Assembly (NCBI GenBank): GCA_020974905.1
Contig: CP087563.1
Location: 1,736,001 to 1,800,000 of the forward strand
Length of the DNA: 64,000 bases
Direction of reading: 5' to 3'
Origin: Planctomycetes bacterium syqfu
GTDB lineage: Bacteria; Planctomycetota; Phycisphaerae; Phycisphaerales; Phycisphaeraceae
Numbering within the stretch: the first letter of the stretch is position 1; every line of letters begins with the position of its first letter. A program made the position numbers and the translations under genes. This document shows, piece by piece, positions 1-64,000 of this stretch. The notes beneath the pieces are model-generated. The model saw nothing but the letters and a program-made list of their open reading frames with translations, made no database searches and was not told the origin of the DNA.

Positions 1-192
1 GGCCACGGGTCATATGGTGAAACGCACATGGGTCTGAACACGTGGATCGTCCCCGAATACTCCGAGGGGCGTGAAGCCGTGAAATTACTTTGTCAGAAAA
101 TTCAGCAACCGGATGTCGAACTGCCGCCGGTGGCTGTGACATTTGATTGTGTTCGTGACGGGATCACGCTTGGGCCTGCCCCGGGTTTGTGA
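1..192 (+). CDS. LacI-type transcriptional regulator, C-terminal fragment
   Basis: This frame is open from the first base and ends with TGA at 190-192. It encodes the last 63 residues of a periplasmic-binding-protein-like effector domain. The run NTWIVPEYSEGREAVKLL followed by VTFDCVRDGITLGPAPG is the usual end of LacI/GntR-LacI hybrid sugar regulators, where the last strand reads G-x-T-x-G-P-x-P. The DNA-binding part lies outside the window. It sits upstream of, and co-oriented with, a pseudopilin-like gene and a secreted glycosidase, the same order seen at 49571-53416, so it probably controls them. The family call rests on a short fragment; a GntR-headed version is equally possible. Confidence 0.7.
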   Translation, partial: GHGSYGETHMGLNTWIVPEYSEGREAVKLLCQKIQQPDVELPPVAVTFDCVRDGITLGPAPGL

Positions 193-279
193 TCACGTTG
201 ATTACATCAAACAACGCTTTTTGCGCACTGCCCATCACCCAATGGTTGGCAGCGGTATTTCATGCAAGGAATCACTGGC

Positions 280-1017
280 ATGCACATTCACCCCACTGTT
301 TCCAGGACACGTTCATCGACGCTAGGCTTTACGCTCATCGAATTGCTGGTCGTCATCTCCATTATCTCACTGCTCGTTGCCATCCTCCTCCCTGCATTGG
401 GGCAGGCACGCAAACAGGCGCGCAGCATCCAATGTGCAACGAATCTCAGGCAAGTCGCACTCTGTGCAGCGGGCTACATGGCAGACCGACAGGACTGGGT
501 CCCCCCTGCCTACGGTGGTGGTATGCCCTGGTATCAGGTCATGTGGAAGTCAGGCCACCTGCCCAAAGCGTCGGGAATCAATGGCAACGCGCCAGGCCAA
601 GGCGGCTATGACAAATCCGCTGGCATCATCAAATGCCCCGAAGCCATGCTCAAATATGAAACCAGTCAATCGCAAGCCTATTGGGGTTACAACAACAGTT
701 ACTTCTACAACAAACGCTGGGTCGGCCCCAAACATGTCTGGTACTACGGCGAATCCTATCAGTTCCTGGAAATGACTAAACCCTCGGACATCGTTTTCCT
801 CATGGATCACAACTTCACCAGCGTCAACACCAACGATGCAGCAGACGAAGCACCCATCTATTGGAACTGCCCGGAAATCGTTGATTTTCGACATAACAAC
901 ATCGCTTGGTACGTCGCATGGGACGGGCATACCGACACCGCACGTCCAGAAGATGTCACCGAAACCGTTGCCAGCACGGACACGGATTGGATGAAGCGTC
1001 ATTTCTGGAAACGGTAA
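280..1017 (+). CDS. Pseudopilin-like protein (prepilin N-methylation motif, H-X9-DG type)
   Basis: The N-terminus carries a type IV prepilin/pseudopilin signal: a short basic leader, then [17 protein letters not shown] with cleavage expected after the Gly and Glu at position 5 of the mature protein. One hydrophobic helix follows. The C-terminal globular part has [14 protein letters not shown], which fits the H-X9-DG signature of the large planctomycete pseudopilin-like family. An in-frame ATG exists at 262, but AAGGA at 266-270 lies nine bases before the ATG at 280, so 280 is preferred. The protein is about 245 residues. It lies between a LacI-type regulator and a secreted glycosidase. No pilus assembly genes are nearby, so the partner machinery would be encoded elsewhere; its function is unknown. 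Confidence 0.85.
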
Positions 1018-1068
1018 ACAATTTTTTCAAACCCATAGCATTCGCACGCAATAAGGACTCATACATTC

Positions 1069-2628
1069 ATGACACGCAACGCATTTTTCAGCATGATCAT
1101 GTTGCTCATCTTCGCAGCATCAACCACCTTTGCTCAATCCCAACCCCAAGGCAGCATCACACTCATGCCGCAGTTCAACCAGACCGTCGACACACGCCCC
1201 AACGTGCTCGGTCACAACATGACCGGCAAAGACTGGCATGGGACCAAGGGCGATATCCCCGTGTTCTTCAATCCCAAACTCGGCAAGGTGGACCCGGCAT
1301 GGATGCCACTGATCACCGCCTTTGACCTGCATCTGCTCCGACTGCATTGGGGCAACAAATATCCGTGGAAAGATGCCATCGGCCCACTGGACCAACGCAA
1401 GTCCATCGAACATGAAATGTGGAACGCACACTACCGCACCGAAGCGGGGCTCGATGAATACCTGCAGTTTTTCCAGTCCATCCCCAACGCGCCCGAACTG
1501 TCGCTCATCGCTTCGCCCATGCGTCCGACGCAGGAGTTGGCGGATCTCGTCGCCTACTGCAACAGCACCACCGGTCCCATGGCAGACATGCGTAAAGCCA
1601 ACGGCCATGCTGCGCCGTACAACATCCGTTACTGGGAGATGGGCAACGAAATCGACTACAAAAAACGGGCGGACGTCGATGTCATGCGTGAAGACACCGA
1701 CAAGGAAAAACGCGAGAAACACAGCGTTGAGGATTACCTGCAACTGGTCACGCCACGCATCGCAGCGATGAAAGCGGTCGATCCGACCATCAAGATTTTC
1801 GTCCACGCGCAAACCGCCCCGTGGTATAACCACAATCCCGATTGGCCGCTTTGGCATCAGACATTGCTTCAACAAATCGGTGACCAAATCGATGGCATCG
1901 TGATTCATCCCTACTACGACGGCTACTCCGTTTCGACCTGTCTTAAAAGTGTGGATCAGGTGATTAACGACATCGCCAAGTTCGGCCCCAAGGATCGAAA
2001 CATCACCGTCTGGGTCAACGAACATGCACGCTGGGTGAACTATCGCAAACGCGAAGAACGCCCACAGTCCTGGTCACTGCAAGGTGCCATCAGTAGCGCC
2101 GACTTTCTCATGCGACTGATGCAACGCCCCGGTGTCGGGATGGCCAACTACTGGTGCTTTGGACATCGCGGCCCGTGGCGGGTGGTCAATGCCAACTGGG
2201 AACAAGGCAGCGACCAAAAGTTCGGCACCGCCATCCATGGGATGTTCCGCATCTTCAACGCAGCCCTACTCCCCAAAGCAACCCCAATCGCCTTGACGGA
2301 CGCACAATTCCATTCGGATCACTTCGCCTACGAATACCCCATGACCGCGATGCTCTTTACCGATCCCGATTCCAAAGCCGTAAGTCTATTGGTCAGTAAC
2401 CGCGTGCCCGACAGTGATTTTGCTGCCACGATCAAACTGCCCACACTCCCCAACTCACAAGCCACCTTCATGCAACTCACCGGCGAATCCCTGCGAAGCA
2501 CCAACGTCCCGGTAACCCCCGATGCCAACACGGTCCGCCAATCCACCGTCACCACCACACAAGATGCAGCAGGCAACGTCCAACTCACCATCCCCGCCAA
2601 AAGCGTGGTGATGTGGCAGTGGAAGTAA
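1069..2628 (+). CDS. Secreted glycoside hydrolase, GH51/GH39-like (clan GH-A)
   Basis: A 519-residue protein with a signal peptide (hydrophobic run FSMIMLLIFAASTTFAQS, cleavage near residue 22). The central part reads as a TIM barrel: YWEMGNEIDYKKR holds the Asn-Glu pair typical of the acid/base strand of clan GH-A enzymes, and ITVWVNEHARWV holds a candidate nucleophile Glu. The last ~110 residues look like an all-beta domain, as found after the barrel in alpha-L-arabinofuranosidases. I infer an exported enzyme acting on plant or algal polysaccharide, but the exact family and substrate cannot be fixed by reading. It follows the pseudopilin gene by 51 bases in the same orientation, so co-transcription is likely. 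Confidence 0.7.
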   Translation: MTRNAFFSMIMLLIFAASTTFAQSQPQGSITLMPQFNQTVDTRPNVLGHNMTGKDWHGTKGDIPVFFNPKLGKVDPAWMPLITAFDLHLLRLHWGNKYPWKDAIGPLDQRKSIEHEMWNAHYRTEAGLDEYLQFFQSIPNAPELSLIASPMRPTQELADLVAYCNSTTGPMADMRKANGHAAPYNIRYWEMGNEIDYKKRADVDVMREDTDKEKREKHSVEDYLQLVTPRIAAMKAVDPTIKIFVHAQTAPWYNHNPDWPLWHQTLLQQIGDQIDGIVIHPYYDGYSVSTCLKSVDQVINDIAKFGPKDRNITVWVNEHARWVNYRKREERPQSWSLQGAISSADFLMRLMQRPGVGMANYWCFGHRGPWRVVNANWEQGSDQKFGTAIHGMFRIFNAALLPKATPIALTDAQFHSDHFAYEYPMTAMLFTDPDSKAVSLLVSNRVPDSDFAATIKLPTLPNSQATFMQLTGESLRSTNVPVTPDANTVRQSTVTTTQDAAGNVQLTIPAKSVVMWQWK

Positions 2629-2691
2629 GCATCTGGCGTAAGTTTGGTTTTATCGTTAACCACGAGGAGTGCGAAGCCAAAACAGACAAGG

Positions 2692-2930
2692 CATTTTTAC
2701 CGCAGAGACGCAGAGGACTCAGAGTTTCACAGAGAAGAAATTCTGTTTGAAAATCAATACAACACCAAAGCCGTGACTCTCCTGAGTCACGGGTTGCCTT
2801 TGAATCATTCACTTATTTTGTTTGATCTCTCTTACCTCTGCGTTCTCTGCGCCTCTGCGGTAAAAAAATGTCTTGATCACTGCCTTGAAAACTTCGTGTC
2901 CTTTGTGCTCTCCGTGTCTTGTGGTAAAAA
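2692..2930. repeat. Intergenic repeat cluster with CGCAGAG-type inverted repeats and a hairpin
   Basis: The 484-base gap between the glycosidase and the first glycosyltransferase holds no convincing gene. A motif built on CGCAGAG/GCAGAGG at 2698-2725 recurs in inverted form at 2833-2867, and a diverged unit ending in TTGTGGTAAAAAC follows near 2890-2930. Between the arms, 2771-2792 is a perfect nine-base-pair stem (CCGTGACTC, loop TCCT, GAGTCACGG) followed by GTTGCCTT. A similar stem with the same trailing octamer occurs at 24569. This looks like a site where dispersed palindromic repeats accumulated; open frames across it are low-complexity accidents. Confidence 0.6.
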
Positions 2931-3112
2931 CAAAACGTCCAATATCTCCCAACGACCTCACGCAATCACCAATCCCCCCATCTGTATAACACTTATCAGA
3001 CATTGCTGCTATCCAAGTGATAAAAGTTCCGTCTATACCGTCTGTAGCGATTAACTGGCTCTGAGAACTGACCGAAAAGGAAAGTGGAACGCTCAGTTCG
3101 AGGGAAAGACCG

Positions 3113-4273
3113 ATGCGGATTGGTTTAGACGCACGCACCATCTATTGGCCGACACGAAGAGGCACAGGCAAGAACCTGATTGACCTCTACAGTTATGTCG
3201 CGCACCTTCAACCTGACTGGGAAATCAGGGCGTATCACCGCCTTGCTCAACCACTCAATGAAGTGATCCTCCCCCACGCCAACATCATCGACCGTTATAT
3301 GGACATGCCCGGCGATCGCTACGACGCATGGGAACGGTTCCGACTCCCGGTGCAGGCCTGGCATGATCAGGTGGACGTGCTTCACTGCCCTGCCAACACC
3401 TGCCCGTCCCTGTTCCCGGTGCCGACGATGGTCACCATTCATGATCTGATCCCACTGGACATGCCCGAAGGTCGCCTGGGTAGTCAGCTTTCGCATTTCC
3501 GTCGGAGTATCCATCGCGCATGCAAAAAGGCGAGTTGGATCATCACGCCATCGCTGTACACCCGTAACCGCCTGGTCTCGGAGTTTGGTGCGGACCCGCA
3601 TCGGATCACCATCAATCCCTGGGCAGCGGACAGCAACATGCATTACGTGCCGGAGAACGAAGCGGACAAAACGCTGCGTCGCTATGCCATCAATCGGCCG
3701 TACGTCATGCACTTCGGCGCTGCCGCCCCACGTAAGAACACCAAACGTGTCATCGAAGCCTGGGCCTTACTCAATCATCAGGTCCGCCAACACTGGCAAC
3801 TGCTGGTTGTCGGATTGGACCCAAAAACCGAAGCACAGATCCGCAAGCAGGTCAATAATCTGGGCATTCAATCCAATGTCAATCTCAACGGCTTCATTCC
3901 CGAGGAGGACATCGCCCCCCTGCTCAGCGGCGCGGAAATCCTGGCATTCCCGAGTTTATCCGAAGGGTTCGGGTTACCGATTCTCGATGCGTTTGAAGCA
4001 CACACTGCGGTATTAACCAGCGATGTCACCAGTCTGCCCGAGGTGGCTGGCGAAGCGGGTTACCTGGTCAACCCCGAAGACTCGGTTTCCATCTCCAACG
4101 GCATGAGTCGGCTGATCAAAGACCGCAGTTTCCGTGGTGATCTGATTCAGGCAGGACTCCACCGACTCAAACAATACAACTGGCAGGCGACCACGCAACG
4201 CTATCTCGAAGCAGTGGAACAGGCCTCGGGCGTGATTCGTGTTCGATCAAGACAACTCAGAAAGGCTGCGTAA
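3113..4273 (+). CDS. Glycosyltransferase family 4 (GT4), exopolysaccharide operon
   Basis: A 386-residue GT-B fold transferase. The N-terminal half starts MRIGLDARTIYWPTRRGTGK, typical of GT4 mannosyl/rhamnosyl transferases (DAR-x-I, then a Gly-rich loop). The C-terminal nucleotide-sugar half has FPSLSEGFGLPILDAFEA, the E-x7-E motif of retaining GT4 enzymes, then DVTSLPEVAGEAG. A GAGGGA stretch lies shortly before the ATG. The next gene begins directly after this stop codon, so the two are translationally linked. With the AlgD-like dehydrogenase downstream, the likely role is transfer of an activated sugar (possibly GDP-mannose) onto a lipid-linked exopolysaccharide at the cytoplasmic face of the inner membrane. 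The donor specificity is inferred. Confidence 0.85.
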   Translation: MRIGLDARTIYWPTRRGTGKNLIDLYSYVAHLQPDWEIRAYHRLAQPLNEVILPHANIIDRYMDMPGDRYDAWERFRLPVQAWHDQVDVLHCPANTCPSLFPVPTMVTIHDLIPLDMPEGRLGSQLSHFRRSIHRACKKASWIITPSLYTRNRLVSEFGADPHRITINPWAADSNMHYVPENEADKTLRRYAINRPYVMHFGAAAPRKNTKRVIEAWALLNHQVRQHWQLLVVGLDPKTEAQIRKQVNNLGIQSNVNLNGFIPEEDIAPLLSGAEILAFPSLSEGFGLPILDAFEAHTAVLTSDVTSLPEVAGEAGYLVNPEDSVSISNGMSRLIKDRSFRGDLIQAGLHRLKQYNWQATTQRYLEAVEQASGVIRVRSRQLRKAA

Positions 4274-5578
4274 GTGATCATGGCAAGTCGTTCCCATGAA
4301 CAACTGGATATCCTCTTTGTCAGCGAACATGCCCTGCATCCGGTGGACCAGGGTTTTAGCATTCGTGGCTCGAACATGGTTAAAGCGATGGACGCAATGG
4401 GCATCCGCGTTGCCGTTGCCAGCGAACAACCGTTTCCAGATGAAGCCTCCGATGAGATTCGTCGCCTGTACCTGGATTGGCCGGAAGTGGATGCCAAACA
4501 AACCCGCAAGTTCCTCAAAGGTTGGCAAGGTCCGGGCTACCGCGCTCGACTGCGCATTGCGGATTACCAGGGACGTGATCTTGAGCGTTTTGCTGGCGTG
4601 ATCTCACTGGTCGAAAAACACCAACCCAAAACCGTCATTGGTCTTGGGCAGCATAGCACCATGATGCTCCGTGCGCTCAAGCCTTACACCGGTATCCGCA
4701 AAGTCTGGTATGCCGCAGACGAACTGATGTACTTCCAACTTTCGTGCATGCGTCGTGAAGGACTTTCGACGTTGAATAAACGTCTGCAGATGCTCGCACT
4801 GTATGGCGGATTGGAAACGTTCTTCGTCCGCGGGATGGATGGTGCCGTTGGTGTTGCGCCTCAGGAAGCGAAGCTACTCAAGTATCTGGCTGGTGCAAAG
4901 AAAACCACGTGCATCCGAAATGGTGTGGATACCGGTTACTTCGCCCCACCGCGTGTCCGCCCTGTGAATAAACAGCTTGTTTTCTGGGGTCGGATGGACT
5001 TTGAACCCAACATTGATGCGGTGACATGGTTTAGCCAGAATGTCTGGCCGCAGCTTCACGCCAAGCATCCTGATGCGGTGTTGAAGGTGGTGGGAAAGAA
5101 TCCGACGGAGTCGATTCAGTCGCTTGAAAAGATGGATGGCATTGAGATTGTCGGCGCCGTGCCTGACATCCGGCCGTATGTCAATGACAGTAGCGCGACC
5201 GTCCTGCCGATGCGTTGTGGTGGCGGGATTAAAAACAAATTACTGGAAGCTGCCGCGATGGGGATTCCGATCGTTGGCAGTCCCAAAGCCGTGCTGGGTC
5301 TTGAAGCCAGGGACGGTCAATTACCCGTGCTGACATGCAAAACGACCGAGCAGTGGATCAACACGCTTGAACGTTTATGGTCGGACACTATGCAATCTGA
5401 AAAACTTTCCATTGAGCTTCGTCAATGGGTCCTGTCTCATCACAGTTGGCCCAACGCTGCAAAGCAGATGCTTCAATGGCTTGATCGTCTGCCGTGTGCA
5501 GAAGGTCATTCCGAACGACACACCCCGCTGGCCCATGTTCAGGCCATGCAATCATCCGTATTCAAGGAGGCTGCCTGA
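4274..5578 (+). CDS. Glycosyltransferase, GT4-like (exosortase-associated sugar transferase type)
   Basis: A 434-residue glycosyltransferase whose C-terminal half carries FWGRMDFEPNIDAVTWF and GGGIKNKLLEAAAMGIPIV. These blocks resemble the sugar transferases associated with PEP-CTERM/EpsH1 systems (TIGR03087 type). GTG at 4274 directly follows the preceding TAA, with AAAGG at 4261-4265 eight bases ahead; an ATG at 4280 is an alternative. Its stop TGA overlaps the next ATG (5576-5580). It is the second gene of a tightly packed exopolysaccharide operon. No exosortase gene is visible here. Acceptor and donor sugars are unknown. Confidence 0.82.
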   Translation: MIMASRSHEQLDILFVSEHALHPVDQGFSIRGSNMVKAMDAMGIRVAVASEQPFPDEASDEIRRLYLDWPEVDAKQTRKFLKGWQGPGYRARLRIADYQGRDLERFAGVISLVEKHQPKTVIGLGQHSTMMLRALKPYTGIRKVWYAADELMYFQLSCMRREGLSTLNKRLQMLALYGGLETFFVRGMDGAVGVAPQEAKLLKYLAGAKKTTCIRNGVDTGYFAPPRVRPVNKQLVFWGRMDFEPNIDAVTWFSQNVWPQLHAKHPDAVLKVVGKNPTESIQSLEKMDGIEIVGAVPDIRPYVNDSSATVLPMRCGGGIKNKLLEAAAMGIPIVGSPKAVLGLEARDGQLPVLTCKTTEQWINTLERLWSDTMQSEKLSIELRQWVLSHHSWPNAAKQMLQWLDRLPCAEGHSERHTPLAHVQAMQSSVFKEAA

Positions 5579-6930
5579 TGTCAATCACGCCAAACACAAG
5601 CAAGAAGATGCCCACGGTCACGATGATCGGGATGGGTTACGTTGGTGCCGTAAGCAGCGCCGCGCTGGCATGGCAAGGCTGTCACGTCATCGGCGTGGAA
5701 GTCAACCAGGCCAAGCTTCGGATGCTTCAGTGCGGTCAATCGCCGGTGTTTGAACCGGGTTTGCAGGAACTCACCGCACAGATGCATGCCAAGGGTTCAC
5801 TGGATGCCACCGATGACATCTGTGCTGCCGTCAAGAAGTCGGACATCATCATGATTGCGGTGGGGACACCGAGTAACGCACAGGGGCAGGTGAATCTGGA
5901 TGCGATTGATCGCGTGACGGATCAGCTTGCCATGGCATTACATTTTGAGATCAAACCCCGCGTGGTGATGATCCGCAGCACGGTCCCCCCGGGCACAATT
6001 GCAACACGCATCGCCCCCAAACTCAAAGCGGTGTGTCCGAATGTTGCCGTCTGTCATCACCCTGAATTTCTGCGTGAAGGTAGTGCCCTTAAAGACTGGC
6101 ATCAGCCGCCGATGATTGTCTGGGGTTGTGATGATCCTGCTGACCGCGTTGTGATCGATGAAGCGATGCACAAAATCTACAAGGGTGTCGATGCGCCGCA
6201 CTTGCCTTTGGGGACGCGCGAAAGTGAATTGATGAAGTATGCGTGCAACATTTTCCATGCGGTGAAGATCGACTTTGCCAACGAGATTGGTGCACTGGCT
6301 TCGGCGATGGGTGCCGACCCTGCAGCAGTGATGAACGCGTTCTGTCATGACACCAAGCTCAACATCTCGCCTGCTTATCTCAAACCCGGTTTTGCCTTTG
6401 GGGGCTCGTGTCTACCCAAGGATACCCGTGCGATGATGGGCAAAGCCCGCGAGTTCGGCATGGACATCCCGCTGATCAGCAGCGTGCTTTCATCCAATGT
6501 CGCACAACTCAAACGCGGTGTGGATATGGTGCTTGAGCAAGGTCGCAAACGCACATTGATGCTTGGTCTGACCTTCAAGCCCGGGACCGATGACCTGCGT
6601 GAATCACCGATGGTGGAGTTGGCGGAACAATTGCTGGGTAAAGGCATCCCGCTTTCGATTTATGATCCGGACCTGATCCCCGAAAAACTCATCGGCACGA
6701 ATGCTGCCTACGTCGAAGAACACCTGCCGCATCTTGGCATGCTGCTTCGTGATGATCTGGAAGCGGCATTGGCCGACGCTGAGGTCGTGGTGCTCACCAA
6801 ATCGATTCAATCGTTACAGGCCAAACACCTGACGGGCAAGATTGTCATTGATCTGACCGGACAGGATAAGTTCAAGGTCAAGAACGCCGAAGCAAATCTA
6901 CAGGCAAACAAGCGCGCCGAAGCTGCATAA
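5578..6930 (+). CDS. algD: GDP-mannose 6-dehydrogenase (AlgD-like)
   Basis: A 450-residue NAD-dependent nucleotide-sugar dehydrogenase. MIGMGYVGAVSSAALA is the Rossmann dinucleotide loop and FGGSCLPKD carries the catalytic Cys. PEFLREG, MKYACNIFHAVKIDFANEIG and GTDDLRESPMVELAE match GDP-mannose dehydrogenase (AlgD) more closely than UDP-glucose dehydrogenase. The expected reaction is GDP-mannose to GDP-mannuronate with two NAD+. The start at 5578 is fixed by AAGGAGG at 5564-5570, seven bases upstream, and by the overlap with the previous stop. Longer in-frame versions from 5494 would run inside the preceding gene. I infer supply of a uronic acid for the exopolysaccharide. UDP-glucose dehydrogenase remains the alternative. 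Confidence 0.82.
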   Translation: MSITPNTSKKMPTVTMIGMGYVGAVSSAALAWQGCHVIGVEVNQAKLRMLQCGQSPVFEPGLQELTAQMHAKGSLDATDDICAAVKKSDIIMIAVGTPSNAQGQVNLDAIDRVTDQLAMALHFEIKPRVVMIRSTVPPGTIATRIAPKLKAVCPNVAVCHHPEFLREGSALKDWHQPPMIVWGCDDPADRVVIDEAMHKIYKGVDAPHLPLGTRESELMKYACNIFHAVKIDFANEIGALASAMGADPAAVMNAFCHDTKLNISPAYLKPGFAFGGSCLPKDTRAMMGKAREFGMDIPLISSVLSSNVAQLKRGVDMVLEQGRKRTLMLGLTFKPGTDDLRESPMVELAEQLLGKGIPLSIYDPDLIPEKLIGTNAAYVEEHLPHLGMLLRDDLEAALADAEVVVLTKSIQSLQAKHLTGKIVIDLTGQDKFKVKNAEANLQANKRAEAA

Positions 6931-6989
6931 CGATTCAGGACGTGAATCTCCAGCAGTTGCGCAAGTCAACGCCTGTTGGAGTATTTGAA

Positions 6990-7667
6990 ATGGCCTGGAC
7001 AACAATGCATTTTGCGGTGGGGATGGCCGGCGCCACGGTGGCAACGGGTGTCGGATGCATGATCATGCGACGCGGTTGGCGGTGGTTGCCGTTATCCATG
7101 ACCGCAGGCGGTATCTGGGCAGTGATCCCGGATATGCCGCGTCTGTTCCGCGAGGATTTCCCGTGGTTACCGTTCGCCCAAACCCTTGGCAGTAAGTCAA
7201 TGGAACTTAAGCTTCACCGCATGGGTGATGTTTTCTTTTTCCATAAACAACTGGATATGCAGCCACACGAATATGCGTTGCATGGACTGCTGCTGATGTT
7301 GCTGATGTACAACATTGCCATCGGCGTGTTGATGCTGCTTGAATACTGTCAACGCAACAGTCCGATCCATCGCTCATTCCGTGCCCATCAGGGACATGTC
7401 AAACCGGCATATCCGCGGACGGCACGTGCCAGTGAATACCCGCGCCCGCAATTGACGCTTGCCAACAATCAGCAACCATCGATCCCACCGGGCATGCCGG
7501 GCGCGTCACCGATGTTTTCAACACACATGGCCCCTGGTCCGGCGCCGGGCAGTCAGAACATGTCACTCGAAGAACAATTCGATGGCGGTCCTAGCGTGGA
7601 AATCGCAGTCGATCCGGAGAATCCGGTCATCGGGCGAATTGGTAAACGCGACAAGACCGGTAGCTGA
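6990..7667 (+). CDS. Hypothetical membrane protein, end of the exopolysaccharide operon
   Basis: I do not recognise this protein. From ATG 6990 (GGAG at 6978-6981, eight bases upstream) it has about 225 residues. An upstream in-frame GTG at 6942 is possible but poorly spaced. Two to three hydrophobic segments are visible: HFAVGMAGATVATGVGCMI, WLPLSMTAGGIWAVIP, and a long LLLMLLMYNIAIGVLMLL. A Pro/Gly-rich, probably disordered cytoplasmic or periplasmic tail follows. The HRMGDVFFFHKQLD and HEYALHG stretches contain several His residues. Placement 59 bases after the dehydrogenase and before a terminator suggests it belongs to the same transcript. A role in polysaccharide handling is only an inference from context. 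Confidence 0.65.
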   Translation: MAWTTMHFAVGMAGATVATGVGCMIMRRGWRWLPLSMTAGGIWAVIPDMPRLFREDFPWLPFAQTLGSKSMELKLHRMGDVFFFHKQLDMQPHEYALHGLLLMLLMYNIAIGVLMLLEYCQRNSPIHRSFRAHQGHVKPAYPRTARASEYPRPQLTLANNQQPSIPPGMPGASPMFSTHMAPGPAPGSQNMSLEEQFDGGPSVEIAVDPENPVIGRIGKRDKTGS

Positions 7668-7713
7668 CGGGACATTCGTTCCTGGACATGCAACGACAAA
7701 TTAACGCAAATCA

Positions 7714-7750
7714 ACACAGATACTTCAATGGGAGTGTCTGTGTTTTATTT
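7714..7750 (+). terminator. Rho-independent terminator after the exopolysaccharide operon
   Basis: ACACAGATACT at 7714-7724 pairs with AGTGTCTGTGT at 7733-7743 (eleven pairs including one G-T) across an eight-base loop. A T-rich run TTTATTT follows. It lies 46 bases past the stop of the last gene of the operon. Confidence 0.65.
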
Positions 7751-8222
7751 ACCGGCCAGGGAGCTTCGCCCCCCGGACCCCCTTGCGAGGTCGATGTGTA
7801 TGAAGGTCAAATTCGATCACGTCTTGCATCTAAATGATTGAAGACCAAGTTGCATTGGTGTTCCACCCCAAACCCCGCCAACGGGCAGCCGTTGGATCGC
7901 TGCCCCCGGAAGCCCCCGGATGTGGGGTCAATCAAGTGATTCAGAATATAAGTTAACAACACGATAATCGGACGATGAACATGCCAAGCGTATGGGTGAT
8001 CAGACAGACATCCGATTAACCAGTTCAATTCACGAACACCAGATAGCAAAGGCGCAGCCCTTCCTGGGGGACGTGATCCAGCGGCGGAACGCTGGCGGGG
8101 TTTGGGGCAGAGCCCCATCTCATGTTTATCCTCAATTCCTTTGAATGCAACACAGCAACATGTCTTGCCCTGACACCCCGACCTCGACAGGGGGTCCGGG
8201 GGGCGAAGCTCCCTGGCCATGA
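7751..8222. repeat. Long inverted repeat region rich in CCCCCGGA-type motifs
   Basis: This gene-free stretch is framed by inverted copies of the motif GGCCAGGGAGCTTCGCCCCC plus about twenty further matching bases (left copy near 7755-7795, right copy near 8178-8219). Between them lie G-rich blocks such as GGGGTTTGGGGCAGAGCCCC near 8097-8116 and GCCCCCGGAAGCCCCCGGA near 7902-7920. The open frame on the minus strand here has no family features and reflects the repeats. The arrangement suggests two copies of a dispersed intergenic element inserted head to head, or a decayed element about 470 bases long. Confidence 0.55.
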
Positions 8223-8250
8223 AATATGAATCATTCTGAATGCGATACAC

Positions 8251-8607
8251 TCACTTGAACATCTGATCCAAACCGGGAATGTCCAGGCCACCGGTGAGTT
8301 GTTTCATTTCGTCTTCAACCATGGCTTGTGCTTTGGCGTGGGCGCCACGACAGGCAGCGACGATCAAGTCCTGAATCATCTGCTTGTCGGCATCGGCACC
8401 TTCGCCGGCTAGCGTGATGATCATCACCGGATCGAGCTGGATGTCGACGACTTCAAACTTGCCATTCATCGTCACCGTCACGGCACCGGCGCCGGAGTCA
8501 GCCGAAACCGTCTTGCGCTCAAGCTCGGACTTGATCTGCTCCATCTTGGCGCGCATTTCCTTGGCCTGGCCCATCATGCTGGCCATGTTCTTGAGGTTGT
8601 CAAACAT
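8251..8607 (-). CDS. ybaB: YbaB/EbfC family nucleoid-associated protein
   Basis: A 118-residue protein matching the YbaB/EbfC family: MFDNLKNMASMMGQAKEMRAKM at the N-terminus, a central VTMNGKFEVVDIQLDP block, and a Met-rich C-terminal helix ending LDIPGLDQMFK. Family members are small dimeric DNA-binding proteins. AGGAGG at 8614-8619 (minus strand) is six bases from ATG 8607 and three from ATG 8610, so 8607 is preferred. The start lies inside the 3' end of dnaX in another frame, giving an eight-base overlap. The dnaX-ybaB order is widely conserved; recR, which often follows, is absent here. Confidence 0.92.
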   Translation of the reverse strand: MFDNLKNMASMMGQAKEMRAKMEQIKSELERKTVSADSGAGAVTVTMNGKFEVVDIQLDPVMIITLAGEGADADKQMIQDLIVAACRGAHAKAQAMVEDEMKQLTGGLDIPGLDQMFK

Positions 8608-10410
8608 CATCTTCCTCCTGGTCGTCTTCCGACAAGTCATCATCATCAGTCTGCATGTCCGGTGGTGGGATCAAAGCCGATTGATCCTCAGCCACCTCGA
8701 CAAGTGAGACGTCAAAGAGTTCGTTAATCTGTTCCACCAATGGCAGCGTCATGGCAGCTTGTCTCTGAGACATGCCACCACCTTGCGATGCCAGTTCTTC
8801 GTGCTGAGCCTGTTTTTCCTGAATCTGCAGCGACACCGGCATGCCCAGAATCTTGCCAAGCAACTCGGCGACCTGCGACTTCTGCCGCTCGGTGACATAG
8901 CTGCGATTGCCCGGCTTGGGTGCGAGGGTCACCATGCGGTCTTCAATGCTGGCGATGACCATGGCTTTACTCATGCTCTGCAAACCCGGTGAATTGCCAG
9001 CGCATCGCCCCACTTCCGCCCAGACGGCTTGGGTGTCCGACGGATCAATCTGGCGAGGTTGCGCTTGAGCTGGAGCCTGCGCACCGGGAGTCGGTTGCGG
9101 TGAAGCGTCAGCAGCTTGCGGACTGGATTGTGGTCTTGAAGGTGCAGCCGGTGCAGCCTGTTGGGGTGGCTGCGATGAAGCTTGCGGGCGTGGAGCAGGA
9201 CGATTGGCTGTAGACTCAGCGGTCAGTTTTTTTTTTGGCCACCCGGAAGGTTACCGCCTTGAAGGACCGCTGAGACATCTGCCATTTTCTCCGCCAAGGC
9301 TAACCGCACCATCGCCGCATCAAGCAGCGCCCGTGGGTTGGAGCTGAGTTTGCAGGTTCGCTGGACATTTTCACAGAGTGCGATCATGTGAACCAGGCCG
9401 GCAGCATCAAAACACGCAGCCTGCTTGGCAGCATGTTCACGGGCATCGTCCGCGAGTTCGACGAGTTCCGAGTCCTTGCCACAGGCAGCGACAAGCATCA
9501 GACTTCGCAGGCGTTCGATGAGTACGTCGAAAAACTGTTCGATGGCAATCCCACCATCAATGAGCTTGGCGGTCTGGGTGAGGGTGTTGCCGATGTCCCC
9601 TGCTGCCATGGCATCGATCAGGCCGATGACCTGTTCGGTTGGGGGCAGGCCCAGCATCTCTTCGAGAATTTTGGCTGTCAGCGGTGTTGCACCGGTGGCA
9701 ATGAGTCGGTCCATCAGACTCAGCGCATCACGCATCGAGCCGTTGCCCAAACGAGCGACCTGCCAGATGGCGTCGGTTTCGGCTTCGATTTTTTCCTGTG
9801 ACAACACGTTGGTCAGATGTTCTGCAATGCGTGATGTCGGCAGATTACGGAAGTCAAAACGCTGACAGCGACTTTGGATCGTTGCCAAAACTTTGTGCGC
9901 TTCGGTGGTGCAGAGGATGAACTTCACATGCTCGGGCGGCTCTTCCATGGTTTTGAGCAGCGTGTTGAACGCTTCCTTGGTGAGCATGTGCACTTCGTCA
10001 ATGATGTAGATTTTGTATCGTGCGTTGCCGGTGGGTGCCAGGGAGGCATTACCGATGAGTTGGCGGGCGTCTTCGACGGAGCGGTTGGAGGCACCGTCGA
10101 TTTCGATGACGTTCAGGTCATCACCGGACATGATGGCTTTGGCCATGCGATCCTGGACATCCTGCTCGGGGTAATCGAACTCGCCGGGCGGGATGGGGCA
10201 ATCGGGGATGGTGGCTGGTGCGTTGAGTGCCCGGGCAAAGATGCGTGCCATGGAGGTCTTGCCGACCCCGCGTGTCCCGGTGAAGAGGTAGGCATGGGCG
10301 ATTCGGCCGGACTTGATGGCATTTTTGAGGGTCTGTGCGATGGGTTCCTGACCGATGACACCTTCAAAGGCGGTTGAGCGGTATCGTCTTGCCAGTACGG
10401 TGTAGGACAT
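8600..10410 (-). CDS. dnaX: DNA polymerase III subunit tau (dnaX, full form via -1 slippage)
   Basis: Clamp-loader ATPase encoded in two frames joined at the A10 run at 9227-9236 (minus strand reads GGCC, ten A, CTGA). The N-terminal 395 residues hold GTRGVGKT (Walker A, residues 45-52), YIIDEVHML (Walker B) and IQSRC (sensor/arginine motif). The -1 frame is open from the run to the stop at 8600-8602. It adds a Pro/Ala/Gln-rich linker, then a conserved-looking block (DPSDTQAVWAEV onward) and an acidic tail, giving tau of about 603 residues. MSYTVLARRYRS at 10410 is the expected start. The Cys4 zinc module found in E. coli DnaX is not present. The SRP RNA lies just upstream and ybaB overlaps the 3' end. 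Tau links polymerase cores and helicase at the fork. Confidence 0.85.
9223..10410 (-). CDS. dnaX: DNA polymerase III subunit gamma (dnaX short form)
   Basis: Reading straight through the A10 run in frame 0 gives Gly-Gln-Lys-Lys-Asn and a TGA stop at 9223-9225. The product is 395 residues and contains the complete AAA+ ATPase and domain III but not the tau-specific C-terminus. This matches the gamma subunit made in E. coli and Thermus by ribosomal frameshifting or transcriptional slippage at A-rich runs. The stop comes directly after the slippery sequence, as in those systems. Confidence 0.8.
   Translation of the reverse strand: MSYTVLARRYRSTAFEGVIGQEPIAQTLKNAIKSGRIAHAYLFTGTRGVGKTSMARIFARALNAPATIPDCPIPPGEFDYPEQDVQDRMAKAIMSGDDLNVIEIDGASNRSVEDARQLIGNASLAPTGNARYKIYIIDEVHMLTKEAFNTLLKTMEEPPEHVKFILCTTEAHKVLATIQSRCQRFDFRNLPTSRIAEHLTNVLSQEKIEAETDAIWQVARLGNGSMRDALSLMDRLIATGATPLTAKILEEMLGLPPTEQVIGLIDAMAAGDIGNTLTQTAKLIDGGIAIEQFFDVLIERLRSLMLVAACGKDSELVELADDAREHAAKQAACFDAAGLVHMIALCENVQRTCKLSSNPRALLDAAMVRLALAEKMADVSAVLQGGNLPGGQKKN
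9227..9236 (-). promoter_or_regulatory. A10 slippery site for gamma/tau production
   Basis: Ten consecutive A residues on the coding strand are followed by C and then TGA in frame 0. The downstream tau frame is -1 relative to the gamma frame, so either a -1 ribosomal slip or transcripts carrying one extra A would yield tau. The long homopolymer favours polymerase slippage as in Thermus dnaX. Confidence 0.75.
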
Positions 10411-10528
10411 AGTCGTAGAGTTTAGCAGGAATTCGATCCCATGCTTCGCTTCGCTCAGCATTGGGCTTGTTGCCCGTGACACCAATGATTGCCGACGCAC
10501 CCCTTTGCAACTTCCGGGGGAGAGGCAT

Positions 10529-10641
10529 GAACAGACGGTCAGGACACCGACGGCACCGGGCAAACGCCACTTAGGGCTGCTCCGGTCAAGGCCTGACCCG
10601 GTTCATGGGACCACCCGTGCACCGGGCCCGACCGTCTGTTC
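10529..10641 (-). ncRNA. ffs: Signal recognition particle RNA (4.5S, small bacterial type)
   Basis: On the minus strand GAACAGACGGTC (10630-10641) pairs perfectly with GACCGTCTGTTC (10529-10540), closing a rod of about 113 nucleotides. Near the tip is GGTCAGGCCTTGACCGGAGC followed by AGCC. Flanks GGTCAGG and AGCAGCC match domain IV of bacterial SRP RNA at the same spacing as in E. coli, with a CC-TTGACC-GG apex in place of the usual GGAA tetraloop. The gene sits directly upstream of dnaX, the same arrangement as scr-dnaX in Bacillus. The exact ends may extend a few bases beyond the terminal helix. It acts with Ffh in co-translational membrane targeting. Confidence 0.85.
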
Positions 10642-10899
10642 ACACCCCCTGCTGACTCAAAACCAATCAGAAAGGCATACTAACAAAAATCTGATTCGCT
10701 TGTTGGCCAGCAAAGTCAAAACATTGTAGACAAGACAAGACTTCCGTGCAAAGCGGTGGTAAAATCAATTATCAGCAGGTTATTTGTCACAAATGACTTG
10801 GTGAATACGGTACAAGCGAATATCCTAGTGTGTATACATTTTCGGTACTGATATATATTTGATTCATTTTATTTTGATAACACCGATGTTTCGGGGGAA
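10642..10899. other. AT-rich divergent intergenic region (SRP RNA / yacL)
   Basis: This gap separates the minus-strand SRP RNA from the plus-strand yacL-like gene and must hold both promoters. A 13-base palindrome ATTTGTCACAAAT lies at 10782-10794. No -35/-10 pair stands out enough to call. I see no further gene. Confidence 0.4.
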
Positions 10900-11940
10900 A
10901 TGAGTGGGCTTATGATCCTTTTTATGCTGCGTGGCAGCTTTATTGTTTTGGCATGTTGCATTTCGGTGCTTTATGTCATCCAACAGCAACTTTCAGACGA
11001 GGACACATCGTTACGGTTTCCTACGGTCATGATCATGATCGGGGCGGCACTGGGCATCGCCATGGCGGTCATCGCCCTGGACTCGGCGATCAAAAAGAAA
11101 AAACTCGCCGCTATCTCCGGTGTCTTCCTCGGGCTGGTCGCAGGTATGATCGTCACGGCGGCACTGGCGATGTTTGTCGACCTGATCCCCGTACTCGTCC
11201 CTGACATGGGAGCTTACCTGGGCTTGCTCCAGGGTATTAAAGTCTTCATCGGCCTGGTCTGTTGTTACGTGTGCATCTCGCTGGTTCTCCAGACCAAAGA
11301 CGACTTCCGGTTCGTCATCCCCTACGTGGAGTTTGCCAAGCAGGTCCGTGGCACCAAGCCCATCCTGCTGGACACCTCCATCATCATCGACGGCCGCATC
11401 ATCGATATCATCGAAACCCAAATCCTCCAGGGCACGCTCATCGTCCCCAAATTCGTCTTGAATGAATTACAGGTCATTGCTGACTCCGCGGACAAACTCA
11501 AGCGCGCCCGTGGACGCCGTGGTCTGGATATTCTCCAACGTCTACAGGAAAACTCGGTCATCACCGTCACCATCGACGAAGCCGAAGCCGAGGGCACCAA
11601 TGTCGACCACAAGCTCATCAGCCTGGCGCAGCACATGCCCGCGCGCGTGATGACCAACGACTACAATCTCAACAAGATTGCCACCTTCCGCGGCGTTGAT
11701 GTGATCAACCTCAATGATCTGGCCAAGTCCCTGCGTCCCGTCGCCCTGCCCGGTGAGATGATGCAGGTCAAAATCGTCAAGCCCGGCGAAGGTCCGACCC
11801 AGGGCGTGGGCTATCTCGAAGACGGCACGATGGTCGTCGTCGAAAATGCCAAGAACGCCGTGAACAAAAACATCGACCTGACCGTCACCAGCACCCTGCA
11901 AACCTCAGCAGGCAGAATGATCTTCGGTCGCGCGGATTGA
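10900..11940 (+). CDS. yacL: YacL-like membrane protein with PIN and TRAM domains
   Basis: A 346-residue protein with four hydrophobic helices in the first ~130 residues. A PIN-like nuclease domain follows: LLDTSIIIDGR with Asp158 and Asp164, then VLNELQ and TNDYNLNK, which supply the acidic cluster. The last ~60 residues are a TRAM-type beta-barrel (GEGPTQGVGYLEDGTMVVVE). This order is that of Bacillus YacL, a membrane-anchored probable RNase with an RNA-binding tail. The start at 10900 follows TCGGGGGAA. The PIN domain should face the cytoplasm. Biological substrates are not established for the family as far as I know. Confidence 0.88.
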   Translation: MSGLMILFMLRGSFIVLACCISVLYVIQQQLSDEDTSLRFPTVMIMIGAALGIAMAVIALDSAIKKKKLAAISGVFLGLVAGMIVTAALAMFVDLIPVLVPDMGAYLGLLQGIKVFIGLVCCYVCISLVLQTKDDFRFVIPYVEFAKQVRGTKPILLDTSIIIDGRIIDIIETQILQGTLIVPKFVLNELQVIADSADKLKRARGRRGLDILQRLQENSVITVTIDEAEAEGTNVDHKLISLAQHMPARVMTNDYNLNKIATFRGVDVINLNDLAKSLRPVALPGEMMQVKIVKPGEGPTQGVGYLEDGTMVVVENAKNAVNKNIDLTVTSTLQTSAGRMIFGRAD

Positions 11941-12072
11941 TCCGCAACCATGGCCCCTCCATTTGTGCATGTCTTTGGCGGAGGGACCGACAATTTGTAT
12001 CCGTAGGTATATTCACGATCATGTCGCGTGACATGGTCGTTTTTGAAGTTCCATCATCATCAGGAGACAGTG

Positions 12073-12519
12073 ATGCAGGAAGTTCCCCATCTAGCCTCGG
12101 AAGTACCCAGTTCATCTCAGCCCAAACACGTCCAATTGCTCAATGAGCAGGTCCATATTGACGATGTCGGCGATTTTGACTGTAAGCAGGTCAGTATCGA
12201 CCAGTGCTCTCTTGTCAGTGACTACAAACTCCCCCTTGCCAGCATCGTCGGCTCGGTGATCTGCTTTGTCCTGGCAGGCTACGTCCTGTGGAACTCGCAT
12301 CTGACCGCAGTGGACCCCTTAAACCAAGTCTCACACGGCTCAGCCTTGGCTCCCCTGTTTCTGGTCGTACTCGGTGTTTACCTGGGCTACTATGCCATGC
12401 GTCACCGCAAGCATTACCTGCTCAAGCTCCACACGCAAAATGGTGATGTCAACTGCGAAACCAGCGTCGACGAAATGGCTCAACTCCGCAGTCATGTGAA
12501 ACTCAAGTGCAAGTGTTAA
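12073..12519 (+). CDS. Hypothetical membrane protein
   Basis: I do not recognise this family. ATG 12073 is preceded by AGGAGA (12062-12067) with five bases between, so the longer in-frame version from 12028 is rejected. The protein has about 148 residues. A polar N-terminal third (QVHIDDVGDFDCKQVSIDQ) is followed by two hydrophobic helices (LASIVGSVICFVLAGYVLW and ALAPLFLVVLGVYLGYYAM). A cytoplasmic-looking tail ends KLKCKC. The pattern of a short beta-like stretch, two helices and a beta-rich tail resembles small membrane proteins with a PH-like fold, but that is a guess. It starts a run of three unknown genes. Confidence 0.6.
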   Translation: MQEVPHLASEVPSSSQPKHVQLLNEQVHIDDVGDFDCKQVSIDQCSLVSDYKLPLASIVGSVICFVLAGYVLWNSHLTAVDPLNQVSHGSALAPLFLVVLGVYLGYYAMRHRKHYLLKLHTQNGDVNCETSVDEMAQLRSHVKLKCKC

Positions 12520-12534
12520 ACGGAAAGTAATACG

Positions 12535-13059
12535 TTGACGTCAATTCTCACAGTGTTCGTAGCAACGACAGGTCTGTTCCTAGCAAGATCATCACCTGAT
12601 ATGACAACGTATGGCAACATACTCGGCCCAATCGTTGGCACATTGAAAGTTGAGATGACTGAAGAAGAACGTCGTCTGGATCACTACGGGAATTACCAAG
12701 CGTTCATGGCCAAACTTCACGAAAAGAACTACTTAAGTACCGAATTAAAACAAAATGACGCAGGCAGCTATCTGGACCGTTGGGGAAACCCGATCACCAT
12801 CATCTTTGAAAATGGCATCGCTGTCGGTGCGGGAAGTAATGGCGAAAATCAGGTTTGGGACCACGGCATGGGGGACGACATCGTCCTGTTTATCGATGCC
12901 CGCAACTCGCTGGATCGCTTGTACCCATCCCCGCTTTTCAAATTCATTGCGACGTTTGGCGCTGGTGTACTCTTGAGCTTTTTAATGAACTTGCTTGTTT
13001 CAATGTTGAAAAACTGGAAAGCCAAAAAAGCAGACAATCTTGCTAACTCGGGGGATTAA
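12535..13059 (+). CDS. Membrane-anchored protein with GspG-like C-terminal motif
   Basis: A TTG at 12535 preceded by CGGAAAG gives 174 residues; an internal ATG at 12601 is the alternative. There is a hydrophobic N-terminus (ILTVFVATTGLFLA) and a second hydrophobic segment near the C-terminus (FIATFGAGVLLSFLMNLLV). The middle contains LDRWGNPITI and then VGAGSNGENQVWDHGMGDDI. This matches the layout of type II secretion major pseudopilin GspG, where a D-x-W-G-N-P block is followed by SxGxDG and a DDI calcium-binding end. It lacks the FTLIE prepilin signal, so it is not a standard pseudopilin. It sits 15 bases after one unknown membrane gene and five before another. Confidence 0.55.
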   Translation: MTSILTVFVATTGLFLARSSPDMTTYGNILGPIVGTLKVEMTEEERRLDHYGNYQAFMAKLHEKNYLSTELKQNDAGSYLDRWGNPITIIFENGIAVGAGSNGENQVWDHGMGDDIVLFIDARNSLDRLYPSPLFKFIATFGAGVLLSFLMNLLVSMLKNWKAKKADNLANSGD

Positions 13060-13064
13060 GCATC

Positions 13065-13625
13065 ATGAAGTCGAAAAAACGACTCAGTATTGTCGTAATC
13101 ATATTGATAATGGTTGCAGTATTTCTACTGCTTATTGGCACCGGTGTTCTTAAACCTCGCCCCATCCTGATTCTGTACGGAATAGGCATCCTGCACACAG
13201 ACAACGAAATCCGTTTCCCGCCTGCAACACGCACGGATGGCGATGTGATTAAAGTGCAGGATATCAGTTATGGTTCGATGCCAATTGGATGGCTGGGAAA
13301 ACAACTTGGAGTACGACAAGTCATAGAAGGTCAATATCCTCAACGCCCATACAAAGGCCGGAACTTTATTGAAATTGACACCATTGATGGTAAAAAAACA
13401 CAGGGCAATTTTCTCATCAGTGTCACAACACCTGGTGACAGTGTCATCATTGAAAAAGGTATTCGCTATAAAATCGAAGGCTTTGAATCTGGGCATTATG
13501 GCAGTTATCCCAGATGGGCCAGTCCAGGACGAGCACAACCCTTTCAGTTTTATTCGGAATTTGTCGCAACCAGAGTGCTTGAGGAAAACCCCATTGCCAC
13601 TACCCCCACCGAATCAACTCACTGA
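13065..13625 (+). CDS. Hypothetical membrane-anchored protein
   Basis: A 186-residue protein with a basic N-terminus (MKSKKR) and one strong helix (LSIVVIILIMVAVFLLLIGTG). The rest is a soluble domain with beta-rich character (RPYKGRNFIEIDTIDG, GNFLISVTTPGDSVII, KGIRYKIEGFESGHYG). It probably faces the periplasm. It follows the GspG-like gene by five bases and is likely co-transcribed with it. Its last seven bases overlap the 3' end of the convergent secreted-protein gene. I recognise no family. Confidence 0.6.
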   Translation: MKSKKRLSIVVIILIMVAVFLLLIGTGVLKPRPILILYGIGILHTDNEIRFPPATRTDGDVIKVQDISYGSMPIGWLGKQLGVRQVIEGQYPQRPYKGRNFIEIDTIDGKKTQGNFLISVTTPGDSVIIEKGIRYKIEGFESGHYGSYPRWASPGRAQPFQFYSEFVATRVLEENPIATTPTESTH

Positions 13626-14185
13626 TCCAACGGCTCAAGCAGCATCGCGTCGATGATCTTGCGGTCGGTGGCACTGCCGGTGAAGACGAAGTGGATAAGC
13701 TTGTCGTCCTTGTCGATGTGTACGGGTTTATCGCATTGCATCCATTCGTTTTTCCAGGACGCAGTGTTGGTCTTGTGGATCGTGCCACGCAAGGTCAAAT
13801 GCTCGGCATCAAGGCCGGCATGGATTTCGATTTTCTGATTGCCCTTGCCACCGATGGCTAAACTCGTCATCCACCGATACTGCCCCGGCTTCACATCACC
13901 AATTGGATACGCCAACGTCACCGGCACGTTCTTGTATCCCTTGAACACCATGATCAACGACTGCGAATCACTGTAATACTTGCCTTCGGTGATCACCTGC
14001 TGCGGGTAATAGACATGGGCCTTGAGCTTGGCGGGCTCCGTCTTGTTCTCCGGCAAAGGTGCAGGCTCGGCTTCAAACACATGCAACTTCGCATCATCTT
14101 CAAACGGTACCGGCTCCCGCAACTTGGCGTTCACCGTTGCACACAAAACCAAACCGACAACCAACATCATCCCGATACGCAACAT
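13619..14185 (-). CDS. Secreted hypothetical protein downstream of a glycosidase
   Basis: ATG 14185 has AAGGA at 14194-14198 eight bases upstream; the ATG at 14194 overlaps that site and is less likely. The protein has 188 residues with a clear signal peptide (MLRIGMMLVVGLVLCATVNA). The mature part is beta-rich, with QSLIMVFKGYKNVPVTLAYPIG and LHFVFTG-like segments, and could be a carbohydrate-binding or jelly-roll domain. That is inference; no family is recognised. It lies 112 bases after the large glycosidase on the same strand, with a palindromic repeat between. Confidence 0.6.
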   Translation of the reverse strand: MLRIGMMLVVGLVLCATVNAKLREPVPFEDDAKLHVFEAEPAPLPENKTEPAKLKAHVYYPQQVITEGKYYSDSQSLIMVFKGYKNVPVTLAYPIGDVKPGQYRWMTSLAIGGKGNQKIEIHAGLDAEHLTLRGTIHKTNTASWKNEWMQCDKPVHIDKDDKLIHFVFTGSATDRKIIDAMLLEPLDQ

Positions 14186-14231
14186 ACTAACCATCCTTCA
14201 ATGACGAATGAAACCATCTATAAAACAAATG

Positions 14232-14281
14232 CACATTAAAGCCCGGGGGTTTTAACCCCCGGGACGTTGTGTGTACTTCAA
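14232..14281. repeat. Palindromic repeat of the GCACATTAAAGCCC family
   Basis: GCACATTAAAGCCC is followed by a perfect palindrome CCCGGGGGTTTTAACCCCCG (plus GG; 14243-14264) and then GTGTAC. The same head, stem-loop and GTGTAC tail recur at 56756 onward. It can also act as a structure between the glycosidase stop and the next gene. Confidence 0.6.
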
Positions 14282-14297
14282 TACCAACAGTGCAAAC

Positions 14298-16751
14298 TCA
14301 CTGCACAAAACGCCCCACCACATACACCGGCGTCTTACCGACATGAACCTGCACCATGCCCATGCTGTTGGGTGTCAGCGTCGTGCGACTAATCCCCAGC
14401 AAATCAACCAACTGCACTTGAGATTTGACCTTGATCCACACCTTGGTGTCCGTGTGATTCCACAGTAGCAGCGTTTCTTTCCCAGCCTTGTCAGCCACAC
14501 GGAGTTGCTGAATCGATCCGTTGAGATGACTCAGCGGTGCAAGCTTCTTGCGTCCATCAAGCAAATGCGATGCGGTGTTGATTGCATTGATCGCAGGCAA
14601 GGGTTCCTTGCCGAGATTACACATCCCGCTTGGCCATGAGTAGTCATAGCCGTTGTAAACTACCAGGTAACTGAGCCCCTGGACATGTTCATTATTGATC
14701 GCCCATGCCAGTTGCTTGATCAGACTTTCCACCTGCCCTGCTGCACCATCAAAGCTATGGGAGACCGGCGCGGAGAGTTCGCCATACCACACGGGTTTGT
14801 TGGTTTTGGACTCTTTGAGATAGTCGATCACCACTCCAAGTCCCTCCTTGGTGGAGTTGCCAATCACCGGCGAATCGAGGTCCGGCGAATCGATTGGATG
14901 AGCATGCACATCGAGAATATCACAGGCATCCATAAAGCCGAACTTCTGGAGTTTGTAGGTAAATTCATTCCTGCGACAGACTGACGGTGAAATGTAAACC
15001 GCATTGGGGTTGGCATCCTTAAGTCCACGATACAAGGCTTTCACTGCAGTCGCGTAGACCTCTGCAATCTGCTCGGTGGCTTTACCTGCATGCAGGTCGG
15101 TTTCGTTGTCACCGGTCCAGTAGTCGATGCGCCCCTTGTAATGCGAGACGAGTAAACGGGCAGCCTCTTCGTAGGTCTTCTCAAACGCGGGATGTCCAAA
15201 GTGTGGCGTGCTCCGTGCACCATAGGGTGCTAACACCAACTGCCTGGGATCAACAATGTCCTTTGCCTTGGCGATGGCAGCATTCTGTTCCGCTTCGGTT
15301 TGCGGCATGGCTTGACCATCTCGCAGCAGATCCGTTCGGATATAGCCGGTACTTAAATCACCGACAAGTGTGATGCCCAGGCGGTTGGCTTCGTCGATGA
15401 GCTGATCGATTGCGGGATTCGGTGTCAGCGTGACATTGCCTTGCCCGTCATGTTTAAGTCCCCATGTGCTCCAACCCTGGTTGATCTTGTACTGACGGGT
15501 GATACCACTTCGCCACAGCAGTCGCATGCGACCGAGCACACCATCCATGTCCTTTTTGAGCAGCCAATGTCCGACGGTTGCCAACACGCGCGGGCCGGTG
15601 TCCTGATCTTTGGCAACGGGCCCTTGCACCACGGAGAAGCTGTGCGGGCGATGACGCAACATCACCTTGTCATCCGACGTGAGATACTCGGTGTACATCC
15701 GGTAATGATTGACCGGCAACTTACCCAGTTCCAAAACCTGTTGACCTTCAAAAACCCCTTGATTTTCAGCACCAAATGTCAATGTAACAACACGGTCCAT
15801 CACGGGCATGTTGTCATAGGAGAGCACGCGCAAACGGAGTTTGGCGGGGAGATTGTCTTTGAACTCATCCGGTGCAAAACGGCGGGTGTCGGGTGTGATG
15901 CGGTATTGAGCGGCACCTGCATTTCGCTGATCCATCATCGCTGTAATCGTCTTGGGCGTCACGGTGTAATACCACGGGCGACGATCGCGTTTATTTTCCG
16001 GTTCATCCAAACCAACCTGTAAATCGTAACGCAGCTTCACCGATTCATCCGCAAAGTAAATCGGGCTATCACCATCTGGTCGACTGAGCATTGCCATCAT
16101 GCGCATCGGACGGTTGTCACTGGTGAGCACGGTTGTGCGTGTTGGGTCAAATGCCGTGAAGCGAACGTTGTCAATGTCATTTTCCTGCGTTCCGACGATG
16201 GCAAACTGCATGGTCCAGTTACTGGGATTCGAATCGGTTGCAAACTTGCGTTCTCGACCATTGATCAAGGCAGGCGAATGCATGGAAACCAACAGTCGAT
16301 TCCAACCCTTTTGCAGACGGACTTTGCTGTCGGAGATACGATCGCCATTAAGCCAGACGCGATGCGAACCCTTGATGGCATAGTTGAGTTTTGCCGGCTG
16401 TGCGTGATCGGCCCAGATGTAGGTGTGTGCATAGACGGTCGCGCCAGCCCATTTGCTGGCTTTGGCAAGATGCTCCGAGACTTCGGGAACTTGCGAGGAA
16501 AGCCAGTCGATCATGCCGTCATCGGTTTTGAGATACTGCCAGGTGTGTTCCCCTTTACCAACCCAACCGCGCGTGCGATCCAGATCACCGGGTTGGGGTT
16601 GGACATCACCTTCGTGACTCAGCCAGGTCACCGCCAATCCGCCACGGCTCCAGGCAGGCCCCCAGATAGCCCATTCGTTGATGGGTGTTGCGCGTGCTGA
16701 GGTCACACTCAGTAAGACAGCAAAGAGAAAAACAATATGTCTGTAGGACAT
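14298..16751 (-). CDS. Large secreted glycoside hydrolase, clan GH-A type
   Basis: An 817-residue secreted protein (signal peptide with ARA-TP cleavage near residue 21). The first ~200 residues look like a beta-sandwich in which ADHAQPAKLNYAIKGSHRVWLNGD resembles the galactose-binding-like domains of exo-glycosidases. From about residue 400 a TIM-barrel is visible: INQGWSTWGLKHDG near its start, YWTGDNETDLHAG with the Asn-Glu acid/base pair, and KPVWYGELSAPVSHSF with a candidate nucleophile Glu. A C-terminal beta domain ends the protein. I infer an exported polysaccharide-degrading enzyme, GH39-like. It is 62 bases downstream of a GntR/LacI regulator that probably controls it. Confidence 0.65.
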   Translation of the reverse strand: MSYRHIVFLFAVLLSVTSARATPINEWAIWGPAWSRGGLAVTWLSHEGDVQPQPGDLDRTRGWVGKGEHTWQYLKTDDGMIDWLSSQVPEVSEHLAKASKWAGATVYAHTYIWADHAQPAKLNYAIKGSHRVWLNGDRISDSKVRLQKGWNRLLVSMHSPALINGRERKFATDSNPSNWTMQFAIVGTQENDIDNVRFTAFDPTRTTVLTSDNRPMRMMAMLSRPDGDSPIYFADESVKLRYDLQVGLDEPENKRDRRPWYYTVTPKTITAMMDQRNAGAAQYRITPDTRRFAPDEFKDNLPAKLRLRVLSYDNMPVMDRVVTLTFGAENQGVFEGQQVLELGKLPVNHYRMYTEYLTSDDKVMLRHRPHSFSVVQGPVAKDQDTGPRVLATVGHWLLKKDMDGVLGRMRLLWRSGITRQYKINQGWSTWGLKHDGQGNVTLTPNPAIDQLIDEANRLGITLVGDLSTGYIRTDLLRDGQAMPQTEAEQNAAIAKAKDIVDPRQLVLAPYGARSTPHFGHPAFEKTYEEAARLLVSHYKGRIDYWTGDNETDLHAGKATEQIAEVYATAVKALYRGLKDANPNAVYISPSVCRRNEFTYKLQKFGFMDACDILDVHAHPIDSPDLDSPVIGNSTKEGLGVVIDYLKESKTNKPVWYGELSAPVSHSFDGAAGQVESLIKQLAWAINNEHVQGLSYLVVYNGYDYSWPSGMCNLGKEPLPAINAINTASHLLDGRKKLAPLSHLNGSIQQLRVADKAGKETLLLWNHTDTKVWIKVKSQVQLVDLLGISRTTLTPNSMGMVQVHVGKTPVYVVGRFVQ

Positions 16752-16813
16752 GCGTCGAATCCTTGTTTAGCAAAGGAAAGTCAAAATCGTCATTGGTTGT
16801 GGAAATAACGTGG

Positions 16814-17917
16814 TTAAGTCGTTTTGGATGTCAGTTGCGAGCTTGAAGTTTCGCCACACGACTTGCCCGCAACAAGCCGGAGTTTGAGCTCACAGTCAAG
16901 CAATGCTTCACCATTGAGTCTACGTAATAAGTTGTCCGTGTTATTAATTGCCAGGCGGACCGGGTCCATCTCAATACGCGTGAGTGGCACGGGTGAAAGA
17001 ATTTGCATACCACGGTTGGCATGTGTTAAAAGTCCTATTTTTTCAGGGTATTTCAAGTCATTGGCCAGTAAACCGAGGATCACGCCGGAAGTCAGGTTAT
17101 CGTCAAAAACAAACAAGGCATCGGGAACCGGGTTGCGTGATTTGGCCAATTGAGCAATGGCTTTCATACCCGACTGCGGCGCGTTGTTGGCGGGTCGAAT
17201 GTACTGGATATTGCCCACATCCTTGCCACGCGCTTTCATGTCGCCAACCATCGCTTCAACGCGTTTGGGAGTGCCTGCTTCAAATTTGGAGATCACCAAA
17301 CCGATGTTGCGATAGCCATGATCGATCAGATAATCAATGCCCATCTCGGTCATCACACTGTAATGGCTGGCAGAGACATCCTTTTGATTACGATCCGATG
17401 CATAAGCCCATGGAATCTTGCATTCCTTGTTAAGCCAGGGTCCAAGCTGTGATGACATGTTCACCACGAGAATGGCTTTGATGAATCCAGCCTGTACGTC
17501 ACGTTCAAGCTCGCGAATCATCAATCGTTCCAATGGCTGACACACCGGTGTGTAGACTTTGGCATTCCAGCCCTGTTGTGAAAGGTGATTGGAAATCTGC
17601 CAGGCAATCTGCGCGTAGGTCTTGACGTCTGGTTCAGAGATCAAGCTACGACCGCAGACGACCGCCATGGTGTTGGCATTGAGCGTTTCACTGACAAAGC
17701 TGCCGAGTTTGGGAACGCGTTTGATCAGGCCACGGTTACTCAATTCCTTGAGTGCATTCTGGGCGGTCTGATTGGCAACGTTAAACTCTTTGGCCAGGTC
17801 AAGCGTGTTGGGAATCGCATCTCCCGGCGCAAGCAGGCCACGCGCGATCTGGTCTTGAAAGTGTGCAGCAATCTGCTTGTAAATGGGTTCGGATCGTTTG
17901 ATTACTTCGAGTGTCAT
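16814..17917 (-). CDS. GntR/LacI hybrid transcriptional regulator
   Basis: A 367-residue regulator. The N-terminal ~75 residues are a GntR winged helix (PIYKQIAAHFQDQIARGLLAPG, then LAKEFNVANQTAQNALKELSNRGLI). The remainder is a LacI-like periplasmic-binding-protein domain (IDYLIDHGYRNIGLVIS, DALFVFDDNLTSGVI). This architecture matches AraR-type sugar regulators. It lies between a pseudopilin gene (51 bases upstream) and a secreted glycosidase (62 bases downstream), all on the minus strand. It probably responds to an oligosaccharide released by the hydrolase and controls this set. Confidence 0.88.
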   Translation of the reverse strand: MTLEVIKRSEPIYKQIAAHFQDQIARGLLAPGDAIPNTLDLAKEFNVANQTAQNALKELSNRGLIKRVPKLGSFVSETLNANTMAVVCGRSLISEPDVKTYAQIAWQISNHLSQQGWNAKVYTPVCQPLERLMIRELERDVQAGFIKAILVVNMSSQLGPWLNKECKIPWAYASDRNQKDVSASHYSVMTEMGIDYLIDHGYRNIGLVISKFEAGTPKRVEAMVGDMKARGKDVGNIQYIRPANNAPQSGMKAIAQLAKSRNPVPDALFVFDDNLTSGVILGLLANDLKYPEKIGLLTHANRGMQILSPVPLTRIEMDPVRLAINNTDNLLRRLNGEALLDCELKLRLVAGKSCGETSSSQLTSKTT

Positions 17918-17967
17918 ATCAGTACTTCAACAGGAAAAAATAATTTGTTCAACCTCATTTTGCCAAC

Positions 17968-18762
17968 TCAGGGGAACTGACTGACCTTGGGGGTATAGAA
18001 CATGGCTTGAGACGACACACCTGACTTGTTGCATTCTTCAGGTCGGAAGGTGCGAGCATGGCCGTCTCCGAAAAGCGCATTGACGGTGGACGTGCCGTTA
18101 CTGTCCAGGTGATTGACGCGGTCGTTCATGCTGTAGGCTGCATAGTTACTGCCAAACTCAATGGAGAAGTCGATGGCAATCATGCTGCGATCGATGTAAC
18201 GATCACTGGCATAGAAGGCGGGCAACCATTTGTAACCATTCTCGTTTGTGTCCCACAGGCCCGAACGAAACACCGCGTAATGTGCTGCCCAGATGTAGGA
18301 CAAGCCACGGTTGGCAAACGTGCCGTTCTGTGACGGACATCGCCAGACAGTGGGTTGGGTGTAGGTTTCACCTGTGGGTAATGCCGGGATGAGCCCGAGG
18401 CGATTGAATGCGGCTTTGGCATTTTTCTGTGATTCATGTACCCAGGGACCGCGTTGGAATCGCATGCCGATGGGAACGCGTTGCTTGCCACCAAAAGCCG
18501 TGGACGTGGTGTAGGCTGCGGTGGACGTGCTGCCCTGCGGGAAGACTTCCTTGAAGTCGGCAGCATAGGCATGCGAGGCGATCCCGATCGCCTTGAGATT
18601 GTTCATGCAGACGATACGTCGGCCGGACTCCCGGGCTTTGCCCAACGCCGGGAGCAGAATGGCGATAAGCAAGGCGATGATGCTGATGACCACCAGCAGT
18701 TCAATCAACGTAAACCCAGCATAGTGCCTGCCTTGAACCTCAACCAATCGTTTTTCTCTCAT
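17968..18762 (-). CDS. Pseudopilin-like protein (prepilin signal, DUF1559-like)
   Basis: A 264-residue protein with a basic leader, then [30 protein letters not shown], the prepilin peptidase motif plus N-terminal helix. The body holds [19 protein letters not shown] after the helix, a pattern shared with the other pseudopilins here. The C-terminus has [14 protein letters not shown], the DGH element of the H-X9-DG family. It is first in a minus-strand set with a GntR/LacI regulator and a secreted glycosidase. A promoter candidate lies at 18833-18860. The function is unknown; surface or periplasmic filament roles are possible. Confidence 0.85.
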
Positions 18763-18832
18763 CTTTTACCTGCTCTCATGGATAAAAGCGGTCACGGGGA
18801 TACGATTAATACTACATCATTCCATATGCAGA

Positions 18833-18860
18833 ATAATATGGCACATATCCGCCAAATCAA
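18833..18860 (-). promoter_or_regulatory. Candidate sigma-70 promoter for the pseudopilin-regulator-glycosidase set
   Basis: On the minus strand TTGATT (18855-18860) and TATTAT (18833-18838) are 16 bases apart. They lie about 70 bases upstream of the pseudopilin ATG. The spacing is acceptable and both boxes match four to five of six consensus bases. Confidence 0.45.
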
Positions 18861-18939
18861 GCCTCACGCCCAACTTTTTTCTGATTATGTGTGATTACGC
18901 CACGATGACATCCTGTCAAAAATAACGGTGAGGAGTGCC

Positions 18940-18967
18940 TTGACTTGATTTATTTTGTATCTAATAT
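18940..18967 (+). promoter_or_regulatory. Promoter of the iclR-type gene, giving a leaderless mRNA
   Basis: TTGACT (18940-18945) and TAATAT (18962-18967) are separated by 16 bases. The usual initiation distance from the -10 box places +1 at or next to the ATG at 18974. No Shine-Dalgarno sequence lies before that ATG. Confidence 0.55.
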
Positions 18968-18973
18968 AGTTAC

Positions 18974-19696
18974 ATGTCTTCACAGCCCAACAAGTCGCTC
19001 ATTGATGGTCTGGCATGCCTGCAGGCGCTGGCGATGCATGCTGAGCCCGTGGCTTGCCGGGCGTTGGCGCGTGAGTTGGATCTGAATGTCATGCGTGCCA
19101 ACCGGCTGCTTCGGACGCTGGCGGATGTCGGGTTGGCGCATCAGGACGCCAAACGCCGATACACCATCGGCCCGGGGATTCACACGCTCGCTGCTCAATC
19201 CATGTTTGCTTCAGGACTGCTCAAGCGTGCGCTCAAGCCGCTACGCAAACTCGGCAAGGCTGGTCAACTCGTCGCGTTGGGTGTGCTTTGGCAAAACCAG
19301 GTGACGTACCTGTATCACGGTCTGCATGGCTGTGATGTCGAAGATGCGCTGGGCAAAGTCACGCTCTTCCCCGCAACACGATCCAGTGTCGGCATGGCGC
19401 TGCTGGCAACCTACACCGACAAAGACATCCGCGCGATGTACCGCGATGAGCCGATCCCCGGTTACAAAAACATCACCGCATTGCTTGCTGACATCCGTCA
19501 GACACGTAAGCAGGGATATGCCTGCATCGAACATCACAACGAAAATAAACCATCCCACCTGACAGTCGCGGTCACCGTCGGCCAACCGGTCACCGCAGCG
19601 ATCGCGCTTTCGGGAATGCCAACCGATCAACCCATTGACGATGTGATCACCCAACTCCAAAAGGCAGCGGACATCATTGCTTTACCCCCGGAATAA
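18974..19696 (+). CDS. IclR family transcriptional regulator
   Basis: A 240-residue protein with the IclR layout. An N-terminal winged helix (SLIDGLACLQALAMH, then CRALARELDLNVMRANRLLRTLADVGL) is followed by RRYTIGPGIHTLA. The effector domain contains LFPATRSSVGMALLA and KQGYACIEHHNENKPSHLTVAV. The start cannot move downstream without losing the helix-turn-helix. The promoter at 18940-18967 implies a leaderless transcript. It lies 78 bases upstream of an FAD-dependent oxidoreductase on the same strand and probably regulates it and the pseudopilins beyond. The ligand is unknown. Confidence 0.88.
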   Translation: MSSQPNKSLIDGLACLQALAMHAEPVACRALARELDLNVMRANRLLRTLADVGLAHQDAKRRYTIGPGIHTLAAQSMFASGLLKRALKPLRKLGKAGQLVALGVLWQNQVTYLYHGLHGCDVEDALGKVTLFPATRSSVGMALLATYTDKDIRAMYRDEPIPGYKNITALLADIRQTRKQGYACIEHHNENKPSHLTVAVTVGQPVTAAIALSGMPTDQPIDDVITQLQKAADIIALPPE

Positions 19697-19774
19697 ACCG
19701 TGAATCGCGCAAGCCGTCAGCTTGCGGCTATTGAAAGAACTCGTTGAGTAAACCTTGCACCGACGTTAAGTGCA

Positions 19775-21583
19775 ATGACAAACATTAAACAACCCTCATC
19801 CCAAATCCCTCATCACCAATCCCTGAACAAAAAAATGAAACACGATCCCACATTATCGTTTGAAACCAAGACCCACGAAGCGGACCTTTGCGTGGTCGGT
19901 GGCGGACTCTCGGGCCTGTGTACTGCCATCGCAGCAGCACGCAACGGCACCAAGACCATCCTCGTGCAGGACCGCCCCGTACTCGGTGGCAATGCGTCAT
20001 CAGAAGTCCGCATGTGGATTTGCGGTGCCCACGGCCGTGACAATGTCGAAACCGGTTTGATCGAAGAAATCAAACTCGAAAACTGTCACCGTAACCCGCA
20101 ACTCAAGTACACCATCTGGGACACCGTCCTGTATGAAAAAGCTCACTTCCAACCCAATCTCAAGCTGATGCTCAACTGCTCGATCAACGAAGTCAAAACC
20201 TCCGGCAACAAGATCACCGAAGTTGCAGGTTGGCAGTTGACCACACAAACACGCCATGAAATCAAGGCTAAATTCTTTGCTGACTGCTCCGGTGACAGCG
20301 TCCTGCGTGTCAGTGGTGCCGAACTTCGTCGCGGTCGGGAAGCACGTGATGAGTTTGATGAAGCCCACGCACCGGAGACCCCGGATCGCAAGACGATGGG
20401 CAACACCCTGCTGCTTCAAGTCCGTGAGATTGATCCCGAGGACCACGTGCCGTTCGTCAAACCCAAGTGGGCCAACACCTATGAGGAAGAACAACTGCCT
20501 CACCGTGGCCTGACGCCCGGCAGCGGAAACTGGTGGTGGCTTGAAATCGGTGGTGAAGATGACACCATCGGTGATGGCGAAGAACTGCGCGATGAACTCT
20601 ACAAAATCGGCTTCGGCGTCTGGGACATGATCAAGAACCATCCTGACGGACGCGGCCACAAATGGGAACTCGAATGGATCGGCTCTCTGCCTGGTAAGCG
20701 CGAGAACTTCCGCTATGTCGGTGATCACATCATGACCCAGAACGATGTCGAAGCCGAAGGCAAGTTTGAAGACATGGTGGCTTACGGCGGCTGGTCCATG
20801 GACGATCATCATCCCGGTGGCATCACCTATCCGGGCAAGCCCACCATCTTCCATCCTGCCCCGTCGCCTTACGGCATCACCTACCGCAGCATGTACTCGG
20901 TGAACATCGACAACCTGTTCATGGCAGGTCGCAACATCTCGGTGACCCACATGGCATTGTCCAGTACGCGCGTCATGGCAACCTGTGCCATCATCGGTCA
21001 GGCTGTCGGCACGGCTGCGGCATTGGCGGTCAAGCACAACACCACCCCGCGCGGTGTCGGCCAAAACCATATCGCTGAACTCCAGCAGACCCTCATGGAT
21101 CAGGACTGTTACCTGCCCTGGCATCGCCGTGAAATTGCCCCCATCTCCAAGGCCGCCAAGCTCAGCGCATCCAATGACAGCAACGTCGAGGAACTGCGCA
21201 GTGGCATTGATCGCACAATCGGCAAAGATGACAACGCCTGGCTTGCCACCGTCGGAGACAGCGCGACCTACAGCTTTGACAGTGACACCCCGCTCACCGA
21301 AGCGCGCATCACCTTTGACAGTGACCTGTCGCGTCCCAAGAAAATGCCTGCCCGATATCCCAAGAAAGGCAACTGGGATCACGTCCCGAGCACCATGGTC
21401 AAGGACTTCACGATCCAAACGCAAGACGCAGCCGGAAACTGGCAGGATGCTGCCAAAGTTCAAGGCAACTATCAGCGACTCGTCCGCGTCCCCCTGGATG
21501 TCAAAGCTTCTGCTGTGCGTTTGGTGATTGATCAGACCTGGGGTGACGAACAGGTCAAGGTCTTTGGATTTGAAGTCCGTTAA
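19775..21583 (+). CDS. FAD-dependent oxidoreductase with C-terminal beta-sandwich
   Basis: A 602-residue protein. ADLCVVGGGLSGLCTAIAAA is the FAD-binding Rossmann motif (G-x-G-x-x-G) and PVLGGNASSEVRMWICGAHG follows, as in the FAD_oxidored family common in planctomycetes and Verrucomicrobia. NIDNLFMAGRNISVTHMALS and ATCAIIGQAVGTAAA close the FAD domain near residue 420. The last ~130 residues (ATYSFDSDTPLTEARITFDS to VKVFGFEVR) resemble a discoidin-like sandwich. No signal peptide is evident. The start could be ATG 19775 or ATG 19835; neither has a clear ribosome-binding site. The substrate is unknown; a sugar or polyol is plausible from the IclR and pseudopilin neighbours. Confidence 0.8.
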   Translation: MTNIKQPSSQIPHHQSLNKKMKHDPTLSFETKTHEADLCVVGGGLSGLCTAIAAARNGTKTILVQDRPVLGGNASSEVRMWICGAHGRDNVETGLIEEIKLENCHRNPQLKYTIWDTVLYEKAHFQPNLKLMLNCSINEVKTSGNKITEVAGWQLTTQTRHEIKAKFFADCSGDSVLRVSGAELRRGREARDEFDEAHAPETPDRKTMGNTLLLQVREIDPEDHVPFVKPKWANTYEEEQLPHRGLTPGSGNWWWLEIGGEDDTIGDGEELRDELYKIGFGVWDMIKNHPDGRGHKWELEWIGSLPGKRENFRYVGDHIMTQNDVEAEGKFEDMVAYGGWSMDDHHPGGITYPGKPTIFHPAPSPYGITYRSMYSVNIDNLFMAGRNISVTHMALSSTRVMATCAIIGQAVGTAAALAVKHNTTPRGVGQNHIAELQQTLMDQDCYLPWHRREIAPISKAAKLSASNDSNVEELRSGIDRTIGKDDNAWLATVGDSATYSFDSDTPLTEARITFDSDLSRPKKMPARYPKKGNWDHVPSTMVKDFTIQTQDAAGNWQDAAKVQGNYQRLVRVPLDVKASAVRLVIDQTWGDEQVKVFGFEVR

Positions 21584-21681
21584 TCACTTCTGAGCCACCC
21601 ATTCACCGCGTGGGAGACCGGCAGACCACGTTGCCTGTCTGAGCATCCCCCTGGTCAAAATACATCTGGCCACACACGATA

Positions 21682-21709
21682 CCGCACCTTCAGCAAGGTG
21701 CGGTTTTTT
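21682..21709 (+). terminator. Rho-independent terminator after the FAD oxidoreductase
   Basis: CCGCACCTT (21682-21690) pairs perfectly with AAGGTGCGG (21695-21703) across the loop CAGC, and six T residues follow. It lies about 100 bases past the oxidoreductase stop, so the pseudopilins downstream need their own promoters. Confidence 0.88.
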
Positions 21710-21780
21710 CTGCGCTGAGATCGCAAAACAAAATACTAACAGGACTTCATTTCTGTATAGGATCGAAAAATCAAAAACTT

Positions 21781-21808
21781 TTGACCCACTCCTTCAGTCA
21801 CATACACT
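21781..21808 (+). promoter_or_regulatory. Promoter of the first tandem pseudopilin gene
   Basis: TTGACC (21781-21786) and TACACT (21803-21808) are 16 bases apart. TATAGGA lies at 21756-21762, followed by an AAATC block. The same three elements precede the next pseudopilin gene at nearly the same spacing. Confidence 0.6.
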
Positions 21809-21877
21809 GAACATATCGAATTCAAAAATATCCCTTTTAAAATGCGATTTGTTACGTAACAGCAAAGAGAGGACCAT

Positions 21878-22618
21878 ATGATTTCAACACGGGAATTTGA
21901 GGGTATGCGTCAGCGCGTGATTGCCTTTACACTCATTGAACTGCTGGTCGTCATTTCCATCATCAGCTTGCTCATCGGCATCCTGTTACCGGCACTGCAA
22001 AAGGCGCGCATGGCAGGACGAGCTGTTCAATGTCTTTCCGCGCAAAGACAGATCGGTCTGACGATGAACGCTTATCTGACTGACAATCGCAACCAGTTTC
22101 CCATTGGGAACGCCGGTTCTGCGGACGCCGATGAGCGATGGCAAATGCAGCTTGCCAATCAGTACCGACTGGGCCGTGAGATTTTTTATTGTGCTGAAGA
22201 TGTCAAACGAAAAGTCACCGACTGGGACACCGACAATCGCTATATCAGCTATGGCTACAATGCCAAGGCCTTGGGTTTTTACGGCTCCCATCCCAATCCA
22301 TTTACCGGCGTAGCAACCGGGTTATTCAGTGCTAATCTCGAGCGGATTATCAAGCCCGGGAATACGCTGATGACCACCGACTCGTTTCGCCCTCAAACCA
22401 CAAGCACACCAGCTCAACGTGATCGCGGGTATTACGTGGTCGTCCCACAAGCCGATGTCTGGAGTGACTTTTTGCCACGCGATCGGCATGACGGTGTGAA
22501 TGTCAATTTCATTGATGGTCACGCTGCACGACATACTATCGAACAGGTCAGTCAGGCCGATTTGCCAACCGAATCATCCAAGATCAACAAGTACACGATG
22601 TGGAGTCCCATTCATTAA
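21878..22618 (+). CDS. Pseudopilin-like protein, tandem copy 1
   Basis: A 246-residue protein. [32 protein letters not shown] is the prepilin motif and helix; Ala replaces the usual Gly before Phe, which prepilin peptidases often tolerate. [10 protein letters not shown]-type and [27 protein letters not shown] segments are shared with the next gene. RHDGVNVNFIDGHAARH is the C-terminal DGH block. AGAGGA lies a few bases before ATG 21878. It has its own promoter and a terminator at 22646-22671. It is clearly a duplicate pair with 22858-23592. Confidence 0.85.
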   Translation: MISTREFEGMRQRVIAFTLIELLVVISIISLLIGILLPALQKARMAGRAVQCLSAQRQIGLTMNAYLTDNRNQFPIGNAGSADADERWQMQLANQYRLGREIFYCAEDVKRKVTDWDTDNRYISYGYNAKALGFYGSHPNPFTGVATGLFSANLERIIKPGNTLMTTDSFRPQTTSTPAQRDRGYYVVVPQADVWSDFLPRDRHDGVNVNFIDGHAARHTIEQVSQADLPTESSKINKYTMWSPIH

Positions 22619-22645
22619 TCACCATCCTCATTTTTCGCTCAACAT

Positions 22646-22671
22646 GCAGTCTGTAACAAGGCTGCTTTTTT
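22646..22671 (+). terminator. Rho-independent terminator between tandem pseudopilin genes
   Basis: GCAGTCT (22646-22652) pairs with AGGCTGC (22659-22665) through a GTAACA loop, with one G-T pair, followed by six T residues. Confidence 0.75.
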
Positions 22672-22758
22672 ATTGTCAGCTGATAACGCACAACGGACTT
22701 GCGGCAACCTGATCGGAATCGGATCTTTTCAATATAGGAACAAGAAATCGCTCCTCTA

Positions 22759-22786
22759 TTGACTGTGCAGGGTTTAAACCTACACT
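22759..22786 (+). promoter_or_regulatory. Promoter of the second tandem pseudopilin gene
   Basis: TTGACT (22759-22764) and TACACT (22781-22786) are 16 bases apart, and TATAGGA lies upstream at 22733-22739. The arrangement repeats that of the preceding pseudopilin gene. Confidence 0.6.
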
Positions 22787-22857
22787 TTCATATAGACATA
22801 CACCGTTGTAACTGCATCATTCATTTAAATCTTCCGGGTAGAGACAGGAGAAGATCA

Positions 22858-23592
22858 ATGAACGCACGCAAATCCGCCTGCAACGCTTCATGGCACACTG
22901 GTTTCACACTCATTGAGTTACTGGTTGTGATTTCGATCATCGCGCTGCTCATCGGCATCTTGTTACCAGCGCTGCAAAAGGCACGCATGGCCGGTCGGGC
23001 TGCCCAATGCCTCTCAGCCCAGCGACAGATTGCGGTCACGACCAATGCCTACCTGGGCGACTTCAAAAACCAGTTCATGGTCGCCAACCCATCCAATGCC
23101 GATCACCGTTGGGAAGCGTTGCTAGCTGACATGTATCGCATGGGTCGGGAAATTTTCTATTGTCCTGAAGACGTCAAACGCCGCATCACCGACTGGGACA
23201 CCGACAACCGGTACATCTCCATGGGCTACAACATCGAAGGCCTTGGGTTTAGTGGTGGGTCAAACAAGAATCCCTTCTCCGGTGCCAGTCAGGGAGAATT
23301 CAGCGCACGTTTGGATTTGATCAACAAACCGGGGAACACGCTGGTGACGCTTGATGCCTACAAACCCCAATCCACCGCCACCGCCAATCAGCGCGATCGC
23401 GGATACTACGTCGCAGTCCCCGAAAAATACATGTGGGCGGACTTCCAGCCGCGTGCGCGTCATGATGGTGTGAATGTGGTGTTCATCGACGGCCACGCCA
23501 AGCGCATGCTCCTTGAAGACACCATTCAAAGTGACCGCCCCACCGAAGCGGTGGACATCAACAAGTACTCAATCTGGAGTCCGGTTTACTGA
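22858..23592 (+). CDS. Pseudopilin-like protein, tandem copy 2
   Basis: A 244-residue protein starting at ATG 22858, six bases after AGGAGAAG-type sequence. Longer in-frame versions would begin before the promoter -10 box and are rejected. [34 protein letters not shown] is the prepilin signal. The body is strongly similar to copy 1 ([67 protein letters not shown]). The two copies differ mainly in a central loop. Both have separate promoters and terminators, so dosage could be set independently. Function unknown. Confidence 0.87.
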
Positions 23593-23623
23593 TTAAATAT
23601 CAGTTCAAATTCAAATACACAAG

Positions 23624-23646
23624 CAGCCTGTCATGGGCTGTTTTTT
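23624..23646 (+). terminator. Rho-independent terminator after pseudopilin copy 2
   Basis: CAGCC (23624-23628) and GGCTG (23636-23640) form a short stem followed by six T residues. It separates this gene from the convergent HAD phosphatase gene. Confidence 0.7.
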
Positions 23647-23647
23647 C

Positions 23648-24508
23648 TTACCCCCACTGTCCAGCAAGCAACTGATCAATCGCGTAGGCCACGCCGTGTT
23701 CGTCGCAGCTTAGTGTGTGATGATTGGCTGCTGCTTTGACCGCATCAATCGCGTTGCCCATGGCAATGCCACAGCCGGCCTGGGTGATGGCTGCAACATC
23801 GTTGATCTCATCGCCGATCATCACGATTTGATCAGGCTCGATCTGCTCCTGTCGGGCAAGCCATTTGAGGCCACGCCATTTATCGACACTGGCGCCAAAG
23901 ACTTCCAGAATAAACACGCACTGGCTGGGATCCGGTTGATGGACCGCTTCAAAGCAGTGCATATTCACCTGTGAACCAAGGCGTTTTTCGATCTCCTTGC
24001 TCGCTGCCATCGCACGCGGGCCGTTGGCAACCATCCCCACACGCAGCGCATGATGCAGGTCATCAAGCGTGATATCCGTTTTGAAATGGGTGACGATTTG
24101 TGTCTGCCCGAACCACCATTGCGTGTTGTGCGTGAGTGTGCCGTTGCCGGTGACCAGGTAGTCATAGCCGGTGATGTGACGATCAGTGAGAATGAGCACC
24201 GCTTCAGGCAGATCGCGGAGTTTTTCGATGATCTGCATCGACACATGCGGCTCGATCATGGCAAGGTCGACCGACTGTCCGCTTTGGATATCCGCGATCA
24301 TCGCACCGGTGGTGAAGATGCCAAGTCCGGGATTGGGGTAATCGACCAACTGTCGCGTGGACTCTTTCCACGAACGCCCGGTGCAGGGCACGACCATCAC
24401 ACCTGCATCCTGCGCACGCCCGATGGCTGCAACATTCTCCGGGCTGATCTGCCCCTCGGTGTTCAGCAGTGTGCCATCCAGATCAAGACCAATCATGCGA
24501 TACTTCAT
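23648..24508 (-). CDS. HAD-superfamily hydrolase, Cof/YidA type
   Basis: A 286-residue phosphatase of the Cof (IIB cap) subfamily. IGLDLDGTLLNTEG holds the catalytic Asp9 and Asp11, VVPCTGRSW is motif II, DKWRGLKWLA carries the motif III Lys, and MIGDEINDVAAI is motif IV. The cap region lies in the middle (residues ~85-190). Family members dephosphorylate sugar phosphates and related small molecules in the cytoplasm; the specific substrate is not readable. It is monocistronic by appearance, convergent with the pseudopilin pair and separated from the oppD end by repeats. Confidence 0.88.
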   Translation of the reverse strand: MKYRMIGLDLDGTLLNTEGQISPENVAAIGRAQDAGVMVVPCTGRSWKESTRQLVDYPNPGLGIFTTGAMIADIQSGQSVDLAMIEPHVSMQIIEKLRDLPEAVLILTDRHITGYDYLVTGNGTLTHNTQWWFGQTQIVTHFKTDITLDDLHHALRVGMVANGPRAMAASKEIEKRLGSQVNMHCFEAVHQPDPSQCVFILEVFGASVDKWRGLKWLARQEQIEPDQIVMIGDEINDVAAITQAGCGIAMGNAIDAVKAAANHHTLSCDEHGVAYAIDQLLAGQWG

Positions 24509-24568
24509 AGCCCTTCATGATAACGAGCATGATTCAAACAGGACAGCCGGGAAATACCACACATATAG

Positions 24569-24587
24569 CCGAGTCATCTTGACTCGG
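24569..24587. repeat. Hairpin repeat CCGAGTCA-TCT-TGACTCGG with GTTGCCTT tail
   Basis: A perfect eight-base-pair stem with a three-base loop, followed by TTGCCTT. The hairpin at 2771-2792 has a related stem and the same tail, so these look like members of one dispersed family. Confidence 0.5.
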
Positions 24588-24776
24588 TTGCCTTGGATTA
24601 ATACCAATCTCAGCAAGAACGCGTGCGTTGCATCGGTTTGAGCAACGGGTGTGAATCCGGTACAGGTGCCTTGAGGAATGTTCAGACCAATACCGCTTTG
24701 ACATACAGTGCTAAATCATACACACGTTTTCCAGCGGGATTGGTTTAAGCAGTTCAAATCATTCATCTCCACCTTC

Positions 24777-24868
24777 CGTCACTCCCGCGCCCCCGGAAGG
24801 CGGGAGTCCAGTGAAATGTGCAAGCGTCAACGGCATGCCACTGGATTCCCGCCTGCGCGGGAATGACG
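24777..24868. repeat. REP/BIME-like palindromic element, copy A
   Basis: A 92-base element bounded by CGTCACTCCCGCGC on the left and GCGGGAATGACG on the right. Each end is itself a hairpin (GCGGGAGTCCAGTG and CACTGGATTCCCGC face each other around a 24-base core). A matching element in reverse orientation lies at 43057-43147 and a short deletion form at 45236-45263. The 474-base gap 24509-24982 holds this and the hairpin at 24569 but no gene. Confidence 0.75.
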
Positions 24869-24982
24869 AAAAACATGATGCTACGGAGATAAACTTTTTT
24901 GAACGGCTCTAATTGGCAAGATGTCGATTGGTTGGGAAATTGCCCCGGTCAAGATGACCGGGCTCTATGCGACGATCACATA

Positions 24983-26137
24983 TCACGCATGAATCTGCGT
25001 CACCACATCGACATCCGGCCGTGTGGCTTTGCCCTGCTCATGTCCATCGACATGCCAGCAGCTTGCCCAGTGCTCCCGGAAGTCAGGTGTAATCTCATGC
25101 AATGGTGGATCACTGGCTGTGCAACGCTGATCCCCTGCATAACTCCGACACCGCGGGTGGAACGGGCAACCGCTGGGCAAGTCCGCAGGATTTGGGACAT
25201 TACCTTCAATGGTCCGCAGGCGATGTTTGGATGAACCGAGAATCGGCATGGAGTCAAACAAGCCTTGCGTGTACGGATGCAACGGATTTTCAAACACGTC
25301 ATGGACACTGCCATACTCGACAACGCGTCCTGCATACATGACTGCCACGACGTCCGCGTTCTCTGCCACCACGCCAAGGTCATGGGTGATGAGCATGATA
25401 CTCATGCCACGCTCAGCCTGGAGTTTGCGGAGCAGTTCGAGAATCTGTGCCTGAATCGTCACGTCCAACGCCGTCGTCGGTTCGTCTGCTAAAAGTAACT
25501 TCGGTTGGCAGGCCAATGCCATGGCAATCATCACACGTTGACGCATCCCGCCGGACATCTGATGCGGGTAAACGCGCAAACGTGATGCAGCATCAGCAAT
25601 CCCCACGTCTTTGAGTGCCTGCACAGCAATGTCCACCGCTTGGGAACGTGAGACTTTTTGGTGCAACAGGATCGCTTCGAGAATCTGTTCGCCAACGGTG
25701 TACACCGGGTTGAGCGATGTCATCGGTTCCTGAAAGATCATGGCAATGTCATTACCACGAATTTTCTGCATCTGTTTTTCGGAGTACTTGAGCAGGTCAA
25801 CCGGTTGACTTAGCGAAACAGGGTCTGACCCCGTTTCGCTAGACGTTTCGCTAGACTTGGTGGAACTTTCGGGGCTGCTTCCGGGGCTTCCGGGGGTGGG
25901 GTTCCACCAGATGCTGCCGGACTCAAATCGGCCGGGCGGGGTTGGCACCAATTGCAAGGTCGACAGCGCGGAGACGGATTTACCGCAACCGGATTCACCG
26001 ACCACACCCAGAGTTTGTCCCGGATAGATTGACAGATTCACGCCATTGACTGCACGCACGCGACCAGCCGGACCGTCGAAAGAGACCGCCAGATTCTCAA
26101 CGCGGAGTAGAGGTTGTGGTTTGTCATGCTGCATCAT
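24983..26137 (-). CDS. oppD: Oligopeptide/dipeptide ABC transporter ATP-binding protein (OppD-like)
   Basis: A 384-residue ATPase. GESGCGKS (47-54) is Walker [17 protein letters not shown] is the signature, [13 protein letters not shown] is Walker B and LITHDLGVV is the H-loop. The C-terminal [12 protein letters not shown] region is the Cys-rich oligopeptide-transporter extension. Residues ~80-112 are an extra Ser/Thr/Pro-rich stretch (around [15 protein letters not shown]) between SIWWN and DLLKYSE, where relatives have only a few residues. The DNA there carries a repeat palindrome (25812-25840). It is the last gene of a five-gene minus-strand operon. No OppF partner is present, so it may act as a homodimer or pair with an ATPase encoded elsewhere. 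Confidence 0.88.
25812..25840. repeat. Palindromic repeat embedded in frame in oppD
   Basis: AGCGAAAC and GTTTCGCT flank GGGTC-T-GACCC, forming a 29-base hairpin with one central-arm mismatch. GTTTCGCTAGAC then recurs next to it, giving short direct repeats up to about 25856. The segment codes for part of the unusual Ser/Thr-rich insert of OppD. Confidence 0.65.
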
Positions 26138-26170
26138 AATCTTGCCCTATCCGTCTGGCGTTTCTGAAAC

Positions 26171-26206
26171 TTCCGGGGGTTCCGGGGGTTCCGGGGGTTC
26201 CGGGGG
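26171..26206. repeat. Tandem repeat (TTCCGGGGG)x4 abutting the oppC stop
   Basis: Four perfect nine-base units run from 26171 to 26206 and touch the oppC stop codon at 26207-26209. Two perfect units of the same nine-mer lie at 58118-58135, again touching a stop codon on the minus strand. Confidence 0.85.
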
Positions 26207-27301
26207 TCACAGTTGTGCTGCCTTTTTGAGTTGGGGGTCAATCGCGTCACGCAAGGCTTCACCCACGAGGTTGTAAGCAAAGACGGTAAAGAAAATCGCA
26301 AAGCCGGGATAGATGGCCATCCACCACGTGAACACGCCCCCCTGCCCACGCGCCTGGTTGAGCATCTGCCCCCAGCTTGGCTCTTCGACGAGTCCGAGTC
26401 CCAGGAAGCTGAGCGTGCTCTCAGTGAGAATCGCACCAGCTACACCAAAACTCGCGCTGACGAGCACCGGCGTGACACCGTTGGGGAGCATGTGCTTGAA
26501 CAACACTGAACGCAACGGCAAGCCGCAGGCAATCGCTGCCTGCACGAAATCCTGTTCGCGCAGCTTGAGAAACTCAGCACGTGTGAAGACCGCATACCCC
26601 ACCCACCCGGTGAGTCCGAGGATGATCATCATCAAATACAAGTTACGACCGTAAAACGCGACGAATGTGATCAGCAGAAAAATCGTGGGGATCGCAGAAA
26701 AGACTTCGACCAAACGCATGCCAAGTAGATCCACCCAACCCGAGAAATAACCCATGAGTCCGCCGATGATCACACCGATACAGATGGCGATCCCCGTCGA
26801 CAAAAATCCGACCGCCAACGCGATCCGGCAGGCGTGAATCATGCGACTGCACAGGTCTTCGCCATCACCTGTCGTCCCCATCCAGTGCTTACCCGACGGC
26901 GAAAGGAATCGTGTCTCCTCCATCTCACGGAAGCGATCCGTCGGGGAGTATGGCACGATGGTCATCACCGCCCACTGAGCTTCCTCCGCTGCCAACGCTT
27001 CACGGTATTGACTGTAGACAATCGCCTGCGGTGGCTTGATGAGAATCAGTGACAGAATACTGATCACCACGCCGACGCCTGCAAAGATCAAGATGCGTTT
27101 CCCAAAGTGCAGCGACCTCAAGCACAGCAGAATCGCAGCCACCAATGCCATTGCCAAAATGATCACATCCGCAGCCGTCAGGTGCCTGAGCATCGGGCTC
27201 GATACACCGTCCGCTGTCTTCCAGAGAATCGGGTGACTGGAAGCAAGTAACGGGCCGAAGATCGCAAAGAACGCAACCAAACCAATCCATGCCAAACCCA
27301 C
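26207..27301 (-). CDS. oppC: Oligopeptide ABC transporter permease (OppC-like), possible 5' frameshift
   Basis: A permease with an N-terminal TM (GLAWIGLVAFFAIFGPLLAS), two further helices, a periplasmic loop ending LSPSGKHWMGTTGDGEDLCSR (the OppC G-T-D-x-x-G-R/Q type block), then the core helices. EAA loop: EQDFVQAAIACGLPLRSVLFKHMLPN; SFLGLGLVEEPSWGQML is also characteristic. GTG 27301 gives 364 residues but no ribosome-binding site is evident. A neighbouring frame from ATG 27402 encodes a plausible OppC tail (MTAIDTSQTIKARRPRSF), and joining it needs a -1 shift near 27320-27345. So either the protein starts at GTG or the gene is frameshifted. It is the fourth gene of the opp operon. Confidence 0.75.
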   Translation of the reverse strand: MGLAWIGLVAFFAIFGPLLASSHPILWKTADGVSSPMLRHLTAADVIILAMALVAAILLCLRSLHFGKRILIFAGVGVVISILSLILIKPPQAIVYSQYREALAAEEAQWAVMTIVPYSPTDRFREMEETRFLSPSGKHWMGTTGDGEDLCSRMIHACRIALAVGFLSTGIAICIGVIIGGLMGYFSGWVDLLGMRLVEVFSAIPTIFLLITFVAFYGRNLYLMMIILGLTGWVGYAVFTRAEFLKLREQDFVQAAIACGLPLRSVLFKHMLPNGVTPVLVSASFGVAGAILTESTLSFLGLGLVEEPSWGQMLNQARGQGGVFTWWMAIYPGFAIFFTVFAYNLVGEALRDAIDPQLKKAAQL

Positions 27302-27450
27302 GCGAGCGCCCTGCAGCGCCCGGTCATGTCCAAAAGCACACCCGCAAGAAAACTCCGCGGACGCCTGGCTTTGATGGTTTGTGATGTGTCAATGGCTGTC
27401 ATGGTTTACGTTAATCCAAGGTTTAAATATCTGCGACACATAACATTTCG

Positions 27451-27529
27451 TTGAGCACCGCATATTAATGAGGTGCAGGTAAATATTACGACGCTTCACA
27501 CCTGCACCAGATTAACATCTGGTGCTCAA
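27451..27529. repeat. Compound hairpin repeat with CACCAGATTAACATCTGGTG
   Basis: TTGAGCACC (27451-27459) and GGTGCTCAA (27521-27529) close an outer stem. Inside are GTGCAGGT/ACCTGCAC (27473-27480 and 27500-27507) and GCACCAGAT/ATCTGGTGC (27504-27525). A partly matching copy lies near 63201-63230. It sits between oppB and oppC. Confidence 0.5.
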
Positions 27530-27597
27530 GGTTCATTGCGTTTTCACATCTGTGGTTATCTGTGTTCATCTGTGGTTACTTGTCTTTCTCACAACTA

Positions 27598-28992
27598 TCA
27601 TTCATAACTCACACGCGGGTCGGCCATGGCATAGAGTACGTCACGCATGATCTCACTGGCTAAACCAATCAGGCCACCGATGAGTGTGGTGCCCATGAGT
27701 AACTCACGGTCTTTCATGAAGGCAGCCTCGACACCGAGCTTGCCCATCCCCGGAATGGAAAAGATGTTCTCCACGATGACCGAACCCACAAACAATGCGG
27801 GGATAATCGACGCAGCAACGGTGATCAACGGCAACAAACTATTGCGAAACACATGCCGAAACAGCACGTCATGTTCACTCACGCCCTTGGCACGCACGGT
27901 GCGGACATAGTCACTGCGGATGTTATCCAGCACCGAACCCCGCATCAGTTTGGAGAGCACGGCAAACCCGCCATACGTCAAACAAAACACCGGCAAAACC
28001 AGATGCCAGATCGTGTCAAGCAAATACCCACGTTCAAAACCACTCTCGCTAAACGCAGGTAAAAACCGCATGCTGTCGGCTTCCAGTGAATGCAATCCCG
28101 CTGTCGGGAACCACCACAAATACTGCTTGTTGGCAAGGTACGAAATCAACAACACCCCTGCCAGAATCACCGGGAAACTCCAAAGCGCGATCATGGTAAA
28201 TCCGCTGGCAATGTCGAACCATTTGCCTCGATGTCTAGCTGCATAAATACCCGTGAGTATCGCCACGCAGTAAATGATCGGGATGGTGATGACATTCAGC
28301 AGCACCGTCACCGGCACGGCCTGAGCGAGCATCTGCGTCACCTTCCGACCACGCAGCGATTGCCCAAGGTCCGGCCACTTGATCGCGGGCCTGCTAAAGA
28401 GAATCCGTTGACGCCCTGCCAACTGAGATTGCAAAAGGCTGCGGAGTTCACGTTGCTGATTCAGTTTGGTGTCCGCCTTGGTCACGCGGTTCAGATCACG
28501 CTCAAGCATGTTGGGACTTAACTGCTTGATCCACGCCAGTCCCACATCGACATCGGCCAGTAATTCACGCACCGCCGCCACTGCCAGGACCGGCTCGATG
28601 TCCTTGTACCTGGCCATGTTCACCACCAGGTCATCCAGCGTGCGTGGCGTGCCAAGCTTGGGAAGCAGGTCATCGGCTGCAATGGCATCGGACATGGTCT
28701 GCATCTGCTCATCGGTAAAGGACAGTTGAGACGTATTGAGAAAACCAACAGGCGACACCTGATTGACCCAACGACCGTATTGCACGATGGCAGGTTGATC
28801 CAAACCGTAACGCCGTTCGAAATACTCACGGATGCGCCGGGCCTCATCGCCCTCGGTCTGTGCCCCCTGCTCATTGAGAACATTGCCCCCAAAGCCACCC
28901 GGCGCAAAGGCCATCACAAAGAACACCACCGCCGTCACGCCAATGAGCGTGGGGATCATGAGTAGCAGTCGGCGGATGATGTAAGTAAGCAT
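27598..28992 (-). CDS. oppB: Oligopeptide ABC transporter permease (OppB-like)
   Basis: A 464-residue permease, longer than the usual ~310. MLTYIIRRLLLMIPTLIGVTAVVFFVM is the typical OppB first helix and F-x-x-x-P start. A large periplasmic insert of about 180 residues (LSFTDEQMQTMSDAIAAD to LFSRPAIKWPDLGQS) precedes the core helices. The EAA loop is YVRTVRAKGVSEHDVLFRHVFRNSLLP, and FSIPGMGKLGVEAA follows, as is standard. It pairs with an OppC-type subunit in the inner membrane. It lies between the binding protein gene and oppC1 in the operon. Confidence 0.9.
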   Translation of the reverse strand: MLTYIIRRLLLMIPTLIGVTAVVFFVMAFAPGGFGGNVLNEQGAQTEGDEARRIREYFERRYGLDQPAIVQYGRWVNQVSPVGFLNTSQLSFTDEQMQTMSDAIAADDLLPKLGTPRTLDDLVVNMARYKDIEPVLAVAAVRELLADVDVGLAWIKQLSPNMLERDLNRVTKADTKLNQQRELRSLLQSQLAGRQRILFSRPAIKWPDLGQSLRGRKVTQMLAQAVPVTVLLNVITIPIIYCVAILTGIYAARHRGKWFDIASGFTMIALWSFPVILAGVLLISYLANKQYLWWFPTAGLHSLEADSMRFLPAFSESGFERGYLLDTIWHLVLPVFCLTYGGFAVLSKLMRGSVLDNIRSDYVRTVRAKGVSEHDVLFRHVFRNSLLPLITVAASIIPALFVGSVIVENIFSIPGMGKLGVEAAFMKDRELLMGTTLIGGLIGLASEIMRDVLYAMADPRVSYE

Positions 28993-29009
28993 TTATTGAT
29001 TTCAGATTT

Positions 29010-29113
29010 TTGAATTTTGAATTTTGAATTTCGGATTGATACTAATTCGTATCGTACGCTGTCTTTGTTAAGCAAATCCGAAATCCGAAATCCGAAATTC
29101 GAAATCCGAAATT
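29010..29113. repeat. Low-complexity GAATTTT / CCGAAAT tandem arrays
   Basis: TTGAATTT units repeat three times at 29010-29030, ending in TTTCGGATT, and an array of AATCCGAA units fills 29075-29113. The two arrays are partly inverse complements and could pair between oppA and oppB in the transcript. Confidence 0.6.
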
Positions 29114-29124
29114 GCTTGGTTAAC

Positions 29125-30963
29125 TCACAGTCCCCAGCGTTGGAGTTTGCGTGGGACGTACCATTCTTCCACGTCGTTGATGCCGGTCTTCACGCGCTGG
29201 ACATTCTTGATGCGGTTGTCCATGAAGAGCACCGCCTTGGTGGTCCAGAGGAACGTGTAGGGTTGGTCTTCGTGGAGGATGGCATGAACCTTATGCCAGA
29301 GTTCCATGCGCTTGTCTTCATCCATGGTGACGCGGGCTTCGTCGATGAGTTTGTCCAGGTCCTTGTTGATATAGTGAATGTAATTGTCACCGCCATCAGC
29401 CACCTGATCGGAATGGAAAATCTGGTTGGGATCGCCCTCAATCGTTCCCGACCAACCCAGCGTCATGGCATCAAACTGACGCTGGCCGATTCGCTGAATC
29501 ATGATCGACCATTCCAACGGATCAGGCTCCATGGCAATACCCGCGCGGGCGTAGGCATCCTTGAGATAGAAAGCCATCTGTTTGTAGTTTTCGCTTGAGG
29601 CCGGGTAGATGAGTTTGAAGGTGAACTTTTTGCCATCAGCCGATTCGATCACGCCATCACCATCACGGTCTTCAAAGCCGGCTTCCTTGAGTAATGCCTT
29701 GGCTTTGTCCGGGGCGTAGGGCCAAAGTTCCACATCAGGGTTGGCCTGCTTACCCAGGCGATGAAACGGACCGCTGCATGGTGTTGCCAAACCGACCATC
29801 AAATTCTTGGACATCTGATCGCGGTTGGTGAGCATGGTCATCGCCTGACGAACACGCTTGTCCGCGAAGATGGTTGGCTTGCCTTCCTGCATCTGGTTCC
29901 AGGCAATGTAACGATATCCGCCGGTGATGGTTTCAAACTCAAAGAGTTGTTTTTCCTTGAGCAGTTGTTCGTCTTCCTTGAGTGCAACATACTGTTCAGG
30001 TGTCGGGCCATAGCGATCCAGTTCACCGTTACGGAAGGCAACCAGACGTGCGTTGTCATCGAGAATTTCGCGGTAGACAATACGATCAATCGCAGGAGCC
30101 ACGCCCCAGTATTTGTCATTGCGGACCAGTTCGATCTTGCCTTCACCGGGCTTCCAATCCTGCGGGTTATCTGCAAGCTTGTACGGACCTGTTCCAAAAA
30201 GTAAACCGGTGGATTCGTTGAATTGAGCTTCAGTGAATTGGCCGTAAAAATGCTTGGCCAGAATCGTGATCCCTGCACAGACATCAAAGCCTTTGAAGTA
30301 AGTTTCCTTGAGTTTGAAAGTGACTTCATACGGGCCATTGGCAGTCACCGATTCAACCTTGTCGTAGTAAGCACGATCGCGCGGTGCTGCAACTTTGGGA
30401 TTCATGATCCAGTCGAAGCTGAAGACCACGTCTTCAGAAGTAAACGGCTTACCGTCGGAGAAGGTGACGTTTTCGCGGAGCTTAAAGACGATGGTCAAAC
30501 CGTCATCACTGATGGTCCAACTTTGGGCAAGCATGGGCTGCCACGCAAGTGTCATCGGATCACGATTGGCCAATGACTCAATAACATGATCTTCAAGCAC
30601 ACGTTGATAAACGTCGGATGAGATCAACGGCGTGAGTTTGCTGACCGTTGAACCGAAGGGATAAATCACCCAGTCACCGGTGGCATAGTCCGGCTCAGTC
30701 ATCGGCGCGAGGATCCGTGCAAACGGGCCGTCGGCATCGACGTTGGTCTTGCCAGTCTGTGTGGTGGTCGCGACGTGTACACCGGAAGCAAGCTTGTTGG
30801 CCAACTGGGTGATCTCGTCACCTTGCGCATCCAATGTCGTCTGGATTTTGCTGAGTTTATCCCACTGCCGATCATCCTGGATCATCTTGAACCAGAGCGT
30901 GATGAGAATCGCCACAAGCAGCAGGCAGACGATCCAATCCTTCAAACCAAATCGGTTGTCCAT
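29125..30963 (-). CDS. oppA: Peptide/oligopeptide ABC transporter substrate-binding protein (SBP family 5)
   Basis: A 612-residue solute-binding protein. A non-cleaved-looking N-terminal helix (WIVCLLLVAILITLWF) anchors it, followed by a short coiled-coil-like stretch (DKLSKIQTTLDAQGDEITQLANKL). The SBP_bac_5 domain begins near residue 95 and includes LAQSWTISDDGLTIVFKLRENVTFSDGKPFTSEDVVFSFDW, FGTGPYKL and YIAWNQ. It ends with IHYINKDLDKLIDEAR and an Asp-rich region. There is no lipobox, unusual for a diderm OppA-like protein but workable with a membrane anchor. It should capture peptides or related solutes for the two permeases encoded beside it. Confidence 0.88.
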   Translation of the reverse strand: MDNRFGLKDWIVCLLLVAILITLWFKMIQDDRQWDKLSKIQTTLDAQGDEITQLANKLASGVHVATTTQTGKTNVDADGPFARILAPMTEPDYATGDWVIYPFGSTVSKLTPLISSDVYQRVLEDHVIESLANRDPMTLAWQPMLAQSWTISDDGLTIVFKLRENVTFSDGKPFTSEDVVFSFDWIMNPKVAAPRDRAYYDKVESVTANGPYEVTFKLKETYFKGFDVCAGITILAKHFYGQFTEAQFNESTGLLFGTGPYKLADNPQDWKPGEGKIELVRNDKYWGVAPAIDRIVYREILDDNARLVAFRNGELDRYGPTPEQYVALKEDEQLLKEKQLFEFETITGGYRYIAWNQMQEGKPTIFADKRVRQAMTMLTNRDQMSKNLMVGLATPCSGPFHRLGKQANPDVELWPYAPDKAKALLKEAGFEDRDGDGVIESADGKKFTFKLIYPASSENYKQMAFYLKDAYARAGIAMEPDPLEWSIMIQRIGQRQFDAMTLGWSGTIEGDPNQIFHSDQVADGGDNYIHYINKDLDKLIDEARVTMDEDKRMELWHKVHAILHEDQPYTFLWTTKAVLFMDNRIKNVQRVKTGINDVEEWYVPRKLQRWGL

Positions 30964-31029
30964 GAACTGTCCTTCGCCAGTTAATTCCGAAGCTGTTTCA
31001 GTGATGAAGATTGTAACGCAAAGACGGCC

Positions 31030-31968
31030 TTAGCGGTGAGATTTACGCGATCGCGGGTCGAGTTTATCGCGCAGGGCATCGCCGACAAAGTTAAGCCCCA
31101 TCAACGTGAGTCCGAGTAACACGCATGGCCAGACCAGTAGCCACCAACGTGTAAACGAACCGGTGAGTCCGATGCTCGCCAGTTGTTCGGTGCCTTCGGA
31201 TGCGAGGTTGCCCCAGCTTGGCATCGGTGCCTGCACACCAATTCCCAGGAAACTCAGGAATGATTCCTGCAAAATGGCATTGGGAATGGTCAAAGTCGCA
31301 TAAACAACAATAGGACCGACCAAATTGGGTAATAAATGGTACCAAAACGTCCGAACGCGCCCGACACCGCAGGCGCGGGCGGCTTCAATGAAGGGTTGCT
31401 CACGAAGACTGAGCACCTGCCCGCGAATCACGCGCGCTAACGTCAACCAACTCACCCCGCCGATGGCAATGAGCAAGGTCAGTAACTGTGACAACTGCAC
31501 CGCCCAGGTGTCCGGCATCATCCACTTGGCGACATGTTCAACAAAGGGTGACAACGCCAGATCAAGTAGCACCACCAACAGGATGTAAGGCAGACCAAAA
31601 AGCACATCGACAATGCGCATCATCAGCGCATCAATCCGACCACCTGCATAGCCTGCAACCGTCCCCCAGGTCACCCCGATTCCCACGGAGATAATCGCAG
31701 CACTGATGCCGATCCCCAAACTGATCGCCCCACCGAGCAGGCACCGCCAACCCAGTGATCGACCAAGGCCGTCGCTGCCCATCCAGAATGTGCTTCCCGG
31801 GGCTGTGTTGATCAGTGTGTAATCCTGCGCGTCATACAGCTTCAAAGACCAGGGCAAACTTAACAGACATGGCAGCGCGATCCCAAGCAGCAACACCGCA
31901 CCCAACATGCCTGTGTTTAACCGCCATCTTGATCGTCGCTGAGGCAATGTACTGAGAATCGGCTCCAT
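31030..31968 (-). CDS. Second OppC-like ABC transporter permease
   Basis: A 312-residue permease with a first helix (GMLGAVLLLGIALPCLLSLPW), the periplasmic block GSTFWMGSDGLGRSLGWRCLLG typical of OppC/DppC, and five core helices. EAA loop: EQPFIEAARACGVGRVRTFWYHLLPN. ESFLSFLGIGVQAPMPSWGNLASEG and ALRDKLDPRSR close the protein as in the family. It is the first gene of the operon, 66 bases upstream of the binding protein gene. It is a full-length OppC type distinct from the 26207-27301 protein, so the system has two candidate OppC partners for one OppB. Confidence 0.88.
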   Translation of the reverse strand: MEPILSTLPQRRSRWRLNTGMLGAVLLLGIALPCLLSLPWSLKLYDAQDYTLINTAPGSTFWMGSDGLGRSLGWRCLLGGAISLGIGISAAIISVGIGVTWGTVAGYAGGRIDALMMRIVDVLFGLPYILLVVLLDLALSPFVEHVAKWMMPDTWAVQLSQLLTLLIAIGGVSWLTLARVIRGQVLSLREQPFIEAARACGVGRVRTFWYHLLPNLVGPIVVYATLTIPNAILQESFLSFLGIGVQAPMPSWGNLASEGTEQLASIGLTGSFTRWWLLVWPCVLLGLTLMGLNFVGDALRDKLDPRSRKSHR

Positions 31969-32036
31969 GGGGATATTGTAGCGACATGCTTTGTTGATGC
32001 TCGCTAATCCAACGACTCGGTAAGCTCGTGCTCAAC

Positions 32037-32071
32037 AAAAAAACAGTCGCTGATAAGATCATCAGCGACTG
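32037..32071 (-). terminator. Rho-independent terminator after lpoB
   Basis: CAGTCGCTGAT (32044-32054) and ATCAGCGACTG (32061-32071) form a perfect eleven-pair stem. On the minus strand it is followed by seven T residues (32037-32043). Confidence 0.9.
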
Positions 32072-32112
32072 CGTGAATTGAATGGTATGTGTTTCAGCGA
32101 CTGCTAAACGGT

Positions 32113-32754
32113 TCACCAACCCACGGAGGAGTTCTTGCCTTGCTTGGTGATTTGCTTTTCGTCTTCCCATACTGCCAGGCCGGTCTTGACGTCGACCAGG
32201 GACATCTGGAAGGTGAAGGTGGTTTGACGAATCTTGCCTGCTTCAGCTTTCTTTTCCAGAATCTTGAAAGTCAGCGAGTAGTCAACCATCTGCAACTCAG
32301 GTGTGTACTGCGTGCGATCAGCCTGGGTGTTTTCGCGGGCATACTTGGAAGCGATGTTGCTTTCACCGCCAAGATCACCCTTGTCATTAATGGTGACGAT
32401 GGTCTGGGCGACACCAGCTTTATTGAGCGTCACACGGATTTTCTTGAGCACTTCATCACGGTCAATCTGCTGAGAGGTGTTGTTGACATAACGGTCGATG
32501 GCAATGACCGACGGACGCGAGATCATTTGGCCGGTGGCATCCATGTGATGACCGAGTCTGCCGGAGTTGAGCAGCGATTGGGACATGGCGGCGGCGGCAT
32601 CAGCAGCATCCTGAATGTCCAACCGGCGGATCGTGGTGATCGTCTCGGGACCTGCCGGATCAATGCGGCGGGCGCCACTGCTTTCACAGCCGACGGCCAG
32701 AAACAGACTGCCAATGGTGAGGGTGGCAACGAAGGTGCGAATGAGTGTATTCAT
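32113..32754 (-). CDS. lpoB: LpoB-like lipoprotein (penicillin-binding protein activator family)
   Basis: A 213-residue lipoprotein with a lipobox LAVGC (Cys23). The mature domain has LDIQDAADAAAAMSQSLLNSG, VIAIDRYVNNTSQQIDRDEVLKKIRVTLNKAG and, near the end, FTFQMSLVDVKTGLAVWEDEKQITKQG. These match the LpoB family (PF13036). In E. coli LpoB is an outer-membrane lipoprotein that activates PBP1B. It follows a YcfL-like gene by 52 bases, the same neighbour pair as ycfL-lpoB in E. coli. A strong terminator ends the operon. Confidence 0.85.
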   Translation of the reverse strand: MNTLIRTFVATLTIGSLFLAVGCESSGARRIDPAGPETITTIRRLDIQDAADAAAAMSQSLLNSGRLGHHMDATGQMISRPSVIAIDRYVNNTSQQIDRDEVLKKIRVTLNKAGVAQTIVTINDKGDLGGESNIASKYARENTQADRTQYTPELQMVDYSLTFKILEKKAEAGKIRQTTFTFQMSLVDVKTGLAVWEDEKQITKQGKNSSVGW

Positions 32755-32806
32755 GGTTTATTCCTTTGTGTTTCGCAGGAGCTTGTTGGCGGTGTGTGAT
32801 GCATGA

Positions 32807-33229
32807 TCAGCTACCGGGTTCAAGCAATTTGAGTTTGAAATCCACGGTGTTTTTCGTCGGCGCCATGCCTTGGATCATGCTGGTTTCACGACCTGCCAGT
32901 GAGATTTGTTTCCAGGTGGATAGTGGTGTATCGATGAGCATGCCCGATTCATCAAACCACTCAAAACGATAGTTGAATTTCGCGCGTTCGTTGGTCCCAT
33001 TGTAAAGCTGCGCTTGAACTTTCAGAAAACCGTCGGGGGTATGCGAGGAGATCAACTGCTGGAGTTGGGCTTTGTTGGACAATGATTCATCGGTGATCAC
33101 GCGCTTGTCAAAGACGATGTGTTTATCAGCTTTGGACTCAGCAGGTTCGTAGGTGTTGACGGTCTGACAACCGGTCACCAATCCTGTCAACAGGACCATG
33201 AGTGCTAATTGTGTAAAGCGGTTTGCCAT
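32807..33229 (-). CDS. ycfL: YcfL-like lipoprotein (DUF1425)
   Basis: A 140-residue lipoprotein with lipobox LVTGC (Cys21). The body contains LLISSHTPDGFLKVQAQLYN-like YcfL sequence and the block YRFEWFDESGMLIDTPLSTWKQISLAGRET, then a beta-strand end VDFKLKLLEPG. These match the YcfL family, whose members pair with LpoB; the role is unclear. Its start overlaps the end of the upstream COG3014-like gene by 25 bases, so the three genes are tightly coupled. Confidence 0.82.
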   Translation of the reverse strand: MANRFTQLALMVLLTGLVTGCQTVNTYEPAESKADKHIVFDKRVITDESLSNKAQLQQLISSHTPDGFLKVQAQLYNGTNERAKFNYRFEWFDESGMLIDTPLSTWKQISLAGRETSMIQGMAPTKNTVDFKLKLLEPGS

Positions 33230-34689
33230 GTCGAGCTTCCTTTCCCAAAAGAAAATTGCATGATGGTCATGGGGGTATGCGGTGCAATGCTGCGGACAAA
33301 CACCACATTGATTTTACCGGGAATCAAGGTGACCGGCGCGGGTGAACCGGCATGGTCATCCAGATGAATCACACGATCGGCAGGCGTGGGGAATCGGGCA
33401 ACCTGAAACTGCTTGGGGAGCGATGACCAACAACGTTGATCGGCTTCATTGGTTGCAACCTGATATGCCCCTGCTGCAAGTCGGATCGCCAAAGCTTCCC
33501 AGCTGTTCTGATCGCTGACGGTTTGTCTAAGTCCGTAGGCGATGGCTGCCTTGGAGGCTGCGGAGATAATCGTGCGGGTGATGGTCACCGGCAATTCATT
33601 TTCAAATTCCTGGGCGATGATGCTATCCATGTCCGCAACAAGCTGCGTGCCGAAGCGTTGGCCTTGTACATTGACATTCAGTTGACGCAGAAAATTGGGA
33701 TGCATCTCCAACGTCGGGAAGTTGGCCCCGACATAGTCCACATCTTTGGCAAAGAGAAACACCGGGATATCCAGCCGAAACTCACCGCGTGATGGTGCGA
33801 CGCCGGTGGCAAAGATCACATACGTCAACGGTGTGATCCCCTGCTTGCCCGACTGCACCGCTTCGAGCATGTTCAAATCTTCCTGCACGTACCGATTGGA
33901 AGGCACCATGCCCGAAACGCGCTGCATGGACTTGCGGGCCCGTTCCATATCCGAACCATCCGCAGCATCGGCAAAGAAAAACAAGCCCTGCATCCATTCG
34001 GCAAACGGGTTCACATAATCGGCGTAGGCGTTGTACTGTTTGATGTGTGCATAGTGGTTGGACATCGCACGGTTAAAGGCTGGATCATTGCTGGTGCGAC
34101 TGACGTTGACATTTTTTTTCTGAGCAACAGACGAAGCTGTCTGCTGAGCTTTTTCGATCCGTCTGGCATTGCGATTAACCGCATCCACCTGCCGATTGTA
34201 CGAACGGATCAAATGCACGCGAGCCGAAGCGTAGTCCCCCATCTGCAATTGATTCAGCGCCCGGTAAACACTGAGCATCACGCGATCCGAATCATAACCG
34301 CGGTACACAAGGTTATTCATGTTGGTCACCGAAGCATAGACTTCCTCGGAGATGCTGACATCGGGCTTGTTGTCGATTTGTTCGATGGCTTGATCAGCGA
34401 CATTGAAACTGGCTTGACTGCCTTGAAGGTCCCCCATCTCCCGGCGGATGGTGCCTTGTTCAAGATGCGCGATCACGCGATCCACGCCACGACCTTCCTT
34501 GTTGATAAAGTCGTTGATCAGGGCGGAAGAAAGTTGGAGATTGCCCGTGCGGTAAGCCTGCTGAGCATGGCGCAGCGTTGCGTTACTCTGACAGCCGATC
34601 AAGAAGCATGCACAAAGCAGCAACACGCCCAAGGAGCAGTGTCTTTGCAAATCCCCCAAATGTCTTGCTGACGTCATCATGCCATCCAT
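33205..34689 (-). CDS. COG3014-like lipoprotein of the LpoB-YcfL cluster
   Basis: A 494-residue lipoprotein with lipobox FLIGC (Cys33 from ATG 34689; in-frame ATGs at 34680 and 34677 would shorten the leader, and no clear ribosome-binding site decides). An alpha-helical first half includes TPR-like pairs (HAQQAYRTGNLQLSSALINDF, EQGTIRREMGDLQGSQASFN, ALNQLQMGDYASARVHLIRSYNRQ). MERARKSMQRVSGMVPSN and a beta-rich second half follow. This matches the COG3014 family, often found next to ycfL and lpoB. The gene begins a three-gene minus-strand operon for outer-membrane lipoproteins. Function unknown; a link to peptidoglycan synthase control is inferred. Confidence 0.75.
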   Translation of the reverse strand: MDGMMTSARHLGDLQRHCSLGVLLLCACFLIGCQSNATLRHAQQAYRTGNLQLSSALINDFINKEGRGVDRVIAHLEQGTIRREMGDLQGSQASFNVADQAIEQIDNKPDVSISEEVYASVTNMNNLVYRGYDSDRVMLSVYRALNQLQMGDYASARVHLIRSYNRQVDAVNRNARRIEKAQQTASSVAQKKNVNVSRTSNDPAFNRAMSNHYAHIKQYNAYADYVNPFAEWMQGLFFFADAADGSDMERARKSMQRVSGMVPSNRYVQEDLNMLEAVQSGKQGITPLTYVIFATGVAPSRGEFRLDIPVFLFAKDVDYVGANFPTLEMHPNFLRQLNVNVQGQRFGTQLVADMDSIIAQEFENELPVTITRTIISAASKAAIAYGLRQTVSDQNSWEALAIRLAAGAYQVATNEADQRCWSSLPKQFQVARFPTPADRVIHLDDHAGSPAPVTLIPGKINVVFVRSIAPHTPMTIMQFSFGKGSSTWQTALHN

Positions 34690-35088
34690 GTATCACGAAA
34701 GTCGAATCACTCAGTGTCACTTTATGTTTGTCGTTATTGAGTATACACCGGATCAACGCTGGAGATGCAGCCTCATGGCAATTGCTCAATGCCGGTGATA
34801 TCACCATGCTTCGTCACATCCGGGTGAATCATGTATGTTGCTCTGAGAATGCCACGACCCCGGGCACATGATGGCGTGTCTCGGGGCCGCTGACGGGAGT
34901 ATCGATTCGTTTTTTCTGCTGCTCAAAATCGCTAACCTGTTGATCTCAAGCCTGAGTTGTCTCACTGATGTGAACACGTATGACAGCTCGTCTATTCCAT
35001 GAAAGATATTTTTCATCACCTTGGCCGGTCGAGCCTGTATAATGCCAAGCATCAGGAAAGAGAACACAAAGGGCCAAAAGCAAGTTAC
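34690..35088. other. Divergent intergenic region with an oleC promoter
   Basis: No gene is seen in this 399-base gap between the lipoprotein operon and oleC. A perfect TATAAT lies at 35038-35043, about 45 bases before the oleC start; no strong -35 box is paired with it. The in-frame ATG at 34999 lies upstream of that box and is unlikely to be used. Confidence 0.45.
35038..35043 (+). promoter_or_regulatory. Candidate -10 box for oleC-oleD
   Basis: Perfect TATAAT, directly preceded by CTG. Initiation near 35050 would give a leader of about 40 bases. Confidence 0.5.
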
Positions 35089-36735
35089 ATGTCCAGCGCG
35101 TCGACCGTGAATATCGCCGCCCATCTGCCAAGGATGGCAAAGGCACAGCCAGACCAGGTGGCTATCCATTGTCCTGTGCGCCGTGATGCGCAAGGAACAA
35201 TGACCTATTCGCAGATCACCTATGCGCAACTGGAATCCTACAGCAATCGCATTGCCAGTGGCTTGATTGCCAGCGGTGTCCAACGTGGGGATCGCGTGGC
35301 ATTACTCGTCCCGCCGGATAGTGGTCAAGCGTTTTTTGCCCTTGTCTTTGCACTGTTTAAAGTCGGTGCGGTGATGATCTGCGTGGACCCGGGCATCGGC
35401 ACGAAAAACATGGGTAAATGTCTAACGCAGGCCAAACCTTCGGTCTTCATCGGTATCCCCAAAGCACAAATCGCACGCAAACTTTTTGGCTGGGCACGCA
35501 AGACCGTCAAGCTGCCAATCACCGTCGGTTCCTGGCCGGGCCTGACACTCAACAAAGTCATTGCACGTGGCAATGACGAACCGCAAATGGCGGACACCCA
35601 GGCTGACGAGACGGCTGCGATCCTCTTTACCAGTGGGTCCACCGGCATCCCCAAAGGTGTGGTCTACAGCCATGGCAACTTCGTCGCCCAGGTCGATGCG
35701 CTGATCAACGGTTTTGACATCAAGCCCGGCGAAGTGGACCTGTGCACCTTCCCGCTCTTTGCACTCTATGCACCAGCAATGGGGATGACCGCGGTGGTCC
35801 CGGTGATGGACTTTACGCGGCCCGGCAGTGTCGATCCGAAAAACATCATCGACCCCATCGAACAATTCAAAGTCAACAACATGTTCGGCTCCCCCGCTCT
35901 GCTCAAACAGGTTGGTGAGTATGGCAAGCGTGAAGAAATCAAGCTGCATTCGCTGCATCGCGTGATCTCCGCAGGCGCCCCCGTGCGCGCATCGGTCATG
36001 CGAACCTTCAAGACCATGCTCAATCCGGCAACGCAGATTTTCACCCCCTATGGTGCGACGGAGTGTTTACCCGTTGCCATCATGGGCAGTGACGAAATTC
36101 TCAAACACACTGCCAAAGCTACCGACGAAGGCAAAGGTGTTTGCGTGGGCAAGCCGGTTCCAAGCGTCAAGGTTCGGATCATTCGCATACTCGATGGGCC
36201 CGTGGATGTGTGGTCGGACGACATCCTTGCTGATGAACATGCTGTGGGTGAAATCTGTGTCAAAGCCCCGCAAGCCACCGCGTCCTACTTCCAGTTGGAA
36301 CAGGCGACATCACTGGCAAAAATCAAAGATGGGCAAGGCGGCTTCTGGCATCGCATGGGTGACCTGGGCTATCTGGATCAGGAAGGTCGCCTGTGGTTCT
36401 GTGGCCGAAAGTCACAACGCGTCCAAAACAAGCATGGCGTGTTCTTCACCATCTGTTGCGAAGGCGTCTTTAACACGCATCCCAAGGTCGCACGCACTGC
36501 GATCGTTGATGGCGATAAGGACCGCACCGTGCTCTGCGTAGAATTGCTGCCTGACATCCCAGCCAGCGAACACATTCCGATTCGCAACCAACTTCTGGAG
36601 CTTGGCTCACTGCATTCGCACACGCAGGCCATCAAGCATGTATTGTTTCACCCATCCTTCCCCGTGGACATTCGGCATAACGCCAAGATCAATCGGGAAC
36701 AGTTAAGCCAGTGGGCCAAGGGGCAATTGCCATGA
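35089..36735 (+). CDS. oleC: OleC-like AMP-dependent synthetase (olefin / beta-lactone synthetase)
   Basis: A 548-residue ANL-superfamily enzyme. ILFTSGSTGIPKGVVYSH is the P-loop-like motif, YGATECLP the adenine-binding block and MGDLGYLDQEGRLWFCGRKSQRV the hinge. FRLIK is replaced by features of the OleC group such as FFTICCEGVFNTHPKVARTAIV. OleC converts beta-hydroxy acids to beta-lactones in long-chain olefin synthesis. The identity is supported by the next gene, an OleD-type reductase overlapping it by four bases (ATGA). ATG 35089 is chosen because SSASTVNIAAHLPRMAKAQPDQ is the expected N-terminus and the promoter lies after the upstream ATG. oleA and oleB are not in the window. Confidence 0.85.
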   Translation: MSSASTVNIAAHLPRMAKAQPDQVAIHCPVRRDAQGTMTYSQITYAQLESYSNRIASGLIASGVQRGDRVALLVPPDSGQAFFALVFALFKVGAVMICVDPGIGTKNMGKCLTQAKPSVFIGIPKAQIARKLFGWARKTVKLPITVGSWPGLTLNKVIARGNDEPQMADTQADETAAILFTSGSTGIPKGVVYSHGNFVAQVDALINGFDIKPGEVDLCTFPLFALYAPAMGMTAVVPVMDFTRPGSVDPKNIIDPIEQFKVNNMFGSPALLKQVGEYGKREEIKLHSLHRVISAGAPVRASVMRTFKTMLNPATQIFTPYGATECLPVAIMGSDEILKHTAKATDEGKGVCVGKPVPSVKVRIIRILDGPVDVWSDDILADEHAVGEICVKAPQATASYFQLEQATSLAKIKDGQGGFWHRMGDLGYLDQEGRLWFCGRKSQRVQNKHGVFFTICCEGVFNTHPKVARTAIVDGDKDRTVLCVELLPDIPASEHIPIRNQLLELGSLHSHTQAIKHVLFHPSFPVDIRHNAKINREQLSQWAKGQLP

Positions 36736-37739
36736 GAGTTTTAGTCACCGGTGCTGGTGGTTTTTTAGGAACCGCCATCACGCGGCAACTCCTCGAGCGC
36801 GGCGACGAGGTCATCGCTGTCCAGCGGTCCCGCTACCCGCATCTGGATCGCATGGGCGTCCCGAGTATCCCATTGGATTTAACCACTGACCTGCCCAAAA
36901 TCATCGATGCGGTCAAAGGCTGTGACGTCGTCATTCACGCTGCTGCCAAAGCTGGCGTTTGGGGACCCTACGAAACCTACCGCCAAGCCAATGTGCAGGC
37001 AACCAACCTGTTGATCTCAGCATGCAAACAGGCTGAGGTCCGCAACCTGGTCTATACGTCCTCACCAAGTGTGGTCTTTGATGGCAAAGATGAATCAGGC
37101 ATCAACGAGTCCGCACCGTATCCCGAAAAATATCTCACCGCCTACCCGCAAACCAAAGCCATCGCCGAGCGTGCCATCCTCAAAGCCAACGCCAATGGTG
37201 AACTGGTCACCACCGCGCTGCGCCCGCATCTGATCTGGGGGCCGGGTGACCGACATCTTGTCCCCCGTATTCTCTCACGATCCAAACTCGGCAAGCTCAA
37301 ACTGGTCGGTGATGGTTCCAACCGTGTGGATTCAACCTACATCGACAACGCAGCCCATGCCCACATCCTTGCAGCAGACCTGCTCTATAAACAGGGATAC
37401 CAGGCAGCATGCGCAGGCAAAGCGTATTTCATCAGCAATGACGAACCGATGCCCATGCGCGAGTTGATCAATCGCATTCTCGTTGCAGGCGGGCAACCCC
37501 GTGTGAGTAAAACCGTCTCCCCCCAACTGGCCTACCTGGTCGGCAGCATCATGGAAAAATGGTATCTCACCCGCAATGTCCAGAAAGAACCGTTGATGAC
37601 CCGCTTTGTTGCAAGACAACTCAGCACCGATCACTGGTTTGACATCTCAGCAGCCAAGCGCGATCTGGGTTATGAACCCCTGATCAAAATCGACGAAGGC
37701 ATGGAACGACTTACAGAAGATCTGAAATTGCAGATTTAA
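36732..37739 (+). CDS. oleD: OleD-like NAD(P)H-dependent 2-alkyl-3-oxoalkanoate reductase
   Basis: A 335-residue extended SDR. MRVLVTGAGGFLGTAITRQLL has the G-x-x-G-x-x-G loop, VVIHAAAKAGVWGPYETYRQANV and YTSSPSVVFDG follow, and the catalytic Tyr-x3-Lys is Y-P-Q-T-K. RPHLIWGPGDRHLVPRIL and FISNDEPMPMRELINRIL are typical of OleD/sterol dehydrogenase-like reductases. OleD reduces the beta-keto acid made by OleA before OleC acts. The ATG overlaps the oleC stop, so the pair is translationally coupled. The reaction is inferred from family and neighbour. Confidence 0.85.
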   Translation: MRVLVTGAGGFLGTAITRQLLERGDEVIAVQRSRYPHLDRMGVPSIPLDLTTDLPKIIDAVKGCDVVIHAAAKAGVWGPYETYRQANVQATNLLISACKQAEVRNLVYTSSPSVVFDGKDESGINESAPYPEKYLTAYPQTKAIAERAILKANANGELVTTALRPHLIWGPGDRHLVPRILSRSKLGKLKLVGDGSNRVDSTYIDNAAHAHILAADLLYKQGYQAACAGKAYFISNDEPMPMRELINRILVAGGQPRVSKTVSPQLAYLVGSIMEKWYLTRNVQKEPLMTRFVARQLSTDHWFDISAAKRDLGYEPLIKIDEGMERLTEDLKLQI

Positions 37740-37770
37740 AACTAGATCACTATAAAAACAGATCAAAAAT

Positions 37771-37869
37771 CTCAAGACACCCGCAGGAATCGGCTCCGCC
37801 ACTTCCTGCGGCTTTATCGTAAATATCAAAAGTCGCTGGAAGCCGAAGGATTCCTGCGGGTGCCTTGAG
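37771..37869. repeat. 99-base inverted repeat between convergent genes
   Basis: CTCAAGACACCCGCAGGAAT at 37771-37790 mirrors ATTCCTGCGGGTGCCTTGAG at 37850-37869 with one mismatch. GGCT and AGCC extend the stem and TTCCTGCGGC lies inside. It may work as a two-way terminator for oleD and the rhamnosidase gene, or be a small mobile palindrome. Confidence 0.6.
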
Positions 37870-37881
37870 AAAAATCAAGTA

Positions 37882-40515
37882 TTACACGTTGACCAATTCA
37901 CCAACAGACCATTGATATTGACCGCTGCCTACTTCGTGTGTTTGACCATCGGGCAAAGTCACCGTTGCGGTGGTGTTGGCGGGAATGGTCACATTCAGTG
38001 TAAACACACCCGCATCATCAATCTGCCAACTGCTGACAATCTCCCCATAAACACTGTCAATTTTGCCCTTGGCATGCGTCAAGCCTCCACCGGGTTGAGG
38101 TGCGATGAGAATGTGTTTATAGCCGGGGTTGTCGGGATCAATCTCAATGCCTGCGACAGTTTGATAAAGCCACGCGCCGATCGCACCGTAGGCATAGTGA
38201 TTAAACGAGTTCATCCCCACGTCCTGGAAGCCGCGCTCGTGATGCCAACTGTCCCAGCGTTCCCAGATGGTGGTCGCCCCTTGCGTGACAGGATAAAGCC
38301 AACTGGGGAACGTGTCTTGATTGAGCAGTTCATAAGCCAGATCAAGATAACCAAAGCGCGTCAGAACAAGGTTGATGTACGGACTGCCGACAAAACCGGT
38401 GGACAGGTGTGTGCCGCGGTGCTTGAAGTCAGCAGCCAATCGGTCTGCAGCAAATTGACGTTGGTCTTCGGGCAGCAAATCAAAATGCAATGCCAAGAGA
38501 TACGCAGTCTGTGTCTGATTGGCCAATCGCCCTGCCGGGGTGACAAAGTGGTGACAGAAGGCCTGGCGGATTTGTTCAGACATCTGAGCATAATGTTTGG
38601 CATCATCGCACTTGCCAATGGCTTTGGCCATCTTTGCAAAAAGCTTCGTGCAGTAAGCCATAAAAGCGGTCCCGATCAGATCGTTGGACGTCACCGCATT
38701 GTGATTGAGCCAATCCCCGAAGCAGGTTTCCTTGGTGTAACGGGGATCACATCGGATTAATTCATGCGACCGGTCATGCATTGCATCGACAAATGATTTG
38801 AGCATGTCATAGCGTTCGACAATCAGATCCGTATCACCGTAGCACAGGTACATGGTCCACGGGCAGATCACTGCAGCATCCGCCCATGCTGGGCCCCCAT
38901 CAAAACCGGGGGATTCGCGTTCTTCTCTAAAGGTGACACAGCGGTTGGGAATCACGGCAGGGATGGTCCCCTTGTCTGTCTGGGCATCGACCATGTCATC
39001 AAACCACTTGTTGAAAAAGCCAGCAACATCCATGTTAAACGCTGCGGTGCGGATAAAGACCTGCGCGTCGCCGGTCCAGCCAAGGCGTTCATCGCGTTGC
39101 GGGCAGTCGGTTGGGACTTCCAGGAAATTGCCGCGTTGCCCCCATGTGATATTGCGTTGAAGTTGGTTGACCAATTCATTGGAGCATGTGAACTCGCCGG
39201 TCTTAGGCGTGTCCGAATGAATCACAATGCCTGTGATCGCATCGCGGGATGGTGCTTGATCCAAGCCGGAGATTTCAACGTAACGAAAACCGTGGAAGGT
39301 GAATCGGGGTTGCCAATCACAGACGCCGTCTTTGCCGAAGGTGAACGTGTCGGTCGCACGGGCACTGCGGAGATTTTCGACATACATCGTTCCATCAGGT
39401 TTGAGAATCTCGGCATAGCGGAAGGTGATCTTCTGCCCGGGCTTGCCGGTGAGTCTGATGTGACACCACCCCACCATGTTCTGGCCGAGGTCGAAAACAT
39501 AGGTTCCCTTTTCAATCTCCGTCGGATCAGCGACGGGGAAAAGTTGCTCGGTTTGACGAACCGCCGGACCGCGCACCGCGACAAGTGGGATGGTTGGTGC
39601 ATCCATTAATTTCACATCCGCCCATGCTGCATCATCAAACGCAGCGGTATCCCAAGCGGATTGCTCAAAGTTCGCATCGTAGTCTTCGCCCATGAGCAGG
39701 TCATTGCTGCGAATCGGGCCGTCTGCGGTCTTCCATGTTCCGTCGGAGTTGATGATGGTTTGTTTGCCATCACAATCCGTGATCTCCAGTTGAGCGAGCA
39801 ATTGCGGCTTCTGGCCATAGGTTTGACGCGTCTTGATCCAACCGACACGCCCCGCATACCAGCCATCGCCGAGCATACTGCCGATGACATTGTCACCCTG
39901 AGCGAGTAATGCCGTGACATCATAGACCTGGTAAATCAGTCGCTTGTCATAGTCTGTCCAGCCCGGGCGAAGCAGATCGTTGGTGACGGCTTGACCGTTG
40001 ATCGTGCAGTCATAAAGTCCTAGCGCAGTGATGTAGAGTCGAGCTTGTTTGGGCGTTGTCGATAGTTCAAATGCTTTACGAAGCATCGGCGCAGGAGGAA
40101 AGGTCTTTTCGTCACCGCAGGTTTCAGAGCCGATCCATTGTGCCTGCCAATCGTTGGGATCAAGCAATCCCATCTCAAACACCGCTGACTCTGCCCAGTC
40201 GGAGACCTGCCCGTCGCCATCCCATGTCCGCACGGACCAGTAGCAGCGTTGACGCGAAGTCAGCGTTGGCCCTGCATAATGCACGAAATGGGATTGATCA
40301 GAATCCACCTTCCCACTGTCCCAGAGATCAGGCTGATCACCGAGCAACGCAGCATCCGAAGCAACGTGAATCTGATACGCATGCTGCATCGCGTCATGAC
40401 GTTGGTCATTGACCCACCAGCTTAATCTGGGTGTCGGCCGATCCAATCCCAATGGATCAACAAGCGACTCACAAGTCAGGTGCGTGGGTGGGAGCAGTCG
40501 TTGCGAACAAGTCAT
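37882..40515 (-). CDS. Alpha-L-rhamnosidase, GH78
   Basis: An 877-residue protein with the GH78 domain order. An N-terminal fibronectin-like domain (RLSWWVNDQRHDAMQHAYQI) is followed by the rhamnosidase N domain (KQARLYITALGLYDCTINGQ, LGDGWYAGRVGW), a CBM67-like region (YVFDLGQNMVGWCHIRLTG), the (alpha/alpha)6 catalytic barrel and a C-terminal beta domain. DCPQRDERLGWTGDAQVF near residue 465 carries the acidic residues of the active site. No signal peptide is seen, so it may act on imported oligosaccharides. It is divergent from an AraC-type regulator and a sulfatase, consistent with sulfated rhamnose glycans. Confidence 0.92.
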   Translation of the reverse strand: MTCSQRLLPPTHLTCESLVDPLGLDRPTPRLSWWVNDQRHDAMQHAYQIHVASDAALLGDQPDLWDSGKVDSDQSHFVHYAGPTLTSRQRCYWSVRTWDGDGQVSDWAESAVFEMGLLDPNDWQAQWIGSETCGDEKTFPPAPMLRKAFELSTTPKQARLYITALGLYDCTINGQAVTNDLLRPGWTDYDKRLIYQVYDVTALLAQGDNVIGSMLGDGWYAGRVGWIKTRQTYGQKPQLLAQLEITDCDGKQTIINSDGTWKTADGPIRSNDLLMGEDYDANFEQSAWDTAAFDDAAWADVKLMDAPTIPLVAVRGPAVRQTEQLFPVADPTEIEKGTYVFDLGQNMVGWCHIRLTGKPGQKITFRYAEILKPDGTMYVENLRSARATDTFTFGKDGVCDWQPRFTFHGFRYVEISGLDQAPSRDAITGIVIHSDTPKTGEFTCSNELVNQLQRNITWGQRGNFLEVPTDCPQRDERLGWTGDAQVFIRTAAFNMDVAGFFNKWFDDMVDAQTDKGTIPAVIPNRCVTFREERESPGFDGGPAWADAAVICPWTMYLCYGDTDLIVERYDMLKSFVDAMHDRSHELIRCDPRYTKETCFGDWLNHNAVTSNDLIGTAFMAYCTKLFAKMAKAIGKCDDAKHYAQMSEQIRQAFCHHFVTPAGRLANQTQTAYLLALHFDLLPEDQRQFAADRLAADFKHRGTHLSTGFVGSPYINLVLTRFGYLDLAYELLNQDTFPSWLYPVTQGATTIWERWDSWHHERGFQDVGMNSFNHYAYGAIGAWLYQTVAGIEIDPDNPGYKHILIAPQPGGGLTHAKGKIDSVYGEIVSSWQIDDAGVFTLNVTIPANTTATVTLPDGQTHEVGSGQYQWSVGELVNV

Positions 40516-40608
40516 GATAAATCTCTTTTAATGAATAATCGTGGTCAAAGTTACAAAAAAATTTTCGCAAGTTTTTCGACGAATGCTAGCACAGTCTTGT
40601 TTTGTTTT

Positions 40609-40614
40609 TATACA
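40609..40614 (+). promoter_or_regulatory. Candidate -10 box of the araC-type gene (near-leaderless)
   Basis: TATACA ends nine bases before ATG 40624, and no Shine-Dalgarno sequence is present. The divergent gap 40516-40623 also has TTTTCGCAAG and TTTTTCGACG in tandem (40563-40582), a possible regulator site. Confidence 0.4.
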
Positions 40615-40623
40615 ATTTTGCGC

Positions 40624-41544
40624 ATGCTTCAACAATCCACCATTCTGGTTCGTACGCAATTTGATTGGCCGGCATCTCCGGGGGTTCATGCATTTCGCTA
40701 TCCGACCCTGGGTGAAGTGCCGCCACATGATCATCTGTTTCTGGAATTGGTTTACGTCGAATCAGGCACAGCGGATCACCATTGCGCCGGTGGCGTTACC
40801 CAACTGCAACCTGGGACCATCATCGTCCTGCGTCCGCATGTCTGGCATGCTTACCTGAATCCTAAAAATCTCGTCGTGCTCAATTGCCTGATCGATCCTC
40901 GCTTGATTCAACATTTTGAACCGCTTCTCTCCGAACTGCCCAGCACGGATGAATTGTACCGCAACCATGTGACATACCAACAGGAAGTCCCCTCCTTCCA
41001 ATACCGCCCACCACGCACGAAAAGGCTTGAATTTCAGACTTATTTTGACCAACTCATCGATGAAGCAGAACACAAGAAACCCGGTTGGCAAGCATCCATG
41101 ACGGCACTGACGCTCAAGCTTCTGAGCGAGTTGGCAAGACAATGTGAACTGCAACCACCGATCCTATCCAACGTGCTCTCCAAGCAGACGCTCTCGCGCA
41201 TTGAACAAGTCGTTAATCACCTGGAGACGCATTACCAGCAACAGATCAGCCTTGATGAGTTGGCTGCCAAGGTGGACCTGAGTCCGGCCCATCTGTCGCG
41301 GACCTTCAAGCAGAAAACCGGTGTCGGGATCGTGGACTTTATTCACCGTCTGCGATGCGAAGAAGCCTGTCGCCTGTTGCGATTGACCGACCAATCCATC
41401 TCGCGAATCGCCATGCGTGTGGGGTATGACGAGTTGGCCTATTTTTCTCGTTGCTTCCGAAAACAGATCGGCTATGCGCCGCGCGCCTATCGCCAAATTG
41501 GCAACGAGATGGATTCCTCAGCCTTTGATTTATCCAATCGCTGA
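40624..41544 (+). CDS. AraC family transcriptional regulator
   Basis: From ATG 40624 the protein has 306 residues. The N-terminal half is a cupin sensor (PPHDHLFLELVYVESGTADHHC, LQPGTIIVLRPHVWHAY). The C-terminal 100 residues are the double helix-turn-helix: ISLDELAAKVDLSPAHLSRTFKQKTG and SISRIAMRVGYDELAYFSRCFRKQIGYAPRAYR. Longer in-frame versions from 40480 would overlap the divergent gene and its promoter and are rejected. It is divergent from GH78 and 41 bases upstream of the sulfatase. It likely activates both in response to a rhamnose-type sugar; the ligand is inferred. Confidence 0.9.
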   Translation: MLQQSTILVRTQFDWPASPGVHAFRYPTLGEVPPHDHLFLELVYVESGTADHHCAGGVTQLQPGTIIVLRPHVWHAYLNPKNLVVLNCLIDPRLIQHFEPLLSELPSTDELYRNHVTYQQEVPSFQYRPPRTKRLEFQTYFDQLIDEAEHKKPGWQASMTALTLKLLSELARQCELQPPILSNVLSKQTLSRIEQVVNHLETHYQQQISLDELAAKVDLSPAHLSRTFKQKTGVGIVDFIHRLRCEEACRLLRLTDQSISRIAMRVGYDELAYFSRCFRKQIGYAPRAYRQIGNEMDSSAFDLSNR

Positions 41545-41585
41545 CGCTAGCCTGACTCTGATCAACCTGAAAATCGGAGTCAATC

Positions 41586-43004
41586 ATGTCCACGGATCGC
41601 CCCAACATCGTGCTTATTTTTGCGGATCAAATGCGCGGTTCAGCCATGGGTTGTGCGGGTAATCCTGATGTCATCACCCCGGTGATGGATCAGCTTGCTC
41701 AAGATGGTGTGTACTTTGAAAACGGGATCGCCACCACACCGGTCTGCTGCCCCAACCGTGGAACGATGCTGACTGCGACGTACCCGACCTGTCACAACGT
41801 GCCGGTCAATGACATGCCCGTGCGAACGGACTTGCCATCACTGGGCACCCTCGCCAAAGACAACGGCTATAACACCGCCTACATCGGCAAGTGGCATCTG
41901 GATGGCTCGCCCCGCACCAAGTTCACCCCGCCCGGACCGCGACGTCTGGGTTTTGATTACTGGGCGGTATACAACTGCACGCATGCATACATGGACCCCA
42001 AGTACTATCGCGATTCACCTCAAGTCATCCGCGAGGATGGCTACGAGCCGGAGATTCAAACCAATATTGCGCTGGATTACCTGGACTCTCGCAAGGAAAA
42101 GAACACACCGTTTTGTATGGTTGTTTCCTGGGGGCCGCCACATGATCCGTACGACCAGGTTCCGCAGAAATATCAGGATATGTACGATCCGCAGAAGATC
42201 ACGTTACAACCCAACGTGCAACCGGACGCAGACAACCCATTGGTTGGCAACAAAGAATGTCGAACCACCATCGCCCAATACTATGCAGCGGTCACGGCAT
42301 TGGATGAACAACTCGGCAGGATCATCGACAAGCTCAAGGAAACCGGCGAGTACGACAACACGCTTTTCATCTATACCTCGGATCATGGTGATATGCTCTG
42401 GTCGCATGGCATGATGAAAAAGCAGGCACCGTGGGCGGAGTCCGTGGACATCCCCCTGCTGATGCGCATGCCAACGAAACTGGGCAGCGGTGAAAAGAAT
42501 GATGTGCTCTTTGGGACAGTGGACCTGCTGCCGACGATTTGCGGTTTATTGGATTGGGAAAAACCTGCGACGTTCCAAGGTAAGGATTTATCAACCTGTC
42601 TGACCGATGCCAACGCACCACAGCCGGAGACTGCCTTGATTGCCAACTATCACGGCTACAGCGAAGCTCATCATCAACATCTCTATGCCTGGCGTGGTAT
42701 CCGTACCAAGACACACAGCTATATCGAAAAACCCAACCGTGAACCATGGCTTTTATTCGATAATCAAAACGATCCGTACCAGATGAATAATCTCATCGGT
42801 GATGCGAGCGTCAGTGACTTACAGGCGACACTCTATGACGCGTTGACTGTGTGGCTTGAACGTACGGACGATCCTGCGCTACCCGATGATGAACTGCTTA
42901 AACACATGGGGCTTTTTGAACTCTGGGAGTATCACCGTGATATCGTCAAGAATGAATGGCGTAATCCGGTGCATCCGCCCAAAACCGAATCTGTGAAGAA
43001 CTGA
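41586..43004 (+). CDS. Sulfatase (type I, formylglycine-dependent)
   Basis: A 472-residue sulfatase: RPNIVLIFADQMRG opens the domain with the metal-binding Asp, and VCCPNRGTML (Cys54-Cys55-Pro-Asn-Arg) is the formylglycine site. GKWHLDG, SWGPPHDPYDQ and YTSDHGDMLWSHGMMKK supply other active-site residues. The motif is C-x-P-N-R where C-x-P-S/A-R is usual. There is no signal peptide; a short GGAG precedes the ATG at 41586. Together with the GH78 and AraC genes it suggests desulfation of a rhamnose-containing algal glycan inside the cell. Cofactor maturation needs an FGE or anaerobic enzyme encoded elsewhere. Confidence 0.9.
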   Translation: MSTDRPNIVLIFADQMRGSAMGCAGNPDVITPVMDQLAQDGVYFENGIATTPVCCPNRGTMLTATYPTCHNVPVNDMPVRTDLPSLGTLAKDNGYNTAYIGKWHLDGSPRTKFTPPGPRRLGFDYWAVYNCTHAYMDPKYYRDSPQVIREDGYEPEIQTNIALDYLDSRKEKNTPFCMVVSWGPPHDPYDQVPQKYQDMYDPQKITLQPNVQPDADNPLVGNKECRTTIAQYYAAVTALDEQLGRIIDKLKETGEYDNTLFIYTSDHGDMLWSHGMMKKQAPWAESVDIPLLMRMPTKLGSGEKNDVLFGTVDLLPTICGLLDWEKPATFQGKDLSTCLTDANAPQPETALIANYHGYSEAHHQHLYAWRGIRTKTHSYIEKPNREPWLLFDNQNDPYQMNNLIGDASVSDLQATLYDALTVWLERTDDPALPDDELLKHMGLFELWEYHRDIVKNEWRNPVHPPKTESVKN

Positions 43005-43056
43005 TTGGATGTTGCTTGGGCACTTCAAATATTAACCTCAATACGACCGTTGATTT

Positions 43057-43147
43057 CGTCATTCCCGCGCAGGCGGGAATCCAGTGGCATTCTGAAGATG
43101 GTTGCATAAATCACTGGACTCCCAACTTCCGGGGCGCGGGAGTGACG
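43057..43147. repeat. REP/BIME-like palindromic element, copy B (inverted)
   Basis: A 91-base element with ends CGTCATTCCCGCGCAGGCGG and GGCGCGGGAGTGACG. Its reverse complement aligns end to end with copy A at 24777-24868, the central ~25 bases being the most diverged. It lies between the sulfatase and the convergent hypothetical gene. Confidence 0.75.
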
Positions 43148-43178
43148 GAAGTTGAAGTTTAATTGTGTGAAATGCAAA

Positions 43179-43643
43179 TTACTTGACGAATGATGCATCC
43201 TCTGGCTGCGTCTTGGGCCAATAGTCGCCAGCCAGTTTGGCGAAACGCTCGACTTGTTTGGGGCGCAGAAACAGCTTGCGATTGGGTTCTTTAACCAGGA
43301 TCAGTCGGATCATGGGAAAAGTTTTGAATATCCGTGTCTCTTGTGCCAGCAGATCTTCCCATGGGATGAATATCGGCGGATGCCCCAGTCGAAAAATTGA
43401 CAGGACCTGCAAGCTCATGCCCTGATCTGAAAAACCGTAGGTGATGCTGTTGTTGTATTGGGAAAAGAGTCCGATGCGCAGCGATTGCAAGCCAATGGTC
43501 TTTTCGTTGGGAATCTTTTGTGTCATTGGATAGCTGCGGGCAATCTGCTGCCAGCCGGAGACTTTTGCAATCGCCCAAACCACTAAACACCAGACGGTCG
43601 GGATGGCAATAACGTTAATTGTGATGATCGACCACAGTGGCAT
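43179..43643 (-). CDS. Hypothetical membrane protein
   Basis: A 154-residue protein with one N-terminal helix (IITINVIAIPTVWCLVVWAIAKV). A basic, beta-rich soluble domain follows, holding IGLFSQYNNSITYGFSDQGMSLQVLSIFRLGHPPIFIPWEDL, FPMIRLILVKEPNRKLFLRPKQ and FAKLAGDYWP. The pattern resembles small PH-like membrane proteins of unknown function. Its start is two bases downstream of the stop of the isomerase-like gene on the same strand, so the two are probably co-transcribed. I recognise no specific family. Confidence 0.6.
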   Translation of the reverse strand: MPLWSIITINVIAIPTVWCLVVWAIAKVSGWQQIARSYPMTQKIPNEKTIGLQSLRIGLFSQYNNSITYGFSDQGMSLQVLSIFRLGHPPIFIPWEDLLAQETRIFKTFPMIRLILVKEPNRKLFLRPKQVERFAKLAGDYWPKTQPEDASFVK

Positions 43644-43645
43644 GG

Positions 43646-45076
43646 TTATCCTTTGTGTGAACAGTAATCCATACCCAGTGCCTGACAGAGCGTTGCCAGC
43701 GCATCAGGTTGAGGTTGCATACAGATGGCGTAGTGAGCGCTGAAAGCATGATCGACGAAATGATCGATGCCGGGCATGTTCACATACCACCGACCGCGAC
43801 ACCAACCGCCGTCGGGATCATCAAACGTCTGCGTGATCTTGCCCGGATAGATGTGCAGTTGCTGATTGTTTTCATCCAGTCGGCCAAGCAGGACATCACC
43901 GAGTTTGGGGATGGCAAAGGTCATGGACTGGCCTTTCCAGCAAGGCAACGTTTCGATGACGCGATAGCGTTTATCGTCGGTCATATTCGGGGGCAGGATA
44001 CCAGCGGTCCCATAGTGACAGAGCACTGCCGTTTGATCGGCAACACACTGGGCAAAGTCGGCTGCTTCAGCATCGGGTTTGTTTTCGCCGTGCGACTTGT
44101 TCTTCTCCCATTGATCACGGTAGGCCAGATAGACATTGGCCATCATCGCCTGCTGCTGATGCACTGCGGAGAATAGCAACTGCGTGATGAGCATAGACAG
44201 ATCGCCCTCTTCAGCGGTGGTAATGCCTTCAGAGCGTAAGGCGGTATGCGCCAGGTTCGGCATCGCTTTTTTCTCAAAAAGAAACGGCTCAAAATCCTGC
44301 ACGGCAATGGCGTTGGCCTGGTGTTCATCAACCAACTGACGCATGCCAACATAGAGTCGTGCACAGTCATTAAGATGCGCTTGAGACAATGCGGGATCAA
44401 TGGGACCAAACAGATTTTCCTGCCAATGTTCCCAGACCTGCGATGCTTGTTGGTCGGTGACCTGTGAAGCCATGATTTTAAGACGGGTCACGGGGATTGG
44501 GATCACGCGAACACCGGTGAGTTGGTGGATCAACTGGGCGCGGGCTTGAATATCGCCACGCATCGGATGCTTGTCATCGGGGTCGCAGACCATGAGCATT
44601 TTGGATTGCTTGAGCCAGTTCTTGCCCCGCAAAGCCATGATGGATTGGATGACACGATCACGTGTTTCACTGGGTAAAACAATGTTGCCAAGATCACGAA
44701 ACATCTGTCGACATGCTGCCTGATACGAATGAAAGACCAGGGGCGGATCGGTGAGCATGACCGGGCATTGGACATCAGTAAAGAGATCATCATGCTGCCA
44801 GGCCTGCAGGTGATCTGCAATGAGCAATACGTCGGATTGCCTGGACATCTCGGTGACCTGCTCGGTGGTGAGGTCAGCATAAATCCCACCATGAACGCAT
44901 TGGAGCATGTCGGTCCCAACAAGCTTGCCAAGCGCTTTGATGGTCTTCTCAACAGGCTGCTTGCGGAACCCCAGCACGGTTGCTTTGACCGGCGAGAAGT
45001 CCGGCACGAGTCCGACAGGTTGGGGGAACGTGATCGTCTGGGTGGATACTTTGGCTAAGATGGGGTCATCACACAT
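43646..45076 (-). CDS. Sugar isomerase-like protein (L-fucose/L-arabinose isomerase type), tentative
   Basis: A 476-residue soluble protein. It appears to have an N-terminal alpha/beta region (VLLIADHLQAWQHDDLF, QCPVMLTDPPLVFHS) and a middle section with VQDFEPFLFEKKAMPNLAHTALRSEGITTAEEGDLSMLITQLL. The C-terminal beta region has GDVLLGRLDENNQQLHIYPG and NMPGIDHFVDHAFSAHYAI. The order of an acidic block after SEGI and a late His-rich stretch recalls fucose/arabinose isomerases, where Glu, Asp and His bind the metal. The match is by eye and moderate. Near a GH78 and a sulfatase, an L-sugar isomerase role would fit. An uncharacterised relative of that fold is the cautious reading. Confidence 0.5.
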   Translation of the reverse strand: MCDDPILAKVSTQTITFPQPVGLVPDFSPVKATVLGFRKQPVEKTIKALGKLVGTDMLQCVHGGIYADLTTEQVTEMSRQSDVLLIADHLQAWQHDDLFTDVQCPVMLTDPPLVFHSYQAACRQMFRDLGNIVLPSETRDRVIQSIMALRGKNWLKQSKMLMVCDPDDKHPMRGDIQARAQLIHQLTGVRVIPIPVTRLKIMASQVTDQQASQVWEHWQENLFGPIDPALSQAHLNDCARLYVGMRQLVDEHQANAIAVQDFEPFLFEKKAMPNLAHTALRSEGITTAEEGDLSMLITQLLFSAVHQQQAMMANVYLAYRDQWEKNKSHGENKPDAEAADFAQCVADQTAVLCHYGTAGILPPNMTDDKRYRVIETLPCWKGQSMTFAIPKLGDVLLGRLDENNQQLHIYPGKITQTFDDPDGGWCRGRWYVNMPGIDHFVDHAFSAHYAICMQPQPDALATLCQALGMDYCSHKG

Positions 45077-45235
45077 GTCAGGTCAGCATTTCATATTTCA
45101 GGTATTAAACGTCATGAACCGTTTTACCAAATGCGTGTGCGTTTGGGAATTCAGGATTGGGATGTTTTTTCGAGATTCATGATTGATGGTGATTGTGTGC
45201 AGGATTGAGCAGTTCAAATAATGATCTCCACCTTG

Positions 45236-45263
45236 CGTCACTCCCGCGCAAGCGGGAATGACG
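45236..45263. repeat. REP-like element, short deletion form
   Basis: CGTCACTCCCGCGCAAGCGG followed by GAATGACG: the left end of copy A joined directly to its right end, losing about 64 internal bases. The upstream flank AGCAGTTCAAAT is also shared with copy A. The 315-base gap 45077-45391 holds only this element and the ftsH terminator. Confidence 0.7.
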
Positions 45264-45329
45264 AAATGAGAGATTTCATGAAGAGTAATTTTTTGAAGCG
45301 ATTGAGATGTCTTGCAATCAATTGATATC

Positions 45330-45361
45330 AAAAAAAAAAGCACGATCGGGTGTGATCGTGC
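45330..45361 (-). terminator. Rho-independent terminator after ftsH
   Basis: GCACGATC (45340-45347) and GATCGTGC (45354-45361) form a perfect stem. On the minus strand ten T residues follow (45330-45339). Confidence 0.88.
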
Positions 45362-45391
45362 CTTGCGGGAATGTGTTGTTATTGCCTGAAA

Positions 45392-47449
45392 TCAAGCGGG
45401 ACTTGGGATGCCCGGTGAGTCGGGTGTGTCATCGCCAAGATCAGCATTGCCATCGGATGCCTTGTCGGCTTTATCAGTCTTATCCTGCTCTGCCTGGAGC
45501 AGGTCAGAGACGGTGGGCTTGTCCAGATCGTCACCCTTCATGAGTTTTTCGACTTCTTCGAAGGTGAGCGTTTCATACTTGAGCAGCGCCTGAGCCAGGG
45601 CTTCAAGTTGATCCTTGTGCTCTTCGATGATCTGGATGGCATCGTTGTAGGTGCGGTCAATGAGTTCCTTGACTTCCTGATCGATGAGCAGTGCGGTTTC
45701 GTTACTCATGGTGTCACCGCGCTCCCATGCCTGACGTTGCTCGTCATCACCGACGTATTGGAAGCCGAGTTTATCACTCATGCCGTACTGGGTGACCATG
45801 GCGCGGGCGATGTTGGTAGCCATGCGAATGTCGCCAGCCGTACCGTTGTACATGTCACCGCAGAACATGTGCTCAGCGATGCGACCGCCGTAGCTGGATC
45901 GCATGCGGGCGAGCAGTTGGTTGCGGCTGGAGAGATTGCGGTCCTTCTCAGGCAACAGATACGTTGCCCCCAGCGACGGACCACGCGGGATGATAGTGAC
46001 CTTATGCAGGGGTTCAGAGTGCTTGTCGAAGTACATGAGGATGGCATGGCCCGCTTCGTGATAGGCAATGACCTTACGCTCTTCCTCTTCGATTTTCTGC
46101 GACTTGCGGGCACGTCCCCAACGGACTTTGTCGCGGGATTCTTCCAGGTCGTCCTGCTCGACGAAGTCCTTGCCTGCCAGTGTTGCGGAGATGGCCGACT
46201 CGTTGATCATGGCAGCCAACTGGGCGCCGGAGAACATCGGCGTACCACGGGCGATCTTCTCCAGGTCGACATCCGGACCGAGCTTGATCTTGCGGCTGTG
46301 GACCTTGAGGATATCCATGCGTCCCTTGACGTCAGGCAACGGAACCTGAATCTGACGATCAAAACGTCCCGGGCGTGTCAATGCAGGGTCAAGCACGTCA
46401 GCACGGTTGGTGGCTGCGACGACGATCACCTGGTCATTGGTTTCAAAGCCGTCCATTTCAACGAGGATGGCGTTTAAGGTTTGTTCACGTTCATCATGAC
46501 CACCGGAACTAAAACCACTGCCACGGCGACGGCCGACGGCATCAATTTCGTCCAGGAAGATGATACAGGGCGAAGACTCCTTGGCCTGCTTGAACAGGTC
46601 ACGGACACGCGAGGCACCGACACCCACGAACATTTCCACGAAGTCCGAGCCGGAGATCGAGAAGAACGGCACGTCGGCTTCCCCTGCCATGGCTTTGGCC
46701 AGGAGGGTCTTACCACAACCGGGAAGTCCTTCAAGCAGCACACCACGGGGCACACGGCCACCGAGTCGCTGGAACTTCTTGGGGTTCTTGAGGAACTCGA
46801 TGATTTCGTTGATCTCGTCCTTGGCTTCTTCAATACCAGCCACATCGTCGATGGTGACGTTGGAGTGTTCCTTGTTAAGCAGCTTATGCTTGGAGCGACC
46901 GAAGTTGCCCAGCATGCCACCGGGTCCACCACCGGCATTGCGGATGGATCGGAAGACGAAAAAGTAAAGCAGGAATGCAATGAGAATCACCGGCCCCCAG
47001 GTCACCGCCAAGGTGAGCAGGACGGAGGAGCCCGGGCTTTCCTTGTAAGGCTGACCGATCTCGCGAAGGTCTTCGACGATGTCTGCCTTGGTCTCACGAC
47101 TGATGACGGTCATCACGCGTTCGGTGGTGTTCTGATCCTTGGGCAGGACGTCTTTTTTGAGCACACCGATCATGCGTTCGTCTTCGACGATAATGGGCTT
47201 GTCGGGTGCAAATTCACCGTTGCGGGCATGATTCATGAAGGCCATCTCGGTGATCGGCACAGCCTGGCTGGAGGCGTTGTTCATCAACCATAACAACAGC
47301 AGTGCAAGACCACCAAGCAGTAACCAACCGACCACACTGCGGGACATCATGTTCTGCGGCGGACGGTTGTTATTCGGACCCTCTCCGCCGGGCTTGTTGC
47401 CTTGCGGATCTTTGTTGTCTTTTGGGTCATCCAGATTCGGTTTGGACAT
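45392..47449 (-). CDS. ftsH: ATP-dependent zinc metalloprotease FtsH
   Basis: A 685-residue membrane AAA+ protease. Two TM helices (residues ~38-56 and ~143-166) flank a periplasmic domain. GLPGCGKT (241-248) is Walker A with Leu and Cys where GPPGTGKT is typical, [15 protein letters not shown] is the pore loop region, IIFLDEID is Walker B and RPGRFDRQI holds arginine fingers. HEAGH (464-468) binds zinc with the downstream Asp in the TAGDIRMAT region. A hydrophilic N-terminus (Asn/Pro/Gly-rich) and an acidic C-terminus extend it beyond E. coli FtsH. It degrades membrane and regulatory proteins. A strong terminator follows; transcription is probably independent. Confidence 0.97.
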
Positions 47450-47701
47450 TCATTTACCTTTCGGTCCCCGGTGCGTGGGGCGAGTCTAAAACATTAATTT
47501 TATCAGACGCACGCGGTTTGTACTGATCCTGATGATTCTACACTTTACCTATCGGCAGGATTGCAGTTGAATCTGCCTCAAGTTGCAAAAAAGGGAAGAA
47601 TCCGACGTCATGCAACAGACAAGTGTTATGAATCACGAATAAGAACTGCTTGATTGCAGCTTGATCCGCAAAACATCGCTGTCTTTCAGACATCGGATGG
47701 C

Positions 47702-48208
47702 TTACCAATCCGAGCGCATGGTGTCGACGATTCGCTTGGCCATTTCCTGGGTCGCGATGTGCTGTCCCGTTGCCATGGGTTCGGAAATCGGGGTTGATGC
47801 GACATACCGCCCCACCGCAATGATCCCATCTCGGCGACGCAGGGTCTTACCATCGGACTGCTGCTTCCAGAGGAAGTTGACGACCATGGTCAATTCGGTC
47901 TCCTGCACAAGTCCGCCTTCGCGGGTGTTGCTTAAGGGACGCTGACTGATGGAAACGATCTGTCCTTCGAGCACGGTCTGAGCGGTCCGTGTGGCAACAA
48001 CCTTGTACGGTGATCGCAGTTCGATTTCCTTGATCAACGCTTCGGTTAAATCCAGTTCAACACCGCGGTAAAACGTCTTGTTCTGGAAGATCGGCACGGC
48101 AACGGACTGGTATTCCGTATTAAACAACTCCGTCTGGGTGTAACCACAGCCTTGTAACATCAGCATCACTGCCAAGAGACTCAAAATATTCCAGGCTTTG
48201 GTTTTCAC
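47702..48208 (-). CDS. lptE: LptE-like LPS-assembly lipoprotein
   Basis: A 168-residue lipoprotein with lipobox MLQGC (Cys21). Right after it come GYTQTELFNTEYQSVAVPIFQNKTFYRGVELDLTEALIKEIE and TVLEGQIVSISQRPLS. These match the LptE fold (sVaVpiF-N-T, then glE-x-lT). The GTG start at 48208 overlaps the stop of the BamD-like gene (GTGA). In E. coli LptE plugs LptD in the outer membrane to insert LPS. Its presence with a BamD-like protein supports an outer membrane carrying LPS. Confidence 0.82.
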   Translation of the reverse strand: MKTKAWNILSLLAVMLMLQGCGYTQTELFNTEYQSVAVPIFQNKTFYRGVELDLTEALIKEIELRSPYKVVATRTAQTVLEGQIVSISQRPLSNTREGGLVQETELTMVVNFLWKQQSDGKTLRRRDGIIAVGRYVASTPISEPMATGQHIATQEMAKRIVDTMRSDW

Positions 48209-49179
48209 TTGGCAGCCCCCCCGGCAAGTTGCGGTTCAAGTCGCGCCAAGGCCACTTCGGCATCACGTGCCGCTGCGGTCTGGGGATGGTCCTTGACAAT
48301 GCGACGGTACATGTAAACCGCGCTGACCTTGTCCTTCTTTCGCTTGTCATACCACCGGGCGGTATGCAGGTCCTTGGCAGCCAGCGACTCATTGACACGC
48401 ACGAGTAGCGCCTGCGTCCCCAGACGTTGAGCCGATGCGGGAAATTCTTTTTCGAACTGCTTGATGTGAATGGTGGCATCAAGCAAACCCGTCGGATCGA
48501 ACACCGGACTGTTAAACGATGCAAGGTCCGCTTCGATGCGTCGAAGCATCACGCGTTCGCGGTAACGGCTGCGGGGATAGTTTTCCAAAAATAGTTGGTA
48601 GGCTTCAGCAGCACTGCGCATCTCACCGCGTTTAAAGTAAAAGTCACCGAGTTCCAGCGAAGCCTGCTCACCAATGAGGCTGCCCGGTGCACGTTCCTGA
48701 ATACGGATAAAGAGTTCCTCAGCTTCACCATGAGCACTGAGAATACGCATGCCCAACCAGACACGCTTGGTGCCTGATGCAAAGATCTTGGCCACTTCAA
48801 ATTCACGTTCCAAAGCCAGATGAAAATGCTCGGAACCGGGGAAGCTGCGGATCATGTATTCATAGTCGAATAAGGCTTTGTAATACCGACGTTCAAGCAC
48901 CTTGGCATCACCGGAGATCAGATAGGCCTCAGCGAGCATCGGGTGATTGGGATAGGTTTTAATCCAATCCTTGACCGCTTCGATTGCTTCCTTGCCCTGC
49001 TCCTGTGCGACCATTTTACGGATCGACTGAAGCTTGGCTTCGGGGGAGCCCGGTGCTGCAGTCTGCGTGGCAACCCACTGATCCTGCTTGAGTTGATACT
49101 GCTCCTGTGCCTGAACAGCGGCCAAACCCAGCGTGAGAACCAGGCTGAAAATCATCATGTGCAAACGCGATTGTGTCAT
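48205..49179 (-). CDS. BamD-like / tetratricopeptide outer-membrane assembly protein
   Basis: From ATG 49179 the protein has 324 residues; a longer in-frame version would lack a ribosome-binding site, whereas AAAGGG lies upstream of 49179. It has a signal peptide with AVQA-QE cleavage. TPR repeats are visible: IEAVKDWIKTYPNHPMLAEAYLISGDAK, YKALFDYEYMIRSFPGSEHFHLALERE, ASLELGDFYFKRGEMRSAAEAYQLFLENYPRSRYRERVMLR, and a last one near MYRRIVKDHPQTAAARDAEVAL. This is the BamD/YfiO arrangement, but the lipobox Cys is missing, so it may be periplasmic. It is coupled to the LptE-like gene. Confidence 0.72.
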   Translation of the reverse strand: MTQSRLHMMIFSLVLTLGLAAVQAQEQYQLKQDQWVATQTAAPGSPEAKLQSIRKMVAQEQGKEAIEAVKDWIKTYPNHPMLAEAYLISGDAKVLERRYYKALFDYEYMIRSFPGSEHFHLALEREFEVAKIFASGTKRVWLGMRILSAHGEAEELFIRIQERAPGSLIGEQASLELGDFYFKRGEMRSAAEAYQLFLENYPRSRYRERVMLRRIEADLASFNSPVFDPTGLLDATIHIKQFEKEFPASAQRLGTQALLVRVNESLAAKDLHTARWYDKRKKDKVSAVYMYRRIVKDHPQTAAARDAEVALARLEPQLAGGAAK

Positions 49180-49308
49180 GAAGGTGAACCCTTTGGATTG
49201 GATCGTCCGTCTCGTGTGTGTCTGTGACCTCATGATGATAAGCCGGTGAGGGAAAATGGGCAAAAAGTGACGTATGGAACAAGCATTTTTAGTCCATGTA
49301 CACCACCC

Positions 49309-49437
49309 CCATTTAGCCGCATCACTTGTGATGCGCATCATCACACAGAGTCAAAGGGCAAAAGCGGCATCACGAAATGCAAAACAATCGCCCCCATCCA
49401 GACACGCAACGCATCGCAAGCAATGCAGCTAAATGGG
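49309..49437. repeat. Inverted repeat flanking the LacI-module intergenic region
   Basis: CCCATTTAGCCGCAT near 49308-49322 mirrors ATGCAGCTAAATGGG near 49423-49437 with one mismatch, 100 bases apart. The 391-base gap 49180-49570 also contains the operator at 49512-49525. I see no gene in it. Confidence 0.45.
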
Positions 49438-49511
49438 ATGATCAGAACAAAATTTTGAAAGTCCAGCTTGATTCCGCCCTTCTGACGCCTAAAATAAGAA
49501 CGCTCGCAAAT

Positions 49512-49525
49512 TGAAAACGCTCTCA
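49512..49525 (+). promoter_or_regulatory. LacI-type operator upstream of the lacI-type gene
   Basis: TGAAAACGCTCTCA fits the LacI-family half-palindrome pattern TG-x-AA-x-CG-x-T-x-x-CA with a central CG. It lies 45 bases before the TTG start of the regulator, a position suited to autoregulation and to control of the pseudopilin and GH10 genes. Confidence 0.55.
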
Positions 49526-49570
49526 AAATAGTTTTCCGACCAAAAACACAAGCTTCATCAGGAGTGGAAC

Positions 49571-50605
49571 TTGGCTGCATCGCTCAAAGAAATTGCAAAA
49601 GCCTCCGGCGTGTCCGTTGCCACGGCTGCCCGATTCCTCAATGGGGAACAAAAGGAAGTCTGGGCGTCGACCGCGCGTCGGGCTCAGCGTGTTCGTGACA
49701 TCGCCAAACAGATGGGCTACCGCCCCAATCACCGGGCCAAGTCACTGGCACGCAAACGCTCCATGGCCATCGGCATGCTCTACGGCCGCGAGGGCATCTT
49801 CCTGGCTGACAACTACCACCGTGTCATCTCCAAACTCGGCGAACAACTCGCTCACAATGGTTATGACATGATGATGATCCCGGCGGTCGGTCCCGCTTCA
49901 CAGTGGTCGGCCAAACTCATGGACGGTCGCGTGGACGCATGCATCGTCTGCGACCCAGCACCGGATGATCTCCAACAAGTGCTCGAACAAGTCGACATCC
50001 CCATGATCGGCATTAACCTCAGCACCGACTCGAACATCCCCATGATCCGATACAACGAAGCCCAGGGCGCCCAGTTGGTCATGGATCACCTGCTTGAACT
50101 GGGACACCAACGCTTCTGGCTCGCGGCTTACGACATGCCCACCTACAAGTCGCTGGAACATGTCAGCTTCACCACCCGTCTGCAAACCATCCAGGACAAT
50201 CTCAAACAACGTGGTTATCTCAACATGTTCCGCTTTGAGACCTGTATCGTCACCGATCAGATCAAAATGATTCAAGCACTTCCCGCAGAGCAACGCCCCA
50301 CTGCCATCATTGCCCAGAATGACACGCGTGCCATGGAAGTCATCAAAGGCCTGACGCAAATCGGCATCAAGGTGCCTGACGAAATCAGTGTTGTTGGTTT
50401 CAACGATGACAAAAGTTCAGAGCATTACATCCCGGCCATCACCACGATCTCCCTGCCGGCATACAAAGCTTCTGACAAAGCGGTGAAGTATCTGCTTGCC
50501 TGTTTGAATGACAAGGTCGAACAACCGTCCAACACATCTGCCCGGGAAGTGATGCTTGATGAACGACTCGTCGTCCGTCAATCCACCGGCCCGGCTCGCT
50601 CGTAA
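49571..50605 (+). CDS. LacI family transcriptional regulator
   Basis: A 344-residue regulator starting with TTG 49571, preceded by AGGAG (AGGAGTGGAAC). The helix-turn-helix SLKEIAKASGVSVATAARFLNG and the hinge MGYRPNHRAKSLARKRSMAIG are standard. The effector domain includes VIIAQNDTRAMEVIKGL-like sequence and VPDEISVVGFNDDKSSEHY. The usual Leu-rich hinge is intact. It lies 24 bases upstream of a pseudopilin gene and 30 bases further a GH10 enzyme follows, so all three probably form one transcription unit under an operator at 49512. Confidence 0.9.
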   Translation: MAASLKEIAKASGVSVATAARFLNGEQKEVWASTARRAQRVRDIAKQMGYRPNHRAKSLARKRSMAIGMLYGREGIFLADNYHRVISKLGEQLAHNGYDMMMIPAVGPASQWSAKLMDGRVDACIVCDPAPDDLQQVLEQVDIPMIGINLSTDSNIPMIRYNEAQGAQLVMDHLLELGHQRFWLAAYDMPTYKSLEHVSFTTRLQTIQDNLKQRGYLNMFRFETCIVTDQIKMIQALPAEQRPTAIIAQNDTRAMEVIKGLTQIGIKVPDEISVVGFNDDKSSEHYIPAITTISLPAYKASDKAVKYLLACLNDKVEQPSNTSAREVMLDERLVVRQSTGPARS

Positions 50606-50629
50606 CGTCCAACACAGAGAGGAAGCTTC

Positions 50630-51463
50630 ATGCGACATCTCCAATCGGATAACAAACACCATGCCTTTACGCTCATTGAACTGCTGGTGGTGATCTCCAT
50701 CATCGCGCTGCTGATTTCGATTCTCCTGCCTGCCTTGCAGTCAGCGCGTAGTGCAGGTCGCACCGTCAAGTGTCTGAGTAATCAACGCCAAATCGGTCTG
50801 GGCATGGCGATGTACGCCAATAACTACTCGGATCAATTGATCCCCTCGGGTATCACCGTCCAAGCCAACAGCAATTACTACAACATCCACTGGGCAACCC
50901 TGCTTCACATGGGTGAGTATCTGCAAGTCCCTCTGGATACCAGCGGATCATCAAGTAACGGTGCAAACGAATCCGTCGGCGGTGCGCAATACTGTCCTGA
51001 AGGCTTGACCGATCGTGGCACCAACTACTCCCCCACCTCACGCGTGGACGAAGAAAACCGGCGTTACTGGTCCAAGTGGCTGCCTGCCACCAATCTCCGT
51101 GTGGATACGTGGTACAGCATCAACGCGGGTTTACTCAGCGGCCCACAGGCGGACGACAAGTTCAATTCGTTTCCTTATGGCGGCATGTCCGATTCGCAAA
51201 CCGATCAAAGCGTGCTCCGACTACACACACTCGGTGAAATTCTCAAACCTTCCAAACTCACCAGTGTTGCCGATGGCAGTTTCATTCACAATAAGTGGAC
51301 CGAAGAACGCATCGGTGCACGACACAATGCTTTAACCACCACCAACATTCTTTTCGTCGATGGGCATGCTTCAACCTACCCCACCGACATGCTCGCACCG
51401 AAAATCGACAATCTGGTCGATGCCAACCAATATCCCGATCCCCTTTGGCGATTGGATCAATAA
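50630..51463 (+). CDS. Pseudopilin-like protein (H-X9-DG type)
   Basis: A 277-residue protein. [32 protein letters not shown] is the prepilin signal and helix, with Ala instead of Gly before Phe. [24 protein letters not shown] follows as in the other pseudopilins. [21 protein letters not shown] near the end is the DGH block. AGAGGAAG lies just before ATG 50630. The middle of the protein, with Ser/Asn-rich stretches ([13 protein letters not shown]), is specific to this copy. It is the middle gene of a LacI regulator, pseudopilin, GH10 series. Confidence 0.87.
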
Positions 51464-51493
51464 ACAAAGTCAATCACAGACTGGAGTTCATTC

Positions 51494-53416
51494 ATGACAC
51501 GTTTAGCCCGTCCCATTCACTGGGGCCTCATGTCCTTCGCATTGCTGCTGGCCATCGCAGTACAAACGACAATGGCTTTTGCCGTTCCCAAGCCAATTGC
51601 CATCCCTGAAGGTGGTACGGAGATGGTTCAATTCGACAACCCCGGATTCTTCAAAGCCAGCATCCGCAACAGTGATCCGAAGGTGGGGACGATTGAATCG
51701 TTTGAGGTTTCAAACCTGCCGTTCAAACATGCGGTCCGCGTGACGAGCAAACAGATTCAACCCAACTCATGGGATGTGATCGCACATGTGCGTACCAAGT
51801 CCGTCGCCATCGAAGCCAGCGATGTCTGCCTGTTGAGTTTCTGGATGCGCAGCCCGTGGTCGGAACATGAATCAGGCAACGGCGTTGCCAACGTGTTTGT
51901 GGAACTCAACGAACCGCCCCACTCCAAGGTGATGCGCGAACGTGTCTCGGCGGGCGCAACCTGGCAGCACATCATCGTCCCCTTCACCGCAGGCAGTACG
52001 TTCAATCTCCCCGCAGGCAAAGTCAGCGTCTCGATTCACATGGGTTTCCGCCCGCAAACCGTCGAACTGGGTGGCTTCCAACTCTACAACTACAAGAAGC
52101 GAATCAAGGCCATCGACCTGCCGCACATGGAAGTCTCCTACGCCGGTCGTGAACTGGATGCTCCCTGGCGGAAAGACGCTGCCAAGCGCATCGAGCAGTA
52201 CCGTAAAGCCGACCTGCAAGTCAACGTCACCGACGCTGCAGGCAAACCCGTCTCCGGCGCGAAGGTGCATGTGCAGATGACCCGTCACCAATTCCGCTTC
52301 GGCACGGCAGTCACCGCCCACATGCTCGGCATGGACCCAACCTGGGCCAAGGACGCAGGCGATCACAAACGCTTCCCCTACACCGAAGCGGATGTGCACA
52401 AATATCGCGAGATTGTCGAACAGAACTTCAACTGGGTCGTCCTTGAAAACGACTTTAAAATGTTTCCCTATCTCAACGGCCTCAAGAACGCTAAAAAAGA
52501 CTACCGCAAACTGCTCTACCGCCGAGATTGGCTCAACAACGCACTGACATGGCTTAACGAACGTGACATCAAAGTCCGTGGTCATCGCATCTTCAACGGA
52601 CGCATGCCCCGCCGTGTCGACTGGGACCCGGCACGCAAAGAGGAACTGCGTAATTGGATCATCTCTCAAGCCAAAGACAAAACCGCCTTCGCCGGTCAAC
52701 GCGTTACCGAATGGGACTGCATCAACCATCCCATGTGGGGCGGTGGTGACAAGACCCTGCTCAGCTACATGGGCGAACCCGACTTCTATGCCAAGTGTAT
52801 TGCCATGGGTAAAGAGCTTGCACCGCATGCACAGATGTGGGTCAACGAAGGCAAGATCGCAGTCGGTGATGGTGGCCGAGCAGACGTCTACGAAGACATG
52901 ATCAAGACACTGCACAAGTACAACCAACCGCCCGACGGCATCGGCATGATGGGTCACTACAACACCAGCAGCCTCGTCGCCCCTGAACTGCTCTACCAAC
53001 GTTTCGAACGCTTCGCAGCATACGCACCCCGCATCCAATACACCGAGCTGGACATCACCACCAATGACCGTCAACTCCAGGCAGACTACATGCGCGATGC
53101 CATGACCACCGCCTTCAGTCACCCCAAGTTCATTGGCATCATCCAATGGGGTTTCTGGGCTGGTAAACACTGGATGCCCGAAGCCGCTCTCTGGACCAAA
53201 GACTGGCAGGAAAAACCCGTCGCCAAGGCCTATCGCGATCTGGTCTTTAACCAATGGTGGACTGACGAATCAGGCAAAACCACCGCAAAGGGTTCTGCCA
53301 ACTTCCGGGGGTTTAAAGGTGATTACACACTCACCGTCACGCACAACGGCAAAACCCAACAGATCAAAACCACACTCGGTGATGATGGGCAAACAGTGAA
53401 TGTGAAACTGGATTAA
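51494..53416 (+). CDS. Secreted GH10 (endo-1,4-beta-xylanase family) protein with atypical acid/base site
   Basis: A 640-residue secreted protein: signal peptide (MSFALLLAIAVQTTMAFA), a beta-sandwich of about 170 residues resembling a CBM (FWMRSPWSEHESGNGVANVF to GGFQLYN), a short Ig-like strand pair (ADLQVNVTDAAGKPVSGAKVHVQ), then a GH10 barrel. The nucleophile strand IQYTELDITTN (Glu518) is intact. The acid/base strand reads EWDCINHP, with His412 where GH10 enzymes have Glu after Asn. That could change activity or mean another residue serves. A C-terminal beta domain ends it. It is the third gene of the LacI module. Confidence 0.82.
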   Translation: MTRLARPIHWGLMSFALLLAIAVQTTMAFAVPKPIAIPEGGTEMVQFDNPGFFKASIRNSDPKVGTIESFEVSNLPFKHAVRVTSKQIQPNSWDVIAHVRTKSVAIEASDVCLLSFWMRSPWSEHESGNGVANVFVELNEPPHSKVMRERVSAGATWQHIIVPFTAGSTFNLPAGKVSVSIHMGFRPQTVELGGFQLYNYKKRIKAIDLPHMEVSYAGRELDAPWRKDAAKRIEQYRKADLQVNVTDAAGKPVSGAKVHVQMTRHQFRFGTAVTAHMLGMDPTWAKDAGDHKRFPYTEADVHKYREIVEQNFNWVVLENDFKMFPYLNGLKNAKKDYRKLLYRRDWLNNALTWLNERDIKVRGHRIFNGRMPRRVDWDPARKEELRNWIISQAKDKTAFAGQRVTEWDCINHPMWGGGDKTLLSYMGEPDFYAKCIAMGKELAPHAQMWVNEGKIAVGDGGRADVYEDMIKTLHKYNQPPDGIGMMGHYNTSSLVAPELLYQRFERFAAYAPRIQYTELDITTNDRQLQADYMRDAMTTAFSHPKFIGIIQWGFWAGKHWMPEAALWTKDWQEKPVAKAYRDLVFNQWWTDESGKTTAKGSANFRGFKGDYTLTVTHNGKTQQIKTTLGDDGQTVNVKLD

Positions 53417-53568
53417 GAACAGTCAAGCACAGACAAGATATCCAATGTCCGAATAACCCTGCATCATGCTTGAGAGTACCAAACATTGATCCACAAGAGA
53501 TAGATTTTCTGGAAAGCCATCCCATCTGATGCACGATAAAAGTTAACAGTCTTCTTATTGCTCATCGG

Positions 53569-55116
53569 ATGAAGTTCATGTTTTCGGACGCAGCCCTGGA
53601 AATCTTTCGTGCGTGTGTACTGCTTGCCCTCGTGGTCTATTTGTTTCGGATCAGCCACAAACGCAAGGAACTCACCCGTCATGGATGGAAAACCATCATG
53701 GCCGGTTTCCTGTTGCTGCTCTTTGGCAGTGTCATGGACATCACCGATGAATACGATGCCCTGAGTCGGTATGTGGTTATTGGCGATACCGAGATACAAG
53801 GCATCCTGGAGAAAATTGTCGGTTTTCTTTTTGGCTTTATCCTGTTGGGTGCTGGAATGATTATGTGGATCCCCCGTGTCACCAGCATGAGTAAAGTGCA
53901 AAAGCTGGCAGAGGAATTAAAAGCCGCCAATGACAAACTCATTGTTGCCAACAATGCCAAATCATCTTTTCTTGCCAACATGAGTCATGAAATCCGTACA
54001 CCGATGACAGCCATTCTCGGGTATGTGGACATTCTCAGTTCTGAGCAATGCTCCAAGGATGAACATGATCATTACCTGCAAGTGGTCCAACGCAACAGCA
54101 ATCACCTGTTGACCATCATCAATGACATACTCGACTTCTCCAAGATCGAGGCTGGACAACTGGACGTTGAAATCATCCCCACCAAGATCAAGCTCGAAAC
54201 GCGTGAAGCGTTGCAATTACTTGAGTCCAAAGCCCAGGAAAAACAGATCAGTCTTGCATGCAATATTGATCCTGACGTGCCAGCAGTGGTTCTCACGGAT
54301 GCCACACGATATAGGCAGATTCTTTTGAACCTGGTGAGTAATGCCATCAAATTCACTAAGGAGGGTTCGGTCACGGTTGATGTCCATGCCAAGCAAAATA
54401 AGGGGAATGCCACCATCAGCATCGCCATCAGCGACACAGGCATCGGCATGGATGAAGACCAAATCAGGCAACTCTTCCAACCCTTCATGCAGGCCGACAG
54501 CAGCACCACGCGCAAATTCGGCGGCACAGGGTTGGGTCTGGCGATCTCGCAGAAACTGGCTGAAAAACTCAATGGTAAAATCCATGTTCAAAGTCATCCC
54601 GGCCGGGGAAGTTGCTTTACATGGGTCTTGGAAGCAAGAACCTGCGAACAGACATCTGACAATGTCAAACCAAGTCCAAGCAAAGCATTCAGCATCACCG
54701 ACAATAGAACAGCAACCAGCGACAACCCCCTGCTCAAAGGCAGAATCCTGCTGGTTGAAGATGGGATCGACAACCAGAATCTCATCAAACACCTTGTTAA
54801 AAAGCATGATATTGAATTGGAACTGGCGGAAGATGGACAACAAGCCATCAACATGGTCGCATCATCCATCGAGGATAACTTGCCGTTCAACCTGATTCTC
54901 ATGGACATGCACCTACCCATCATCAACGGCTTTGAAGCAACCAAGCGCATCCGTGAGTTGGGTTATTCCAACCCCATTATTTCACTGACCGCCAGTGTAA
55001 TGGAGGAAGATCAACGCAAATGTCGTGAAGCTGGCTGTGATGATTTTTGTGCCAAGCCCATCAACCACGGACGCTTCATTGACTGCCTGGGACATTATCT
55101 GCCTCACGCTGCTTAA
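53569..55116 (+). CDS. Hybrid sensor histidine kinase with C-terminal receiver
   Basis: A 515-residue protein. Three hydrophobic helices (about residues 10-26, 44-54, 84-100) form a membrane sensor. A linker coiled coil (KVQKLAEELKAANDKLIVANNA) precedes the HisKA domain with SHEIRTPM (His140). The ATPase has NLVSNAIKFT (N box), DTGIGM (G1) and GGTGLGLAI (G2). The receiver starts near GRILLVEDGIDNQNL, with the phospho-acceptor Asp in ILMDMHLPIING. An ATG at 53578 is an alternative start; neither has a clear ribosome-binding site. No output partner gene is adjacent, so phosphotransfer would be in trans. Confidence 0.92.
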   Translation: MKFMFSDAALEIFRACVLLALVVYLFRISHKRKELTRHGWKTIMAGFLLLLFGSVMDITDEYDALSRYVVIGDTEIQGILEKIVGFLFGFILLGAGMIMWIPRVTSMSKVQKLAEELKAANDKLIVANNAKSSFLANMSHEIRTPMTAILGYVDILSSEQCSKDEHDHYLQVVQRNSNHLLTIINDILDFSKIEAGQLDVEIIPTKIKLETREALQLLESKAQEKQISLACNIDPDVPAVVLTDATRYRQILLNLVSNAIKFTKEGSVTVDVHAKQNKGNATISIAISDTGIGMDEDQIRQLFQPFMQADSSTTRKFGGTGLGLAISQKLAEKLNGKIHVQSHPGRGSCFTWVLEARTCEQTSDNVKPSPSKAFSITDNRTATSDNPLLKGRILLVEDGIDNQNLIKHLVKKHDIELELAEDGQQAINMVASSIEDNLPFNLILMDMHLPIINGFEATKRIRELGYSNPIISLTASVMEEDQRKCREAGCDDFCAKPINHGRFIDCLGHYLPHAA

Positions 55117-55121
55117 CCAGA

Positions 55122-55286
55122 CTTTAGAGCGTTGCCAATCCAAGTGTAGCGGCTTTGGCGCTAGCGAATGGATCATTGCCTAGGAGATTGAAGCAGACGA
55201 TGCGAGCATCGTCGATGCAAATCGACAAAGGCAAGGATTCATGCAGTAAGACAAAACGCTACAGATGGATTGGGAACGCTCTAAAG
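55122..55286. mobile_element. Putative MITE-like palindromic element (165 bp)
   Basis: Thirty-base terminal inverted repeats match at 27 positions: left CTTTAGAGCGTTGCCAATCC at 55122-55141 continuing AAGTGTAGCG, right arm 55257-55286. The right end contains the stop codon (55281-55283) of the frameshifted hydrolase gene on the minus strand. It holds no open frame of note. The element sits between convergent genes, immediately after the kinase stop. Confidence 0.55.
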
Positions 55287-56190
55287 CCGCACGACAAACC
55301 GATCAATCGCATCGTGATAAGTCTTCTCATCCACCAACGGCAAACCGCCATGCGCCCCGCCGGCAATCTCAATGTAGGTTCCGTTGGTAGCGGCATCAGC
55401 GATGGACCGCCCTGCGGATGACGGGCAGATCGGATCTTCTGAACCATGCAAAACAAGCAACGGACATTGGAGTTGCGATGCCTGTTGTGCCCGATCATAC
55501 CGCGTGAAATTCCAGAACATGATCCGAAGCATCGCATTGGCAATCATGCAAAACGGCTCAGACGGAATTCGCTTGAGTCGCAGGTGACTGGCAACGGGTT
55601 GCATCGCATAGCGGTATGGGCCATCGAGAATCACACCAACCACGCGGCGGTGATGCGTTTGATCGTTGACGGCAGCATGCAGCGTGATCCCTGCTCCCAT
55701 TGATGAACCAACAAGGATGAATTTTTCATCGGGTGATTGTTGGACCTGGTCCATGATGCTGCAAAGGTCGGCCGGTTCAAGTTGGCCAACCGTGCAGACC
55801 TTGGCGGTGTGATCACCATGCCCACGCATGTCATAGACGATGACGATTGAACAAACGCGAAGCCCATTGAACCAAACGTTGCGCTTTGTAGAGACTGCCG
55901 TAGCGGCTGTTGGTCCAGCCGTGTGTCATGACGATGGTCGGGCCGTCGAGCTGTGCACCTTCGATGATCCAACCCGGAGATTGCGTGCCGTCGGGCAATT
56001 TGAAGGTGACTTCTTCAGCGAGCAGGTTCAGTTCCTTGGGATCGGTAATGCCATCGCGAGCCAGGACCACGCCATAGGTCTTGCGATCCGGATGCATCAT
56101 GGCATGAACAAGCAGCCAACCACCGGCAAGCCAGATGACGGCCAATGCTGCGGCAAATAGTATCACCAGTCCCAATATCGAATCGAACAT
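55281..56190 (-). pseudogene. Alpha/beta hydrolase, frameshifted
   Basis: Two minus-strand frames together make one membrane-anchored serine hydrolase. The first (from ATG 56190) gives an N-terminal helix (LGLVILFAAALAVIWLAGGWLLVHAM) and TIVMTHGWTNSRYGS (oxyanion region), ending after VQWASRLFN at a TGA at 55831. The second, continuing with VIVYDMRGHGDHT, supplies LVGSSMGAG (nucleophile Ser), CPLLVLHGSEDP (Asp) and GGAHGG (His). The join needs skipping of one base near 55845. Either a sequencing indel or a real lesion explains it. Its final residues overlap the arm of an inverted-repeat element at 55122-55286. Confidence 0.75.
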
Positions 56191-56276
56191 CGCAAGACGG
56201 TAGGATATGTTGCCGATGTTGTCCAACACATTTGATGAATACACGCTAAACCGCAAGCGGTTGATTGGAGCATTTC

Positions 56277-56717
56277 ATGGATTACCAAGCCTTACTCGAC
56301 GAAGCGATCAAGGAAGCCAAACAGGGTTTAGCTGAAGGTGGCATCCCCATCGGCAGTGTGTTGGCGGACGCCGACGGCAACATCGTAGCGCGAGGTCACA
56401 ATCAACGGGTGCAGTCCGGCGACCCCACTGCCCATGCAGAAGTCGATTGCATCCGCAATGCCGGTCGTCGTCGCGATTGGGACAAACTCATCCTCGTCTC
56501 CACGCTCAGCCCCTGTGTCATGTGCACCGGCACGTCGCTGCTCTTCCGCATCCCCAAGGTCATCATCGGTGAAAACGAAACCTTCATGGGTGCAGAAGAC
56601 TTGTTTGCACAAAAGGGTGTCGAACTGATCAATCTCGATTCAGACGAGTGCAAACAACTGATGAAAGACTTCATCGCGGATCGCCCTGATCTTTGGAATG
56701 AAGATATCGGATTGTGA
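56277..56717 (+). CDS. Cytosine deaminase-like CMP/dCMP-fold enzyme (FCY1 type)
   Basis: A 146-residue zinc deaminase. HAE (53-55) and PCVMC (79-83) bind zinc. The sequence GIPIGSVLADADGNIVARGHNQRVQSGDPTAHAE, STLSPCVMCTGTSLLFRIPKVIIGENETF and the C-terminal DRPDLWNEDIG resemble yeast Fcy1 cytosine deaminase more than tRNA adenosine deaminase TadA. ATG 56277 has GGAG at 56267-56270, so the upstream TTG at 56265 is rejected. The expected reaction is cytosine to uracil plus ammonia, though other small-molecule substrates are possible in this family. Confidence 0.85.
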   Translation: MDYQALLDEAIKEAKQGLAEGGIPIGSVLADADGNIVARGHNQRVQSGDPTAHAEVDCIRNAGRRRDWDKLILVSTLSPCVMCTGTSLLFRIPKVIIGENETFMGAEDLFAQKGVELINLDSDECKQLMKDFIADRPDLWNEDIGL

Positions 56718-56753
56718 TCCCCTTTTCCGGGAGATATTTCTCAATTGACATCC

Positions 56754-56858
56754 GCATGCACATTAAAGCCCTGGGACTTTAGTCCCAAGGGCCAATACGT
56801 GTACATCTTTCGACAAGGCACCCCTGGGGTTGAACCCCCAGGGCTTTAATGTGCATGC
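56754..56858. repeat. 105-base palindromic repeat, GCACATTAAAGCCC family
   Basis: GCATGCACATTAAAGCCCTG (plus GG; 56754-56775) is mirrored perfectly by the arm at 56837-56858. Inside are two smaller hairpins (CTGGGACTTTAGTCCCAAGG region and CCCCTGGGGTTGAACCCCCA). The head and GTGTAC motif are shared with 14232-14281. The element separates the convergent deaminase and nspC genes. Confidence 0.7.
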
Positions 56859-56881
56859 GAGATGTTGATGCGAGATGATTT

Positions 56882-58033
56882 TTAAGACAACCGATCGCGA
56901 TAATCTTCGTAACCGAACTCGCGGATGACTTCGATGGTGTCGGTGGCCGGTTCGTAGGTTGCTATGCTGGGGTGATGCACGCCGTTGAACATGGTTGTCT
57001 TGACCATGGAGTAATGGATCATGTCGGTGAAAGCCAGACGGTCGCCGCCCTGCAAGGGTTGATCAAAACTGTATTCACCGATGACATCGCCTGCAAGACA
57101 GGTCATGCCCCCGAGTTTGTAGGTGTGCGGTTTTTCGCCCGGTTCGCCGCTGCCAATGATCATCGGACGGTACGGCATTTCCAATACGTCAGGCATATGG
57201 GCAGATGCGGAGGTGTCGAGGATGGCAATGTCCATTTGGTTATGCACGATGTCCTGAACTTCAGCGACAAGAATACCGGTGTTCAGCGCGACGGCTTCAC
57301 CGGGCTCCAAATAAACTTCAAGGTCGTATTTGGCTTTGATGGATTGGATCAGTTCGATGAGTTGATCCACGCCATAGTCATCGCGGGTGATGTGATGTCC
57401 GCCGCCGAGATTCAACCATTTCATTTGGGGCAGGTACTTGCCGAACTTCTCTTCGGTGACTTGCCAGGTGCGCTCAAGTGCATCGACATTTTTTTCGCAG
57501 AGCGTATGACAATGTAGCCCTTCAATACCGGTTAAATCCTGCCCCCGGAAGTCATCGATACATACACCAAGGCGTGAACCGGGCGAGCATGGATCATAGA
57601 TTGCCGTTTCGACTTCCGAGTGTTCAGGGTTGATGCGGATGCCACAGCTGACTTTTTTCTTTGCAGCGAGAATCGCATCCTTGTGACGGTTCCACTGACT
57701 AAACGAGTTAAACGACATGTGGTCAGAGTACTTGATGTAGTCAGCAAGTTGGTCGGGCTTGTATGCTGGTGCGAAGCTGTGCATTTCTTTGGAGAAGTGC
57801 TCATGTCCGAGTTGTGCTTCGTAGGGTGACGAAGCACAGACACCTGAGAGATAGCATTTGACGATGTGAAACGTTGACCACATCGCAAAGCCCTTGAGCG
57901 CGAGCAACACCTTGGCGCCGGACTCCTCCTGTACGTGTTTGAGGATGCCGAGGTTTTTGCGGAGCAAACCCAGGTCACAGACAAAGCACGGGGAAGGCAG
58001 ACGGTTTAAGTCGATCTCGTTGACAGTGGACAT
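56882..58033 (-). CDS. nspC: Carboxynorspermidine decarboxylase
   Basis: A 383-residue fold-III PLP decarboxylase. LPSPCFVCDLGLLRKNLGIL opens it, LLALKGFAMW contains the PLP Lys47, LGVCIDDF and GIEGLHCHTLCEKN follow, and WLNLGGGHHITRDDYG is the Gly-rich phosphate-binding part. YLEPGEAVALNTG and CLAGDVIGEYSF mark the C-terminal barrel with the active-site Cys/Asp. These are characteristic of NspC. ATG 58033 is preferred over an upstream TTG. It decarboxylates carboxynorspermidine or carboxyspermidine. It is downstream of the matching dehydrogenase on the same strand. Confidence 0.92.
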   Translation of the reverse strand: MSTVNEIDLNRLPSPCFVCDLGLLRKNLGILKHVQEESGAKVLLALKGFAMWSTFHIVKCYLSGVCASSPYEAQLGHEHFSKEMHSFAPAYKPDQLADYIKYSDHMSFNSFSQWNRHKDAILAAKKKVSCGIRINPEHSEVETAIYDPCSPGSRLGVCIDDFRGQDLTGIEGLHCHTLCEKNVDALERTWQVTEEKFGKYLPQMKWLNLGGGHHITRDDYGVDQLIELIQSIKAKYDLEVYLEPGEAVALNTGILVAEVQDIVHNQMDIAILDTSASAHMPDVLEMPYRPMIIGSGEPGEKPHTYKLGGMTCLAGDVIGEYSFDQPLQGGDRLAFTDMIHYSMVKTTMFNGVHHPSIATYEPATDTIEVIREFGYEDYRDRLS

Positions 58034-58117
58034 GGGCAGCAACTCGTTATCGTTCGTATCCCATACTTCGCTACGCTCAGTTTTGGGCTTATAGAGAATA
58101 TATCAACTCAATAGAAG

Positions 58118-58135
58118 TTCCGGGGGTTCCGGGGG
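58118..58135. repeat. Tandem repeat (TTCCGGGGG)x2 abutting a stop codon
   Basis: Two perfect units at 58118-58126 and 58127-58135 touch the TAA of the dehydrogenase gene (58136-58138). The same unit occurs four times next to the oppC stop at 26171-26206. Confidence 0.8.
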
Positions 58136-59323
58136 TTACATCTCTTTGATATGCCAGGGCAGACCGTGGATGTTGAGTTTTTCCATGAACGGCGTTGGGT
58201 CGTTCTGTTCCATGTTCCAGACGCCGGGCTTTTTCCACTTGCCGGTCATGACCATCATCGCGCCAATCATGGCCGGGACACCGGTGGTGTAACTGACGGC
58301 CTGGGCACCGACTTCCTTGTTGCATTCAGCGTGGTCACAGACGTTGTAGATGAAGAGCTTCCGGGGCTTGCCGTCCTTGACACCTTCGATGAGTGTGCCG
58401 ATGGAGGTCTTGCCGGTGTAGCCTTGTGCGAGGCTTGCCGGATCGGGGAGCAGGCGCTTGAGGAACTCGATGGGGACGACAGGCGTGCCGTTGTAATCCA
58501 CGGGATCGATACGGGTGATGCCGATGTTTTGCATGACGCGCAGGTGGGTCAGATATTCCTGGCCGAAGGTCATCCAGAAACGGATGCGCTTTAAGCCCTT
58601 GATGTTCTGGACCAGTGATTCTTCCTCTTCGTGATAAAGCAGGAAGCTCTTGCGCACGCCGACTTCCGGATAATCAAAGTCCCAGGTCTGACTCATCGGT
58701 TCGATTTCAACCCAGTTGCCATCTTCCCAGTACTTGCCCTTCTGGGTGATTTCGCGGATGTTGATTTCCGGGTTGAAGTTGGTGGCAAAGGGATGGCCAT
58801 GATCACCGGCATTGCAGTCGAGAATGTCAATGTAGTGAATCTCATCAAAGAGTTCATTCTGAGCGTAGGCACAGAACACGTTGGTGACACCGGGATCAAA
58901 ACCACTACCGAGTAATGCACACAAACCCGCGTTCTTGAACTTGTCCTGGTAGGCCCACTGCCACTTGTACTCGAACTTGGCTTCGTCCTTGGGTTCGTAG
59001 TTGGCGGTGTCCAGATAGTCCACACCCGCTTCCAGACAGGCATCCATGATCGGCAGGTCCTGGTAAGGCAGCGCAACGTTAAGCACCAGGTCGGGATTGA
59101 CCTTCTTGATCAGGGCAACCATTTCAGCCACGTTGTCTGCGTCGACTGCTGCGGTGTCAATCGTGTGACCGGTCTTTTCCTTGACCGATGCAGCAATTTC
59201 ATCACACTTGGAGACCGTGCGGCTGGCGAGTGTGATCTGCTCGAACACTTCGGGAACCTGTGCACATTTGTGTGCCACCACGCGACCGACGCCACCGGCG
59301 CCAACAATCAGGACATTGCCCAT
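58136..59323 (-). CDS. Carboxynorspermidine dehydrogenase (saccharopine dehydrogenase family)
   Basis: A 395-residue NADPH-dependent enzyme. MGNVLIVGAGGVGRVVAHKCA is the dinucleotide-binding loop. LVLNVALPYQDLPIMDACLEAGVDYLDTANYEP and CALLGSGFDPGVTNVFCAYA are typical of the LYS1-like group that includes carboxy(nor)spermidine dehydrogenase. The call is supported by nspC about 100 bases downstream. It condenses putrescine or diaminopropane with aspartate semialdehyde and reduces the product, giving carboxyspermidine or carboxynorspermidine. AAGGAG lies before the ATG. Which diamine is used cannot be read from the sequence. Confidence 0.88.
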   Translation of the reverse strand: MGNVLIVGAGGVGRVVAHKCAQVPEVFEQITLASRTVSKCDEIAASVKEKTGHTIDTAAVDADNVAEMVALIKKVNPDLVLNVALPYQDLPIMDACLEAGVDYLDTANYEPKDEAKFEYKWQWAYQDKFKNAGLCALLGSGFDPGVTNVFCAYAQNELFDEIHYIDILDCNAGDHGHPFATNFNPEINIREITQKGKYWEDGNWVEIEPMSQTWDFDYPEVGVRKSFLLYHEEEESLVQNIKGLKRIRFWMTFGQEYLTHLRVMQNIGITRIDPVDYNGTPVVPIEFLKRLLPDPASLAQGYTGKTSIGTLIEGVKDGKPRKLFIYNVCDHAECNKEVGAQAVSYTTGVPAMIGAMMVMTGKWKKPGVWNMEQNDPTPFMEKLNIHGLPWHIKEM

Positions 59324-59610
59324 TTTCGATCTCCTTGCCTAAGCTTGCGTATTAAAACCAAGCCTTTATTTTGGTGATTTAGCTGCCAGTGACAACCCGA
59401 CTTAGGTTCGCTGGCCGTATCTTTTGACAAAGCGCGGAATCATAGCGGATTTCGTTTGCCTGCGATACCTTTTTGATTCATCCGATTGAAATTAAATCTT
59501 GTTAATTTTCGGCGCAAAATCAACCAAGTCGGCGCCATTTTGTGATTGAACACTGACCAATCCACCGGTAGCTTGGCATCCTGAACTTTTTGACCACAAG
59601 GATCACGCAC

Positions 59611-62317
59611 ATGTTCGACCGCAAAGCACAATGGATCTGGGATGCAACTGACCGCAAAGCTTACCATCACTATCTCCAGGCCAAAGAAACATTCAAGCTC
59701 ACCTCAAGCCAGTTGGCAGGACCGATCACTTTACAGATCACAGCCTGCAGCTACTACATGCTGACGCTTAACGGCAAGGTCATCGGTCACGGTCCGGCCA
59801 AGAGCGCGCATGGCAAACGCTCCGTGGACACCTATGACCTGATCCCCTTTGCACAACGCGGTGAGAACGAACTGATCATCACAGCCCTGTCGGTCGGTGC
59901 CGGAACCATGACCGCTGCCTATCAGGACGCGGGTCTGATTTTCCAGATCAATGTGGGTAAACGCGCTATTGTCAGCAATGCCGAAACCCAAGTCCGAACC
60001 GACCCCACCCGCAAGCGTCCGACTTCGCGTCGCTGGATCATGCCCTGCGTGGAAGATGTCGAAGCTGCAGGCTTGGCTAAACGCGGTGGTTGGAAAAATG
60101 CGACGGTGATCGATGGTTCTGATATTGCGTTGCATGAACGACGTGTTCCGCTGCCGTCACGTGAGGTGTTGCCGGTCAAGCGGGTGGTGAGTTGTGATGC
60201 GGTGAAACTGCCCAATGTCAATGTCACGTTTATCGTCAAGCCTTATCTGGTAGATGAGAAGCAACGCTACCGCTGCAACACCTATCACCGACATGCGTAT
60301 CTTGTCAGCGAGATTCACTCCCCTGTTGACCAGACGTTTGAACTCACGCCTGCATTGGGCAACTTCTCATGGTGGATCAACGGCAAGCATATGGTTGATG
60401 CCACCGGTTGGAACACCTCGGCGTATGGCGATAAACCCATCCGCGTCAAACTAACCAAAGGCAAGAATCTGCTGGTGGGGATCAGCCGAAATTCACATCA
60501 CGAAGATGCCTCGCTGTGTGGGCATGCAGACAAACCCCTGACCTTCAAAAACCCCTTTGCCAAAGGCATGTTTGCGTTGGTGCTTGATGATCAGGACGCC
60601 AAACTCATAACAGGCAAAAAGCAGTTGACTACCGATTGGCAAGCCATGCCGGGGTTTGTAAAACGCATCAATCCGAAACACGGTTTTACCGATGGTGCGA
60701 TACAACCCTATGCCGAAGGCGCCCGTGTGATCAAGCCATTGGATGCTGATATTAATGCTGCGACGATGGACACGTTGACACTCCCTGCTGCCAAGGATGG
60801 GAGCGCCTCACGGACGATTGTCGACCTTGGCGTTCTGCACAACGGATACCTTTGCTTTGACTGTGATGCACAATCTGATGGGCGTCTGATTTTCAGCATG
60901 TTTGAAGCCATCAAGGAAGATCCGCAGGTCGTGATTCACTGGCCGGGAATCAACAACGCACTGCGTTATCGCACAACCAAAGGTCGCCAAAGCTTCGAGA
61001 GTTTCTTTGCATACGGCGTGCGTTACATTGCTATCCATCACACCGGTTCAAAGCCTGTGACACTGAAAAATCTCCGCGTGTTGACCGCCAATTGCAATAT
61101 GGTTGCCAAGGGGTCCTTGCAGACGGATAACCCGATTATCAATGCGATTTACAAGCAAGGTATTCAGTCACAGCTTTCAGGCATGGATGACACCTACACG
61201 GATTGCCCAACGTTTGAGCAGGTCAACTGGAACTACGACAACCGCACGACGGCACTGGCCAACTACGTCACGTTCTCCAGCGACGCCATTACGCAAAACA
61301 GTATCCGTCTCTTTTCTGAAGACCCGCATTTTCAGGGCATGGTACGCAGTCAGTATCCCAGTGACTGGGAGAACTTCATCCCGCTGTGGTCGTTTCACTG
61401 GATCATGTGGGTGCGCGATTACTGGTGGCATAGTGGGGATACAACCTTTGCCAAGCAGATGATGCCCTGCATCACACGCGGGTTGGAACATGCGCTGAGC
61501 TTGCGTGATGAACGGGGCTTGCTGTCGATGCCCGGTGTGTGGCATTTCGTGGACTGGGCGCGGGGACGTGATGATGATCATGCTGTCAATGCTGCTGAGC
61601 AAGGCGGACTGCTGGGCGGCTTTGGAAGCTGCAGTCCAGTTAGGCAAAGCGTTGGGCAAGACCTTTGGCAAACAAAATTCGCAGTGGCAAAAACAATACA
61701 ACCAACTCAAGACAGCAATCAACGAACATCTCTGGTGCAAAGACCGTCAAGCCTATGCCGACAGTCTCCATGCCGATGGCAGTCAGTCACCTGTAAGCAG
61801 CATGGTCACCAATGCCCTGCTGTGTCTGCATGGCGCAGCAGATGAAAAACGCAGTCGCATGCTGGCTCAGCGGATGGCAAAAGGCGTTGATGGTGGTTTG
61901 CTGGATTACGGTTCACCACTGGGTGTGTTTTACATGCTTGAACTCTATGACCAATTGGAGATGATCAAGCCGCTGTTTGCAATCATTGCAGAGCACTGGG
62001 GTGAGATGACGCTGCAAGGTGATACCTGCGGCTGGGAACATTTTAAGAAAGGTCGGCCCGCTAATGCGTATTGGCCAACCCGCAGTCGCTGTCACCCCTG
62101 CTCGGCGGTGGCACTGAAGTACATCGTCCGCTGGGTTCTGGGTGTGCGACAGACATCCGCAGGCTGGAAGCAATTCACGGTCAAACCAATCGACACAGGC
62201 CTGCCGATTCAACGTGTCTGGGGCTCAGTTCCGACACAAGGCGGGTTGATTCGCGTGAGTTGGGAGCAAAATGCGGAAAAAATACAGCAGATGAACGTGA
62301 TTGCGCCGAAAATATAG
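59611..62317 (+). pseudogene. GH78-like alpha-L-rhamnosidase, frameshifted
   Basis: The gene starts at ATG 59611 with AAGGA at 59598-59602. Reading frame 1 runs to about 61617 and covers a sugar-binding N-terminal domain (AQWIWDATDRKAYHHYLQAKETF, CSYYMLTLNGKVIGHGP) and most of the barrel (MDDTYTDCPTFEQVNWNYDNRT, then WSFHWIMWVRDYWWHSGD). A second frame takes over at ALEAAVQLGKALGKTFGKQ and continues through WEHFKKGRPANAYWPTRSRCHPCSAVALKYIVRWVLG to 62317. One extra base near 61618 explains the shift. Restored, the protein has about 900 residues. TDCPTFEQVNW corresponds to the GH78 DCPQRDER site. Error or true decay is unresolved. Confidence 0.75.
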
Positions 62318-62637
62318 TATTTATATGTATACGGTATATGAAATTTTTCACACCCACAACATCTAGTACCTGAACCCAGATCACAATCTGTGTATAGATT
62401 ATGCCGTACCCATATAACATACCCTTTTGATCAAAACACTCTTAAATCGTATTTACACAACCCTTAATCAAAAGTGAAAAAACGCTGAAATATTACTTTG
62501 GTTTATATTTTTCCATTGACAGAATACATACATGGTCCAATAATACCCATAGTCTTACAGTGATCCTGCGAATGAATCAGCTCACTTAGGGGTAACCGGG
62601 GCAATTTCTTTGAGGTGATACGAGTCTGCTTCGCTTT
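62318..62637 (+). other. AT-rich leader and promoter region of the sigma-region-4-like gene
   Basis: No gene is evident in these 320 bases. A strong promoter lies at 62516-62544. From there a leader of roughly 145 bases runs to the ATG at 62696 and contains two hairpins downstream of this stretch. Confidence 0.5.
62516..62544 (+). promoter_or_regulatory. Promoter of the sigma-region-4-like gene
   Basis: TTGACA (62516-62521, perfect) and AATAAT (62539-62544) are 17 bases apart in an AT-rich context. Initiation near 62551 would give a 5' leader of about 145 bases. Confidence 0.65.
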
Positions 62638-62691
62638 TGTACACATGGAGGTGTACATACCGCACCGGATCCAAGATACAGGGAGGTATCT
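62638..62691 (+). promoter_or_regulatory. Two CsrA-type hairpins in the leader of the sigma-region-4-like gene
   Basis: Hairpin 1: TGTACAC (62638-62644), loop ATGGAG, GTGTACA (62651-62657). Hairpin 2: AGATAC (62674-62679), loop AGGGAG, GTATCT (62686-62691). Both loops fit the ANGGAN hexaloop bound by CsrA/RsmA. Hairpin 2 matches the RUACARGGAUGU consensus at 11 of 12 positions and its loop contains the Shine-Dalgarno GGGAGG of the gene starting at 62696. Such a layout would allow translational repression. Confidence 0.6.
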
Positions 62692-62695
62692 GATT

Positions 62696-62950
62696 ATGAG
62701 CTCACTCGAGGCCCAGACGCTCCGGCATTTTATCGAATCACAAGATCAGGTCAGTCGCTACATTCTGTTGTTGCACTACTACGACGAATTGACGACCAAG
62801 GAAATCAGCCTAGTGCTTGATCTCTCCGAATCCTATGTCAGTAAGCGTCTGGGACAACTCCAGCAGCAGGCTCAACAGCAGATTCTCCTCTGCCGTTCCG
62901 CTTCCAAGACCAAAGCATCTTCGACCGCCAGCCTGTCAGCCATCGCCTGA
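62696..62950 (+). CDS. Small protein resembling sigma-70 region 4 only
   Basis: ATG 62696 follows GGGAGGT (62681-62687) by eight bases; longer in-frame versions would include the leader hairpins and are rejected. The 84-residue product holds QVSRYILLLHYYDELTTKEISLVLDLSESYVSKRL, which matches the helix-turn-helix of sigma region 4 (FliA/SigB type: ...YYxxLTxKEIxxVLxLSxSxVS). A Gln-rich coiled stretch and a Ser/Ala/Thr-rich tail (KTKASSTASLSAIA) follow. Regions 1-3 and the -10-recognising region 2 are missing, so it cannot be a complete sigma factor. It could bind a -35-like site or a partner protein. The role is unknown. Confidence 0.7.
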   Translation: MSSLEAQTLRHFIESQDQVSRYILLLHYYDELTTKEISLVLDLSESYVSKRLGQLQQQAQQQILLCRSASKTKASSTASLSAIA

Positions 62951-63307
62951 TTCAGCTGGCTGCCCTGTTCGTTGTCACTGCCCTGAACTAAAGCTGTGTT
63001 ACGTCTCGAATCTTTGCTTTCGCCCTGCTCTAAACCTGCGCTCTGCAGATCGACTTGAACTCAAAACATACATGATATTTCTGCCATCACGTTAAGATGG
63101 TTTTGTCATGCTTCGGTGTGATTACCCATTCCAATCAAAACGTGTGCATGCTTGAGTACTGTATGTCAATCCGTTACTCGTTGTGTCAACTTTGCTCCAT
63201 GGGCACCAGATTAACACCTGGCGCTCAATGAATTGGTACGCACGCGTTTCAGGCGGGATGGGTAGTGATGTAATACGCATCATAGGTACATTGACGGGCC
63301 GAATGAA
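62951..63307. other. Intergenic region with a CACCAGATTAAC-type repeat remnant
   Basis: No gene is supported here. GGCACCAGATTAACACCTGG near 63202-63221 followed by CGCTCAAT is a partly degenerate copy of the hairpin at 27504-27529. The short open frames in the region have no family features. Confidence 0.4.
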
Positions 63308-64000
63308 TCACTTACTCATCTTGGCGGTAAGGTTTTCAAAATCATCATCAGCCAACTTGAAGAACGTCGAACCGATCTGGCCGGTCTTGTCATCGCTGAG
63401 TTGAATCGTGATGGTCTTGTCATCGGTCGTAGTGAGGATCACGCTGATGGGACGGGCAATCTTGCTTGAATCGATGTACTTCTCAACCCGCAGGCCTGCT
63501 AACGTGTCAAAGAGCATGCCCACCTTCTCGTCATCCAATTCGACACCGGCTGCAGTGAACTTGCCATCGACATGGTTGATGGTGACATCCTGCTCCTTGG
63601 TGTTGACCTGCACGTGCTTGATCGCATCACGGGTCAGATCGACAATCGTGCGCGGGCGCAACTCCGCGGTGAGTTTGTCCACGAGTTCCTGGCTGACCAT
63701 GAAATTCAACTCCGGCTCGAGAAGCTGTGCAACACGCGAAGTCGGGTCGACCTTGAGCGTGAGTTTCTGATCATCATTGCCATACGTCACCGTGTAGACA
63801 TCATCGCCCAACGGGCCGTTAACCTGCCAGCTTTCGACTTTCAACGGGGCCAATGCATCGAGCAAGTCCGTCAATGCAAAGCTTTCGTGCTTGTCATAGC
63901 CGTCAAGCTTCCAACTGGCATTGTCCCGCGTGAAGTGCAGCATGGTCTGACCGGCGTCGGGCAGAATCACATCAAGTACCTTCAAGTCAGCAGGTTTCCA
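63308..64000 (-). CDS. DUF4340-like protein, partial
   Basis: The frame is open to the window edge, so the start lies beyond 64000. About 230 C-terminal residues are visible. SWKLDGYDKHESFALTDLLDALAPLKVESWQVNGP, YTVTYGNDDQKLTLKVDPTSRVAQLL, and FMVSQELVDKLTAELRPRTIVDLTRDAIKHVQV read as repeating alpha/beta units like those of DUF4340 proteins, which often accompany gliding or ABC-type auxiliary transport genes. FFKLADDDFENLTAKMSK closes the protein. Membership is moderate and the function is unknown. Confidence 0.6.
   Translation of the reverse strand, partial: WKPADLKVLDVILPDAGQTMLHFTRDNASWKLDGYDKHESFALTDLLDALAPLKVESWQVNGPLGDDVYTVTYGNDDQKLTLKVDPTSRVAQLLEPELNFMVSQELVDKLTAELRPRTIVDLTRDAIKHVQVNTKEQDVTINHVDGKFTAAGVELDDEKVGMLFDTLAGLRVEKYIDSSKIARPISVILTTTDDKTITIQLSDDKTGQIGSTFFKLADDDFENLTAKMSK

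Follow-up and report, generated by a model that had tools for sequence, protein, structure and literature searches.

The dnaX gene carried on the minus strand of the window (the whole stretch of 64,000 nucleotides analysed here) raises the question of how its tau subunit is made, given that the frame encoding gamma is shut directly after a run of ten A residues and the rest of tau lies in a different frame. The gamma frame runs from ATG to TGA at positions 9,223 to 10,410 (minus strand; 395 aa, with the AAA+ ATPase, lid and domain III) and matches TIGR02397 dnaX_nterm with 378.8 bits (cut-off 250), as well as the Pfam clamp-loader domains. At the junction the minus strand reads GGC CAA AAA AAA AAC TGA: the A10 run (9,227 to 9,236; T10 on the plus strand) stands in the phase CAA AAA AAA AAC, a single C separates it from the gamma stop (TGA, frame 0, 9,225 to 9,223), and gamma ends in ...GGNLPGGQKKN*. 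In the -1 frame a stop precedes the run (ahead of PSGWPKKK), and from the run on this frame is open for 208 codons past KKK, up to the stop at 8,602 to 8,600, so that the tau-specific C-terminal region with its stop covers positions 8,600 to 9,226 (minus strand). The third frame closes immediately (KKKTDR*) at a TGA three codons past the run (9,216 to 9,218, minus strand), which would end the frame of transcripts with two additional A residues or with one A fewer. The predicted products are thus a gamma of 395 aa and, provided that the transcript has one extra A, a tau of 603 aa. These results bear out the sequence-only reading, which had described a dnaX with an A10 run, a frame 0 ending in GQKKN and TGA, and a tau of about 208 codons in the -1 frame.

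The -1 part aligns with the C-terminal stretch of models built for whole DnaX, the best being NF011512 (positions 406-584 of 585, E 1e-7); since it is only a part of the protein, it scores far under the whole-protein cut-offs of these models. No Pfam family was matched by this part in the profile search, and one further weak match was unrelated to DnaX. Downstream lies a neighbour gene (8,251 to 8,610, minus strand), which we take to be ybaB/ebfC-like, with an AGGAGG just 5' of its start codon (window 8,600 to 8,625). The start of this gene overlaps the end of the tau frame and would therefore be reached only by ribosomes translating tau; slippage in dnaX could affect translational coupling to the ybaB/ebfC-like gene.

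We consider it highly probable that the window gene is a two-ORF dnaX that makes tau by transcriptional slippage of RNA polymerase. The enzyme would slip on the A10 run, which matches its 9-10 bp RNA-DNA hybrid in length, and would thereby yield mRNAs with A9, A10, A11, A12 and so on, in all three frames. Standard translation of an A10 or A13 mRNA would end at the TGA directly past the run and give gamma, an A11 (or A8, A14) mRNA would be read into the -1 frame and give tau, and an A9 or A12 mRNA would end three codons later, giving a gamma-like product again. Both clamp-loader subunits would then arise from one gene without a ribosomal signal; the slipping of the polymerase itself and the ratio of the products are what we infer.

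We compared the gene with 179 dnaX loci of its class: 43 from the window's family (f1, represented by all 43 matching genomes), 43 from family f2, 18 from f3, 15 from three smaller families of the order and 60 from other orders; 40 further loci came from the phylum outside the class and were excluded from the closure, SD and tree tests. The regions were chosen by hand from listings (80 family-and-order, 60 class, 40 phylum). Matches were found in 60 of 61 genomes at the default limit, some of these being weak matches that are not dnaX, and at E 1e-60 or 1e-50 in 43 of 51, 354 of 400, 116 of 120 and 112 of 119 genomes. Eight family genomes gave no match at E 1e-60 (G004, G005, G027, G032, G034, G036, G062 and G072), five of which had weak matches only in the default-limit search. 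No tau call was made for L084, L172 and L190, while L062 and L192 run off the contig; L033 carries a stop inside gamma.

An uninterrupted A9-A12 run occurs at the hinge of 121 of the 179 in-class loci, 119 of them being A9 or A10 (A10 in 99, A9 in 20, A11 and A12 in one each), and the remaining loci have A8 (5), A7 (37) or no run of at least A7 (16). Within f1 the corresponding numbers are 38 with A10, two with A9 and one each with A11, A12 and A7. The frame of tau varies among the 121 genes with at least A9: it is frame 0 in 86 (hereafter unsplit), -1 in 29, +1 in four and undecided in two, so that tau lies outside the gamma frame in 33 (split); among the 42 such genes of f1, 20 are split and 22 unsplit. 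Thus the default product flips between relatives, and, as far as can be judged from the genes compared, in those with at least A9 the length of the run is conserved while the frame is not. A further 36 split genes carry A7 or A8. With tau outside the gamma frame in these 33 and 36 genes, gene callers would tend to split or truncate dnaX. Outside the class, 31 of the 40 loci have no run and five have A9 or A10; in one family there, f45, the four loci retrieved (L215, L218, L219, L220) all carry a hinge run of A9 or A10 and read tau in frame 0, and hence the device is not confined to the class. Among named loci L251-L330, inspected for hinge runs of at least A8 only, an apparent two-ORF dnaX with A9 or A10 and a putative tau was seen in a Crocinitomicaceae MAG and two Clostridia MAGs (L311, L312, L325), the gamma frame of these stopping very early, where domain III ends. 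An unsplit dnaX with A9 or A10 is seen in Gemmata sp. IIL30 and Aporhodopirellula aestuarii (hinge run only).

If slippage populates all frames, all of them need closing, whereas -1 ribosomal frameshifting uses two frames only and can leave the third open. In the window gene both non-tau frames close, at one and three codons past the run. The third frame, which encodes neither gamma nor tau, is closed within 10 codons in 29 of the 33 split genes with at least A9 (median 3) versus three of the 36 split A7-8 genes (Fisher p 6.5e-12; 24 of 27 versus 3 of 26, p 8.9e-9, after dropping rows at least 80% identical), and against a null drawn from positions further along the same genes (5000 simulations) closure was seen in 28 of 32 split genes with at least A9 (7.5 expected; L204 omitted for its short frame), in 155 of 170 alternative frames of unsplit ones (43.2 expected) and in 3 of 36 split A7-8 genes (5.4 expected), with no simulation reaching the count seen in either group with at least A9; as the loci are related, these p values and simulated counts are not those of independent samples. 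The exceptions among the split genes with at least A9 close at 11, 13, 17 and 34 codons (L108, L034, L028 and L010, respectively). Of the 86 unsplit genes, 72 have both other frames closed within 10 codons and 14 leave one or both open for longer; hence both layouts look like one device. Taken by frame closure, the pattern fits polymerase slippage in the genes with at least A9 and -1 ribosomal frameshifting in most of the rest, although closure is equally to be expected of other processes that populate every frame, be it sliding by ribosomes or a tract that varies in length at the DNA level. Moreover, the variable direction of the tau shift among genes with at least A9 supports slippage, since this variability is a criterion for slippage in the available part of Antonov 2013 (PMC3711429). 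Five A7-8 genes have tau in frame 0 (L093, L096, L114, L115, L197); in the four that could be tested, 4 of 8 alternative frames are closed within 10 codons (0.7 expected), and these five are possibly E. coli-like, with the shift making gamma.

The alternative that survives best, albeit as an unlikely one, is that transcription is accurate and that tau is made by programmed -1 ribosomal frameshifting. The window site does hold a heptamer in the right phase, A_AAA_AAC, followed by the adjacent gamma stop; it has the X_XXY_YYZ form and is a weak slippery heptamer, so some -1 ribosomal shift may occur. Relatives, chiefly in f2, also look ribosomal as a group, with A_AAA_AAA, G_GGA_AAA or C_CCA_AAA sites, an SD-like motif and a strong fold. 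However, no SD-like motif was found upstream of the run of the window gene (SD z -0.50) and no strong stem downstream of it: the 50 nt following the run have a fold of -5.4 kcal/mol, less stable than those in other windows of the locus (z +1.44). The sequence-only reading had likewise seen no obvious strong downstream stem and had leaned to slippage, a preference that the weak fold and the missing SD-like motif support. The same division runs through the class. The mean z of the downstream 50-nt fold is -0.18 in split genes with at least A9 versus -2.31 in split A7-8 genes (below -1 in 33% versus 92%), and between -14 and -11 there are 34 starts of a GGAG-like motif in the 36 split A7-8 genes, four in the 33 split and two in the 86 unsplit genes with at least A9, the split group with at least A9 showing a slight mean SD excess (z -0.74). 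Furthermore, the A10 run exceeds what a heptamer needs, relatives with tau in frame 0 keep A9-A10 as well, the third frame is shut, and four relatives have tau in the +1 frame; each of these speaks against frameshifting at the window site.

The ribosomal-type sites are themselves varied. Ten further genes have no run of at least A7 (eight in f2, one each in f3 and f6) and carry G_GGA_AAA (8) or C_CCA_AAA (2) shortly before the gamma stop, one codon before it in 8 of 10; in L063 and L064 GGGAAAA stands six codons before the stop, and the fold and SD row for the XXXAAAA genes, which assumes a distance of one codon throughout, is misplaced for these two of the ten. Three A7 genes of f3 have little or moderate SD signal (z -0.45, -0.56 and -1.66). 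The clearest counter-example to the division into two mechanisms is L006, an f1 gene from a sister to the window's genus: its run is A12 and its tau frame +1, yet it also shows an SD-like motif (z -2.31) as well as a downstream stem (z -2.03), so that slippage and ribosomal signals may be combined in it.

If ribosomes slid along the poly-A codons and filled three frames without polymerase slippage, closure of all frames would likewise be expected, and E. coli ribosomes do slide on iterated AAA. Nevertheless, we regard such sliding as quite improbable here: in the accessible text of PMC4363877, the ribosomes of an E. coli cell-free system slide at A11 but yield little product at A9-A10, yet only 2 of the 121 runs of at least A9 in the class exceed A10. 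The accessible part of PMC5009743 gives an RNA-DNA hybrid of 9-10 bp and productive slippage at nine A. From these figures we infer that the run is kept long enough for the polymerase yet short of ribosome sliding.

A broken frame would also result from an indel made in sequencing or assembly, or from decay of the tau domain; homopolymers are error-prone and unbroken relatives exist, but we give this explanation very little credence. The A10 run, in the same phase and with tau in -1, is present in the window and in all three other members of its genus (L002-L005), each from its own genome, while the flanks of the run differ among them. The comparison with close relatives that the sequence-only reading had proposed therefore came out with run and frames kept, and its rule that unbroken relatives would point to an indel fails, because the 86 unbroken relatives all have a run of at least A9 and 72 of them close both other frames. 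Split genes with at least A9 number 33 in the class sample. Between the window and L003, differences at codon positions 1, 2 and 3 number 20, 10 and 55 in the tau frame (55 of 85 at the third position) and 11, 4 and 77 in gamma; tau is thus faster-evolving than gamma yet constrained, and this codon-position pattern indicates that the tau frame is under purifying selection. Among the f1 A10 genes (38 loci), agreement is at most 79% at every base within 12 of the run, so that the conserved thing is the run itself. Nor is the run easily had by chance. Counting both strands, A9 is matched 80 times, overlaps included, in the 7.38 Mb genome; by hand these matches collapse to 64 runs, 14 of them at least A10, and the chance expectation of a run of at least A10 in the 150-base hinge on one strand is about 1e-4. 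The first 30 of the 80 matches, inspected as loci, represent 25 separate runs, 7 of which lie inside an open frame of at least 150 codons and 9 of which resemble terminators, their T tract being preceded by a fold at least as strong as -12 kcal/mol. Judged by these comparisons, the two-ORF dnaX with A10 is real, neither a sequencing slip nor chance.

It is just as improbable that the tau region is a separate polypeptide made by re-initiation near the gamma stop: ATG, GTG or TTG occurs in the first 20 tau codons of 11 of the 33 split genes with at least A9, but no such codon is present in the other 22, the window gene included, and the region is fused in frame in 86 sampled relatives. DNA-level phase variation, by which an A10 tract could grow or shrink, is the least credible of all, as the length of the tract is nearly fixed (A10 in 99 of 121), the alternative frames are shut directly past the run, and DnaX, a replisome subunit, is expected to be essential.

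Several other readings were tried. A hairpin upstream of the run is known to stimulate slippage in a Roseiflexus IS (PMC5009743, in the part available). In our sample a hairpin just 5' of the run ranks in the top 10% of windows of its own gene in 48 of 119 genes with at least A9 (19 of 33 split, 29 of 86 unsplit), in 24 of 119 against dinucleotide shuffles of the local 40 nt (11.9 expected, mean rank 0.45), and the same peak is seen in the split A7-8 genes. The available part of PMC5009743 also relates a suggestion for Thermus that tRNA-Lys(CUU) is a ground for slippage over frameshifting; we rejected this explanation for our genes, as there was no association in the expected direction among 62 genomes. 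The tRNA-Lys(CTT) pattern matched 47 of the 62 (20 of 31 in f1, a set including G031 with its A7 site; 26 of 30 in f2; G049 of f6), bearing in mind that it is imperfect, one f1 match not being a tRNA (L331) and a CTT gene having been missed in G063 (L341) and scored negative; a TTT control pattern matched 61 of 62. A terminator reading of the T10 in dnaX was rejected too, since the run is inside the gene and the preceding fold on the plus strand is weaker than that of the window's other A10 (-7.2 vs -12.1). The second A10 of the window (45,330 to 45,339) is a minus-strand T10 past a G+C-rich stem, terminator-like and downstream of a minus-strand open frame.

Two-ORF dnaX genes of this kind have been recorded before. 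As far as the available part of Antonov 2013 (PMC3711429) shows, that study lists 17 of them, nine with exactly ten A, and proposes slippage; as in the window gene, the gamma ORF is shut right after the poly-A and the tau ORF is in -1. The sequence-only reading was thus right that the run is longer than the nine A of Thermus, but ten A is not unusual for a two-ORF dnaX. The same A10 at the junction is found in the window, the three genus members and 38 of 43 f1 loci. The available text of Antonov 2013 names Chloroherpeton and Chlorobium species only, and a member of the present class may be among its nine A10 genes; in-class flipping, a frame-closure test and turnover to ribosomal sites do not appear in that text. 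Within our partial coverage of the literature, no title besides Antonov 2013 was found on dnaX frameshifting or slippage in Planctomycetes or Phycisphaerae.

In Thermus thermophilus dnaX (Larsen 2000, as cited in the available parts of PMC5009743 and PMC1088944) an A9 run late in the gene gives both products, with stops near the run in the non-tau frames. The window gene resembles it in having a run of at least nine A and both non-tau frames closed near the run; however, Thermus has A9 and tau in frame 0, and the window gene A10 and gamma in frame 0, the 86 unsplit in-class relatives being Thermus-like in layout with tau in frame 0. E. coli dnaX, as described in the available part of PMC5009743, also derives both subunits from a single gene, at an A run that codes for lysine, but it uses A_AAA_AAG with SD and stem and has tau in frame 0, whereas in the window gene SD and stem are missing and frame 0 encodes gamma. 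The same source mentions, as unpublished, Chlorobium phaeobacteroides dnaX, in which, as in the window gene, tau needs a shift and the gamma stop is in frame 0; this gene is said to have E. coli-like stimulators and hence resembles f2 rather than the window gene. Making tau by the shift is the rarer layout according to the same part of that review (Atkins 2016). The window dnaX adds to the known two-ORF A10 dnaX genes; the in-class flipping and the apparent turnover of mechanism are more interesting.

This turnover was traced on a FastTree tree of 177 gamma proteins, in which 53 of 174 inner branches are open. Parsimony gives 18 split/unsplit changes among genes with at least A9; f1 by itself, counted with its one A7 gene, needs 8 of this kind, and 8 changes lie between sites of at least A9 and A7-8-type sites. 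Because many forks are weak, these counts are rough and carry no direction. L009, an f1 gene whose sisters are split and have A10, carries an A7 site at which both the SD-like motif (z -2.50) and the fold (z -2.49) are strong, suggesting that the mechanism was switched locally. In f6, L027 and L050 look like further local switches, their ribosomal-type sites standing among slippage-type relatives but giving weaker signals (SD z -1.68 for L027 and 0.00 for L050; fold z -0.63 and -1.16, respectively). For the class as a whole we favour, with some reserve, the view that an A run of hybrid length acts as a frame-neutral switch: since slippage would fill all three frames, the DNA frame of tau would be nearly free to drift, the default would have been flipped often (a parsimony minimum of 18), and several lineages would have swapped the run for a site of -1 ribosomal frameshifting, be it A7, GGGAAAA or CCCAAAA and in most cases accompanied by stem and SD-like motif, keeping the two products and releasing the third frame.

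Closure of the third frame offers a simple sequence test of slippage versus frameshifting. To supply a subunit of the replisome, the window gene seems to depend on a copying error at one defined position, and its class provides a natural series: the two products are seemingly made either by polymerase slippage, with gamma or tau as the default, or by ribosomal frameshifting. Such a series allows testing how one recoding mechanism replaces another.
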